From Zanthoxylum bungeanum (Eukaryota; Streptophyta; Magnoliopsida; Sapindales; Rutaceae): DNA of 64,000 nucleotides. The stretch is taken from contig SKCR01051194.1 of assembly GCA_019454045.1 (NCBI GenBank), forward strand, positions 1 through 64,000, given 5' to 3'. Below the pieces are notes generated by a model. It saw nothing but the letters and a program-made list of their open reading frames with translations. It made no database searches and was not told the origin of the DNA. This document shows, in pieces, positions 1 to 64,000 of this stretch. Both the position numbers and the translations under genes were made by a program. The stretch's first letter is position 1; every line of letters begins with the position of its first letter.

Positions 1-1664
1 ATGAAAAAAAGTGTTGTGTGTCTACTAATTTCGGTTTTGGTCTTTTGATTATATACCAAATGCACTTGAATAATCTAATTCATTTCAAACAATTTGGTTT
101 AAATCCCAACCACACACATCACCTTTTGTCAACAAGTCACATCACATCACTTTTCAAACATCAATCAATCCAATCAATTGTCACATCACTCAAAGTGACA
201 TGATTTGACGCTTGATGCGACGCTAGGTGCGACTAGCGATTTGACGCTTGATTTGACGTGCCGCACTCGAATTCTAAATACGAATGCGCTCGTAAAAATC
301 TCGGGCTCGGGTTCGTTAATTCCAAATTAACGAATTTTCCGTTGCGTCGTAATTAAACGATTACACCAAGCGAAATCACTATTCACGTCGCTAACGAATT
401 AATTCTAAATTAATTCGTTCACCCGAATTAAAATCTAATTTTAATTCCGCGTCGAAATCTAATTTCGATTAATATATCAAATATATTAATTCCTCGATTA
501 ATTCCAAATTAATGTTTCTCTCTCTTCAATCGTTATTTTATCTTAGATAAAATATCTCCGCAATTAATCCCAGATTAATTTTCTCTCTCATCTAATTAAT
601 CCCAGATTAATATAAGTGCGAGTCATACGTCATCGGTGAATCTTTGGGAAGCGACCCATGAGATCCCCGGATATGTCGGTAGTCAAATCGGTCGTCGGAC
701 TATCCGAACACGTAAGTACCTCGTACTACGTTTATACCTTTACAAGACAATGTTGGCTTCTAGCAAAGCACCATGTCTATCCATTCTCCGGAAACATCCT
801 TACAGGAATAAGGATCTATATCAAGCGTAGTATACCGTAGTATTGTGCGTATCGGCCCAGTATCGGATAATCACGTGCTAGGGCTGGGCTGGATAAGTGT
901 CTACCCCGTCCGAAGCACATATCGGATGTCTGGTAACATAGTCTCTATAATCGGATATACATGACCTGGTCACAATATCCCGATTGGTTGCGCAACACTC
1001 AAGAGCACTAGTACCGTATCCTGCGTGACATCATCTCCAATATGACTGAAGTGACACTTCCGTCTTGACATCACACCCAATACTCTACGACTCTCTTGAT
1101 AAACCCAGAAGTGGTGTACACAGAACCGGTCAAAGCCCCCTACCACCAAAACCAAAGTTTATCGATTATCGTAAGTATTAGCGATGCAAGTCTCAGGTTA
1201 AGACTATACACACCTACCTTGATTTCGGCCTCCCATAGACACATAGTCATAATACCAATGGGATTCCGAAGGGTCTATCCAGAGCGAAGCTGTTTCCCGT
1301 ACCATCGGTGTGAAACACGACCTCCTATCGCACTTGCATAAGTATCCAATACTTATATATATGAGAACTATGTCGTTGTGCCCTCACAACGCACACAAGT
1401 GCAATACTAGCCTATTCCGCATTATCGATGTCCAGTCTCGATAATACTACGGCTAGGGATATTTAATGATTAATCCTTCGTGGACTGATACTGTCTCATA
1501 TCATCTCCAATCCAGGAACTAATCATAGGGACCTCTCTTCATTTTATATCTATGGTGATCTAATCACAAATGATGAGAGTGCAATTTCCTTATTACATAG
1601 TTAATTTGCTACAACAACACAATGTCTGTGCAAATAGTGACGCTATGGGTCATATTATCCAACA
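1..1664 (-). repeat. Left (3') LTR of element A, truncated by window edge
   Basis: Bases 187-1664 align directly with about 4795-6278 and, inverted, with 58557-60070. The right boundary is the inverted-repeat terminus CCAACA. It contains the nine-hairpin array at 312-611. Short open frames here are not genes: the sequence is AT-rich LTR DNA, and its two other copies do not keep the same frames. Confidence 0.85.
312..611 (-). repeat. Array of nine triloop hairpins in copia LTR (copy 1)
   Basis: Nine perfect inverted repeats follow one another, each around 3 nt. Arms: 312-321/325-334, 393-404/408-419, 425-434/438-447, 452-458/462-468, 468-477/481-490, 497-503/507-513, 535-542/546-553, 562-569/573-580 and 595-601/605-611. 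Stems are 7-12 bp. Plus-strand loops are CCA, CTA, CTA, CTA, CAA, CCA, TTA, CCA and CCA, so in the element's sense strand most read TGG or TAG. The last few are separated by short pyrimidine-rich spacers. No function is known to me. Confidence 0.9.
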
Positions 1665-4173
1665 AAATGTCTAACTATTTAATCAATTTCATTAAAGGGT
1701 ACTATTTATTATAATGATTACAATAATCCAATTATTTAATCAACTATAATCTTAATATTGATTACTATAATCCAATTATAAAATCAACTATCATTTTAAT
1801 TAATTATATTGATTACTATAATCCAATTATAAAATAAACTATATATCGAATGAGTTTGTATATATCCAACTATATCTATATTTTTAAAACAACATAAAAA
1901 TTAGTCCAACTATACTTTTGATTAATATGACGAGTAAAATATAGATGAGCGCGTTTAGCGAGTATTCGAACGAATGTTACAAATTCAATACTTGCCTCCC
2001 ACTATTTTTCGTCGAGCCTCTAACCCTCTGTCGAGTACTCGGGAAACCGTGTTTCCTAGTGGGCTAGGATCCCGTTAAATGTCACACAATCTTGACTTTG
2101 GCCAACAAATTGTATGATAATTAACTAGGTAGATCTCGAAGATCAATTGGATCTCATCCAACTCCTAGATCCAGTAGGTGGGCATCCAAGTCCCAAACAT
2201 ATATCTAATATATGCCTATATATCGAATATATACCCTAACATTTTTCCTCTGAATCAACTAGGCATTGGCTTTGGCACAACAAACCTAGTGATCCCAGTC
2301 AAGCGCGGACCCATTGACATGGAAGCTTCGTAATCAATGTCGATGGACAAGAAGTGGTCTTGACTTTGGCCAACAAACCACAACTTGGACACGACACCGA
2401 TATGGACAAAAGCCTCATAATTAAAACACATCTTCGACGGACAAGGGCTTGACTTTGGCCAACAACCCCTGCCAATCTCGGATCTTGAGCAAGAATCACT
2501 CAATGGAAGGAAAATAAACGCTTGATATTTAACGAGGGTTTTTCGCGTGCAAATTGGCTACCAATTTAATTATCTTTGTTAAGGTCTCATCATCATACAC
2601 CCTTAAACATGCATTCTAAATACATAATAAAGCGAGTATGAAAATAAACAATAATGATATGCGGATGGATACTTTACATTGATCCTAGATCAAATCTCTC
2701 CCTTTCTCACTCAAGCTAGCACTAGTATTACTTCTACCCGTTACACTACACTTCTAAAGAAACCTCATTTACATGAAGGGGAATAGGTGAGAAGAGAATA
2801 CAAAGAGAATGAAGGTGATAAGGCTGGACACGCAGGTCCAATTTAATAAATCGAATTTATTACAACAATTTCTAAAATTGCCACCCATCTAATATCCATC
2901 CGATATACATTATTCATTCAACACAACCACGTATTCACACACATAAGCATGTTATCAATCAATCTAATCAAATTAATTAATCTGATAATTAAGTGATCAT
3001 CCAATGTTCAAACAACGATTTGATTTTGTTCGAGTCAAACTCGTTTTTGCGAATTAGTACTTAAAGTACGAATTCATTAATTAAATTAAACTACATCATT
3101 AAATCCAATATAACATGTATTTAATTCTAATTCACTATTCAATTCCAAATTAAATATTACACTTTTATTTAATAAACCTTTTACGATTTAAATTCCAAAT
3201 TTAATCGTAACGCGTCTCAAAGACCGATTAACGTCCAACGTCAATTCAATTAAAGTCCAATGGGCTTTTAATCGATTTCTTTAAGGCATGGGCTTCGGCA
3301 ACCAAAGCCCAATCAAAGGTAACCCCATAAGCCTAAAAATCAATTTAGGCCCATTAGGCCCAATTGAACTTAAAGGTTCATTAGTCGCATTTGGGCTTTA
3401 TGGTTAAGGTTTTGGGCCCAATTGGATCCAATCCACTTGGCCTAAACCAAACTTGATAAATCAAGCCCAATAGGCCCAAATACAACATTAGAAGACCAAA
3501 TCCAATTTAAGCCTAAATAATTAAATTTCATGAATCCAATTCCGCAATTTAATTACCTAAAGTGCATTACATGATTAATTAACTAAATCAACATTTCCAA
3601 AACACTAAATTAGTCCAATTAATCATACTCAATTCATTATTATATGTCCAACACACAAATTGAAAAATCAAACCCATTACATGCTTTTAATGCTCTCGAC
3701 CAAAGGAGGGATTTTGTGTCCGATTCGGTTTCGATCCAATCGAACCCACAATCGACATCAAATCACCATCCAATTTGATTTCATACACATCCAATGTCAC
3801 AAAATCAAAATTACCAAGACATTAGGGCATAATACCTATTCGGCCAAGGTGATCAATTTGGGGATTTTATGTTCAATTCAAAATCCAATCCAATTAGTTT
3901 CAAATTAACATTATCCTTAATTATTCCAACTCATCAAATGAATCAAAAACAAAATTCCAAGAATTCCAAACATGCTTCAACATTCGGCCAAGGTAAACTT
4001 TTTGGGGAAAATTATTCCAAATTAATTTTCAACAAATTGGTCCAACCAAAATGCAATTAGACATGTTATAAGCATACTCAAACAATCAATTTATTCAAAT
4101 CATGCTCAAAACAAATTTACCCAAATTTTAAGCCCTACAATTTCATGCTTGAACCTATAGCTCTTGATGCCAT
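1665..4173 (-). other. Non-coding interior of element A
   Basis: No retroviral domain was found on either strand. Bases 1722-1831 hold three more CCA-loop inverted repeats. An 18-base motif, CTTGACTTTGGCCAACAA, recurs near 2091 (its first base lies just outside the exact match), 2358 and 2448. A polypurine-tract-like stretch lies on the minus strand near 1990-2000, about 330 bp from the LTR rather than adjacent to it. A 13-bp stem with a CCA loop lies at 3181-3210. ATTCGGCCAAGGT-type motifs recur near 3838 and 3982. The rest is AT-rich spacer, as expected of a large non-autonomous derivative. Confidence 0.6.
4160..4172 (-). promoter_or_regulatory. Primer binding site, initiator tRNA-Met type
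   Basis: Read on the minus strand, the sequence just inside the right LTR is TGGCATCAAGAGC. This differs from the usual plant copia site TGGTATCAGAGC by one substitution and one inserted A. It lies one base from the LTR terminus, so the right LTR is the 5' LTR and the element reads right to left. Confidence 0.75.
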
Positions 4174-4610
4174 TGTTGGTTATTATCTAGGTCCCAAGAT
4201 CAAACAAGACATGAAAAGAATGTGTGAACTCACCAACCGAGATAGCGGAATACTCACATCGATCGGTTGAGTCGATTTGGAGACGAACGAAGCCACAAAA
4301 CCCATTGGTTTGGTGCGCCCACTGCTGCAGTTCATGCTCACTGGTTTGGCAGTTTCGAGTCTCATTTCGAAGCTCCAAACTCCGTCGGATGAGTCCCGCC
4401 TCATGGGTGAACCTCCCTAACACCTTCGCAATAGTCGTAAGTGTGCTAGCACTTGATTTCTCAACATGAAAATCACTCATTGCTTCCCTTTAAGCTCACG
4501 GCAGTGAGCTGTGAAGAAGAAGAGAATGAAGCCCCTTGGGCGTGAGTTTTGGTGAGAAAAGAGAGAAGTGAAAAAAGTGTAAAAGTTAGTGATGCATTTT
4601 CCAAAAATGC

Positions 4611-4618
4611 TTTATATA
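4611..4618 (-). promoter_or_regulatory. TATA-like box in element A 5' LTR
   Basis: The minus strand reads TATATAAA about 1.66 kb into the LTR. It is the best core-promoter candidate in this LTR. The transcription start is not determined. Confidence 0.4.
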
Positions 4619-4760
4619 TTTTCCAAGAAAATACATTAAAAACAATTACCAAAAATAATTTATCAAATAAATAAAATGGTAAAGTCTCCACCAATTTTAC
4701 TATTTCACCTACTTCCATCAACTATTCAATGTCACTTTAATAAAGTGATGTGATGCAAGT

Positions 4761-4803
4761 CAATCCATCAATCCATCAATCAATCAATCAATCAATCAAT
4801 CAC
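4761..4803. repeat. ATCA/CAAT microsatellite
   Basis: Imperfect CAATCCAT units pass into about five perfect ATCA repeats. The left LTR has only a shorter CAATCAATCC-type stretch (about 161-180), so the tract changed length after insertion. Confidence 0.85.
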
Positions 4804-4922
4804 TCAAAGTGACTTTTGATTTGACGCTTGATGTGACGATTGATTTGACGCTTGATGTGACTTGCGTCGCCGCACTCGAATTCGAAATACGAATGCGCTC
4901 GCAATCACACTCGGACTCGGGT

Positions 4923-5222
4923 TCGTTAATTCTAAATTAATGATTTTTTCGTCGCGTCGTAATTAAATGATTACGCCTAGCGAATTCACTATTCACGTCG
5001 CTAACGAATTAATTCTAAATTAATTCGTTCGCCCGAATTAAAATCTAATTTTAATTTCGCGTCAAAATCTAATTTCGTTTAATATATCGAATATATTAAT
5101 TTACCGATTAATTCCAAATTAATCAATCTCTCTCTTTAGACGATATTTTATCCCAGATAAAATATCTCCGTAATTAATCCCAGATTAATTTTCTCTCTTT
5201 CTTCTATATAATCCCAGATTAT
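4923..5222 (-). repeat. Triloop hairpin array in copia LTR (copy 2)
   Basis: The equivalent hairpins are 4923-4941 (8 bp with one G/T mispair), 5003-5029 (12 bp), 5035-5057 (10 bp with one G/T), 5062-5076 (weakened by a mismatch), 5079-5099 (9 bp), 5106-5124 (8 bp), 5142-5166 (11 bp), 5172-5190 (8 bp) and 5208-5222 (6 bp). Loops vary (CTA, CGA, CCA) while arms stay complementary. Two stems are longer here than in copy 1. Confidence 0.88.
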
Positions 5223-6284
5223 TAATGAGTGCGAGTTATACGTCATCGGTGCATTATCGGGAAGCGATCCATGAGATCTCCGGATAAGTTGGCAGTAAAT
5301 ACGGTCGTCGGAGTATCCGAATCACGTACATACCAAGTACTACGTTCTACCAATTTACGAGACAAGGTCGACTCCTAGCAAAGCACCAAGTCTATCCAAT
5401 TCTCTGGACATATCCATTTAAGAATATTAAGATCTGTATCAAGCGTAGTATACCATTGTATTGTGTGTATCGGCCCAGTATCGGATAGTCACGTGCTAGG
5501 GTGGGGCTGGATAAGTGTCTGCCCCGTCCGAAAACATATCGGATGTCTGGTAACATAGTCTCTATAATCGGATATTCATGACCTGGTCACAATATCCCGA
5601 TTGGTTGGCGCAACACTCAAGAGCACTAGTACCGTATCCTGCGTGACATCATCTCCACTATGACTGAAGTGATACTTTCGTCTTGACATCACACCCAATA
5701 CACTACGACTCTCTGATAAACCCAGAAGTGGTGTACGCAGAACCGGTTAAAGCCCTATACCACCAAGAAAAGTCTATCGATTATCGTAAGTATTAGCGAT
5801 GTAAGTCTCAGGTTAAGACTATACACACCTACCTTGATTTCAGCCTCCCATTGACACATAGTCATAATACCAATGGGATTCCGAGGGGTCTATCCAGAGG
5901 GAAGCTGTTTCCCATACCATCGGTGAAACACGACCTCCTATCGCACTTGCATAAGTATCCAATACTTATATATATGAGAACTATGCCGTTGTGCCCTCAC
6001 AACGCACACAAGTGCAATACTAGCCTATTCCGCATTATCGATGTCCAGTCTCGATAATACTCCGGCTAGGGATATTTAATGATTAATCCTTCGGGGACTA
6101 ATACTGTCTCATATCATTCTCAGTCCAGGAACTAATCACAGGGACCTCTCTTCATTTATATATCTATGGTGATCTAATCACAAATGATGAGAGTGCAATT
6201 TCTTGTCACATTGTTAATTTGCTACAACAACACAATGATATGTGCAAATAGTGACGCTATGGGTCATTTTGTCCAACACGACAA

Positions 6285-6765
6285 TGGTTCATTTCTGAAC
6301 TATTACTGTGTGAGATGATGGTTCATTTCCGAACTGTTACTTATTGATATGTGGTCCATTTTCGAACCGTTACTTGATGAGATAATGGTCTATTTCTGAA
6401 TCATTATTGATGTGAGGGGGTTATTTCGAACCGTTACTTAATGAGAGATGGTTCATTTCTGAACTGTTACTGATTTGAGATGGTTCATTTTTGAACCGTT
6501 CCTGAGTTGTGATGGTTCATTTTTGAACCATTCCTGAGTTGAGATGGTTCATTTTTGAACCGTTCCTGAGTTGTGATGGTTCATTTTTGAACCATTCCTC
6601 AGTTGAGATGCTTCATTTTTGAACCGTTCCTGAGTTGAGATGGTTCATTTTTGAACCGTTCCTAATTGTGATGGTTCATTTTTGAACCATTCCAAAGTTG
6701 AGATGCTTCATTTTTGAACCGTTCCTGAGTTGTGATGGTTCATTTTTGAACCGTTCCCGAGTTTC
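6285..6765 (-). repeat. Tandem 32-bp hairpin repeat array, about 15 units
   Basis: Imperfect 32-bp units are built around the palindrome GGTTCATTTTTGAACC, which has 6-bp arms and a T4 loop (A4 in the element's sense). Units near the element A junction are more diverged than those around 6480-6760. The array sits where the Tat lineage usually has 3'UTR tandem repeats. A homologous array is at 27984-28372 in element D. Confidence 0.9.
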
Positions 6766-7251
6766 TCGTCTTTGCCTCATTTTCCTTTTTTTCAAAACCT
6801 ACGAACACAAAATAAAAATTGCATGTATATGATGTGTATGCATATATGCTTGGATGCATTCCCTATTCCGATGGGTTAGGCCTTTCTTATGCTCATTTGG
6901 TGCCCTTCGCCTATTAATGCATTTAGTCGGCCCCAAGCCTACTTACAATTTCCTTCTGTCAATTCTATTCCATTTTTTACTTACAAATAAAACTCCCTTG
7001 GTTTTTACACTTGCCAAGATTAATTATCTTTGTCCAATTAATATCAAATATGCTCATGTCACGCACGTTATGATGCAAACCGAAAAGATTCGAACAAGTA
7101 AGCAAAATAATGTCTTTATGACTAATAAATGTGGGATTACAAAAAAATATATTCGTCATCTATAGCCTTGCCTTCTTCATTCTTATTGGTTCATTTGAGC
7201 GTCAGATTCTCTGACTGCAGTAGTTCTTCTATCTATTCATTCTTCTCTTTG
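6766..7251 (-). other. Spacer between gag and tandem array of element B
   Basis: It matches 28373-28836 of element D almost collinearly. The array-proximal part, with the ATGATGTGTATGCATATATG segment and GATGGGTTAGG, resembles sequence just downstream of integrase in E1 (about 38100-38210). The pol deletion therefore ends near the integrase 3' end. Short frames here are not conserved as proteins. Confidence 0.6.
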
Positions 7252-8631
7252 TCACTGATCGAGAAGTTTTCCCAGGAATCTATCCCTCCCTTGCCCCATT
7301 TCATCTTCATTACTGCTACCACCCCATATCTCCATGTAAAAGGCTTGGTTTTCGATGATTTGGAGGAAAAGGCTTTTGGGTAGGCTGGAGCTAATCATAT
7401 AGGTGGGTGGTGGAACAAAGTGATAGTTAGGTAGAGGGTTTCTGTGTGTGTTGGGTTGTTCGTTTTCAGGGTCGGGTATTTTTAGCGTCAATGAGGTTTT
7501 GGATCTCATGCTTAAGACGAGTGCATTTTTCAGTTTCGTGGCATTTTCTCTGATAGAAGTGATAATATAGGCTTAGTTCGAGGTTAGGTGGATCAGGGTT
7601 TGGAAGTGGTTTACGCTCTAAGGGTTCTAGGAGTCCTTGCGTCTTTAGTTTTTCAAACACCTTTGACAAAGGTCTATCAAGATTTGAGAATCACCTATTT
7701 TTTATGGCAGCGACCTCAGCAGTAGTGGCATGGTCCCTGAAGGCCCCCCAATAGTCCTTCGATTTTGGTAGTAAAATTTGCGATTCTCGGCTTCCTCCTC
7801 CTCGATATCCATGACAGTTTATCTAAGTTGTCGAAAGTCGCTAATCATGGAGGTCAACCTCCTCAGCTTTCCATAAATAAAGGGCTTGGTGCCCTTAATG
7901 ATCATCTTGATTCGGTCCTTCTACGAGGGACGAGTTTGCATTTTCAACAGCTGGCTTCTCCAGCGATCTACATAATCCTTGAAGCTCTCCTCCGGCTTCT
8001 GTTTGGTATTCTCAAAGTCACGGAACAATAAGCCGATCTCCAAATCCATGACATACTGATTCAGAAAGGCCTCTGCTAATGCCCTATAATAATCCTTGAT
8101 CTTTCTCTACAGGCTGTGATACCATACCACGGGCGCCCCCTCTAGTGACATTTCGAACATCTTCTGAACCTGACGCTTCGACAGACCCCTGAACTCAACA
8201 CAGAAACATACTTTCGTAGATGGACCCTCGGATCCCCATTCCCGTTGAACTTCGCTATATGAAGCATTTTAACTGCGAAGGCAGCTGCTATTCGAAAATC
8301 ATCGCATCGTAGTCTAGAAAATCTTCATGTTTACCCCTGAGCTTGCGGTAACTAACTCTACCTAATCTCTGAGTTTCTACAATTCTGCCTGAGACCCGGC
8401 TACCCTTTCCATGGCATATTATGCCATGTCATCATCAAAAATAAGGATCTCATCACTCACCCTATTCGGAGACTCCTCACGCCTGACATTCTCATTGCTT
8501 TCTACTCCCATTATGCGGGACACTGCTAGACTGGCCACACCGGTGGCTAAAGCATGCAACTGCTCAGTAATCTTAGTGATATTGGTCTCTAATTGGTCCA
8601 TGTGGGAAATGTCATTATCTGACTCACTCAT
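7252..8631 (-). pseudogene. gag: Tat-lineage gag pseudogene (element B)
   Basis: Gag is the nucleocapsid/capsid polyprotein that packages element RNA. The start MSESDNDISHMDQLETNITK at 8631 aligns with the gag starts of C, D and E2. The middle, once the WYH...SLRDLENTKQK capsid core, is broken by frameshifts and stops. The C-terminal part (7466-7669) keeps the basic segment before the zinc knuckle, but the C-x2-H-x4-H-x4-C knuckle seen in E2 reads Y-HF-Y-QRKC-H-ETEK-C here, losing two ligands. The end at 7252 matches the gag end of element D. No protease follows. Confidence 0.8.
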
Positions 8632-8776
8632 ATTTGTTAACTGTTTTTTACGAGTCTTCCTTCTCTAACCCAACGGATATCTATGATGGCTGTTTGAAAC
8701 TATAAGTTAGCATGATGCATGTATGCGTGTGATTTATGAGATATATAAGATGCATGTAGTTACCAAAAAAGAATAT

Positions 8777-10265
8777 AGTAGAAAAAGATGGACCTAAAGC
8801 GTAACCTCGAAATACTCTGGAAGTTAGTATAAGTGTAGTAACAGACAATCGAAACATATGACTCTTTGAGCAACATCAACAAATCAAAATAAAAGAAAAG
8901 AAAGGAAGAGATAGCCTAAGTAAGAGATTTAAGGAAAAGTTGTTAGATAAGGTAATAAAAAGAAGAAGTATCAGTTAAGCATACAATACGAATGTAAAGG
9001 ACAGCGTTAAGAATAACAAGGACATATGAGGACAAGTATCCTTTGAGTAAAGAAAAAAAAAGACGTGACTTATACTAGACTCAGATATAGAACAAAGTAG
9101 AAAATTAAATCAAAAGAATAGATGATTCAAGTATAGAAAGTGAAATTGTTTAAGTGTAATAACGAACAAGAGGGAAATAGTAAGTAAGTATTGACATGAA
9201 TGTGGTATGATGTAGGATCAAGAAAATAAGTTTACCATAGTATATAAATCAATAAAGAGATGACATTCTAGAAGATGAGTGAAAGAATGGTAAAGGAAGA
9301 TCAAGGAGCTGAGACCTACGATTACGGTCCAAGAAAGAACGAGTGAAGCTATTGAGAGTAAGAAAGGAAGCTGATAAGTTATAATAATACCAAAGTAAGG
9401 TAGTAGTTAAATGATAACAGATATTTAAGAAATCAAGGTCAAAGGAAATGACATATATGTGAAGGAAGAAATCCAGATAAAAAGAAAAGATATATAAAAC
9501 AAGAAAGCTCCTAGTAGATGATAGGATGAAGTAAAGGACAAAAGAGTAACTAAGAAAAGTTTAAGGGAGTGGAACTGTTAATATACAACAGAGATAGGAA
9601 GGATAATCAGGCCACTACTGGTTTGGGATGATTTTAGTCACGGATATGGATGGTTTGGCGGATTTATATCATAGTTTGGAAATGAAGAAGCAAGTTAATA
9701 TGAAGCTGAGATTGTTATAGAAAATGAATCTTTGAGCAGCGGAATATTGGCAATAATCTGAATAACGGCCTTTGAAGGTAAAGTATGAAAGAATACAACC
9801 AAAATAGAAAAGGAACATTGGGAAACATCAGAAAGTTAGAAAACCCCCACAAACCCCCTTAGGAAGCAAAATTCTAAAACTTAAAGAAGAGAAGCTTATA
9901 GACAGTTGAATGTTGTATAAGAGGTATAGAGAGTTGATAGCTAAGTGATAAGAAATGCTGTTAAGTTCAAGTTGGACGAGTGAAATAAGGATACTAAGTA
10001 CATGAGAAATTGTTGAGCATAACTAAAAGCCTAGAAAAAAAAATCTTGGAGATAAAGAGTATGGGATTCAGCGAAAGAAAAAAAAAGATATTAGTCAAAA
10101 TACTCACTAGAAGTATTAAATAATGAAGACTCAGAAAATGGAACAGAGGAAGATCAAGTAACCAGCAGAGGTTAGAGACAAAATATAAGTATAATAGAAT
10201 CTCTAGATATTCTCAAAACTAAGAAACCACTGATAGACACCAAAAAGGATTCGAGGACGAATCCT
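8777..10265 (+). other. Degenerate interior of a probable chromovirus (Tekay/Del-like), purine-rich
   Basis: No protein domain can be read with confidence. The plus strand is about two thirds to three quarters purine in the lines I counted, and stops occur in all frames. Assignment rests on the downstream end: TTCGAGGACGAAT at 10250, a G-rich tract and an LTR starting TGTAACGAC, the order usual after integrase in Tekay/Del elements. The left edge abuts the leader of element B at about 8777. Confidence 0.4.
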
Positions 10266-10282
10266 ATTTTATGGGGGAAATT
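10266..10282 (+). promoter_or_regulatory. Polypurine tract of chromovirus-like element
   Basis: ATTTTATGGGGGAAATT lies directly before the TGTAACGAC LTR start at 10283. It would prime plus-strand DNA synthesis. Confidence 0.55.
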
Positions 10283-10695
10283 TGTAACGACTATAAGTTT
10301 AGTCTCTATTACATTGTAGTACTGTGGTATCAGTGGATGAAGATATGTAAAATAAACTTTGATTGGACTTAAATATGCTCATTGAACGACGTTGGAGATG
10401 ATCGGTAAATTTTTTGAAGCCCCGGGAAGAGACTGTACCATGTGCCCCTTTATACCGCTCATAGTATTTTGGGCATAGCGTTTTCATATGATCTTCGAAT
10501 TTTATGAATTTTATAACGTCGAAAAGTTGAGACCAAGACCTACAACTTCTGCATTAAACATTATTCCAAATTCGGACCAGCAGATGATCAAAAATACGAG
10601 TCAAATCTGGATAAATAGTGATTTCGGACTAAAATGTAAAAATCTCCAATTCTCTCTACACTATTCTACAATTTTATTTTATCATTTAGGTACAC

Positions 10696-10703
10696 TATAT
10701 AAG
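10696..10703 (+). promoter_or_regulatory. TATA box of chromovirus-like LTR
   Basis: TATATAAG lies about 410 bp into the LTR, followed by ACCACTATTCACC and then a purine-rich stretch, a typical plant LTR core-promoter arrangement. The start site is not determined. Confidence 0.5.
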
Positions 10704-10734
10704 GACCACTATTCACCATTTTCAAAAGTGAAAA

Positions 10735-10860
10735 ATAAAAAATAGAAGGAAGGAAAAGAAGTGAAGCCGAGAGAGAAGAGTAGCAAAGAAAGAAGAAGAA
10801 AAAGAAGAGAATAAGGAAAAAGGGAAGAAGAAAAGAAAAGAGAATGAAGGAGAATGAAAC
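10735..10860 (+). repeat. Purine-only low-complexity tract
   Basis: GAA/GGA/AAG-rich stretch with very few pyrimidines. The open frames on its opposite strand (Ser/Phe/Leu-rich) are by-products of this composition. Confidence 0.8.
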
Positions 10861-11261
10861 AAGTGAACTATGGCTACCATTGGAAGCTTGGAGGATGAAG
10901 AAATCAAAAGGAAGAGGTAAGAAACCCAAGACCCAAATTTTTATTTGAATGATGAATTTAATGATTTGATGATTGTATTATATTGAGGATATGAGTGTGA
11001 TGATGATTGTATGATTTCCTTCTTTGAAACAATGAAAATGAGATAAACCTAATTTGGTAAGTTTGGGTATGAAATGGTAAAATATGTAATATAGATTGGA
11101 AGTTGGATTGAATGATAATTGAGAGCTTGATGTATCATTAAATGAGTGAAAGATGAGGTATTTTGATATTAGTTTTGGTATGGAATGAAAATGATTAAAA
11201 ATAGGTTAAATAGTTTTGATATTAGTTAGTGACTTAGTGTATAAAGAAATGAATTGAAAGT

Positions 11262-11266
11262 TTGAT
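11262..11266. repeat. Target site duplication of element C, left copy (TTGAT)
   Basis: It immediately precedes LTR base 11267 and is identical to 24124-24128. Five bp is the standard Ty3/gypsy duplication length. Confidence 0.9.
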
Positions 11267-11809
11267 TGTAGGCACTGTATTTTTTCATAGACCTAATGAT
11301 GAGCCTCGTATGGAGGCACTACCCTTAAGTTGCGGAAGTCGCGGGAAACAGACGTCGGAAGGAAAAACTCAATACCTTGTTAGATTTCATTCGTTTGCTT
11401 AGCCTTGGGTTCGCTAGTTAATCTCTGTTTTAACTGTTAGACTCGGCCAAAAAATCCATGCATCCCACACCAAGCCACACACCAAGCCCACACACCACCA
11501 AGCCACACACCCAAGCCCACACACCACCAAGCCCACACGCCCATAAGCCTCCAAACCCAATCCAAAAAATATCCAACACATTAAGCATATGTTAAAATCC
11601 AAACAAATCACCTTCTCAATTTAAATCAAATCAAATCACATGCTTAAATTAAATAATCAAAACAAATCCCATAAATCTCTTTCCTAAACTAAAACAAATC
11701 ACCATCCTAAATTGAATAGATCTTTTCCTTATAACACACTAATTGAAGATACCCTCCATGATTGCATGATTTCTTTCCTACCAAAATAAGAACAACCCTA
11801 ACCATTTCT

Positions 11810-11817
11810 TATAAAAA
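11810..11817 (+). promoter_or_regulatory. TATA box in element C 5' LTR
   Basis: TATAAAAA is conserved at 22110-22117 in the 3' LTR and at 34886-34893 (minus) in the solo LTR. Conservation across three copies supports it as the core promoter. Confidence 0.6.
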
Positions 11818-12484
11818 TGAGCACAAAACCAAACCTTAAGCCCCAACATTCACGTCCAAGACACAAGAGAAGAGTACCCTTCATTGCCGTGAAACACACC
11901 CCCCAATTAGCCCTTTCATTCACGCCAACAGCAACCTAAAATAGCCCTCACATTCACGCAAACAACAACTTAAAATAGCCCTCACATTCACGCATACAAC
12001 AACCTAAAATAGCCCTCACATTCACGCAAATCACATCTTCAAAACACCCTTGAATTCACGCCAAATAGCAACAAGAAACCGCCCTTAATTCACTGAAAAA
12101 CATCCCCAAGCAAAAAATAGCCCTAAAATAGCCCCTAAATCGCCAAAAAATTGCACTCTAAACACTCCCCAAACCACCAAAAAAAACTGCACCCTAAAAC
12201 AGTCAAAAAATAGTAGCAAAAACAGTAGCAAAAACAGCCGCCCAAAACAGCGAGGCAATGAAGGAAAATATTGAATCGGTGAATCGAAAAGGTTGCGGAG
12301 CATTAACCCTCCCGACGGCCGCGTAACGCGCTTTCAAGAGGCGACTTAAAAGGTAAGACCTGAGGGCACCATTTTATTTACTTTCGTCCATCTTTTTCAG
12401 TTATTTATTTTTATTTCCTCGCATGCATCTTGTTGGTTTATGTATGTTATTATTATTGGATGGATGATTTTGTGCTCGCTCCCA

Positions 12485-12589
12485 TGGTATATCGGATGGA
12501 AACCCAGACGTAAATTCCGTAGCCGAATCTGAATGGACGGTAGTGCAGTTTGTACTTTGGAAATAACTCTACGTACTGCTTGAGAAACG
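12485..12589 (+). repeat. Conserved 105-bp Tat LTR module
   Basis: It runs from TGGTATATCGGATGGAAACC to CTTGAGAAACG. Nine further copies occur: 22778-22882 and 23416-23520 (plus), and 25172-25274, 26139-26241, 32046-32150, 32996-33100, 34074-34180, 53265-53370 and 54314-54419 (minus). It stays alignable when the flanking LTR sequence of C, D and E does not. Function unknown; a transcriptional or RNA element is an inference. Confidence 0.88.
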
Positions 12590-12819
12590 TACACATTTCG
12601 TTTTATCTAATCTTGTGTTTATCCATGATTTTTTAGAAATAGCATGTTATCTCCATGCATGATTTAGTTATTTCTTTCGTATTAGGAACTTAATTGTATC
12701 TCTTTAAAGCTTATGTTTAGACAATCATTATTTATTTATGTTTCTACATTTATCAATTTAATATGTCCATGAAATTGTGTGCTTGCCATTATGTCGACTT
12801 ACTTTTATGCATGCAAACT

Positions 12820-12960
12820 TAGATATAGGTTCTACTCCTATGTGTGTAAACTTAGATATAGGTTCTACTCCTATGTATGTAAACTTAGATATAGGTTGTA
12901 TGCAAACTTAGATATAGGTTGTATGCAAACTTAGATATAGGTTGTATGCAAATTTAGAGG
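12820..12960 (+). repeat. Short tandem repeat of AAACTTAGATATAGGTT units
   Basis: About six units of 23-31 bp, each containing AACTTAGATATAGGTT (the last diverged), some followed by CTACTCCTATGT. The 3' LTR has the same block at about 23755-23865. Confidence 0.85.
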
Positions 12961-13229
12961 TAGGTTATTATTGCATGTGTATGTTGTGTAGACTTGGTTA
13001 TATTATTGTACGAATCCGTTCATTACAAGTGGCATAAGTAAGGGACCATTCTGAACCTAATGGTTTTAGGTCTTTCCTTGCGATGGGTGAGTGTGACCTT
13101 AAATCATTTCCTAGTTCATGCTGGGTGGCGACTCCTTTACTCTCCGGTTTAGTCCCCCGCAGGCTACTCTGTACTCCTGACCAGGTCGCGAGCTTGGAAT
13201 AGCATCGCCGATTTATGTGTCCTACAGTC

Positions 13230-13247
13230 TGGCGACTCCACTGGGGA
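13230..13247 (+). promoter_or_regulatory. Primer binding site of element C
   Basis: TGGCGACTCCACTGGGGA lies three bases after the LTR end. The same 18-base site, with small changes, is at 31348-31365 and 52567-52583 on the minus strand in D and E2. Its start fits a tRNA CCA end. Tat/Ogre elements are usually assigned tRNA-Arg, which I could not check. Confidence 0.8.
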
Positions 13248-14198
13248 TAGAGAATCGGCCCCGAAATAATGTCTTGTAATGTTTGTGATTTTCACTTTAG
13301 TTAACTGTGTCCACAAGTGGGTTGGGTCCAAGGGGATTAACCAAAGTCATTATTAGAGTTAGGTAATGGTTTGGTGTCTTCCTCTATTCACTACATTTCT
13401 ATAGCTGAAAGGAAAAGCTGTGAAGGCACCTAGATAATCATTTACTCGAAGCTTACCGTGATGGACTAATTTGGAGGACCTATTGTTTATTCCTGTCACT
13501 AAGGCGATAAGAGCCTAAGAGGCTTGGGTATTTAGGAGAGTCTGCTCCACCCTCCCTCTAGGGAATCTTCAATAAGAAATCCATTTGACAGTTATTCATA
13601 TATCATCACTCGTTGGCACGTACCTTAGGGTATAAAAAAGGTGTGCTTACTTGGTCGCTCGAAATTTTGAGTGGGGAGACCTAGTTGTAGGCAATCCTTC
13701 ACCAACGGGAGCCTTTGTCTACTCTCCCAGAAACCCACATTGAACCATAGTTGTATGACCAATAGAAACCATCATTTTATACTTATGGTTGTGGGACCAT
13801 CATCATTTGGATTCATTTGGACTTTTTGTTATGAGGTGCGAACTTGTTGGGCTATTTAAACTGGGACCAGTTTGTATCTTATGAAGATTGGGCAAAAAGA
13901 TTCTAAAATACCGATGGGCCATTTTATGTTTGGGCCTCTTATCATTTAAAGTTGTTTACCCACATTATCGCAAAAGTGTAAACCTGTTGGGCTTTTTTCA
14001 ACTGGGACAAGTTTGCACCTCACAATAGTATGGTTGAATGCTTTGAAATGTTAACGGGCCGACTTGTATGAAAATCTTGACGGGCTTATATATTTCATGC
14101 ATCGAGCGCATATATGCTGGCTCACATTTTCAAAAGACACCATAGATACCCGTTGGGTTAAGGAAGATGGAAGACTCGTCAAAAGGCTGTTAGCAAAT
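13248..14198 (+). other. Long untranslated leader of element C
   Basis: It has no conserved coding frame. Bases 13370-13560 match the E2 leader (about 52260-52450, inverted). Bases 13800-14060 contain diverged repeats built on 'cells' of gggcc, aactggga and agtttg motifs, equivalent to the 143-165-bp repeats in the E2 leader. Several out-of-frame ATGs precede gag. Confidence 0.7.
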
Positions 14199-15570
14199 AT
14201 GAGCGAATCAACAAATGAGGGATCTCTTATTGATCAGCTAGACTAGTCTCACTAAGGTTATCGAGCACTTGCAAGCTTTGACCACCGCTATGGCTAATAT
14301 GGTCGTGCCTCGCGCTGAAGGAGGCCTTGCTAATGGGAGGCGTGAAGAGCCTCCGAATAGGTTGAGTGATGAGATCCCTATTTTTGATGATGACGTGGCT
14401 GAGTATGCCGCAGGAAGGATAGCTGGGTCTCAGGCTGAACCGTAGAAACTCCGGGATCAGGTAGAGTCAGTTACCCTTTAAGCATTAAGATTTACTAGAC
14501 TATGAGGTGATGACTTTTGAGGAGCAGCTGCCGGCTCAATTCAAGATGCCCAACATAGCCAAGTTCAACAGGAATAGGGATTCGAGGGTCCATCTTCGAC
14601 AATATGTTTATGTGATGAGTTCAGCGGGTCTGTCGAAGCATCAGGTTCAGAAGATGTTTGGGATATCGCTTGAAGGGGCACCCGTGGAATGGTATCACGA
14701 TCTTGAGAGGAAGGTCAATGATGATTAGAGGGCATTGGCGGAGGCCTTTCTGAATCAGTATGTCACGGATTTGGAGATCGACTTGTCGCTTCGCGACTTG
14801 GAGAATACCAAATAGAAGCCAGAGGATAGCTTAAAGGATTATGTAGATCGCTGGAGAAACTAACTTCTGAGATGCAGACTCGGTCCTCGGAGAAGGACCA
14901 GATCAAGATTATTTTCAAGGGCACCAAGCCCTCTATTTATGGCAAGCTGAGGAGGATGACCTCTATGATTGGTGATTTTCGACAGTTGAGGGAGACTGTC
15001 ATGGACATTGAGGAGGAAGAAGCTGAGAACAGGAAGTTTTATGGCCTGAATATGAGGACCATTGGGGGGCCGTCAGGGACCAAGCCCATTCTGTTGTGAG
15101 GTTGCCGTCAGAAACAGGCAATTTTCTAACCTGGGCAAGCCTTTGTCTAAGGTGCTTGAGAAGTTGAAGAGACAAGGACTCCTAAAACCCTTAGAAGCTG
15201 GACCACTTCCCAACCCTCCACCACTACACCTCAACATGAACCTATACTGCCATTACCACCAACAAAAATGCCATGACACTAACAGCTATGCCCGCCTCAG
15301 ACATGAAATCCAAGACCTCATCGACTCCCACAAAATACCCGACCCAAAAAAAGAGCAACCCAATACACACAAATCCCGTACCTAACTATCACTCTGTTCC
15401 ACCACCCACCTACATGATTAGCTCCGGCATACCTGAAAGCCTTGTCCTCCAAAACTTTGACCGCAAGCCTTTGTCTTGGGATATGGGATAGTACTTAGTG
15501 AGGATGAAATGGAGCAGTGGAAGAATTTCTAGAATGACTTCTCAAGTAGTGACGAGGAGGAGGTGAAGGG
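14199..15570 (+). pseudogene. gag: Tat-lineage gag pseudogene (element C)
   Basis: The start MSESTNEGSLIDQL matches the gag starts of B, D and E2. The capsid core is readable in 14507-15099 (SSAGLSKHQVQKMFG, then WYHDLERK, DLEIDLSLRDLENTK). The zinc knuckle C-x2-H-x4-C-H region at 15240-15300 reads CHYHQQKCHDTNSY, so the last ligand Cys has become Tyr. In-frame stops at about 14242, 14444, 14727, 14814 and 14862 are mostly CAG/CAA to TAG/TAA or TGG to TAG changes. Gag reads on into protease without a clear boundary, as in the uninterrupted E2 frame. Confidence 0.85.
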
Positions 15571-16871
15571 ATGACACACAGCGGCCGTTTTTACAGTGAT
15601 ATAGTGAAGAAGGGCAAAGAAGTGTTAACAGAAGGTAGAGAGGTGGCAGAGAACATGGAAAATGCTGAAGGAGATGTAGTGTTACGTCAGTTGAAGAAGA
15701 CACGAGCACATGTGAGCATTTGGGAGTTGTTGTGTGCATCTCAAGGGCATAGGCATTCCATGGTTGAGGCTTTAAGAAAGATAATGGTACCGGAAGATTC
15801 CAACCCTACAATGTTCATAGGATCGGTGTAGAAGGAAGCTTTGTAGGTGATAACATTCTCTGAGGAGGAACTTCCGGTGGAGGGAAGGAATCACAATAGG
15901 CAACTATTCATAAGAACAGAAGTGAGGGGCAAAAAGACATCTTCTGTTATGGTGGATGATGGCCCATCTATCAATGTGTGCCATATGAAGATTTTGTCGA
16001 GGTTGGGTATGAATATGACTGATCTGAGTCCCTCCAATATGACTATCAAAGCATATGATGATAGTAAGTGGAGAGTTGAGGGAACTTTTATTGCGTAGTC
16101 AAAGTGGGCCCAATTGAAGATGAGGTCGAGTTCACGGTGCTTGACATCATGGCCACTTTTGCTTTGCTATTGGGGAGGCCGTGGTTTCACAAGCTTGGGG
16201 GCGTGCCCTCCACTTTGCACCAGGTCATTAAGTTTCCATATGGGGGAGATATTGTCACTATTAGAGCTGAAGTAGACAATAATGTGATCGCCTTGGAGAT
16301 ACAACCTTTCCCTAGGTTCCAAGTGTCGGTAACCTTTGTGGAGTGGGTGGATCCAAAGGTGGCTAGGATCATGGAGAAGATGAAGTTCGAGCCAGATACA
16401 GATTCGGGTGTTGGAGGAGCATTGCCCGACTTCAAGAGGTAGACCAATAGGAGAGGTTTGGGATACAAATCCGACGAGGATAAGCCAAAGACTAAGTAGA
16501 AAGGGTTGAAGCTGACAGAATATTTTGTGAAAGCCACAGGGTACCGAAGAGAGCCTGAACCAGTGAAAGTCAATGGGATCATGGTACTAGGATTTGAGAT
16601 CTTCCAAGATGTGATGGCCAAGAAACCGTTGGTAGAAGAAACTGCAAATGAGGAAGACAAGTGGGAAGAGGAGCTGATGCAGTTGGAGAGCTTGACTCTC
16701 AAGGAGAGTAAGGAGACTGAAGAAACCCGGCTGTGGAGGATGAAGCGTCTGTGTGAGGACAAAGACATTTATCTCATTGATTTATTTAAGTGTACCCCTG
16801 CTTCGTTAATAATAAAGACATTCATTTTGCTTACTTGCCTGAGTCTCTTCCTTTCAATTTGCATGACTTGA
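15571..16871 (+). pseudogene. pro: Aspartic protease and linker pseudogene (element C)
   Basis: The protease would cut the Gag-Pol polyprotein. The active-site region reads SVMVDDGPSINVCHMKIL near 15950, where E2 has VMVDDGSAINVCPLKIL, so the conserved Ser is Pro here. The flap and C-terminal parts follow at 16104-16442 (FTVLDI, LLGRPWFHKLGG). The linker (16506-16871) contains the lineage-typical ATGYRREPEPVKVNGIMV segment. Stops at about 15829, 15844, 16098, 16441 and 16498 break the frame. Confidence 0.85.
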
Positions 16872-16924
16872 GTATATTTGATATCAACTCAACCAAAACG
16901 AATGCATTTAACCTTGGTACGCCT

Positions 16925-17880
16925 GAAAGCCCAAGGAGATTCTAATTGCAAGGGACGTTACCTCTGAGGAGCGGATGAAATTAGAGAGATGCTAGTCAAA
17001 TATGCTAAAGTTTTCGCTTGGTCCTACGAGGACATTCCCGGAGTAGATAGAAGTATTGTTTAGCACATAATACCGACTTATTCAAACATGAGGTCGGTAA
17101 AGGAGAAGCTTCGAAGGATGAGACATGAGTGGGCCGAGAAAGTTAGAGAAGAAGTAAAGAAACTGATAGATATGAGATTTCTAGAAGTAGTGAAGTACCC
17201 CAAGTGGTTGGCAACATTGTGCCACTACCAAAGAAAGATGGGAAGGTCAGAATGTACGTGGATTATAGAGACCTTAACAAAGCTTGCCAGAAGGATGATT
17301 TTCCTTTACCCCATATAAACATACTGGTCGATAGTGCGGCTTTATCTTCCATGTACTCATTCACAGATGGGTTCTCAGGATATAATTTGGTTCTTATGGC
17401 TAAAAGACAAGCACAAGACGACCTTTGTCCAGAGTGGGGTACTTATTGCTATAAGGTGATGCCGTTTGGGCTCAAGAATACGGGAGTAAAAATTTTCAAC
17501 GAATGGCCACTACGTTATTCCACGACTTGATGTATAAGGAGATTGAGGTATATGTGGATGACATGATGGTGAAATCGAAAACAAGAAACGGACACATAGA
17601 AGCACAGGAGAAGTTCCTTGAACGAGTCGACAAATACAACCTGTGACTAAATCCCAAGAAGTGTGTGTTCGGAGTAACGTCAGGCAAGCTGCTAGGGCAC
17701 ATGGTAGGAATGGGAGGGATAGAAGTAGACCTTGAGAAGATCAAAGTGATTACAGAGATTCTCGCATCGAAGACAGAGAAAGAAGTTAGAGCATTCCTCG
17801 AAAAAATTCAGTACATTAGTCCGGTTCATCGCTAAGTTGATGTTAGTATGCGAGCCTATCTTCAAATTATTGAGGAAGGA
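16925..17880 (+). pseudogene. RT: Reverse transcriptase pseudogene (element C)
   Basis: RT fingers and palm are recognisable: VKEKLRRMRHEWAEKVREEV at about 17095, VDYRDLNKA at about 17255, and the catalytic YVDD at 17551-17562. Frameshifts near 17200, 17400 and 17490 and a stop at about 17645 separate the parts. Sequence is close to the E1 (40491-41486) and E2 RTs. Catalytic motif retained, enzyme dead. Confidence 0.88.
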
Positions 17881-18390
17881 CCAGCTAGTGAAATGGAATG
17901 AGCAATGCCAAGAAGCCTCTGACAGATCAAAGAATACTTGGTGAAACCCCATGTCTTGAAACCTCCAAGACTGGGCAAGCCCTTAATAGTATTTGGTCAT
18001 AGAACTAGAAGCGCTGGGGCGATGATTGTACAAGTAGATTAGACGGGAGTAGAGCATGCAGTCTACTACCTTAGTAAAAAAGATGCTTCCGTACGAAGCC
18101 CGCTATCAATAAATAGAGAAGATCTGTTTGGCTATAGTGTGGGAGTCCAGAAAATTGCGTCATTACTTATAATCTTACAAGATCTAAGTGGTAGCAAAGG
18201 AGAATCCCTTGAAGTATCTGCATTTAGTGCCTTCACTAGTAGGGAAGTTAAGCAGATGGTTGGTGTTGCTGACAGAGTTTGATATTGAGTATCTCACTTC
18301 TAAAGTAATCAAAGATCGAGTCGTAGCGGAGTTCCTGGCACTACAACCTATAGAAGAAGACCAATATAAGTTTGAATTCCAGACGAAGAA
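17881..18390 (+). pseudogene. RH: RNase H pseudogene and connection (element C)
   Basis: Ty3-type RNase H would degrade the RNA template. Readable pieces are EALGAMMVQ-like, VYYLSKKMLPYEARYQ, then a TAA, IEKICLA, and KENPLKYLHLVPSLVGKLSR. The stops after YEARYQ and after LTRSYKI-type sequence occur at the same codons in E1, an unusual coincidence. Confidence 0.75.
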
Positions 18391-19010
18391 ATCCATGCAA
18401 TAATGGTCCAATGAAGGAAGATGTACTATAATGGAGCGGTAAACTACAAAGGATCCGGAATAGGAATCGTGATAGTAACCCCCGAATGAGAAACCTTGCC
18501 TATGGCCAAGAGGTTGATGTTCAGAGTAATCAAAAACATGGCCGAATATGAAGCATGCACCTTTGGACTGATAGCATTGATAACCTTGAGAGCTAACAAC
18601 GTAGAAGTCTATGGAGACTCGATGTTGGTAGTCCGACAGATGCAAGGAGAATGAGAATTGGAGGAAGAACGGTTGAAACCCTACCTATTCCACCTCAGGA
18701 ATTTGGCACAGGCTCTCCCCGATTATAAATTCCAGCATTTGTCGCAGGAAGAAAATCAAATGGCAGACACGTTGGCTACCCTAGCCGCAACTTGGGAAAA
18801 TCCAGAAAAATTAGTGATGAGACCTCTAGTGTTGACAACGACAAACAGACTTGTTTATGAGATAGAAATGGTCTTGGAAGTAGAGGTCGATGATGGGAAA
18901 CCCTGGTACTATGATATTCAGAGATACTTGGGACGAGGGGAATTCCTAGAAGAAGCAAGTAGGAAGGACATGATAGCTATTAGAAGTTGGCTTCCTAGTA
19001 TATGAGTTTG
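18391..19010 (+). pseudogene. aRH: Archaeal-type second RNase H pseudogene (element C)
   Basis: A second RNase H after the first marks the Tat/Ogre/Retand group. The core reads MYYNGAVNYKGSGIGIVIVT, then EYEACTFGL, VYGDSMLVV and ENQMADTLATLA. The first catalytic Asp of the FDGA motif (intact in E1) is Asn here, a G-to-A change. Stops at about 18486 and 18653 break the frame. Confidence 0.82.
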
Positions 19011-19079
19011 AAGGGGAAACTATACAAGAGACAAGTGAATGACATCCAACTGAAGTGTTTAAGGAAGGAATAGGCTCAG

Positions 19080-20190
19080 GAAGTAATGGAAGAAGTACAC
19101 GCCGGAGTATATGGACCGCACATGAACGGATTGAATTTGTCTCGTAAGATTGTGAGGCAAGGCTTCTACTGGTCGACCATGGAAGCTGACTGCGCAAATC
19201 TAGTGAAGTATTGTCACGATTTTCAAGCGCACGGTAACCTGAACCATTTACCGCACATGAAGTTGCATGGGCTATCGGAGCCGTGGCCTTTCTCAGCCTG
19301 GGAAATTGACATGATCAGAGAAATTCGACCACATGCATCAAATGCACATCGTTTCATAGTAGTGGCAGTAGATTACTTTTCAAAATAGGTGGAAGTCGAG
19401 TCATTTTGTAATGTTACAACAAAGTAGATGGCGAAGTTCATAGCCTGAAACATCATACATCGATACAAAATGCCGCACATGTAGTCACAGTTGACGAAGT
19501 CCATTTTCAAGGAGAAACAAAAGCGATGCTACTGAAGTACGGGATAGGACATCACAAGTCATCACCTTATAGACCACAAGCAAATAGGGTAGTGGAAACA
19601 ACCAATAAAACGATTAAGAAGATATTAGCCAAAATGATAGAGAGTTACAGAGATTGGGCGAATTAAATATTGTACTCCTTGTGGGGGTACAGAACTTCTA
19701 TGAGAACAGCAACGTGAGCCATACCTTATTCTTTGGCCTATGGAATAGAAGCAGTAATGCCGGTAGAAGTGGAGATACAATTAATGTGAGCACTAGCAGA
19801 AACGGAATTACCTGAACAAGAATGGGCCTCGCAGAGATTTGAACAGTTAGTTTTGCTAGATGAGAAGAGAATGAAGTCTTTACATCATATGCAGTTATAC
19901 CAAAAGAGGTTGGCTCGAGCATTCAACAAGAAGGTGTGTCCTACCAAGATCAGAAAGGGTGATCTGGTATTTAAGCAGTCAAAGCCATCGACAACAGATC
20001 CGAGAGGAAAGTTCAGACCCAACGGGAGTCAAGAAAGTGATGGGAAATGAGGTAGTGAGACTGTCAGATTTAGAAGGGAATGAGTTCACCGAGCCAATCA
20101 ACATGGACAGGTTGAAGTAATATTTTGCCTGAGGAAGAGAAGACTTAGCGATCACCAGGAGAACTGGAAGAAGACCTAACCCAACGGAAT
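19080..20190 (+). pseudogene. INT: Integrase pseudogene (element C)
   Basis: The HHCC zinc region lies around 19090-19240 (HAGVYGPHMNGLNL, then CHDFQAHGN, where the last Cys is Phe-shifted relative to E1 CHDC). The core keeps the first Asp (EIDMIREI), the region of the second Asp is frameshifted near 19490, and the Glu segment NRVVETTNKTIKK remains near 19585. The C-terminal part reads KRLARAFNKKV and GDLVFKQ (19853-20050). TGG-to-TAG and CAG-to-TAG stops are frequent. Confidence 0.85.
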
Positions 20191-20502
20191 AGGAAATTCA
20201 TCCATGCTTGTATACATGTAACGTACTTGCATTTTTTGTGTGTTTTGTTTCATTTTTGTATTCACAGGTTTCAAAAAAGAGAAGGAGAAAGCGGCAAATG
20301 CAAGGCAACCAGAAGAGCAACATAGCATCATCAGTTTCGGGAATAAATCCCAGGGTTGAGGCCCACATCAGTATCAGTTTCGGGAATGAATCCCAGGGTT
20401 GAGGCCCACATCACCAGTAGTTTTTGGGAATGAATCCCGGCGGGCGAAGCCCGCACTATCAGCAGTTGGAAGGAAGAATTGTAGAAAAAAAAAAAGAGAA
20501 AG
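20191..20502 (+). repeat. 3'UTR start and tandem repeats of element C
   Basis: After pol comes about 130 bp of unassigned sequence, then three units of about 45 bp (20328-20465) containing GGGAATGAATCCC, a short inverted repeat, and GAGGCCCACATCA. The units are the same family as the nine-unit array in E1 (37676-38050, inverted). Confidence 0.85.
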
Positions 20503-21200
20503 AAGTCCTTGATGGTTAGGCATATGTCCGGTGATGAAATTAATTACCGTAGGGTGAACCTTAGAAACGATAAGTGTGAAATGTGCTCTCATCCAATATT
20601 TTGAGTGGTTGATCTCAGGTAGACACGTGGGCACTTAATACAGGATCTTAGAAGTAGAAGCTTGAGTAGTTGGCGAGATGACTAGTTGAAGAGATGGCGA
20701 AATGACCGTTTGTTTAGATGTCCATCCTGATTTACTCGTGTTATGATATGTGATATGGTTGGAAACGAAGGAAAAGTCTCTGAAGAGGAAAAAAAATCGC
20801 CTATAACTGATAAGCGTGAAGCTACCCAAGGGCGAGTATTAGGACCACCATGAGGAGAAATGCTACCTTAAAGGGTAGGTGTGTTGAAAAAAAGAAAGAA
20901 CAGAAGAGAGAATGAAGAAAAGAAGAAGAAAACATATCATATTGAGTACAAAGAAGTAATTGCAGAGCATGATCAAGACATCTAGGTTGGTTAGACCCAC
21001 TGATCCCATATTTTGAAACAAAATCATCGAGTTGGCTAACTTAAGGATTAAGTTGTGAAAGAACCTTGGCGCATACACACTTGGAGACTAGTTCAGATCA
21101 TTTGTTCAAACGGTCAGATTTGAGTTGTGTCAGGTACTTTGAAGGTTCTCTGGTTTCGACACTATGCATCATTTGAGGATGAAAATATGTATAACTATTG
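20503..21200 (+). other. Athila-like 3'UTR segment within Tat element C
   Basis: It aligns over about 700 bp, inverted, with 44400-45135, the non-coding region between integrase and 3' LTR of Athila fragment H. Shared blocks include CTTAGAAACGATAAGT, GTGACTAGTTGAAGA-type sequence, GGAGAAATGCTACCTTAAAG and ATCTAGGTTG. Elements B, D and E1 lack it. Position (integrase to PPT) is the same in both lineages. Confidence 0.82.
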
Positions 21201-21573
21201 GGAATATTTCGTAAAAGACAGTGCAGTATGTTGGTACAGAACGTTGCATCACGTGATCCGCTTTGACCTGATGTAAGCAATGAAGAGCAGAAGAATAAAC
21301 CGAGTTTGGGGGTGACCAGCCTACCCATTTGTCATACGGTAACAGTTCGAGAATGGACCACCTCACCACCTCTTATCAGCTCAGTCCGATATTGATTCCT
21401 AGAGATTGCAACATCTTGAAGGGATGAACCTCGGGTTTCGAAGCACCTCGCCACTATATCAACTCAGTTCGAAGCGCAACAAACAAGTCATGCAGCAGCT
21501 GGCGAGCCAGATAAGTAAAAATATATTGCATAACTTTGATAGGATTGTAACTGTCACACACTACACAAGTCCA
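21201..21573 (+). other. PPT-proximal 3'UTR of element C
   Basis: Non-coding. Bases about 21390-21573 match D (27769-27950, inverted), including GATGAACCT, CAGCTGGCGAGCCAGATAAG and CTTTGATAGGATTGT, so this is the ordinary Tat 3' end. Confidence 0.7.
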
Positions 21574-21592
21574 TCAAAGTGGGGGCGGGGCG
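21574..21592 (+). promoter_or_regulatory. Polypurine tract of element C
   Basis: TCAAAGTGGGGGCGGGGCG directly precedes the 3' LTR. D and E1 have the same tract inverted (27752-27768, 37557-37573). Confidence 0.82.
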
Positions 21593-21594
21593 AC

Positions 21595-24123
21595 ACTAGG
21601 CACTGTATTTTTGCATTAGACCCAATGATGAGCCTCGTATGGAGGCACTACCCTTTAAGTTATGGTAGCCTCGGATTCACTCGATTAATCTCTGTTTTAA
21701 ATGTTAGACTCGACCCAAAAATCCATGTATCCCACACCAAGCCACACACCAAGCCCATACACCACCAACGCCACAAGCCTAAGCCCATACAACACCAAGC
21801 CACACGCCCACAAGCCTCCAAGCCCAATCCAAAAAATATCCAACACATTAAACATATGTTAAAATCCAAAAAAATCACCTTCCCAATTTAAATCAAATCA
21901 AATCACAGGCCTAAATTAAATAAATCAAATCAAATCACATGCCTAAATTAAATAAATCAATTCAAATCCCATAAATCCATTTCCTAAACTAAAACAAATC
22001 ACCTTCCAAAATTGAATATATCTTTCCTTATAACACACACTAATTGAAGATACCCCCCATGATTGCATGATTTCTTTCTTACCCAAATAGGACAACCCTA
22101 ACCCTTTCTTATAAAAAGGAGCACAAACCAAACCTTAAGCCTCCCAGCATTCATGTTCAAGGCCAAGAGAGGAGCACCACCATTTCTGTGAAACACACCC
22201 CCCAAATAGCCCTCACATTCACGAAAATAGCAACTTAAAATAGCTCTCACATTCACGCAAACAGCAAGGTAAAATAGCCCTCACATTCACGCAAATCACA
22301 TCTTCAAAACACCCTTGAATTCACGCCAAACAATAATAAGAAACAATCCTTAATTCTTCAAAAATAGCCCCAAGAAGCCCTACATTCACGCAAAAAACAG
22401 CCCTAAAATAGCCCTTAAATCACCAAAAAACTGCACTCTAAACACCCCCACAAACCACCAAAAAAAACTGCACCCTAAAACAGTCAAAAAACAGCAGTTA
22501 AAAATAGCAAAAACAGCAGCAAAAATAGCAGCCCAAAACAACAAGACAACGAAGGAAAACATTGAATCGTGTGAATCAGAAAAAATACGGAGCATTAACC
22601 CTTCCGACGGCCGCGTAAACGCACTTTCAAGAGGTGACTTAAAAGGTAAGACCTGAGGGCACCCTTTTATTTACGTTTGTCTATCTTTTTCAGTTATTTA
22701 TTATTATTTCTTCGCATGTATCTTGTTGGTTTATGTATGTTATTTTTGTTGGATGGATGATTTTATGCTATCTCCCGTGGTATATCAGATGGAAACCCAG
22801 ACATAAATTCCATAGCCGAATTCGAATGGACGGTAGTGCAGTCTGTACTTAGGATACAACTCCACGTACTACATGAGAAACGCACACATTTCACATTCAC
22901 GTAAACAGTAACTTAAAATAGCCCTCACATTCATGCAAATCACATCTTCAAACACCTTTGAATTCACGCCAAACAGTAATAAGAAACAGCCCTTAATTCT
23001 TCAAAAACACCCCAAGCAGCCCCACATTCACGCAAAAAAAACAGCCCTAAAATAGCCCTTAAATCACCAAAAAACTGCACTCTAAACACCCCCCAAACCA
23101 CCAAAAAACTTCACCCTAAAACAGTCCCAAAACAGCAGTAAAAATATCAAAAAGCACAGTAAAAATAGCAGCCCAAAACAACGAGACAACGAAGGAAAAC
23201 ATTGAATCGGTGAATCAGAAAAAAAACAGAGCATGAACCCTTCTGACGGCCGCATAACGCACTTTCAAGAGGCGACTTAAAAGGTAAGACCTGAGGGCAC
23301 CATTTTATTTACGTTTGTTTATCTTTTTAAGTTATTTATTATTATTTCTTCGCATGTATCTTGTTGGTTTATGTATGTTATTATTGTTGGATGGATGATT
23401 TTGTGCTATCTCCCGTGGTATATCAGATGGAAACCCAGACGTAAATTCCATAGCTGAATCCGAATGGACGGTAGTGCAGTATGTACTTAGGATACAACTC
23501 CACGTACTACTTGAGAAACGCACACATTTCATTTTATCTAATCTTGTGTTTATCCATGATTCTTTAGAAATAACATGTTATCTCCATGCATGATTTAGTT
23601 ATTTCTTTCTCATTAGGAACTTAATTGTATCTCTTCAATGCTTATGTTTAGACAATCATTATTTATTTATGTTTCCTCATTTATCAATTTAATATATCCA
23701 TGAAATTGTGTGCTTGCCGTTATATCAACTTATTTTATGCATGCGAACTTAGATATAGGTTCTACTTCTATGTATGTAAACTTAGATATAGGTTGTATGC
23801 AAACTTAGGTATAGGTTGTATGTAAACTTAGATATAGGTTGTAAATAAATTTAGAGGTAGGTTATTCTTGCATGTGTATGTTACATAGACTTGGTTATAT
23901 TATTGCACGAATCTGTTCATTACAAGTGGCATAAGTAAGGGACCATTTCGAACCTAACGGTTTGAGGTCTTCCCTTACGAGAGGTGAGTGCAACCTTAAA
24001 TAATTTCCCAGTTCACGCTTGGTGGTGACTCTTTTATTCTCTGGTTTAGTCCCCCACGGGCTACTTCATACTCCCGACCGGGCAGCGAGCCTAGAACAAC
24101 ATCGCCGATTTCTGTGTCCTACA
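21595..24123 (+). repeat. 3' LTR of element C
   Basis: 2,529 bp, ending CCTACA. Its first two bases are AC where the 5' LTR has TG. It exceeds the 5' LTR mainly through a 644-bp tandem duplication (22248-23535) that also duplicates the 105-bp module and the splice-donor-like site. Confidence 0.88.
22248..23535 (+). repeat. 644-bp tandem duplication in 3' LTR of C
   Basis: CACATTCACG starts copies at 22248 and 22892, and both run to the GAGAAACGCACACATTTC segment. The 5' LTR and solo LTR have one copy, so the duplication arose after insertion or was lost from the 5' LTR. Confidence 0.88.
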
Positions 24124-24128
24124 TTGAT
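24124..24128. repeat. Target site duplication of element C, right copy (TTGAT)
   Basis: Identical to 11262-11266 and directly follows the LTR terminus CCTACA. Confidence 0.9.
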
Positions 24129-24490
24129 AAAGGATAAATTAAGTATATAATGATGTTTTATATATTCATTTTTGGTTTGGAAGTATTGAAATATAGTAGA
24201 GTTAGATAACTTGGGTTTGGGATGAATTTGGAGAAAAAACCATAAACATGGAAAACGCAGGTGCCTCACGACGCGAGAGGAAGAAGGTGATTGAATTCTG
24301 GACACAGCGTGTTGCGAAGCGAGACCAGAATATCACCAAATCAATTTTAATACACCAATTATGTCCTAGCGCGTTAAAGGCTGCCCTTAGGGACTCGTAA
24401 CAGTTTATACACACATCCTATATCAAGTTATGATCATCATAAGTCTTGAGTATATAATATTCTGTTGAATCTTTAAAGTATCAAGGTTAT
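24129..24490 (+). repeat. Chromovirus-like LTR, right part
   Basis: It continues the LTR interrupted at 11266. It contains CGCAGGTGCCTCACGACGCG and GTGTTGCGAAGCGAGACCAG, GC-rich segments of a kind common in Tekay/Del LTRs. It is cut by the LTR of element D at 24491 and its own 3' end is not seen. Confidence 0.5.
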
Positions 24491-25384
24491 TATAGACATG
24501 GTACATAGGTGTGCGACGTTGTCCAAGCCCGTGGCTCTTTGGGAGTACGAAGTAGCCCGCAGGGGACTAAATCGGAGAATAAATGGAGTCGCCACCCAGT
24601 GTGAATTGGGAAATGATTTAAGGCCGCACTCACCCCTCGCAAGGGAAGACCTCAAACCGTTGGGTTCGGAATGGTCTCTTACTTATGCCAATTGTAATGA
24701 AAAGATTTATGCAATAATATAACCAAGTCTTATGCAACACATGCAAGATAATTTAATCAACAACAAGTTTTCACACCATAAACGTAAATAAAAAAAGAAG
24801 AAAATGCATAATTCCATAAACATATTAACAAAGAAGTATGAAAATATAAATAAGTAATAACAGTAAAGCATAATAATTTGAAGAGAAATGATTAAGTATG
24901 TAATGCAAAGAAATGACCAAAGGGCCAACATGCATAAAATATGATAAAGAAGAGTCTACCCACTGTATGCGCATTCATGTATCGTTCAGAAACACGTTCA
25001 AATGGTATGCGATATAATATATGGTAAAATAGAATGCATGCGTTCGTTTTGCGTTCAGAAACGCGTTCGAACAGAATGAGGCATAATACATATGTTCGTG
25101 TAGCGGTTGAGAACGCGATCGAATGAGATTACCAAAGTGGTAAAAAAAATGACACAAACACTTGCGTGAATGTTTCTCAAGTAGTACGTGGAATTGTATC
25201 CCAAGTACAGACCGCACTACCATCCATTCGGATTCGGCAACGGAATTTATGTATGGTTTCCATCCGATATACCACGAGAGGCAACACTCAAGCATTAACA
25301 TAGAATGAATGCAAAGCGCTAATGAAAAATAACAGCCGAAAAGGAGAATAACAAAATTAGAAGAAGAGAGGTGCGACCAAGAGA

Positions 25385-26090
25385 CTTAGCCGACATCTAT
25401 ATTGGACCTCGTATGCCCGATTGAATGTATTTCACATCCAATCAAGTGTACTTCATCTGGCATGGTAAAATATTGTTGTAAAGGTAGCCTTTAGGTATTT
25501 CCCTCAGATGGAGGACCTTTAAGCCAACGCGATTAGCCCATGCACACTAAATGACGATGCAAAAGTAAACAGAAAAAATAACATGTGGAAAGTAAATGAC
25601 AGAATAATAGAAGAGATGCGACCAAGGCCAACATCTATATGGGACCTCGTATTCCCGATTGAACGCACTTCACATTCAATCAAGTATACTTCGTTCGGCA
25701 CGGTAAAACATCGTAATAAAGGTAGCCTTTAGGCATTTTCCTCAAATGGAGGACCTTTAATCCATCGTAGTTAGCCCATGCATACTAGATTAAAAATACA
25801 TAAATAAATAAAGCAATAAAAAGCGGAAAGTAAATAACAAAATAATATAAGAGATGCAATTAAGGCCAACACCTACATGGGACCTCGTATGCCCGATTGA
25901 ACATATTTCCCATTTAATCAAGTATACATTGTTCGACGCGGTAAAACATTGTGGTAAAGGTAGCCTTGAGGCATTTCCCTCAAATGAATGACCTTTAATC
26001 TAACGTGATTAGCCCATTCGCACTAGATTAAAAATGCGAAAATAAATAAAGCAATATATAGAAAATAGATAGCGAAACAATAAACACAAA
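25385..26090 (-). repeat. Three 236-bp tandem repeats in D 3' LTR
   Basis: Units begin near 25391, 25627 and 25863, each with a GGACCTCGTATGCCCGATTG-type segment and a GGTAAAGGTAGCCTT segment. The D 5' LTR has the same three units (32246-32945), so the array predates insertion. Confidence 0.9.
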
Positions 26091-27280
26091 CAATGAATGA
26101 ACATAAATTTAAATAAAAAATGAAACACGCGCTTGAAAGTTTCTCAAGCGATACGTGGAGTTGTATCCCAAGTATAGACCGCACTACCGTCGATTCGGAT
26201 TCGGCTATAAAATTATTTCTGGGTTTCCATCTGATATATCGTAAGGGATAACATGTAATCATTAACCCAATATATATAAAAGTAGACGTGAACCATAAAA
26301 TGCATGCGAGGAAATAACAATAGAGAACCGAAAAAATGAATGAAAAATAGCAAAAGTTGCACTCAAGTCTTACCTTTTAAGTTGCTTTTCGGAAGTGCGT
26401 TGCGTCGTCGCCGGAAAGGTTAATGTTCCGTAACTTTTTTGGTTTACTGGTTCAACATTTTTATTCACTATTTCACTATTTTGGGCTGTTGTTTTCTATA
26501 TTTTATCGCTGTTCTGGTCGTTGTTTTTTGCTGTTGTCTTCTCTGATTTTTTGGGGCTATTTTTGGATTATTTTTGCACTATTTTTGGGTTATGTCTTGT
26601 TGTATTTGTTAGGTTAGGGGTGCTTTAGTTTTTTATTTTGATCGGTGAAGGAAGGCTGCATGGACTTGTGTGTGTTTCTGGTTGTGGGAGGTCTCCTTTG
26701 TTGTTCACGCTGTTTGGCTATGTTGGTGGGCTCGTAAGTGGCTTAAGTGTGTCGGTGCTAAGGGCTGCAGTTTGTGCTTTGTGTTTTTGTGATTTGAGTG
26801 AAGGGCCAAATGTCTTTTTTGTCTGTTTTGCTAGAGCTAGTGGCGTGGGTTTTGATGGATTTGTTCATGTGAAGCTTAGGGTTGGCCACGTATTGAGTGA
26901 GTGGTCCGAAGGGTTTATTCATGTAAGGGTTTTTATATTTTGTCGTGAGGAGAGTTCAGATGTGTCTTTATTTTGTTTATTCTTGTCAGTGCACGTAGGG
27001 TTGAAGGGTTTAGGGCTGTTTGAGAGAGATGGTTGCCTTGAGTAGTGTGTGCATGAGAGATGAGTGTCTAGGGTTCTTCTTTGTTTTCTTTTTGACGTGA
27101 TCGAAAGAGAATGTGAGCTTAGAGAGAGGATTAGCTTTTTTAAAGTTTTTCTTTTTGGGTGATGCCGTGAATCTGTAAGGGAAAAGGGAGAGGGGGAAGA
27201 GAGAGAGAGTGATTAGGTTTTTTTGTCTGGTTTTGAGAGAGAGGGGCCAAGGAAGAGACGTAGAGTTTGGAAAATGTCAT

Positions 27281-27288
27281 CTTTTATA
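27281..27288 (-). promoter_or_regulatory. TATA box in D 3' LTR
   Basis: TATAAAAG on the minus strand. In the D 5' LTR the equivalent site (about 36182-36189) is altered, reading TTATTA on the plus strand in place of TTATAA. Confidence 0.5.
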
Positions 27289-27751
27289 ATGGTACATGCT
27301 ATGATTTCCTTTTGTTTGCATGGCTTGAAAACGGAACAACTCAAGCAAATAAGAGCTGTATTTAATTAATTTATTTATGGAAATAATATTATGTATTTTT
27401 GGTGGGGCAATATCTTTAATTGGAAGGTGATTTATTTAGATTTTAACATGTTTTAAATGTGATTTGAATACTTGGATTAGGCTTGGGCGGAATGGGCTTA
27501 GAAGGGTTGGATGGGGGGTGTGAGGCATGTGGGCTTTTACGGGTTGCGGGGGTTTTGAGCTGAGGCTAACATTTAATATAGGAATTGACTAAGCAAACCC
27601 TGGGCTAAAATAGTCAGTTTAAATTTGACAAGGTATTTATTTTTCTGAATTTTCCCTTCCGGCATCCTTTTCCCGTGACTTCCGCAACTTATCGGGTAGT
27701 GCCTCCATACGAGGCTCATCATTGGGCTCTATGCAAAAATATGTGTCTACA

Positions 27752-27768
27752 GTCGCCCCCACTTTGAT
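27752..27768 (-). promoter_or_regulatory. Polypurine tract of element D
   Basis: The minus strand reads TCAAAGTGGGGGCGAC right at the 3' LTR start. Confidence 0.82.
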
Positions 27769-27983
27769 GGGACTTGTACAATGTGTGGCAGTGACAATCC
27801 TATCAAAGTCATGCATGTATTTTTACTTACTTGGCTCGCCAGCTACCATCGAACTTAATTGTTGCTTTGAGATGCTTCGAACTGAGTTAATTTGGTGACG
27901 AGGTGCTGCGACCCCTAAGGTTCATCCCTGTAAGATGCTGTGATCTCTAGGATTCATTACCGAACTGAGCTGATGTAAGATAG
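27769..27983 (-). other. PPT-proximal 3'UTR of element D
   Basis: Non-coding, homologous to 21390-21573 of element C. Confidence 0.7.
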
Positions 27984-28372
27984 TGGTTTATTCTGAACCA
28001 TTACTGATGTAAGATGATGGTTCATTTCCGAACTGTTACTTGTTGGGATGGTGGTCCATTTCCGAACCGTCACATAATGAGATAGTGGTCCATTTATAAA
28101 CTGTTACTGATGTGATGTGGCTCATTTCCGAACCTTTACTTATGAGAGATGGTTCATTTCCAAACCGTTACTGAGTTGAGAGATGGTTCATTTTTGAACC
28201 GTTCCTAAGTTGTGATGGTTCATTTTTGAAACATTCCTCAGTTGAGATGGTTCATTTTTTAACCATTCTTGAGATGTGATGGTTCATTTTTGAACCATTC
28301 CTGAGTTGAGATGATTCATTTTTGAACCATTCTTGAGTTGTGATGGTTCAATTTTGAACCATTCTTGAGTTT
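27984..28372 (-). repeat. 32-bp hairpin repeat array of element D, about 12 units
   Basis: Same unit family and GGTTCATTTTTGAACC core as in element B. Units toward 28140-28372 are more regular. A few arms carry single changes that break the stem (e.g. near 28230 and 28260). Confidence 0.9.
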
Positions 28373-28836
28373 CTCGTCTTTGCCACTTTTTTTTCAAAAC
28401 CTGCGAACACAAAACAAAAATTGCATGCATATGATGTGTATGCATATATGCGTGGATGCATTCCCTATTCCGATGGGTTAGGACTTCCTTGTACTCATTT
28501 GGCGCCCTTCGCCTATTAATGCCTTTAGTCGCCCCCAAGTCTGCTTACAATTTCCTTCTGTCAATTCTATTATGTTTCTTACTTACAATTAAAACTCCCT
28601 TGGTTTTCACACATGCCAAGATTAAATGTCTTTGTCGAATTAATATAAAATATGCACATGTCACGCATGCTATGAAGCAAACCGAAAAGATTCGAACAAG
28701 TAAGCAAAATAATATTTTTATGACTAATAAATGTGGGATTACACAAATAAATATCTTCGTTATCTACAGCATTGCCTTCTTCAGTCTTCTTGGTTCCTTT
28801 GAGCGTCAGATTCTCTGACTGTTGTAGTTTTTCTAT
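28373..28836 (-). other. Spacer between gag and hairpin array of element D
   Basis: Collinear with 6766-7251 in B. No protein domain seen. The part nearest the array resembles sequence downstream of integrase in E1. Confidence 0.65.
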
Positions 28837-30256
28837 CTATTCATTCTTCTCTTTGTCACTGATCGAGAAGTTTTCCCGGGAATCTATTCCTTGCCTCGTT
28901 TCATCTTCATTACTGCTACCCCATATCTCCATGTAAAAGGCTTGGTTGTCGATGATTTGGAGGACAAGGCTTTCAGGTAGGCCGGGGCTAATCATGTAGG
29001 TGGGTGGTGGAACATAGTGGTAGTTGGGTAGAGGATTTTCTGTGTGTGTTGGGTTGTTCTTTTTCAGGGTCGGGTATTTTATGAGCGTCAATGAGGTTTT
29101 GGATCTCATGCCTAAGACGGGTGCATTTATCAGTTTCGTGGCCTTTTCTTTGATGGAAGTGACAATATAGGTCGAGGTTAGGTAGATCAGAGTTGGAAGT
29201 GGTTTAGGCTCTAAGGGTTCTAGAGTCATTGCGTATTTAGTTTTTCAAACACATTTGACAAAGGTCTACCAAGATTGGAGAATCGCCTGTTTTTTATGGC
29301 AGTGACCTCAGCAGTAGCGGGCATGTTCCCTGAAGGCCCCCAATAGGTCCTTCTATTCTGCCCGTAAAACTCCTGATTCTCGGTTTCCTCCTCCTCGATA
29401 TCTATGACAGTTTCTCTAAGCTGTCGAAAGTCGCTAATCATGGAGGTCAACCTCCCGAACTTTCCATAAATAGAGGGCTTGGTGCCCTTAATGATAATCT
29501 TGATTTGGTCCTTCTACGAGGGCGAGAGTTTGTATTTTCAAGAGCTGGCTTCTTAGCGATCTAAATAATCCTTGAAGCTCTCCTCTGGCTTCTGTTTGGT
29601 ATTCTCCAAGTCACGGAGCGACAAGTCGATCTCCAAATCTGTGACATACTGATTCAGAAAGGCCTCTGCTAATGCCCTCCAATCATCATTGACCTTTCTC
29701 TCCAGGCCGTGATACCATACCACGGGCCCCCTCTAGTGACATCCCGAACATCTTCTGAACTTGAAGCTTCGAACAGACCCACTGAACTCATCACAGAAAC
29801 ATACTTTCGGAGATGGACCTTCGGATCCTCACTCTCGTTGAACTTGGCTATGTCAGGCATCTTGAACTGCAAAGGCAGCTGCTCTTCGAAAATCATCGCA
29901 TCATAGTCTAGCAAATCTTCATGTTTACCCCTCAGCTTGCGGGTAACTAACTCTACCTGATCTCTAAATTTCTGTAATTCTACCTGAGACCCGGCTACCC
30001 TTCCCATGGCGTACTCTACCATGTCATCATCAAAAATAAGGATCTCATCACTCGCCCTATTCGGAGACTCCTCACGCCTGACATTCTCATTACTTTCTAC
30101 TCCACTTATGCGGGACACTGCTAGACTGGCCACAACGGTGGCTAAAGCTTGTAGCTGCTCAGTAATCTTAGTGTTGTTGGTCTCTAATTGATCTATGCGG
30201 GAAACCTCATTATCTAACTCACTCATGTTTGTTAACTGTTTTTTACGAGTCTTCAT
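28837..30256 (-). pseudogene. gag: Tat-lineage gag pseudogene (element D)
   Basis: An open N-terminal segment of 195 codons runs from 30256 to 29669. The Met that aligns with the gag starts of B, C and E2 is at 30226 (MSELDNEVSRIDQLE). It carries the coiled N-terminal region, the DEILIFDDDMVEYAMGR segment and QFKMPDIAKFNESEDPKVHL. Downstream the frame shifts. The zinc knuckle C-HF-H-QRKG-H-ETDK-C is intact near 29120-29170 in another frame. Gag ends at 28837 (...SISDKEKNE), soon after the EIWGSSNEDE segment where C and E2 continue into protease. Confidence 0.85.
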
Positions 30257-31347
30257 TCTTCTCTAACCCAACAAATATCTATGATGGCTGTTTGAAACTA
30301 TAAGTTAGCATGGTGTATGTATGCGTGTGATTCATGAGATATATAAGATGCATGTGGTTACCAAAACAGAATATATCCTTTCGACCTTATTTCTCCCCAC
30401 CCGTGTTAAGTATATTTTTGGGTTCTAAGTATGGCTTATTTACGCACCAATATTGGTACATTAAATCGCTCTCCTCCTATGCTACGGGGTGAACCTTGGC
30501 TACCTAAGTCTCTTTCCATCTGTAACAGACAAAGACAGCTCATTTACAATATTGACTCAGCCATTTATAGGGATCGTGCCATTGTCTAGAAATGACGAAT
30601 TGGGCCTTCGGTAATCACGGTTATGGGGATGAACTTGGAAGCATCCAAAAGTTTGTAAATATGTCGTAACAAGGTGTATCCTTTCTAGATGAAAGCCAGT
30701 GCAAATATTGGGCTCAAGCTTCTAACATATTTGGATAATGATTGGATTTTCTAAGCCCATCAAGGTTTTCATACAGGTTGCCCCCATTATCATTTCCAAG
30801 CATTCAATCATATTATTGCAAGGTGCAAACTTGTCCTAGTTGAAAAAGGCCCAACATGTTTACAGTTTTGTGATAACATGGTTAACCAACTTCAAATGAT
30901 ATGGGGCCTGAACACAAAGTGGCCCATCGGTATTTTAGAAGCTTTTGGCCCAATCGTCATAAGACATAAATTCGTCCCAGTCTAAATGGCCCAATAAGTT
31001 CGTATCTTATGACGAGAAGTCCAACTGGATCCAAACGATGATGGTCCCAAACACAAGCATAAAATGGTGGCTTCTATAGGTCATACAACTATGGTTCACA
31101 TGTGGGTTTATATGGGTATGGATAAAGGCTCCCACCGATGAAGGGTTGCCCCCAACTAGGTCACTCTACTCAAGGGTTCATGCCAACGAGTGATGATACC
31201 ATATAATGAATCGCCTCTTCGAGCGAAAATGACTTCACGATACATGATGTCATTGAGGTAAGAAAGGTATGCAAAATATATGAGACAAGGTTAACTAAAG
31301 TAAAAATCACAAACATTACAAGACATTATTTCGGGGTCGATTCTCTA
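30257..31347 (-). other. Leader of element D
   Basis: Non-coding. It contains diverged repeats with TGGCCCATC, TTTTAGAAGCTTTTGGCCC and GTCCCAGT-type segments (about 30740-31080), as in the E2 and C leaders. Confidence 0.65.
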
Positions 31348-31365
31348 TCCCTAATGGAGTCGCCA
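31348..31365 (-). promoter_or_regulatory. Primer binding site of element D
   Basis: The minus strand reads TGGCGACTCCATTAGGGA, three bases from the 5' LTR. It differs from the C site at two positions. Confidence 0.78.
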
Positions 31366-33512
31366 CACTGTAGACATGGTACAGAGATGTGCGACGCTAT
31401 CTGGGCTCACGGCCCATTGGGAGTACGGAGTAGCCCGATGGGGACTAAACTGGAGAATAAATGGAGTCGCTACCCAGTGTGAATTGGGAAATGATTTAAG
31501 GCCGCACTGACCTCTCGTAAGGGAAGACCTCAAACCGTTGGGTTCGAAATGATCCCTTACTTATGCCAATTGTAATGAAAATATTTATGCAATAATATAA
31601 CCAAGTCTTATGCAACATATGCAAGATAATTTAATCAACACACTAGTTTACACACCATAAACGTAAATAATAAAAAAAGGCAAATGCATAATTCCATAAA
31701 CAAATTAAACAAAGAAGTGCGAAAATGTAAATAAGTAATAACAGTAAAAGTGTTAATAATGAAGAGAAATGATTAAGTATGTAATGTAAAAGAAATGACC
31801 AAAGAGGCCAACATGCATAAAATATGATAAAGAAAAGTCTACCCACTGTATGTGCATTCAAGTAACGTTCAGAAACGCGTTCGAATGGTATGGGATATAA
31901 TGCATGGTAAAATAGAATGCATGCGTTCGTGTAGCGTTCATTTCAAACAGAGTGAGGTAGAATACATATGTTCATGTAGCGGTTGAGAACGCGATCGAAC
32001 GAGATTACCAAAGTGATAAAAAAATGACATAAACAGGTGCTGAATGTTTCTCAAGTAGTAGGTGGAAATGTATCCCAAGTACAGACCGCACTATCGTCCA
32101 TTCGGATTCGGCAACAGAATTTATGTACAGGTTTCCATCCGATATACCACGTGTGGCAACACTCAAGAATTAACATAGAATGAATGCAAAGCCCTAAATG
32201 AAAAATAACAACCGAAAAGGAGAATAATAAAATTAGAGAAGAGGGGGCCGACATCTATATGGGACCTCGTATGCCCGATTGAACATATTTCATGTCTAAT
32301 CAAGTGTACTTCATTCGGCGTGGCAAAATATTGTGGTAAAGGTAGCCTTTAGGTATTTACCTCAAATGGAGGACCTTTAATCCAACGCGATTAGCCCATG
32401 CGCACCAAATGATGATGCAAAAGTAAACATACGGAATAACAGGCAGAAAGTAAATGACAGAATAATAAAAGAGATGCGACCAAGGCCAACATCTAAATGG
32501 TACCTCAAATGCACGATTGAACGTATTTCATAATCAATTAAGTATACTTCGTCTGGGGCGGCAAAACATCGTGGTGAAGGTAGCCTTTAGGCATTTCCCT
32601 CAAATGGAGGACCTTTATCCAATGTAGTTAGCCCATGCGCACTATATTAAAAATGCATAAATAAATAAAGCAATAACATGCAGAAAGTAAAAACGGAATA
32701 ATAAAAGAGATGTCACGAAGGCCAACACCTATATGGGACCTCGTATGCCTAATTGAGCATATTTCACATTCAATAAAGTACACTTCATTTGGCGCGGTAA
32801 AATATTATGGTAAAGGTAGCCTTGAGACATCTCCCTCAAATGAAGAAACTTTAATCCAATGTGATTAGCCCATACGTACTAAAGTAATAATACGTAAATA
32901 AATAAAACAATACATAGAAAATAGATAGCGGAACAATAAACACAAACAACGAATGAACATAAAATTAAATATTAAAACGAAACAAGCGCTTGAAAGTTTC
33001 TCAAGCAGTACATGGAGTTATATCCCAAGTACAGACCGCACTACCGTCGATTCGGATTCGGCTACGGAATTTATTTCTGGGTTTTCATCCGATATACCGC
33101 AAGGGATAGCACGCAATCATTAGCCCAATATAAATAAAAATAGACGTGAACCATAAAAATGCTTGCGAGGAAATTAAAATAGATAATTGAAAAGATGAAA
33201 AAAAAATAGCAAAGGGTGCCCTCAGGTCTTACCTTTTAAGTTGCTTCTCGGAAGTGCGTTGCGTCGTCGCAGGAATGGTTAATGTTTTATAACTTTTCTG
33301 GCTTACTGGTTTAATATTTTTCTTCATTATTTCGCTATTTTGGCCTGCCGTTTTCTCTATTGTTGCTGCTATTTTGGTCACTATTTTTTGCTGTTATTTT
33401 CTCCGATTTTTTGGGGCTATTTTAGGATTATTTTTGCACTATTTTTTGCTTATGGCTTGTTGGATTTGCTAGGTTATGGGGTGCTTTAGTTGTTTGTTTT
33501 GATTGGTGAAGA

Positions 33513-33517
33513 AGGGC
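33513..33517. repeat. Target duplication of solo LTR, left (AGGGC)
   Basis: It matches AAGGC at 35482-35486 with one mismatch. The uninterrupted D 3' LTR reads GAAGGCTGCATGG at the equivalent place (about 26649), supporting insertion there. Confidence 0.78.
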
Positions 33518-35481
33518 TGTAGAAACAGAAATCGACAATGCTGCTCCAGGCTCGCGGCCTAGTCGGAAGTACGGAGTAGCCTACAGGAGACTAAACCGGA
33601 GAATAATAGAGTCGCTACCCAGTGTGAGCTGGGAAAATGATTTAAGGCCGTATTCACCCCTCGCAAGGGAAGACCTCAAACCGTTGGGTTCGGAATGGTC
33701 CCTTACTTATGCCACTTGTAATGAAAAGATTTATGCAATAATTTAACCAAGTCTACTCAACCTACATACGCGAGAACAACCTACATCTAAGCTTGCATAC
33801 AACCTATGTCTAAGTTCGCATGCATAAAAGTAAAACCTATATATAAGTTTGCATGCATAAAAGTAAGTCGACATAACAACAAGCACGCAATCCATGATCG
33901 CATTAAACTAATATATGTGGAAACATAAATAAACAACAATTATCTAAGCATAGAAATTAAAGAGAGATGATCAAATTTCTAACATAAAGAAAATAACTAA
34001 ATCATGCGTTAAAATAACATATTATTCCTAAAGAACAACGGATAAACACAAGATTGGATAAAACGAAATATGTGTTTTCCTCAAGCGGTACGTGGAGTTG
34101 TATCCCAAGTACATACCGCACTACCGTCCATTTGGATTCGGCTACAGAATTTACGTCTGGGTTTCCATCCGATATACCGTGAGAGTCGACACAAAATCAT
34201 TCATCCAATGGTCACAACATGCATAAATCAAAGATACACATGCAAATAAATAACAATAAATAATAAGAAAAAGAACGGGAATAGAAAAAAAGGTGCCCTC
34301 AAGTCTAACCTCTTAAGTCATCTCTTGGAAGTGCGTTACGAGGTTGTTGGAAGGATTGATGCTCCGTAACTTTTCCGATTTACTGGTTCGTTGTTTTCCT
34401 TGGTTGCCTCGCTTTTTGGGCTGCTGTTTTCTCTATTTTGGGCTGCTATGTTATTTTTACTATTTTTATTGCGGTTTTTGGTGATTTTGTGACTCTTTTA
34501 GAGTGCAGTTTTTTTTTTTTTGTGGTTTAAGGGTTGTTTTAGAGTGCAGTTTTTACGATTTAGGAGTGCAGTTTGGGGGCTGTTTGGGCGGTATTTAGGG
34601 GGCCGTTCAGGACTGTTGGGCAGTATTTAGGGGCTGTTCAGGGACTATTTGGGTGGTATTTAAGGGGCGTTTTGGGGATTATTTTACGGTGGTTTAAGGG
34701 CTGATTTGGGGACTATTTTACGGTGGTTTAGAGGCTGATTTTGGTGTGAATTTGGGGTGCTTTTCTGGTTGTGTTTTGCAGTAATATGGAGGGCTTTTTA
34801 GTGTTGCTTCTCACGGCAATGTGAATGGGGTTTTTTGCTTTGCTGGGGCATGAATGTTAGGGCCTCTAAGGTTGGGTTAGACTTATTTTTATAGGAGAGG
34901 TTTGAGGTTTGTCCTTGTACGGGAAGGGAATGAATATTGTGTAATTATGGGGATATCTCTAATTAGTTTGTTATAAGGAAAAATCTATTTAATTAGGGAA
35001 TTGTTTTAGTTTAGGCATGTGATTTAATTTAGGTAGGAATGTGATTTATGAGATTTGATTGATTTTCTTAATTCGGGAAAGTGATTTAATTTGATTCTTT
35101 AATTCGGGAAGGTGATTTATTTGGATTTCAAGTGATTTATTTGGATTTCAACATGTGTTTAATATATGGATTTTTTATTTTGGAGGGGATGGGCGTGAAT
35201 GTGGTCCTTTTGGGCGTGTGCTTGGGTTCATTTGGTAGTGTGTGGCTTGGTGGTGTGTGGGCTTGGTGTGTGGCTTGTGGGAGTTTGGTCCGAGGATGAA
35301 TTTTAAAACAGAGATCTAACGAGCAAACTCGAAGCTAAGAAAACGAATTAAGTCCAACGAGGTATTGATTTCTGACTTTTCCCTTCCGATGTCTGTTTCC
35401 CACAACTTCCAAAACTTAAAAATTAGTACCTCCATACGAGGCTCATCATCGGGACTTATATGCAAAAATGCAGTGCCTACA
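33518..35481 (-). repeat. Solo LTR of the element C family
   Basis: 1,964 bp between TGTAGAAAC and CCTACA, almost the length of the C 5' LTR (1,960 bp). It has one 105-bp module (34074-34180) and TATAAAAA at 34886-34893 (minus). No interior or second LTR is present, so it reflects LTR-LTR recombination after insertion into the D 5' LTR. Confidence 0.88.
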
Positions 35482-35486
35482 AAGGC
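35482..35486. repeat. Target duplication of solo LTR, right (AAGGC)
   Basis: Partner of 33513-33517. Resumes D LTR sequence (GCATGGGCTTGTGTGTG). Confidence 0.78.
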
Positions 35487-36551
35487 AGCATGGGCTTGTG
35501 TGTGTTTCTGGTTATTGGGGGTGTGCTTTGTTTTTCACGTTGTTTGGCTATGTTGTTGTGCTCGTAAGTGGCTTTAGTGTGTCGGTGCTAAGATCTGCAG
35601 TTGTGCTTTGTATTTTTGTGTTTTGAGTGAAGGGCCAAGTGTCTTTATTTTGTCTATTTTTCCTAGAGCCGGTGGCGTGGGTTATTGATGGATTTGTTCA
35701 CGTGAAGCTTATGGTTGGCCACATATTGAGTGCGTGGTCCGTAGAGTTTATTCACGTTAAGGTTTTTGTGTTTTGTCGTGAGGAGAGATTCCAGACGTGT
35801 CTTTGTTTTTGTTTATTCTTGTCAGTGCACATAGGGTTGAAGGGTTTAGGGTTGTTGAGTGTGAAGGATAGGCAAGAAGGTTCGTTTAGGGTTTATTTTA
35901 TTGTTTCAGAAAGAGAGGTGAGAGAGAGAGAGATGGTTGCCGTGTGTAGTGTGTGCTTGGGAGAGGAGTGTCTAGGGTTCTTCTTTGTTTTATTTTTGAT
36001 GTGGCCGAGAGAGAATGTGAGCTTAGAGAGAGGATTAGCTTTTTTAGGGTTTTTTCTTTTTAGGTGATGTCGTGAATCCCTAAGGGAAAAAAGAGAGGCG
36101 GAAGACATAGAGTGATTAGGTTTTTTTGTTTGGTTTTGAAAGAGAGGCCAAGGAAGAGACCTAAGGTTTGGAAAATGTCATCTTTTATTATGGTGCATGC
36201 TAGGGTTTCTTTGTGTGCCCATGGCTTGAAAAGGGAACAACTCAAGCAAATATGAGGTGTACTTAATTAATTTATTTAAGGAAAGAATATTGTGCATTTT
36301 TTGGTGGGGGAATATCTTTAATTTGAAAGGTATTTATTTAGATTTTAACATGTGTTAAATGTGATTTGAATACTTGGATTGGGCTTGGGCGGAATGGGCT
36401 TAGAAGGGCTGGATGGGTGTGTGAGGCATGTAGGCTTTTACGGGTTGCGGGGATTTTGGGCCGAGGCTAACGTTTAAATACATGAATTGACTAAGTGAAC
36501 CCCGAGCTAAAATAGTGAGTTTAAATTTGACAAGGTATTTATTTTTCTGAA

Positions 36552-37556
36552 TACTGTTTTAAGGTGATGTTGGGCTGCTATTTAGGGGCGTGTTTGCTAC
36601 TGTTTTTAGGGCGTGTTTGCTACTGTTTAGGGGTGTGTTTGCTACTATTTTTGGGGCGTGTTTGCTGCTATTTTTGGGTTGAAAGATGCGGCAAAGGGCA
36701 GTGTATTTGGTGATGTTTTCGTGAATGGGGAATGGGGGTGATTCACGGCTATGGAGGGAAGAGATGAAGAGAAATTTTTTGTGTTGTTTCTTGACTTGGG
36801 CGTGAGAGTGCTAAGGTATTTGGGCGTGTGTTTCAATTGTCTGAAAGGGGGGATGGCTTGGTTTTGGGTTGTTTATATAGAGAATGGCTAGAGTTTCCCC
36901 TTGTCTCACAAGGATGGATTGGATTTGGTGTCAAACAAGGAAAGGATTTGATTGATTGGGGGACAAAATTTTGCTAATTAAGAGGATTGTATATTTGATT
37001 TGTTTTGTTTAGGCATGATATTTGTTAAGTTAGGCATATAATTTTTTTGTTTATGAAATTAGGATTTGTGATTTATCTTAATTAGGTATGATTTTATTTA
37101 AAATTTTGTTTAATTTGGTAAATGGTTTAATTATTTTATTTAATTTAATTACATTATCTAATTAATATTTAATTTAATATTTGATTTAATTTGGATGTAA
37201 TTTAGGGCTATATGGGCGTGGGCTTGGTGATGGTGGGCGTGGGCTTGGTGATGATGGGTTAGGTTTTGTGTTAGCTTGGTGAGTGGGCTTGATGTGTGTG
37301 GGCTAAATGTGTGTGGGCTAGATGTGTGTGGGCCAAGGTTAGGTGTTTTGTGGGGGGTTTTGGGCCGAGCATAATTTTTAAAACGGAAATCCAACAAGTA
37401 ACCCGAAGCTAAACTAGCGAACTTAATCCGACTATGAGTCAATTCTTGACTCCTCCCTTCCGACATCTGTTTCCCACGGTTTCCGCAACTTAAAAGGTAG
37501 TTGTCTCCAAATGAGACTCCTCATCGGGTTTCACATGCAAAAATACAATGCCTACA
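36552..37556 (-). repeat. 3' LTR fragment of E1
   Basis: The U3 start of an E-type LTR, ending CCTACA at 37556 and matching the right end of the E2 LTR (about 54800-55959). It contains a TATATAAA box at 36872-36879 (minus). The remaining 2.3 kb or so of the LTR is lost at the junction with D. Confidence 0.82.
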
Positions 37557-37573
37557 ATCGCCCCCACTTTGAT
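37557..37573 (-). promoter_or_regulatory. Polypurine tract of E1
   Basis: The minus strand reads ATCAAAGTGGGGGCGAT beside the 3' LTR. Confidence 0.82.
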
Positions 37574-37675
37574 GGGAATTGTTCAGTATGTGACTTTGAA
37601 CAATCCTATCAAAGTTATGCAATGCATTTTAACTTACCTGGCTCACCTACTGCCTCGAGCTGAGTTGATGCTGCA

Positions 37676-38050
37676 GTGGGCCTCGATCCTGGGACGCATC
37701 GCAATACCGTTGACCAAATATGGGCCTCGACCTTGGGACGCATCCCCAAAACTATTGCTGTAGGGGACCAATGACCCTGGGACGCATCCCGATAACAGCA
37801 ACCGACAACGGAGGCCTCGACCCTGGAACGTATCCCGATAACATTGCCATTGTGGGTCACGATCCTGGGATGCATCCCGAAATGGCTGGTGATATGGGTT
37901 ATAACCCTGGGACGCATCCCCAAAACTGCTGATGTGGGCCTCGCCCCCTAGGACTCATCCCCTAAACTGCTGATGTGGGCCTCGCCCCTTGGGAATCATC
38001 CCCAAAACTGCTGATGTGGGCCTCGCCCCCTGGGACTCATCCCCAAAACT
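37676..38050 (-). repeat. Tandem array of nine 41-47-bp units in E1 3'UTR
   Basis: Units carry CTGGGACGCATCCC or variants and TGGGCCTCG. Each has a small GGGA...TCCC inverted repeat. Same family as the three units in element C. The 100 bp between array and PPT is ordinary Tat 3' end, and 38051-38239 is the post-integrase spacer. Confidence 0.88.
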
Positions 38051-38239
38051 AAAACTGTACTGATGCCGCTTTTAATTGGCTCATCTTTGCCGCTTTCTCT
38101 TTTCTTCTTCGGACCTGTGAACACAAAAACAAACAAACACGAAGAGAATACAAGGTATGTTACGTGTATGCATTCATGAATGATTTCCTTATTCTGTTGG
38201 GTTAGGTCTTCTGTCAGCTCCATTGGTGACTGCTCGGTC

Positions 38240-39393
38240 TTCTCTCCCTCAGGTAAAATATTGCTTCAATCTGTCTATGTTGATCGGCTCGGTGAACTCA
38301 TTCCCTTCCAAGTCTGACAGTCTCACTGCTCCATTTCCCATTACCTTCTGCACTATGTAAGAACTTTCCCAGTTAGGTCTAACTTTCCTCTCGAATCTGT
38401 CATCGACTGCCTCGACTACTTAAGTACCAAATCACACTTTTGATCTTAGTAGGGCGCACCTTCTTGTTGAATGCTCGGGCTAATCTCTTCTGATACAACT
38501 GCATGTGATGTAACGACCTCATTCTCTTCTCATCTAACAGTGCTAACTGGTCCAACCTCTGTGCGGCCCATTCTGATTTCGGTAACTCTGTCTATGATGA
38601 TACCCTCATAGACTGTATTTCCACTTCCACTGGCATTACTGCTTCCATTCCATAAACTAAAAAGTAAGGTGTGGCCCCTGTCGCTGTTCTCATTGATGTT
38701 CTGTACCCCCACAAGGCATACGGTAATTCATCGGCCCAGTCTCTGTAGTTATCTGTCATATTGGCTAACATTCTTTTTATGGTCTTGTTGGCTGCCTCAA
38801 CTGCCCCATTTTCCTCCGGTCTGTACGGGATGACTTGTGATGGCCTATCCCGTATTTCTGTAGCATTGCCTTCGTCTCTCTTTGAAACCGAACTCCGTTG
38901 TCCGTCACTACATGATGCGGCATACCGTACTGACATATGAGATTCCGAGCTATAAACTTTGCCATCTGCTTCGCTGTAACATTGCGGAATGACTCGGCTT
39001 CCACCCACTTTGAGAAGTAATCTACTGCCACTACTATGAAGCGATGCTCATTCAATGCATTCGGTTGAATCTCTCTGGTCATATCAATTCCCCATGCTGT
39101 GAAAGGCCACGGTTCTGACAACTTGTGCAACTTCGTGTGCGGCAAATGATTCAAATTACCATGTGCTTGACAATCATGACAGTGCTTTACCATCTTGGCT
39201 CAGTCTATCTCCATGGTTGACCAGTAAAAACCTTGTCTCACTATCTTGCGAGACAGATTCAACCCATTCATGTGCAAACCACATATCCGGAGAGTACTTC
39301 TTCCATTACCTGCTGAGCCTCTTCCTTTCTCAAATATTTCAACTGAATATCATTTGCTTGCCTCTTGTACAGTTCCCCTTTCAAAATCACATA
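38240..39393 (-). pseudogene. INT: Integrase pseudogene (E1)
   Basis: It would insert the element cDNA. The zinc-binding part includes CHDCQAHGN. The catalytic triad is still readable: Asp in WGIDMTREI, Asp in VTDNGVRF, Glu in NGAVEAANKTIKRM. The first two lie in 38777-39193 and the third in 38592-39008, with a frameshift between. The N-terminal HHCC segment has stops near 39200-39290, and the C-terminal part is broken after about 38592. Confidence 0.88.
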
Positions 39394-40060
39394 TTAGGAA
39401 GCTAACTTCTGAATGACTACTTTATCTTTTCTGCCTGCTTCCTTTGAGAGTTCCTCGTGTTCCAGATACCCCTGAATGTCATGATACCAAGGTTTACCAT
39501 CATCGATCTCCACTTCCAAGACTCTTTCTATTTCATAAATAGGTCTTCTTACCGTTGTCAGTACCAACGGTCTCATTACTAACTTCTCTGGATTTTCCCA
39601 AGTTGCAATGAGTGTAGCCAATGCATCTGCCATCTGATTCTCTTCTCTCGGCAAGTGCTAAAACTTACAATCGGAGATAACCTGCGCCATCCTTCTGAGG
39701 TGAAACAGGTAAGGTTTCAACCGTTCTTCTTTCAATTCCCATTCTCCTCACATCTGCTGGACTACCAACATAGAGTCTCCGTAGACTTCCACACTCTCAG
39801 CCTTCAAGGCTATCAATGCAGTTAAACCAAAAGCACACGCTTCGTACTCATCTATGTTGTTAGTTACTCTGAATGTCAACCTTTTGGCCAAAGGCAAGGT
39901 CTCTCCTTCGGGGGTCACTATCACGATCCCAATTCCTGCTCCCTTGTAATTCACTGCTCCGTCAAAATACATTTTCCATCTCTGGACTGTTATTACCTGG
40001 ATCTCTTCATCTGGAAATTCAAACTTATACTGATCCCCCTCAATAGGTTGCAATGCGAAA
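39394..40060 (-). pseudogene. aRH: Archaeal-type second RNase H (E1)
   Basis: The catalytic segment WKMYFDGAVNYKGAGIGIVI is open and keeps the Asp that C has lost, followed by EYEACAFGL, VYGDSMLVVQQM and then a TGA at 39745-39747. The C-terminal part (39394-39654) continues NQMADALATL and on toward integrase. Its presence places E1 in the Tat/Ogre/Retand group. Confidence 0.85.
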
Positions 40061-40490
40061 AACTCTGCCACTACTCGCCCTTTGATCATTTTGGAAGTGA
40101 GGTACTCGATGTCAAACTCTATCAGTAACACTAACCATATACCTAATTCCCCACTAGCGACGGTACTGAATGCAGATACTTTAGAGGATTCTCCTTTGCC
40201 ACTACCTAGATCTTGTAAGACTGAAAATAATGTCGTAATTTTCTGGAAGCCCATACCACTGCAAGACAGATCTTCTATACTTATTGATAACGAGCCTCAT
40301 ACGGGAGTATCTTCTTACTCAGATAATAAACTGCGTGCTCCACCCCTGTCTCATCTGCCTGTACCATCATTGCCCCCAGTGCCTCTGATTCTATGGCCAA
40401 ATACAATATCAAGGGTCAGCCTGGACTTGGAGGCTTCAATACATGAGGCTTTACCAAGTACTCTCTGATCTTGTCAAAGGCTGCTTGACA
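40061..40490 (-). pseudogene. RH: RNase H pseudogene (E1)
   Basis: Recognisable pieces are KPHVLKPPSPG, AIESEALGAMMVQADETGVE, AVYYLSKKILPYEARYQ, a stop, and KICLAVVWASRKLRHYFQSYKI, then a stop. Two of these stops fall at the same codons as in element C. Confidence 0.8.
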
Positions 40491-41486
40491 CTAATCATTC
40501 CATTTCACTGGCTGGTATTTCCTCAACAGTTTGAAGATAGGCTCACATACTGACGTCAACTTGGTGATGAACCGACTGATGTACTGAATCTTCCCCAGGA
40601 ATGCTCTGACCTCCTTCTCGGTTTTTGGTGCTGGCATTTCTGTGATTGCTTTGATATTTTCATAGTCTACCTCTATTCCTCCCATTCCCACTGTATGGCC
40701 AAGTAATTTTTCGGATGTCACTCCAAACACACAATTCTTAGGATTCAGCCGCAAGTTGTACTTATCGACCCTCTGAAGGAACTTCTCCAATGCTTCTGTG
40801 TGCCCGATTCTTGTCTCTGATTTCACTATCATGTCATCCACAAACACTTCAATCCCTTTGTGCATCAAATCATGAAATAATGTAGTGGCCATCCGTTGAT
40901 AAATAGCTTCTGCATTCTTGAGCCTAAATGGCATTACTTTGTGACAATAAGTACCCCACTCGGTAACAAAGGCAGTTTTGTGCTTGTCTTCCTCTGCCAT
41001 AGGAACCTGATTATACCCTGAGAAGCCATCAGCAAACGGGTACATGGCGGACAAAGTTGCGCTGTCAACCAATACATCTATATGCGGTAGAGGAGAATCA
41101 TCTTTCGGGCAAGCCTTGTTGAGATCTCTGTAGTCCACACACATTCTGACCTTCCCGTCTTTCTTCGGCACTGGCACAATATTTGCTAACCATTTAGGAT
41201 ACTTTACCACTTCCAGGAACCCCACATCTATCTGTTTCTTGACTTCTTCTCTAACTTTTTCAGCCCATTCTGGTCTCATCCGTCGGAGTTTCTGTTTCAC
41301 TGGCCTCATATTCGGATAAGTTGGTATTGTGTATTGGGCAATACTTCTGTCTACCCCAGGCATGTCCTCATAGGACCAAGCGAACACTTTGGCATATTTG
41401 ACCAATACTTCTTCTAATTTCTCCCTCTCCTCAGAGGTAACTTCTCTTGCAATCAGAATTTCCTTAGGGTTCTCAAATGTGCTCAA
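40491..41486 (-). CDS. RT: Reverse transcriptase, open fragment of 331 codons (E1)
   Basis: This is the longest open Tat RT in the window. Domains in order: linker end with SYEDMPGVDRSIAQYTIPTY (residues about 40-60), KQKLRRMRPEWAEKVREEVK, VPVPKKDGKVRMCVDYRDLN (about 105-125), FADGFSGYNQV, and FVDDMIVKS with the catalytic YxDD-type motif at 40833-40844, then LGHTVGMGGIEVD and FLGKIQYISRFITKLT. It is part of a Gag-Pol polyprotein, so its first Met is not a real start. All RT motifs are present. Confidence 0.9.
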   Translation of the reverse strand: MSTFENPKEILIAREVTSEEREKLEEVLVKYAKVFAWSYEDMPGVDRSIAQYTIPTYPNMRPVKQKLRRMRPEWAEKVREEVKKQIDVGFLEVVKYPKWLANIVPVPKKDGKVRMCVDYRDLNKACPKDDSPLPHIDVLVDSATLSAMYPFADGFSGYNQVPMAEEDKHKTAFVTEWGTYCHKVMPFRLKNAEAIYQRMATTLFHDLMHKGIEVFVDDMIVKSETRIGHTEALEKFLQRVDKYNLRLNPKNCVFGVTSEKLLGHTVGMGGIEVDYENIKAITEMPAPKTEKEVRAFLGKIQYISRFITKLTSVCEPIFKLLRKYQPVKWND

Positions 41487-41507
41487 GTTAAATGCAGTAG
41501 TTTTGGC

Positions 41508-42747
41508 CTAACTGATATCAAATATGTTTGATTCATGCAGAGCAAATGGAAATAACTCAGGCAAGTAAGCAAAAGAAACGTCTTTATTATTGGATAATGC
41601 GGAAGTACATTCAAATAAATCAGAAAGGTAAATGTCTTCATCACTCATAGACACGAATTCCTCTACAACCGGCTTCTTTTCAACCTCATTATTTTCCTCG
41701 AGAGTTAGGTTTTCCAGCTTCATCAGCTGTTCTTCCCACTTATCCCCTTCTTCCACAACTTCTTCGGTTAGCGGCTTATCTCCCAAAAACTGTTGGAAGA
41801 TCTCAAAACCAGGTACCACAATCCCATTAACCTCTATCAGCTCAGGTTCCCCCTGATATCCCATTGCTTTCACAAAACAATCCGCCAGTTTCAACTATTT
41901 CTTTTGACATTTGGCTTCTCATCATCAGACTTGTATCCCAAACCCCCCCGAGTAGTTTGACCTCTGAAGTTTGGAAATTTTGAGCCTTCACCCGGCTCGT
42001 ACTTCATTTTTTTCATGATCCCCCTAGGATCCACCCATTCTTCAAAAGTTGCTGACACCTGAAACCTCGTGAAAGGTTATATCTCCAAGGCAGCCACAGC
42101 ATTATCTACCTCAGCCCGGATATTGACAATGTCTCCCTCATATGGGAACTTAATCATCTGGTGCAAGGTGGAGGGCACGCCCCCAAGCTTATGAAACCAA
42201 GGCCTTCCCAACATTAAGGCAAAAGAGGCTGGGATATCCAGCACGGTGAACTCAACCTCGTCCTCAACAGGACCAACCTTGACCGCTGCTACAAATGTAC
42301 CCTCAACTCTTCGCTTATTGTCCTCATAAGCTTTGATAGTCAAATTAGAGGGATCTAGATCTGTTGCCTTCATACCCAACTTGGCCAAAATCTTCAATGG
42401 ACATACATTAATGGATGAGCCGTCATCCACCATCACACAAGAGGTCCTCTTACCTCTTACCTCAACTCTGATAAACAAGGGTCTATTATGATTTCTCCCC
42501 TCATCCAGGAGTTCTTCCTCAGAAAAAAGATATCTGCAGAGTTTCTTTTCGAACCGACCCAACAAACATTGCGGGGTTGGCGTCTTCTGGCACAACTATC
42601 TTACTTAAGGCGTCAACCATGGCCCGACTGTGCTCTTATGACGAACACAACAATTCCCAGATGCTAACTTGTGCCCGGGTCTTTTAAAATTGCCTCAGCA
42701 CTGTATCTCCCTCAGTAATCTCTGCACTCTCAACCATTCTCTACCAT
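41508..42747 (-). pseudogene. pro: Protease and protease-RT linker (E1)
   Basis: The protease region (42077-42595) reads SCVMVDDGSSINVCPLKIL, then FTVLDIPASFALMLGRPWFH. The linker (41508-41894) reads MGYQGEPELIEVNGIVVPGFE and the acidic YLSDLFECTSA segment. Stops separate these parts near 41895-42076. At 42747 the sequence stops exactly at an Athila LTR terminus. The intact equivalent in E2 continues ...TCGGTCAAGGC. Confidence 0.85.
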
Positions 42748-44152
42748 TGATTACACCCAAATATGACTCGCGGTTATCGCAGTACAGTTGGGGTGTCTAT
42801 TCCACAAAGAGATGGTTACATGAACTAATTCACTTAAACAAAAACGTTTAGCAATAACTGATTTTAAGAAAAGATTAAATTGCAATGGAAAATTAAAGAT
42901 TTCAAAAATCTTAAGAGATTTTAACAATGGTGAGAAAGAGCAAAGCGTCAGGGTCCCCTCTTGTACCTATTACTTATATTTCATTATTGATTCATTCAAT
43001 TACGCAATTGAGGATTTCACGTCCTAAATCCACAATTGGAAGATATTCAATTCTACACCAGTTTAAGTTCTAGGGTAATTGTCATTCAACCTTCTCTACG
43101 TTCACAACTCACAAGATTATCGTTACAACCTATCTAACGACGACAATATACCCTCGGGCAATACTACAGCATAAGATTAACTCGCAAAACAATCTTAATC
43201 AATCAAACCAATTTTACCAACAACACATAGAAGAAACATGACTGAATCTATATGTAAACTAATAAAACATAGTTCTCAAATAATCAAAGAATAAAGAGAT
43301 GAATAGAATAACAATTATATTAATCAAATAAGATCATCCATGAATCAAATAACAATAATACAAGAGTTTGGGTACAAGAGTTCGCCCTTAGCTTTGCGTA
43401 GGAGATTAGTTCCGTAAGCTAGATGAAGAAACAACAGAGATAGATGGGGAAATCATTGGATGAAGCATTGGTGCTGATCCCGAGAATCTGCATGGCTCTG
43501 ATTTCTCCTTTGTATTTATGTAACTAGCCTCCCTCTTGTTGTTGGATGAACTGTTATATTTATACTGGGGGCTGGGAGTCTTTGGGTATCATTAGGTATT
43601 ATAAAAACCCTAATAGTTAATTCCTGGAACGTGTCACCGCAGCGCCGTGGCCCTGGTTGAGTGGCGCCAAGGCGTCGAAGTCTCGGGAACTTTGTATGGG
43701 TGCGTGCAACTTAGGGGGGCGCCCTTGAATTTGGTTGATTAGGCGCCATGGCGGCTTTGGTAAATGTGGGCGCCAATGCGCCATTTACTTTAGGCAAGTG
43801 GCACCATAGCGCCCACTTCCTTATTTAAGTGGCGCCATGGCGCCACTTACTTGTAATTGATGGGCGCCATGGCGCCCATCCCTCTGGAAATTGTATGGGA
43901 TGGTGGCGCTACGGCGCCTATGCTCCTGTACTCGTTCTGTCTTCCTAAAAGTTCCCAAAATACTTGTAAATATTCCCGGATCCATGTATTAATATTCCTA
44001 CAAATAAAAATCATTAAATTAGTGTAAATAATAAATATTTTTAAATAATAGAACAATACAAATTATGTACTAAAATAAAAAAAATATAACTAAATACTTA
44101 ACAATAAACCTAGATAAGTGATGTTTCAAAGTACATTTTCATGCACTTATCA
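42748..44152 (-). repeat. 3' LTR of Athila fragment H
   Basis: 1,405 bp from TGATTACACC to GCACTTATCA, with TGAT/ATCA terminal inverted repeats. It includes a GC-rich palindrome cluster at 43630-43930. A diverged partial copy of the same LTR family is at 61104-62210. Confidence 0.85.
43630..43930. repeat. GC-rich palindrome cluster (GGCGCCATGGCGCC) in Athila LTR
   Basis: Two perfect palindromes of 24 bp (43826-43849) and 22 bp (43859-43880) share the core GGCGCCATGGCGCC. Degenerate copies lie near 43673, 43743, 43768 and 43800. The surrounding LTR is AT-rich. Confidence 0.9.
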
Positions 44153-44164
44153 CAACCCCCAACC
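44153..44164 (-). promoter_or_regulatory. Polypurine tract of Athila fragment H
   Basis: The minus strand reads GGTTGGGGGTTG directly before the LTR. A 7-bp stem hairpin (44171-44187, loop TCC) lies just upstream of it. Confidence 0.8.
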
Positions 44165-45521
44165 AGCTTATTGCTAGTCCCTAGCAATTCAAGCGTAAAT
44201 TAAAATAAAAAACTAAATGAAATAAATAAAAACTATCTAAGCCATTTTCGTAGGGATCACGATTGCATTTAGCGTATGCAACAAGCCTTTAAACCCGTAG
44301 GTGTCCCTAGTGGACGAGTTATAGTCTCGTGAGGGCTTACAGCGACGACACCCACAAACGTCATTCAAAACACACAGTCATGCAAAAAAAAAAATTAAAT
44401 AGTTTCAATAGTTTCACATAATTTTTGTCCTCAGAGAATGCATAGTAATGAAACCAAAGAACTTCAAAGTACTCAATGCAACTCAAATATAAGTCTTTGA
44501 ATAAATCATCTAAGCTAGACTCAAAATGTGTGTGTGCTAAGGTTCATTCACAGCTTTATCCCCAAGTAAGCCAACTCAATGATTTGTTTAAAAATTGGAA
44601 TCGATGGGTCAAAACAACCTAGATATCTCAATTAAGCTCTGTAATTGCTTTTCTGTGCTCAATATGGTATGATTTCTTTTCTGTTTTTTTGGGTCTCTCT
44701 TTTCATTTCCTTTCTTTTTGTAATTCCTTTTTTTTTTGAACACTCCTACCCTTTAAGGTAGCATTTCTCCTCATGGTGGTCCTAATACTCGCCCATGGGT
44801 AGCTTCATGCTTATCGGTTATAGGTGGTTTATTTTCTTTCTTCAGAGACTTTCTTTTATTTTCAACCATACCATATGTCATAACACAAGCAAATCAAGAT
44901 AGACATCTTAAGCAAACGGTCATTCATCGACATGCAATTTCTTCAACTAGTCACTTTGTTAACTATTCAGGCTTTTACTGCTAAAAACCCATAATTAAGT
45001 GCTTACGAGTCTAACATAGATAAACTACTCAAATCATCAGATAAAAGTGCATTAAAGGACTTATCGTTTCTAAGATTTCATCCTAACACAAACAATATCA
45101 TCATAGGAACTCTGTTTAACTATCGGGGACTAAAAGCAAATGAAACAAACAAAATTTTTTTATTTATATTTTTTTTGTTTATATTTTTTTTATGTTTTTT
45201 TTTAATATAAATAAATAAAAAAAAAACAATACGGAAAAGACAATGAGAATAAGACATATCCATTCAGGTGAAACACATGATAATACCACCCCCCCAACCT
45301 AAATGAAACATTGTCCTCAATGTAACAACAGAGGAGGCAAAAACAAGGAAGGAGTTCACCTGATTAGAGATTATGTGAACTTGGATGAAATATGAACTTA
45401 TCCTGTAAAAGAAATAAAGACAAAAATAAAACAAAAGGAAAAAAAGGCTAAAAGATTAAAAATAGCTAGGAAATAAATAAAGACATAAATAAATAAAGTA
45501 CAACAATGAGAAAAAGAAAAC
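44165..45521 (-). other. Non-coding 3' region of Athila fragment H
   Basis: The region between the integrase stop and the PPT. It holds the hairpin at 44171-44187, the 44400-45135 segment shared with element C, and a low-complexity T/A stretch (45148-45235). A second G-rich tract (minus strand, 45285-45295) follows an ATTGAGGACAATG segment. Confidence 0.75.
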
Positions 45522-46919
45522 TCAATCTGCATAGGTGGGGTAAGTAAGAGGTGTATCATCTGCTACGGAAATCGGATTGTCTAGGAACGGTTTCAGCCTC
45601 TGTCTATTTACTTTAAACACTCTGTCGTCCTTAGGATCTTCTACTTCTACAACTCAATGGGGGAAAACTTGTTTTACAATGAAGGGTCCGGTCCATCTGG
45701 ATCGCAGCTTGCCTGGGTGAAGATGGAGTCTAGAATCATAGAGATGAACCTTCTGGTTAGGCTCAAAGGTTTTCCTCATTATCTGTTTGTCATGGGCAGT
45801 TTTCATCTTGGCTTTGTAGAGGCGGGAATTGTCATAAGCATCATTCCGGAGTTCTTCGAGCTCCGTTATCTGAAGTTTCCGCTATGTACCTGCAGCACTC
45901 AGATCAAAGTTAAGATTTTTAATAGCCCAGTAGGCTTTATGTTCTAACTCAACAGGTAAATGACAAGCTTTTCCAAATACAAGCCTATGAGGAGACATTC
46001 CAAGAAGGGATTTGTAAGCAGTACGGTATGCCCAAAGCGCATCCGGAAGTCGTAAAGACCAATCCTTGTGGTCGGGTTTACTGTTTTCTCTAATATCTGT
46101 TTGATCTCTCTATTTGCTAATTCAGCTTGCCCATTTGTCTGTGGGTGATAGGCAGTAGAGATCTTGTCCACCACACCATATTGCGCATCAAGGCTTCAAA
46201 AGATCGGTTGCAAAAGTGTGTTCCTTGATCACTGAAGATGACACATGGGGTACTGAAACGTGACAAGACATGTTCCTTTAAGAATTTAACCACAGTAGCA
46301 TTGTCATTTGTTCGGCAAGATACTGCCTCAACCCATTTAGACACATAATCAACTGCGAGCAGGATGTAGAGATAACCAAATGAGGGTGGAAAGGGTCTCA
46401 TAAAATCAATACCCCAACAATCAAATACTTCAATGACAAGAATGGGGTTAAGAGGCATCATATGACGACGGGATAAGGCACCTAATTTCTGACATCTTTC
46501 ACAGGAGCGGCATAATCCGTTTGTATCTTTGAATAGAGTGGGCCAAAAAAACCACATTGCAGAATTTTTACAGCAGTTTTCTTTACGAAAAAATGGCCTC
46601 CGCATGTGTTGGCATGATAAGAGGTTAACACACTGAGAACTTCATCTTCAGGACTGCAACGTCTCAATACTTGGTCAGGGCAGTATTTGAATAATTATGG
46701 ATCATCCCAATAAAAATTATGTACCACGACCAAGAATTTATGCTTATCTTGTGAACTCCAAGTGGACGGGCACTCGCCAGAAACTAAAAAGTTGACAATG
46801 TGTGCGTACCATGGTGCCCATGTGACCGCGAAAAGATGTTCATCAGGGAAGTCATCGTGAATTGGTGGGCCTTCAGCGGAGTCGTTAAACTCCAAGCGAG
46901 ACAAATGATCTGCTACCAT
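45522..46919 (-). pseudogene. INT: Integrase pseudogene, Athila-like (H)
   Basis: The zinc region lies around 46482-46667 (SYHANTCGGHF, then CERCQKLG in 46117-46605). The core keeps Asp in DCWGIDFM and Asp in IFSDQGTHF, and the Glu is in [16 protein letters not shown] (45944-46174). At least one frameshift lies between the second Asp and the Glu. The C-terminal tail ends KVNRQRLKPFLDNP and a TGA at 45522. The preceding segment (46695-46919, HLSRLE...HNFYWDDP) is the RNase H-integrase connection. Confidence 0.88.
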
Positions 46920-46961
46920 ATTTTCAACATATTTTTTATCCTTGATTGTCAGAACGAATTC

Positions 46962-47759
46962 CTATAGAAGCAGGATCCACCTAATCAATCTGGCCTTAGC
47001 ATCTTTCTTCGAAAGGAGGTACTTAAGAGCTGCATGGTCGGTGAGAATGGTGATGGGGGAGCCAATTAGGTATGCACGAAATTTTTCCAATGCAAAGACT
47101 ACTTCCAACAGTTCTTTTTCAGTTGTGGAATAGTTCATTTGGGCACTGTTTAGAGTTCTACTAGCATAATACACGACAAAAGGTTTCCCTTCATGTCTTT
47201 GTCCTAAAACTGCCCCAACTGCGTAATCACTAGCATCACACATAATTTTGAATGGTAAATTCCAATCAAGTGGTTGCATGATTGGGGCAGAGGTGAGTTT
47301 AGTTATAAGCGTCCTGAAGGCACTTTCACACTCCTGTGTCCATTCAAATGAAGAATCTTTAGCGAGAAGGTTACACAGTGGTCTAGAGACAGAAGAGAAG
47401 TTATATATGAATCTCCTATAGAAACCAGCATGCCTAAGAAATGATCGCACATCTTTAACAGTTTTGGGTATTGGCAGCTTAGATATCAAATCGATCTTTG
47501 ATTTGTCGACTTCAATGCCTTTGGATGAGACAATATGACCTAGGACGATTCCTGAAGAGACCATAAAGTGACACTTTTCCCAGTTCAAAACGAGGCCTTT
47601 TTCTTGACATCGTCTTAACACTATTTTTAGGTTAAGCAAACATGTATCAAATGAGTCGCCAAACACTGTTAAATCATCCATAAACACCTCCATATACTTT
47701 TCAATCATATCACTAAAAATGCTCAGCATGCATCTTTGAAAGTGGCAGGGGCATTGCAT
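46962..47759 (-). CDS. RT-RH: RT C-terminal half and RNase H, Athila-like, open 265-codon fragment (H)
   Basis: The frame opens with FQRCMLSIFSDMIEKYMEVF and has the catalytic FMDD at about 47673-47684, then GLVLNWEKCHFMV, GIVLGHIVSSKGIEVDKSKI and FLRHAGFYRRFI. RNase H follows with CDASDYAVGAVLGQ, STTEKELLEVVFALE and LTDHAALKYLL, so the Asp/Glu/Asp residues are present. A frameshift at about 47755 separates it from the upstream RT residues read in the chimeric frame. Athila-type rather than Tat-type by these motifs. Confidence 0.9.
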   Translation of the reverse strand: MQCPCHFQRCMLSIFSDMIEKYMEVFMDDLTVFGDSFDTCLLNLKIVLRRCQEKGLVLNWEKCHFMVSSGIVLGHIVSSKGIEVDKSKIDLISKLPIPKTVKDVRSFLRHAGFYRRFIYNFSSVSRPLCNLLAKDSSFEWTQECESAFRTLITKLTSAPIMQPLDWNLPFKIMCDASDYAVGAVLGQRHEGKPFVVYYASRTLNSAQMNYSTTEKELLEVVFALEKFRAYLIGSPITILTDHAALKYLLSKKDAKARLIRWILLL

Positions 47760-48457
47760 AAACCAAATGGCATGCGGCGAAAAGCATAAGTTCCGAAAGG
47801 GCAGGTGAATGTGGTTTTCTCTTGATCTTCCAATGAGATCTCAATTTGGTAATATCCTGAATATCCATCCAGGAAACAGTAAAATGGGTGACCAGAATCT
47901 ACCTCTATTCCGCCCATTCCCACTGTATGACCTAGTAATTTCCCTGACGTCAATCCAAACACACACTTCTTAGGATTCAACCGCAAGTTGTATTTGTCAA
48001 CTCTTTGAATGAACTTTTCAAGTGCCTCTATATGCCCGATTCTTGTCTCTGATTTCACCATCATGTCATCCACATACACTTCAATATCCTTGTGCATCAA
48101 ATCATGAAATAATGTAGTGGCCATCCGCTGATAAGTAGCTTCTGCATTCTTAAGCCCAAACGGCATTACCTTGTAACAATAAGTACCCCACTCTGTGACG
48201 AATGCAGTTTTGTGCTTGTCTTCTTTAGCCATAAGAACCTGTTTGTACCCCGAAAACCCATCCGCAAATGAGTATATAGCAGATAAAGCCGCACTATCAA
48301 CCAGAACATCTATGTGCGACAGTGGAAAATCATCTTTTGGGCAAGCCTTGTTGAGATCTCTGTAATCCACACACATTCTGACTTTTCCGTCTTTCTTCGG
48401 CACTGGCACAATGTTGGCCAACCACTCGGGATACTTCACTACTTCCAAAAACCCCAC
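47723..48457 (-). CDS. Chimeric Tat/Athila reverse transcriptase frame, 244 codons
   Basis: Residues 1 to about 190 are Tat RT (VPVPKKDGKVRMCVDYRDLN, YVDDMMVKS at 48065-48076, LGHTVGMGGIEVD). From about 47890 the same frame reads Athila RT (GHPFYCFLDGYSGYYQIEI, RRMPFGLCNAPATF). The polypeptide would therefore carry palm motifs from one lineage followed by earlier palm motifs from another. The Tat part is preceded by a stop at 48458-48463 in the polyprotein frame. Activity is unlikely. Confidence 0.88.
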   Translation of the reverse strand: MGFLEVVKYPEWLANIVPVPKKDGKVRMCVDYRDLNKACPKDDFPLSHIDVLVDSAALSAIYSFADGFSGYKQVLMAKEDKHKTAFVTEWGTYCYKVMPFGLKNAEATYQRMATTLFHDLMHKDIEVYVDDMMVKSETRIGHIEALEKFIQRVDKYNLRLNPKKCVFGLTSGKLLGHTVGMGGIEVDSGHPFYCFLDGYSGYYQIEISLEDQEKTTFTCPFGTYAFRRMPFGLCNAPATFKDAC

Positions 48458-48463
48458 ATCTAT

Positions 48464-49234
48464 CTATTTCTTAACTTCATCTCTGACTTTCTCAGCCCAT
48501 TCTGGTCTCATCCGGCGAAGCTTCTGTTTCACTGGCCTCATATTCGGATAAGTTGGTATTGTGTGTTGGGCAATGCTTCTGTCTACCCCAGACATGTCCT
48601 CATAGGACCAAGCAAACACTTTGGCATATCTGATCAATACTTCTTCTAGTTTCTCCCGCTCTTCAGCGGTAATTTCACTTGCAACCAGAATTTCCTTGGG
48701 ATTCTCAGGTGTACCAAGGTTAAATGCATTTGTTTTGGCCGAACTGATATCAAATATACTTGATTCGTGCAGAGTAAAAGAAAATGACTCAGGCAAGTAA
48801 GCAAAAGAGATGTCTTTATTATTAGGTAAAGTAAAAGTACATTCAAACAAATCAGGAAGGCAAATGTCTTCATCTGCAGACACTTCATCTTCCACAATCG
48901 GGTTCTTTCCGAGCTTCTTATCTTCCTCAAGAGTCAGGCCATCTAATTTCATTAGTTCTTCCTCCCACTTCTCTTCTTCATTCTTTGCAGCTTTTTCCAT
49001 TATTGGCTTCTTTCCCAATATGTCCTGGAAGATCTCAAACCCAGGTACCACAATTCCATTAACTTCCACAGGTTCAGGCTCCCCTTGATACCCTGAAGCC
49101 TTCACAAAGCAATCCATCAGTTTTAGGCCCTTCTTCTTGACCTTCGGCTTTTCTTCATCAGACTTGTACCCCAAACCCTTCCGAGTAGTCTGTCCTCTGA
49201 ATTCTGGAAGTTTTGAACCCTCACCCCGGCTCAT
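48464..49234 (-). CDS. Protease-RT linker and RT N-terminus, open 256-codon fragment (E2)
   Basis: It begins in the region after protease (RTTRKGLGYKSDEEKPKVKK), then DCFVKASGYQGEPEPVEVNG, an acidic linker with DEDICLPDLFECT, and the RT entry SYEDMSGVDRSIAQHTIPTY and RRMRPEWAEKVRDEVKK. It stops at a TAG where E1 reads KKQID, probably CAG to TAG. Otherwise collinear with E1. Confidence 0.85.
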   Translation of the reverse strand: MSRGEGSKLPEFRGQTTRKGLGYKSDEEKPKVKKKGLKLMDCFVKASGYQGEPEPVEVNGIVVPGFEIFQDILGKKPIMEKAAKNEEEKWEEELMKLDGLTLEEDKKLGKNPIVEDEVSADEDICLPDLFECTFTLPNNKDISFAYLPESFSFTLHESSIFDISSAKTNAFNLGTPENPKEILVASEITAEEREKLEEVLIRYAKVFAWSYEDMSGVDRSIAQHTIPTYPNMRPVKQKLRRMRPEWAEKVRDEVKK

Positions 49235-50135
49235 ACTTCATTTTTCCCATGATCCTAGCTACCTTAGGATCCACCCATTTCTCAAAAGTTGCCGACACTT
49301 GGAACTTTGTGAAAGGCGGTGCTTCCAAAGCGGCCACAGCATTATCCACCTCAGCTCGGATGGTAACAATTTCTCCCCCATACGGGAACTTAATCATCTG
49401 GTGCAGAGTAGAGGGCACACCCCCAAGCTTATGAAACCAATGCCTTCCCAACAACAAGGCAAAAGTGGCTGGGATATCTAGCACTGTAAACTCAACTTCG
49501 TCCTCAACTGGGCCCACTTTAACCATAGCCATAAAAGTACCTTCCACTTCGCGCTTACTGTCATCATAAGCTTTAATGGTCATGTTGGAGGGGTCCAAGT
49601 CTGTTTCCTTTATGCCCAGTCTGGCCAAAATCTTCAACGGGCACACATTGATGGCCGAACCATCATCCACCATTACACATGAAGTCTTCTTACCCTTCAC
49701 TTCAGTTCTGATAAACAAGGGTCTGTTATGATTTCTACCCTCAGCCGGGAGTTCTTCTTCTGAAAAAGTGATCCTCTGTAAAGTTTCTCCGTGTACCGAC
49801 CCGACAAGCATTGCGGGGTTGGCATCCTCAGGCACCACAATTTTATTCAAGGCCTCAACCATGGCCTGCCTATGCTCTTGATATGTACACAATAATTCCC
49901 AGATGCTAACCTGAGCCCGGGTATTTTTCAACTGCTTCAACAATGTATCCCCCTCAACATTCTCTACACTTTCCACCACTTCTCTACCATCGGTCAAGGC
50001 TTCCTGACCCTTTTCCGCCACATCATTGTAAAAGCGACCGCTGCGGGTCATTCCCCTCACTTCTTCCTCATCACTACTAGAGAAATCAAGCCAAAGTTTT
50101 CCCCTGCTCAGTCTCATCTTCACTATTACTATCAC
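49221..50135 (-). CDS. pro: Gag C-terminus and aspartic protease, open 304-codon fragment (E2)
   Basis: It runs from the end of gag (LDFSSSDEEEVRGMTRSGRF, about residues 16-36) through a helical linker to the protease active site SCVMVDDGSAINVCPLKIL (about residues 170-190) and the LLGRHWFHKLGGVPSTLHQM region (about 225-245). This is the most complete protease in the window. It overlaps the next frame by 14 bases in a different phase, which suggests a single frameshift in an ancestral continuous Gag-Pol. Confidence 0.88.
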   Translation of the reverse strand: MIVIVKMRLSRGKLWLDFSSSDEEEVRGMTRSGRFYNDVAEKGQEALTDGREVVESVENVEGDTLLKQLKNTRAQVSIWELLCTYQEHRQAMVEALNKIVVPEDANPAMLVGSVHGETLQRITFSEEELPAEGRNHNRPLFIRTEVKGKKTSCVMVDDGSAINVCPLKILARLGIKETDLDPSNMTIKAYDDSKREVEGTFMAMVKVGPVEDEVEFTVLDIPATFALLLGRHWFHKLGGVPSTLHQMIKFPYGGEIVTIRAEVDNAVAALEAPPFTKFQVSATFEKWVDPKVARIMGKMKYEPG

Positions 50136-51437
50136 AGATTCCCAGGCAAAAGGCTTGAGGGTGAAAGGATTTTAGGACAAGGTCTTCTAGGAGGCCATAA
50201 TTAATCATATAGGTTGGTGGTGGTACGGCACGGTAGTTGGGTAAATGGTTTCTGTGTGTGTCAGGCTGTTCTGTTTCTGGGTCGGGTATTTTCTTGGAGT
50301 CTATCAGGTCTTGGATTTCATGGCGGTGTCAGTGCAATTATCAGTGTCATGGCCTTTCTGTTGGTGGAAGTGACAGTAAAGGTTTAGGTTGTAATGTGAT
50401 GGTGGGGGATTGGGTAATGGTTTGGCCTCCAAGGGTTTCAGAAGTCCTTGTCTTTTTAATTTCTCCAACACCTTAGACAAGGGTCTCCCCAAGTTGGTGA
50501 ATCTCCGATTTCGGATGGCAGCAATCTCCGCAGAAACAGGTTTGGTGCCTGATGTCCCCCCAATAGGCCTCCTACTTAGGCCATAAAACTTCATGTTTTC
50601 CGCCTCTTCCTCCTCAATGTCCATGATAGTTTCCCTCAACTGCCGAAAGTCTGTAATCATGGAGGTCATCCTCCTTAGTTTCCCATAGATGGAGGGCTTG
50701 GTGCCCTTGATAATCATCTTAATTTAGTCCTTCTCAGAGGGCCTAGTCTGTTTTCAACAACTGACTTCTCCATCGGTCCACATACTCCTTGAAGCTTTCC
50801 TCCGACTTCTGCTTAGTGTTCTCCAAATCACGGAGTGACAAATCAATCTCCAAGTCCGTGACGTATTGCTTCAGAAAAGCATCAGCTAACTCCCTCCAAT
50901 CTTCCCTAACCTTATTCTCAAGGCTGTGATACCAAACTACCGGTGCCCCTTCAAGTGACATCCCAAACATTTTCTACACCTGACGCTTGGACAAACCCAC
51001 TGAACTCATGACTGAAACATACTGACGGAGATGGACCCTCGGATCCCCATTCCCGTTAAACTTAGCCATGTCCGGCATCTTGAACTGAGCCGGCAACTGT
51101 TATTCAAATGTCATTGCCTCATAATCCAACAACTCTTCATATTTACCCCTCATCTTACGGGTAACTATTTCAACCTGATCCCGAAGTTTCTGAAATTCTG
51201 CCAGAGACCCAATCATTCTGCCTGTTGCATATTCTGCCATGTCGTCATCAAAAGCGGGAATCTCATCCCCCAACCCATTCGGAGGCTCCTCATGCCTCAC
51301 ATTCTCATAATTCCCCCAGCACGAGGCACAGCCATACCAGCCACGGTAGTAGTCAGGGCTTGCAACTGTTCAGTGATCTTGGTGAGACTGTTTTCCAACT
51401 GATCCATACGGGATACCTCATTATCGGATGAACTCAT
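50053..51437 (-). pseudogene. gag: Tat-lineage gag (E2), nearly complete with few lesions
   Basis: The start ATG at 51437 reads MSSSDNEVSRMDQLENSLTK. Next come FDDDMAEYATGRMIGSLAEF and KMRGKYEELLDYEAMTFE (51100-51300), the capsid core WYHSLENKVREDWRELADAF and SLRDLENTKQKSEESFKEYV (50743-50970), then a basic segment and the intact knuckle C-HF-H-QQKG-H-DTDN-C (C-x2-H-x4-H-x4-C) near 50350-50390. Frame breaks lie near 51300, 51099, 50970, 50742 and 50340. It is the best reference for the broken gags of B, C, D and G. Confidence 0.87.
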
Positions 51438-52566
51438 ATCTGTTCTCGGTATTTTGGTGAGTCTCGTCCCTTCTCTAACCCAAACGGTATCTATGATGTC
51501 TTTTTTGAGACATAGAGGGTGTTAACATGATGTATGCATGTATGAGGTGCATAAGATGCATATAACATATAGGACATACTAAATTAATTAAAATTCTCAA
51601 ACAAATCGGCCCATTATCATTTTAGAAGCTTTTAGGCTAAATGTTATAGGAGTGAACTCGTCCCAATTTAAATGGCCCAACGAGTTCGCATCTCATGGCA
51701 AGGAGCCAAACTACATCTAAATGGTAATGTCCCGAACACAAGCACAAAATGGCCCATTAACTTTTAGAGGCCTTTGGCCCAATCGTCATAAGATATGTTC
51801 TTGTCCCAGTTTAAATGGCCCAACAAGCCCATATCTCATGACAAATGCTCCAAATGGATCCAAACGGCACAGGCATACAGATAATTCAAGCATAAAATAG
51901 TAAATTCTACAAGGTGGCCCATCAACATTTCAGAAGCTTTGGGCCTAATGGTCATAGGATACGAACTCACCCCAGTTTAAATGGCCCAGCAAGTTCACAT
52001 TTCTGACAAAAAGTCCAACTGCATCCAAATGAGAATGGTCCACAAGCACATGCTCAAGAAAATAATTGTTACTTTAGCCATACAGCCCCGATCTATGGGT
52101 TCGTGTGAGTGTAGACAAAAACTCTTGCTGGCGAAGGATTGCCCACAACTAGGTCTCCCCACTCAAGGGTTCGAGCAACTAAGCAAGCGCACCTTTTTAT
52201 ACCTTACGGTACGTGCCAACAAGTGATGGTGTGTGACTAACTGTCAAATGGATTTCTTGTTGCAGATTCCCAGAGGGAGGGTGGAGCGAACTCTCTTAAA
52301 TACCCAAGCCTCTTAGGCTCTTATCGCTTGGTGACATGAATAAGCAACAAGTCCTCCAAATTAGTCTGTCACAACAAGCCAAGGGTAGTGACTATTTAGG
52401 TGCCTCCACAGCTTTTCCTCGAAAGGTAGTGAATGAAGGAAGACACCAAACCATTACCTAGGCTTAAAATGTCTTTGATCGAACCCTCATTTTACCTACT
52501 ATAGACATGGTCAATTAAAACACAAATCCAAACATTACAAGACAATATTTCGGGGCCGATTCTCTA
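51438..52566 (-). other. Leader of E2 with 143-165-bp repeats
   Basis: Non-coding. Repeats start near 51608, 51751 and 51916 with GGCCCAT and carry TTTAAATGGCCCAACAAG-type segments. Bases 52260-52450 match the C leader. Diverged copies of the repeats are in the C and D leaders. Confidence 0.75.
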
Positions 52567-52583
52567 TCCCAGTGGAGTCGCCA
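52567..52583 (-). promoter_or_regulatory. Primer binding site of E2
   Basis: The minus strand reads TGGCGACTCCACTGGGA, three bases from the LTR, matching element C apart from one missing G. Confidence 0.8.
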
Positions 52584-52586
52584 GAC

Positions 52587-55500
52587 TGTGGGGCACAGGA
52601 ATCTGGGCGACGCATGCTGTTCCGGGCTCGCGGCCCTGTTGGGAGTACGGAGTAACCACGGGGGACTAAACCGGAGAATGATGGAGTCGCCACCCAGTGT
52701 GAACTGGGAAAATGAGATTTAAGGCCGCACTCACCCCTCGCAAGGGAAGACCTGAAACCGTTGGGTTCGGAATGGTCCATTACTTATGTCACTTGTAATG
52801 AAAGGATTTGTGTACTAATTCAATCAAGCCTAAGTAACACTTATTTCCAAAGGTACCATGCTTCTAAGTTCATATGCCCAAAAAGATAAAGTTTACATCT
52901 AAATATTCATGAAATTAAATCATATAACTAAGTTTACATGCTTTCAAAATAAGTCGTTACAGCGGCAAATATATAACTTCATAGGCATATTATATTCATG
53001 AAAATGCAAGCACGCCATAATCACATAAGCACACATAAAAGGGAATCAGATAATGATGAACATGTAATTTTCATGAACGTTTCATACTTATACACGCGGA
53101 AACATAAACAAATGAGCATTACATATTCATGCATAATAAAAAAAAAATCAACTAGGTGCATAATGCAAAAAGATAATTAAGGATGCAATTAGGCATTAAA
53201 GTAAGCATGCTATGACGTGATGCAAAAGAAGATAACTAATATGGACACAAATTACACATGTGAGCACTTTTCCAAGTGGTACGTGGAATTGTATCCCAAG
53301 TAGAGACCGCACTATCGTCCATTCGGAATCGGCTACGGAATTTACGTATGGGTTTCCATCCGATATACCACAAGAAATAATGTTCACATGTCATCATAAC
53401 ATGGATGCATAAATTATAATACGTTAAGCCAAGATTAAAGTAAATGATGCGACCAATGGAATAAATGTGCTTTTCATTACGATGCGTACAAAGATAAGGA
53501 TGACTATATGGGATTTCATAATACATGCATGAATAGAGCAATGATGTGCTAAAAGATAAATGACACGGCAAGAAGCGCGGCAAAACATCGTGGTAAAGGC
53601 TTTTAACCTCTTCGACATAGAGGACCTTTAATCCCACTTATTAAGGCCATGCGAACATAATGCAATGCATATACATGTAACAAAAGTAAATACAAAGATA
53701 TCCGGCGCGGCGAAGCACCATGGTAAAGGATTTTAACCTCTTCAATTAGAGGACCTTTTATCGCACTTACTAAGCCCATGCGCAATTAACACAATACATA
53801 TATATATAACAAAAGTGAATACAAATATATCTGGCGCGACGAAGCATCGTGGTAAAGGATTTTAACCTCTTCAATTAGAGGACCTTTCATCGCACTTACT
53901 AAGCCCATGCGCAATTAATGCAATGCATATATATAAAACAAAAGTTAATACAAAGATATCCGGCGCGGCGAAGCATCGTGGTAAAGGATTTTAACCTCTT
54001 CAATTAGGGGACCTTTCATCGCACTTACTAAGCCCATGCGCAATTAATGCAATACATATATATAAAAAAAGTAAATATAAAGATATCGGATTTTGTATAC
54101 CCGATTGAACATATCTCACATCCAATCGAATATACATCGTCCAGCGTGGCAAAGCATCGTGGTAAAGGATTTTAACCTCTTCAATTAGAGAAACTTTCAT
54201 CGCACTTACTAAGTCCATGCGTTTTTCTCATCATTACGTAAATAAATAACATGCAGAAATTTAAATGGCGAAATAATAAACGAATCAAGACAACATAAAA
54301 CAAAATATACGCCGTTTACTCAAGTGGTACGTGGAGTTGTATCCCGAGTACAGATCATACTACCATCCATTCGGAATCGGCTATGAAATTTACGTCCGGG
54401 TTTCCATCCTATATACCATGAGAGGCGACACATTTTCCATTTTATTCAAGGGCCACAACATGCATCATGCAATAATAATCATGCAAATATTCAATAAATA
54501 AAAAAATAAAACAGAAAACGAATGTGGAAAATACCCTCAGGTCTAACCTTTTTTGCCGACTTTCAGACTTGCGTTTCACGGAGATCGGAAGGGTAAAGCT
54601 CCTCACTTTTCCAGTTCACTGGTTTAGCGTCTCAACTCGCTGTTTAGGCTTCATTTTGTTGTTGTTTTGGATGCATTTTCTGCGTACTATTTCAGGTCTT
54701 ATTATTGCGTTTTAGGGGACTGTTTCTTGCGTTTTAGGGGACTATTTGTGCAGGTTTTTTTGTGATTTTTTAAGGGTTGGATGTGCAGTATTTTACTCAC
54801 TGGTTTGGGGTATTTTAGGGGCTGTTTGAAGGGCTAAAACTTGGCAAAGGGGCTGCTGTTTTGCGCACACTGCATGCATGCACATGGGGCGCTGTTGTGG
54901 TTACTTGGGGCGTGAATGTTGCTGCTATTTTGGGTGTTATTTTCTGATGGGTGGGGAGTTTATGGAGGTGGTTTTCAGTGGTTGGTTAGGGGCTGTATTG
55001 GTGATTGTAATGGCTGTTAAAATTCGGCAATGGAAGGGATGGAGGATGGTGGTATTCTCGGCCAAAGAATGAGAGATGAAGAGAAGAGTTTTTTTTTTGT
55101 GCTTCTTGCTTGGCCGTGGGGTTTGATGTCTCTAGGGTTTCTTGCTTGTGTTTTGCGTGTGAGATGAGGAATGGAGAGATCTTGGGCGTGGGCTAGAGAG
55201 AGTAGAGAGGAATGGTGGCTAGGTTAGGTAATGTTTATATAGAAGAGTGCTAGGGATTTCTCCTTGTCTCACAAGGAAATGATTTTGGTATTCAATTAGG
55301 ATTTCCAAGAAAGGTATACACAAGATTGAGGGGGGACAAATTATTTTAAATTAGGAAGGTGATATCTTTTATTGGTGTTGATTAGGCATTTAATTTGTTA
55401 GATTAGGAAGTCAATATTTTAGATTGGTATATATATTTTATTTAGTTAGGAATAATTATATTTGATTTGTTTAAATTAGGCATATACTTATTTTATGTTT

Positions 55501-55959
55501 GGTAAATATTTTATTTATTTAATTTAATTAATATTTTATTTAGTTAATATTTTAATTTAATTAATAATTATTTAATTTGGGTGTGTATTAGGGGGCTATG
55601 GGTGTGGGGCTTGGTTAGGTGGGTGGGCTTGGCTAGGTGTTTTGATGTTGTGTGTGGGCTTGGTTAGGTGTTTGGGATAAATTTGTGTGGGTTAGATAGG
55701 TGTGTGGGCTAAATTTGTGTGGGCTAGATGTGTGTGGGTCGGGTTAGGTGATTGTGAGTGTTTTGGGCCGAGAATAATTTTTTAAAAATTACAACCAACA
55801 AGTAACCCAAAGCTAAACCAGCGAACTTAATCCGAATATGAGTCAATTCTTGACTCCTCCATTCCGACGTCCGTTTCCCGCGGCTTTCGCGACTTAAAAG
55901 GTAGTGCCTCCAACTGAGACTCATCATCGGGTTTCACATGCAAAAATACAATGCCTACA
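52587..55959 (-). repeat. 5' LTR of E2
   Basis: 3,373 bp between TGTGGGGCAC and CCTACA. It contains two 105-bp modules (53265-53370, 54314-54419), five 129-bp-type repeats between them, a diverged donor-like GTTAGACC near 54541, and TATATAAA at 55234-55241 (minus). Confidence 0.88.
53570..54230 (-). repeat. Five tandem repeats (about 129 bp) in E2 LTR
   Basis: Units begin near 53576, 53704, 53833, 53962 and 54141 with a GGCGCGGCGAAGCATCGTGG-type start and contain GGTAAAGGATTTTAACCTCT. The last spacing is 179 bp because it holds an extra segment resembling the D 236-bp unit (CCCGATTGAACATATCTCAC). Confidence 0.88.
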
Positions 55960-56229
55960 TAACTACCCTTGGGTATGTACTTAAATTAGGAAAGTGTTAT
56001 AATGTAACTAGTTTGACTAGAAAAATTATCTCTATATCAGTGTTTTACCCGCTGCGGGTGAACCTTTATATTCTAAGACACTAAAGTGTTTCATTATATA
56101 AAGATGATATTGAGATAAACACATTAGATGTGAAAAATAGCATTTATATTTTGAATATAAATAATATCTAAAACGTATAACATGACAAACAAATAGGTCA
56201 AACTGATTTGATCAGAAGAAACTAATTGT

Positions 56230-58340
56230 GGGATTATTGTATGGGACATAACTAAAACAAGAATCGTATATCCGCACTTTTAAAGAGTGGGTACTAGGAC
56301 TGTTTTGATTCCAATCAAATAAATTTTACGAATCTAGTTTATTGGGCAAAGTGCCTAAAGCACTATTTACTTGGTAAAAGTGTAAATGCCACTGATCTGT
56401 TAGCCCTAGTTCATAGTGAAGCAAGTGGGCCCATGTCTAGCTAGGCTAGATGTGGATATGAATATTTCGTGACCTTTACGGATGTGGCATCGCGTTATGG
56501 TTATGTGTTTCTATTGAAACACAAATCAGAAACTTTTAAAGTTTCGACACGAAATAGACAAACAAATCGGCTAAAGTATTAAAGCCGTCACGGTAAGACC
56601 GTAATGAAAAATACTTAAGTAATAAGTTTCTCGTATACTTGAAAGAGTATAGTATTCTTTCAAATGAGGACTCCTCCTGGAACACGTCATTTTGACGGTG
56701 TGTCCGAACAGAGTCGCTTTGAGCTACCATTTCCTTCAACAGATAAGCTTTAAACAGTGAAGAATTTATTTTGAATAAGGTTCCATAATAATCTGTTTGA
56801 TAGATTACATATTAGATATGAACGGGAAAGAAACTAGGTTTCTCATTCCTGAAAATTTGGGTATGTTGGGCATATGTTTGGATGATACCAAACTAGAACC
56901 CAAATTGGATAAGTGCCAATTAAAGGTTATCTAGGGAAACCATAAGCATAGTGCTTATACAACTCACTAAGAGAACAATGAAATTATTGCTCACCATGCG
57001 GTTTTCCTAAGAGCAATACCGATATGCAGTGATAAGTGGGAGGATAGTAAAACTCGATGAAAATCGGTGTAATACTATTCAAGGCATTGATCCCTAATGG
57101 AACAGAAATAGTTTATCAAGGATGAAACTGTACCAGTAATCTTCGAATACACAAGAACCGCATAGATCGGAGAGAGTCAGAAAATAACCCGGGGTATGGG
57201 TTTCTGATCTCACCTCATAAAGATGTCTACTTTTGAGGTACACCAACTGACTACGTATGAGGTAGTGATACATGGTATCGACTCCCTATTATGGCAAAGT
57301 GCCATATGAATCCGAAATGGATTCCATGTATATCAACTGTGTTTAGAATACTAGTTGATGTACCGCAAGGCATTGTGCCTACTGGTACTATATAAGTCTT
57401 CAAGGAAGATATACATGGATGGCAACATACCAACGTACAAAGCTAGGCTTGTAGCGGAAAGGTATCGTTATCAACATTGTGGTGATTATGCTTTAACCTT
57501 TTAACTGTTGCCATGGTAAATCATTTGGATAATGCTTGCTAAAGCTGCATGTTTCATCTGTGAAATATGACAGCTTAACGGGAAAATCGTTTTCCTTAAA
57601 AGGAAACCATTTGGAGGATGTTTACAACATCCTGTCGGTTTTGTCGTACCAAAACTAGCAAACAAGGTTTGCAGGTTAATCGATCCATGTTTGGATTGAA
57701 GCAAGCATTGAGTACTTGAAATTATCGTTTTGATGTAATCATAATGGTGTATGATTTAATTCAAAACGAAAATAATTCTTGTGTATATAAGGAGGTTAGT
57801 GGGAGCACACTGACAATAGCTTTCCTATAAATAAAGATAATATGTCATTTCTTGGAAATGCTATTCCCATAAAAATATAATCGGTGAAAGCTAGGCTTTC
57901 GAGAAAACTCTCCGAGAAACTCGTACATTGAAAAATGTTCATGACCTAATGTCTTATACGCTTTGAGCATATGGATTCACAATTGGGCCAATCCAAGTGA
58001 TAGTCACTGGATTGATGTTAAGAACATCCGTTAGTATCTTAGATATCAAAGGATGATGTCTTAATCTGTGGAGAAGGAGAACTTGAAGTGACTGGGATCA
58101 CTACTGCAAGTTTCCTAAACCAATAAAACGACTATAAGTCACAAACGGTACTATACAGTTTGAATAACGGTACAGTGAGCTGGAAATCTTCCAAGCAAGA
58201 TACTGATTCCGAATAAACGACAAATGCGGGTAATTGCTGCAGCTGTGGCAGGAATAGAAGCCATCTAGGTCAATAACAAATCTAATTAGATTAGATATAG
58301 TTATGTTAGTAGCTGAGCTAGGCGCCAGCACAGACTAAAG
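56230..58340 (+). pseudogene. pol: Copia integrase, RT and RNase H pseudogene (F)
   Basis: Readable parts, in several frames: GLVHSEASGPMS-like and GYEYFVTFTD at 56400-56500 (integrase core), LKHKSETF, then a KTLRSDRGGEYLS-like stretch near 56590, SSWNTSF-type PPGTPQ remnants near 56680, TYKARLVAERYR near 57440, QLNGKIVFLKRKPFGG and PVGFVVPKLANKVCRL near 57565-57675 (RT), and SWKSSKQDT near 58175 with an A-A-A-rich stretch after it (RNase H). Stops and shifts are very frequent, so this is an old copy. Bases 55960-56229 show no clear domain. Confidence 0.78.
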
Positions 58341-58543
58341 AATTAATGGTCTCATCAATGATCCAGATATATACTTCGACTATTCATCTGATTCGTTCGG
58401 ATCATATATCGTAGCGATATGAAGATCGTATAAATCGTATCAGACGATGATCATGCAAATCCCGCTGATGAAACCGTTTCCTCAGTAATTTGAGCCAACC
58501 GTACATAGTTTAGGTGTAAGACACTTGAGTGACTGGCTATAGG

Positions 58544-58556
58544 CCAAGTGAGAGAT
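58544..58556 (+). promoter_or_regulatory. Polypurine tract of copia element F
   Basis: CCAAGTGAGAGAT lies directly before the LTR start, a form typical of plant copia elements (AAGTGGGAGATT). Confidence 0.7.
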
Positions 58557-60572
58557 TGATGGACAGTTATGACCCATAGCGTCACTATTTGTACAGATCA
58601 TGGTGTTGTTGTACAAACTAACTATGTGACAAAGGAGATTGCACTCTTATCATTTGTGATTAGATCACCTAGATGTATAAATAATGAGAGGTCCTTATGA
58701 TTTGTTCCTGGATTGAGAATGATATGAGACAGTATCAGTCCACGAAGGATAAATCATTAAATATCCCTAGTCATAGTATTATCGAGATTGGACATCGATA
58801 AATATGTAAAAGACTAGTATTACACTTGTGCGCGTTGTGAGGATATAACGACATAGTTCTCTTATATTTGGGTATATGATACTCATGCAAGTGTAGTATG
58901 AGGTTGTGTTTCACCGATGTTACGGGAAACAACTTCGCTCTGGATAGACCCCCGTGGAATTCCATTGGTAGTATGAATATGTGTCTGTGAAAGTCTGAAA
59001 TCAGGGTAGGTGTATTTGGTATTAACCTGAGACCTGCAACGCTAATACTTGCTACAATCAATATACTTTGGTTGCGGTCGTCCATGGCTTTAACAGGTTC
59101 TGTGTACGCCTATGCTAGGTATATTGAGAATCGTAGTGTGTTGGGTGTGATGTCAAGACGGAAGTATCACTCCAGTCGTAGTGGAGATGATGTCACGTAG
59201 GATACGGTACTGGTGCTCTTAAGTACTGCAGTCATCGGGATATTATGACTAGGTCATGAATATCTGATATAGAGACTAGTTACCAGACACCCGACATGTG
59301 CTTCGTACGGGGCAGACACAGCTCCAGCCCCAGGCCTAGCACGTGACAGTCCGATACTTGATCGAAATATGCAATACTACGTATATTACGCCTGATACAG
59401 ATCCTTTATTCCTATAAGGATATTTCCGGAGAATTGGGTAGGCATGGCGCTTTGCTAGAGGCCAACCTTGTCTTGTAAATTGGTAAAACATAGTACGAGG
59501 TACTTACGTGTTCGGATAGTCTGACGACCGAATTTACTGCCAACGTATTCGGGGATCTCATGGGTCACTTCCCAAAGATTCACTGATGACATATGACTCG
59601 CACTTTAATTAATATGGGATTAATTAGAAGAGAGAGAAAATTAATCTGGGATTAATTTCGGAGATATTTTATCTAGGATAAAATATCAAAAAAAGAGAGA
59701 TAACGATTAATTTGGAATTAATCGGTAAATTAATATATTCGATATATTAAACGAAATTGGATTTCAACGCGGAATTAAAATTAGATTTTAATTCGGGTGA
59801 ACGAGTTAATTTAGAATTAATTCGTTAGCGACGTGAATAGTAATTATGCTTGGCATGATTATTTATTTAAATTAGATTTAATTAAGACGCAACGGAAAAT
59901 TCTAAATTAACTCGTTCGAATTCGAATGCGGCACGCAAGTCAAATCAAGTGTCAAATCGTTAGTCGCATCATGCTTCAAATTGCTAGTCACTTCAAGCGT
60001 CAAATCACTTGTCACTTTGAGTGATGTGACTTGACAACTTGAGTGATGTGACTTGACACTTGATTGATGTGATTGAGTGATGGGAGTGGTTGGAGCCTTT
60101 ATTGGTTTTGACTTTTGGAGGGAAAAATTATGTATATGATTTATGAAAAATCATTTACCATTTTTAATGTAACAATTACCTCTCTCTCTCTCGCCCATTT
60201 GAGGGCTGTTTTGCTTCTGTTCTTGGCAGTGAACTGCCATGGAAATGGAGGAAAATGGGAATTTTTGAGTGGGATATTGTGGTAAAATCTCAAGTGCTCG
60301 CACACTTACGATACTTGCGAAGGTGATAGGGAAGTCCACCCATAAGCCGGAAACCGTTCGACAAAGCTCGGAGCTTGACGAAGGATCCAAATCAAGGCCA
60401 AACCAGTGAGCAAAACTGCTCACTGCCGAATGCAGTGAAGAAGAAAAGAAATGGTTTTTGTTGTCTCCGCATCGCTCAATCGATCGATGTGAGTATTCCG
60501 CAACTTCTCGATTGTTATTCACACATGTTTTCATGCTTATTATTGATCTTGGGACCTTAATAGAAACCAACA
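58557..60572 (+). repeat. 3' LTR of copia element F
   Basis: 2,016 bp from TGATGGACA to AACCAACA. It is inverted relative to both LTRs of element A and aligns along its length. The frames in it are not genes. The third copy of the hairpin array is at 59605-59830. Confidence 0.86.
59605..59830 (+). repeat. Triloop hairpin array in copia LTR (copy 3)
   Basis: Clear stems: 59639-59646/59650-59657 (loop TGG), 59663-59673/59677-59687 (11 bp, loop TAG), 59704-59712/59716-59724 (9 bp, loop TGG), 59730-59738/59742-59750 (loop TCG) and 59772-59781/59785-59794 (10 bp, loop TAG). A further 11-bp stem with one G/T lies near 59801-59830. The hairpins at the array ends are degraded. Confidence 0.88.
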
Positions 60573-61103
60573 GATCCTTCAAAACCTTCGCATAAGTAGG
60601 AAATTGTTTTATCACATGTAACAGCGGAAGGTTGATCTTTACTTGCTTAAGATGTTTTAGGATCTCACCATTAGGGTCTGTAGCTCTCGCAGTAGGCCAA
60701 AGTGCTTGTGGGAAAAGTACTCTTGGTTGGAAAGGTGGCACTAGTTCTTCCTCAAGGGTACCTATACCACTATCTTTCGGGTAATCTATGGTGTTAGACG
60801 TTGCGAGCCCACCTCTGTACCAATCCTAGTGAATATGGCATTAACACCCTTTATATTGGATGCTTTGTGATCAGTGTGTGCCATGTGTTGGCCTTGTGGA
60901 TTGTTAAGTTTGGGATGAGAATTTTCCTTGTTCGTGCACACTCAATACATTAGTTAACTTAAAGATTTGACTCGTAATCTCTCTATTATCTTCCGCTACC
61001 TAAGCTATCAATGACTCAAATCTTTGATTTATTTTACACTGGGTCTCCACAAATGCTTTCTGGGCCTCCACAGTTGGTTTCTAGGCCTCTAACATCGAGA
61101 ATA
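60573..61103 (-). pseudogene. gag: Athila-like gag C-terminal fragment (I)
   Basis: The open part reads VPPFQPRVLFPQALWP and INLPLLHVIKQFPTYAKVLK, the conserved Athila motif at the gag/protease border. Further upstream on the minus strand are EAQKAFVETQCKINQRFESL and a broken segment with TRPTHGTH. It is cut by the copia LTR at 60572 and joined directly to LTR sequence at about 61104, so the gag N-terminus, PBS and LTR end are missing. Confidence 0.78.
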
Positions 61104-62210
61104 TACCCTCAGGCAATATAGCGTCAGAAGACCAACATGCAAAACGACTTTTACCAGTCACAATTAATTCATAAACCACACATAGAAGAAGCATGACTGG
61201 ATCTATATGAGATTTGATAAAACATAATTTCTGGGCTAAATAATCGAAAGATAATAAAGAACAATAACATCAATTTTATTAAACCATTAAAAGGAACTTT
61301 TAGGAATTAAAAACATAAATAATAAAAACAAACACAAGAGTTTATCCATATCTTTATGTAAGAGATTAGTTCTCCATAAAATAAATAAAAATAGCCTGGA
61401 ATCAGAGAGAATTATCGCTCTGAATTATCACGTCTCCGCGTCCTGGCCTTGTGCTCCGATTTTTTATCTGAACTCTCGACTGCTCTCTCTCTCGGCTGCT
61501 CTCTTTTCTCAATTATGCGCAGGCTCTCCCCTTTTTTTATTTTTGGTTGCGCAGTATGCCCTCTTTATTAATTTGTAGACACCTATTTAATTTTTCCCCT
61601 CTGTGCACACCTTTTGTTCACGCACAAACTCACCTTTTTATATTCAATCCTTCATGTTGAAACCCTCCTTTAATGCTCACTTGCGCAGCAGCTTCTGTTT
61701 TTTAATTTCTTCCCAATTATGCGCCAAAAAGGAAAAACAAAAAAGCTGCCTTTTATATAATTTCATGCCAAAGCCATTTAATTTTCTCACGCAGCCTTCT
61801 GTGTTTTTTTTAAAATTCTTTATTTATGCACAGGCCATTCACGTGATGTTTTGCCCTTTTACTTTTCAATATAGTGTCAGATTTTGCTTCACGTTAGCCT
61901 CCCTTTAAATATTCACTTGCATGGCTTTCTATAACAAATATAGTGAAACCCTAATGTACTTTTGGGCCCACTTTTTCATCCTGAAAAATAAACAAGAGAT
62001 CGATAAAATAATTTATATGGTTAAATATTTCCTAAATTAATATTAAGGTAAAAATTATATTAAAAATATACTATATAAAACTTAGCACTGAACACTTTGT
62101 AAATTAATGTAATAATAAAAATTATATAACAAAATATAAAATATATAATTAAATAATAAACAATAAACCCAAATAAGTGATGTTTAAAGTGTATTTTCAT
62201 GCGCTTATCA
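61104..62210 (-). repeat. Truncated Athila-family LTR (I)
   Basis: It aligns with 43139-44152: ATATACCCTC, CACATAGAAGAA and CATGACTGGATCTATATG segments and the GCGCTTATCA terminus. About 390 bp of the opposite end are missing. The GC-rich palindrome cluster of the other copy is not present. Confidence 0.8.
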
Positions 62211-63757
62211 GTAGTTGTCAGTTTCGTGTCCTTTTTGTTGATGATAGTGACAGTATAGGATTAAGTCGAGGTGGTGTGGCACAGGGTTTGGAAGTGATGT
62301 AGGTTCTAAGGGTTTTAGGAGTCCTTGTCTCTTCAGGTTTTCAAACACCTTTGATAAAGGTCTACCAAAATTGGAAAGTCGCCGGTTTCTAATGGCAGCG
62401 ACCTCAGTAGGAGCGAGCTTGTCTCTGAAGGCCCCACAATGGTCTTTCTATTATGGCCGTAAAACTTTCTGTTCTCGACTTCCTCTTCCTCAATATCCAT
62501 GACAATTTCCTTATCACCGGTTTCTGATGGCAGCGACCTTAGTAGGAGCGAGCTTGTCCGTGAAGGCCCCCCAATGGTCTTTCTATTCTGGCTGTAAAAT
62601 TTTCTGTTCTATACTTCCTCTTCCTCAATATCCCTTACAGTTTCTCTTATCTGTGGAAAGTCACTAATCATGGAGGTCATCCTCCTCAATTTGTTATAAA
62701 TAGAGGGCTTGGTGCCCTTAATGAATCTTAATCTGGTCATTTTCCTAGGGTCGTGTCTATATCTTCAAGAGCTAGCTTCTCCAGCGACATAAATAATCTT
62801 TAAATGTTTCCTCTAACTTCTATTTGGTGTTTCCTAGGTCACGGAGTGACATCTTCATGTCCGTGACATACTGGTTCAGAAAGGCCTCTATTAATGCCCT
62901 TCAGTCATCCCTGACCTTTCTCTCCAGGCCATGATACCATACTTCGGGTGCCCTTCTAGTGACATCCCGAACATCTTCTACACTTGGTGCTTCGACAAAC
63001 TACACTAATTACTGAGACATATTGTTAGAGATGGACCCTAGGATCTTCGTTTTTGTTGAACTTGGCCATGTCAGACATCTTAAATTGGGGAGACAGCAAT
63101 TCTTCGAAAGTCATCGCTTCATAGTCTAACAGGTCTTCATGTTTTCCTTTCATCTTGCGGGTAACTAACTTTACTTGTTCTCTGAGTTTCTGTAATTCTA
63201 CCTAAGGCTTGATATCCTTCCCGCAGCATACTCACCCATGTCATCATCAAAAACATGAATTTCTTCAGTCACCATATTCGGGGGCTCTTCATGCCATCCA
63301 TCCTCGTTGTTTTCTATTCCCCTGTGCAGAATACCGTCAGTTTGGCCATAGCGTTGGTCAAAGCTTGTAGTTGCTTGGTAATTTTGGTGATGTTGGTCGC
63401 CAATTGATCCATGCGGGAACCTTCACTGTCTGATGCATCCATGCTTGTTAACCTCTTTTTGACAAGTCTTCATTCTTCTCTAACACAATGATTATCTTTG
63501 ATGGCTGTTAAGACAATGGGTTACCATGATGCGTGTATACATAAGATGAATGAGATGCATGTGGTTATCAAAACATCATATATCCTTCCGACCTTATTCC
63601 TCTCACACTCGTGATAAGTCCATTTCTGCCTTAGGGATGACTCATTTTATGCACCGATGTGGGGTACACAAAGGTCGTTCTCTCCTATGCTACAAATGGT
63701 GAATCTTGGCTACCTCAGTCCCTCTTCATCGCTAAAAGACAAAGACCTCATATTGAT
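62211..63757 (-). pseudogene. gag: Tat-lineage gag fragment and leader (G)
   Basis: The start ATG at 63442 reads MDASDSEGSRMDQLATNITK. Segments KMKGKHEDLLDYEAMTFEEL and QFKMSDMAKFNKNEDPRVHL follow in 63000-63170, then the broken capsid core. Bases 62381-62650 contain a 135-bp tandem duplication. It is cut at the zinc-knuckle region by the Athila LTR terminus at 62210. Bases 63443-63757 are the leader, matching D 30257-30540. Confidence 0.82.
62381..62650 (-). repeat. 135-bp tandem duplication inside gag fragment G
   Basis: Copies start at 62381 and 62516 with CCGGTTTCTAATGGCAGCG and CCGGTTTCTGATGGCAGCG. No other gag in the window has it. Confidence 0.88.
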
Positions 63758-64000
63758 GAGTGGTAAATATATCACTGTTTCTCACTCAATTAACCTAATA
63801 TTTTGTATAATTTCTTAGGTTTTGTATTATTTTGTGGATAAATAAAATAACAAGACCTTTTGGAGGCAATTAGGGGCAAAAAAATTGGAAAATGGATAAA
63901 AATGGCAAAAATATAAATTTCCTGCTAAAATACATCGTTTGCTAAAATCTGTCGTGCTAACGTGCACCAGACACGTGTCAAAATCAGAGAAGTTTTCTAA
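63758..64000. other. Unassigned right edge, possible start of another LTR
   Basis: Homology to the D leader stops after CAAAGACCTCAT, and the next bases read TGATGAGTGGTAAATATATC, which resembles a TGAT-type gypsy LTR start. The window ends before this can be tested. No coding content seen. Confidence 0.3.

Follow-up and report, generated by a model that had tools for sequence, protein, structure and literature searches.

In the 64,000-nt stretch of Zanthoxylum bungeanum DNA analysed here (the window), copia retrotransposons carry short perfect stem-loops, mostly with the sense-strand loop T-N-G, along the whole element, most densely in an array within the LTR (Table 1). These hairpins are far beyond chance, coherent in strand and found across copies of the family. 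Judging from the sequence, we give a probability of about 0.48 to the reading that they are kept as single-strand hairpins with a U-N-G triloop, likely in the genomic RNA; that they may be bound by Gag is put forward with less confidence. A first-pass annotation had described the array as a 300-bp feature of a copia LTR. The array is indeed present, and the copia assignment holds, since the family's relic pol aligns with an ORF matching RVT_2, but the hairpins span the whole element and the rule that they follow is T-N-G with strand coherence.

Table 1. Positions of the LTRs, internal regions and hairpins (window coordinates, except for family B)
Feature	Position	Strand	Remarks
LTR copy 1	1-1664	-	cut by the window edge; sense start TGTTGG at 1664
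Array in LTR copy 1	312-611	-	nine stem-loops with 3-nt loops (sense = minus)
Array hairpin 1	312-334	-	arms 10 bp, sense loop TGG
Array hairpin 2	393-419	-	arms 12 bp, sense loop TAG
Array hairpin 3	425-447	-	arms 10 bp, sense loop TAG
Array hairpin 4	452-468	-	arms 7 bp, sense loop TAG
Array hairpin 5	468-490	-	arms 10 bp, sense loop TTG
Array hairpin 6	497-513	-	arms 7 bp, sense loop TGG
Array hairpin 7	534-554	-	arms 9 bp, sense loop TAA
Array hairpin 8	562-580	-	arms 8 bp, sense loop TGG
Array hairpin 9	595-611	-	arms 7 bp, sense loop TGG
Further hairpin in LTR copy 1	1338-1356	-	arms 8 bp, sense loop TGG; counterpart in LTR copy 2 at 5951-5969
Internal domain, short-form element	1665-4173	-	without an ORF above 100 aa; hairpins e.g. 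2198-2214, 2217-2233, 2551-2567, 2844-2862, 3188-3204
LTR copy 2	4174-6278	-	sense TGTTGG...CCAACA
Array in LTR copy 2	4921-5225	-	perfect hairpins 5003-5029, 5036-5056, 5079-5099, 5106-5124, 5142-5166, 5172-5190, and shorter ones
Relic copia pol	55961-58563	+	upstream of LTR copy 3; similar to L009; bears 3-nt-loop palindromes
LTR copy 3	about 58557-60572	+	3' LTR of the relic; ends taken from sequence
Array in LTR copy 3	59600-59925	+	T-N-G on the plus strand
Family B LTRs	L030 from about 3700; L033 about 1600-3960; L036 about 5300-6720		N-N-G sense loops

All nine of the perfect, 3-nt-spaced inverted repeats with arms of 7-12 bp that the annotation had described were relocated, and its statement that the sense loops are mostly TGG or TAG is correct. 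Hairpin 534-554 is able to close one base deeper, giving a 1-nt spacer; hairpins 452-468 and 468-490 overlap by one base; and a 58-bp gap without a hairpin (335-392) follows the first hairpin. A strict count of 3-nt-spaced palindromes, which leaves out those able to close further inward and admits no overlaps, gave 7 at 312-611; 1000 dinucleotide shuffles of the sequence averaged 0.056 and never held more than 1. The corresponding counts for the other two array copies were 6 at 4910-5235 (shuffle mean 0.074) and 5 at 59600-59925 (0.093), with a maximum of 2 in the 1000 shuffles of each. Over window positions 1-6276, 23 inverted repeats with arms of at least 7 have a spacer of 3 nt, and every other spacer from 0 to 15 occurs at most 5 times. 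AT-richness was rejected as the cause, in agreement with the annotation, because dinucleotide shuffles do not yield such runs and fall far short of the observed hairpins. The serial duplication that it had offered as one reading is seen locally, in the one extra hairpin unit of the copy in L033; simple serial duplication does not explain nine hairpins with differing arms, and the extra unit is present in just one of seven copies compared. Purine runs of the GAGAGA type lie between the array hairpins at 5106-5190 and in their counterparts, and the additional unit in L033 consists of a hairpin plus a purine run. A known RNA family was likewise rejected, as the window gave 0 Rfam matches at gathering scores, and a single scan of one hairpin against viral contigs gave no match.

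The loop rule can be stated most simply for 3-nt-spaced palindromes with arms of at least 5, where the sense loop is T-N-G in 12/14 cases in LTR copy 1, 14/16 in copy 2, 11/13 in copy 3 and 19/21 in the internal domain, and C-N-A is found in none of the four. When arms of at least 6 were required and all 16 loop-end combinations counted, T-N-G made up 32 of the 36 palindromes in window 1-6276 and 23 of the 32 in L009, an internal domain of 5.7 kb (0.15 and 0.21 expected from 100 shuffles). The LTR L004 has 12 such T-N-G loops (0.02 expected) and window 55.9-60.57k has 16 (0.17 expected). At this arm length C-N-A is absent from all four regions; with arms of 5 it was seen twice in L016 and once in L021, and with arms of 6 in neither. 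L009 has more A-N-G loops than expected as well (5 against 0.15), and the loops of the palindromes in the relic pol are T-N-G and A-N-G, with one TAC. LTR copy 3 is reversed relative to copies 1 and 2 and the T-N-G strand switches with it, so that the bias follows the orientation of the element.

Two simpler origins of this bias were tried and rejected. Deamination of C-N-G centres to T-N-G should make C-N-A equally frequent, and few 1-nt-spaced palindromes remain. A general property of the genome can be dismissed because window 6277-55900, with 3 T-N-G palindromes of arms of at least 6 against 1.0 expected (10 shuffles), is near chance, and the 8-kb stretches L034 and L035 are without the pattern. 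Among five 8-kb stretches taken at a fixed position, L032 and L033 contain LTRs of the array's family, and L033 and L036 contain LTRs of a second copia family (family B); all five were drawn from contigs already known to bear copies and are no measure of abundance. An AT-rich flanking stretch in L017 (about 3000-5100) has N-N-G loops in 12 of its 13 3-nt-loop palindromes, in the orientation opposite to that of the neighbouring LTR.

Recurrence in other family members, a point raised in the annotation, was found in an alignment of 46 array copies, 39 of them picked by similarity to array copy 3. Stems and the T and G of the loop are conserved, and the middle base varies fast. Minor alleles in the 46 copies amount to 201/8210 in stems (2.4%) against 405/6019 elsewhere (6.7%). 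Within the loops they amount to 7/500 (1.4%) at the T, 67/500 (13.4%) at the middle base and 21/501 (4.2%) at the G, counts that take in one spurious centre (a TTT loop at column 140), the hairpin at columns 134-159 having been broken by the conflict rule. The 16 internal domains gave 40/5423 (0.74%) in stems against 1080/81204 (1.3%) elsewhere, with loop values of 2/397 (0.50%), 9/398 (2.3%) and 2/398 (0.50%) for T, middle and G; the LTR figures computed alongside are left out, those copies having been selected by array similarity. In five diverged pairs, where 1278/7487 of the other sites had changed, the middle loop base had changed in 18/50 cases (p = 0.001) and the outer two in 8/99 (p = 0.015). 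Stems were less diverged than other sites in every one of these pairs, but the difference reached significance only for LTR2/LTR3 (p = 0.0055). A middle base that outpaces its surroundings is not explained by free loop positions alone, and it counts against the RNA reading.

Several hairpins show coordinated change of their two arms. For example, one internal hairpin takes a different form in each of three subfamilies (those of L009, the window and L016), and all three forms pair perfectly. In 8 of the 10 comparisons, which share sequences, there were more compensated pairs than d-squared/3 predicts; examples from the internal domain are 7 against 1.8, 7 against 1.2 and 5 against 1.4 expected, and the two comparisons without an excess gave 0 against 0.23 and 1 against 1.33. 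For LTR2/LTR3, 4 of the 8 compensated pairs lie within a poorly aligned part. Under the array structure 90.6% of cells are paired, against 20-58% for slid versions, a comparison that favours the structure, which was derived from the same sequences. Changes within stems gave G.T 36 times against A.C 16 over all ten comparisons (21:6 in a chosen subset) and 14 against 12 in the LTR comparisons alone. Among the 46 array copies the counts were 10 against 5 for shared variants (Fisher p 0.24) and 14 against 11 for singletons (p 1.0). These wobble counts lean to sense RNA and are only suggestive.

A single-stranded stage, RNA or cDNA, is indicated by the strand bias, because duplex DNA has no reason to favour T-N-G over C-N-A relative to transcription and because chromosomal replication is blind to the orientation of the element. 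We infer that selection or a mutational process acted on a single strand, most likely the sense RNA. Among the three readings in the first-pass annotation, the evidence most favours a structured RNA, and the strand asymmetry speaks against the cruciform or another duplex-DNA form. The folding z-scores of the three arrays were -3.7, -4.0 and -7.6 for the sense strand and -7.3, -5.2 and -9.4 for the antisense strand; in 3/3 arrays the antisense strand has the stronger value, which counts against a sense RNA.

Each unit of the sense strand consists of an arm, 5'-T-N-G-3' and the complementary arm, with an exchangeable stem and a constant tip. On the preferred reading, what is kept would be the single-strand hairpin with its U-N-G triloop, and the molecule in which it matters would most likely be the genomic RNA. 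By analogy with retroviruses, each hairpin may hold out an unpaired G as a contact for an RNA-binding protein, the simplest candidate for which, proposed with less confidence, is a helper copia Gag acting through its CCHC zinc knuckle; a CCHC motif is present in the Gag region of family B. An ORF-less element might in this way gain many dispersed sites for packaging or nucleoprotein formation. Retroviral zinc knuckles are described as taking an exposed guanosine and contacting the preceding bases, and the single-knuckle NC of MoMuLV as binding UCUG through the G (PMC7599994). The hairpins here would share with the packaging stem-loops bound by NC an unpaired G for a CCHC knuckle and the presence of several sites per RNA; the retroviral sites in that account, tetraloops or linkers, belong to the 5' leader, unlike these, and the likeness is an analogy only (PMC7599994). 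A wider proposal, which we hold to be doubtful, is that copia elements in this genome bear U-N-G RNA stem-loops with exchangeable arms over the length of the genomic RNA that are read by Gag, and that non-autonomous members, freed from coding, accumulated such sites along all of their RNA and are thereby packaged in preference to other RNAs. Should the hairpins prove to bind protein, the use of helper particles by ORF-less plant retrotransposons would have a cis-signal that can be read from sequence, and perfect arms around T-N-G on one strand would be a simple rule by which to orient copia elements.

Selection on RNA is likelier than its rivals, the main one being snap-back synthesis by reverse transcriptase. 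Here the enzyme would turn back at small loops and copy one arm onto the other, perfecting near-palindromes, and the strand coherence would come from the polarity of reverse transcription, with no benefit to the element required. This could account for the hairpins in the relic pol, where an old function is not expected, and it fits both the fast middle loop base and the LTR comparisons, which have no wobble excess. By itself it does not predict loops that begin with T and end with G, or stems that are better conserved than their surroundings, and we consider it a possible but rather less probable origin. If reverse transcriptase did make the hairpins, they would be a visible footprint of strand-specific snap-back synthesis.

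It is less probable again that the palindromes work in duplex DNA, as transcriptional cis-elements of U3 like the repeated motifs of Sirevirus. A dimer site gives no cause for T-N-G, and never C-N-A, relative to transcription; moreover, the arms vary between hairpins and the internal domain is filled with the same hairpins. The position of the array does agree with a cis-element, in that it lies upstream of a TATA-like site (present in 6 of the 13 LTRs examined) with CGTCA repeats between the two. The remaining suggestion, that small RNAs of host silencing are made from the hairpins or directed at them, appears highly improbable. Single hairpins of the array measure only 17-27 nt with the loop counted in, which is short for a plant Dicer substrate, and this reading gives no reason to expect a constant U-N-G tip. 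The suggestion draws on maize copia elements, for whose palindrome-rich LTR regions such a role has been reported (PMC10760457).

The family is a high-copy, ORF-less (non-autonomous) copia. Searches of the host assembly (3.96 Gb, 51709 contigs) returned 2082 first-look candidates with array 1, 1726 with array 3 and 1019 with the short 2.5-kb form; 40 of each were scored and 40 matched. The 1019 candidates indicate that the short-form element has multiplied too, yet its 3' LTR junction is without the AAGTGGGAG tract that adjoins the LTR in L009. On six contigs two array hits are spaced about 7.8 kb apart, which with an LTR of 2.1 kb would give full elements of ~9.9 kb. The internal domain L009 has no ORF of 100 aa, but a pol relic with copia RT and RNase H survives in it and aligns with ORFs of L030 (tblastn best E 7e-18, 27-48% identity), which match PF07727 RVT_2; 17 further internal domains or parts match L009 at about 96-98%. 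No remnant of gag was seen in the family copies read. In the window, LTR copies 1 and 2 flank the 2.5-kb internal domain, and copy 3 sits after the relic pol. LTR2 is followed by ATGGCATCAAGAGC, which may resemble an initiator tRNA-Met PBS. Short direct repeats rich in CGTCA/TGACG lie between the array and the TATA-like site, at about 4780-4870 and 180-260, and most of the LTRs examined have 4 CGTCA.

The first-pass annotation went too far in stating that no LTR feature of this form had been described, as Sirevirus LTRs bear palindrome arrays (PMC2829016; PMC10760457). In the account of PMC2829016, a single palindromic motif is repeated there upstream of the TATA box, with a CGG-CCG core in 12/13 elements, and it is reported absent from classic copia elements. 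The family resembles Sirevirus in its short-palindrome arrays in the LTR upstream of TATA and in the order of PPT, AT and the TG of the LTR (PMC2829016). Sirevirus, as described there, has one motif per element; here the arms differ and are AT-rich, the T-N-G loop is on one strand and the hairpins are element-wide. Of three Sirevirus features, the family has one and lacks two. The AT/TG attachment site is present, the 3' junction of L009 reading AAGTGGGAG, AT, TGTTGG. Clustered PPT octamers near the 3' LTR are absent: the Sirevirus octamer AGGGGGAG occurs 0 times in L009, L010 and L011, and AGTGGGAG occurs 4 times in each, at positions 2432, 4421, 4927 and 5674 of 5691 in L009, so that one is near the LTR. 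A single repeated palindromic motif with the CGG-CCG core is also absent, the arms being heterogeneous and AT-rich.

In maize, structured regions of copia elements have the palindrome CACCGGACNNNGTCCGGTG in common, which has the same 3-nt spacer between its arms as the hairpins here; it is a single motif, and the passages on it give no strand rule for the spacer (PMC10760457). In its long ORF-less internal domain and many copies the family resembles LARDs; conserved RNA structures have been attributed to LARDs and TRIMs alike, those of LARDs being called well conserved in secondary structure (PMC7215508). Compared by description only, the family differs from LARDs in its recognisable copia pol relic and its many small hairpins under one loop rule. 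Known LTR palindrome arrays differ from the pattern here, in which heterogeneous arms are combined with a single triloop confined to one strand and the hairpins extend throughout the element, a combination that literature searches at the abstract level did not find.

In family B, N-N-G is the sense loop of 13/16, 8/10 and 3/6 palindromes in three copies; in a stretch with the same hairpins reversed, the loops are mostly C-N-N. Some of these hairpins are retained at 66-72% identity, for example an 8-bp stem with the loop TGG or TTG in 3/3 copies. Fragments of RVT_1 and RNase H from other retroelements lie at 40491-41507 and 46962-47840, in the part of the window without hairpin bias, and 32-bp tandem repeats are present at 6290-6770 and 28113-28435.
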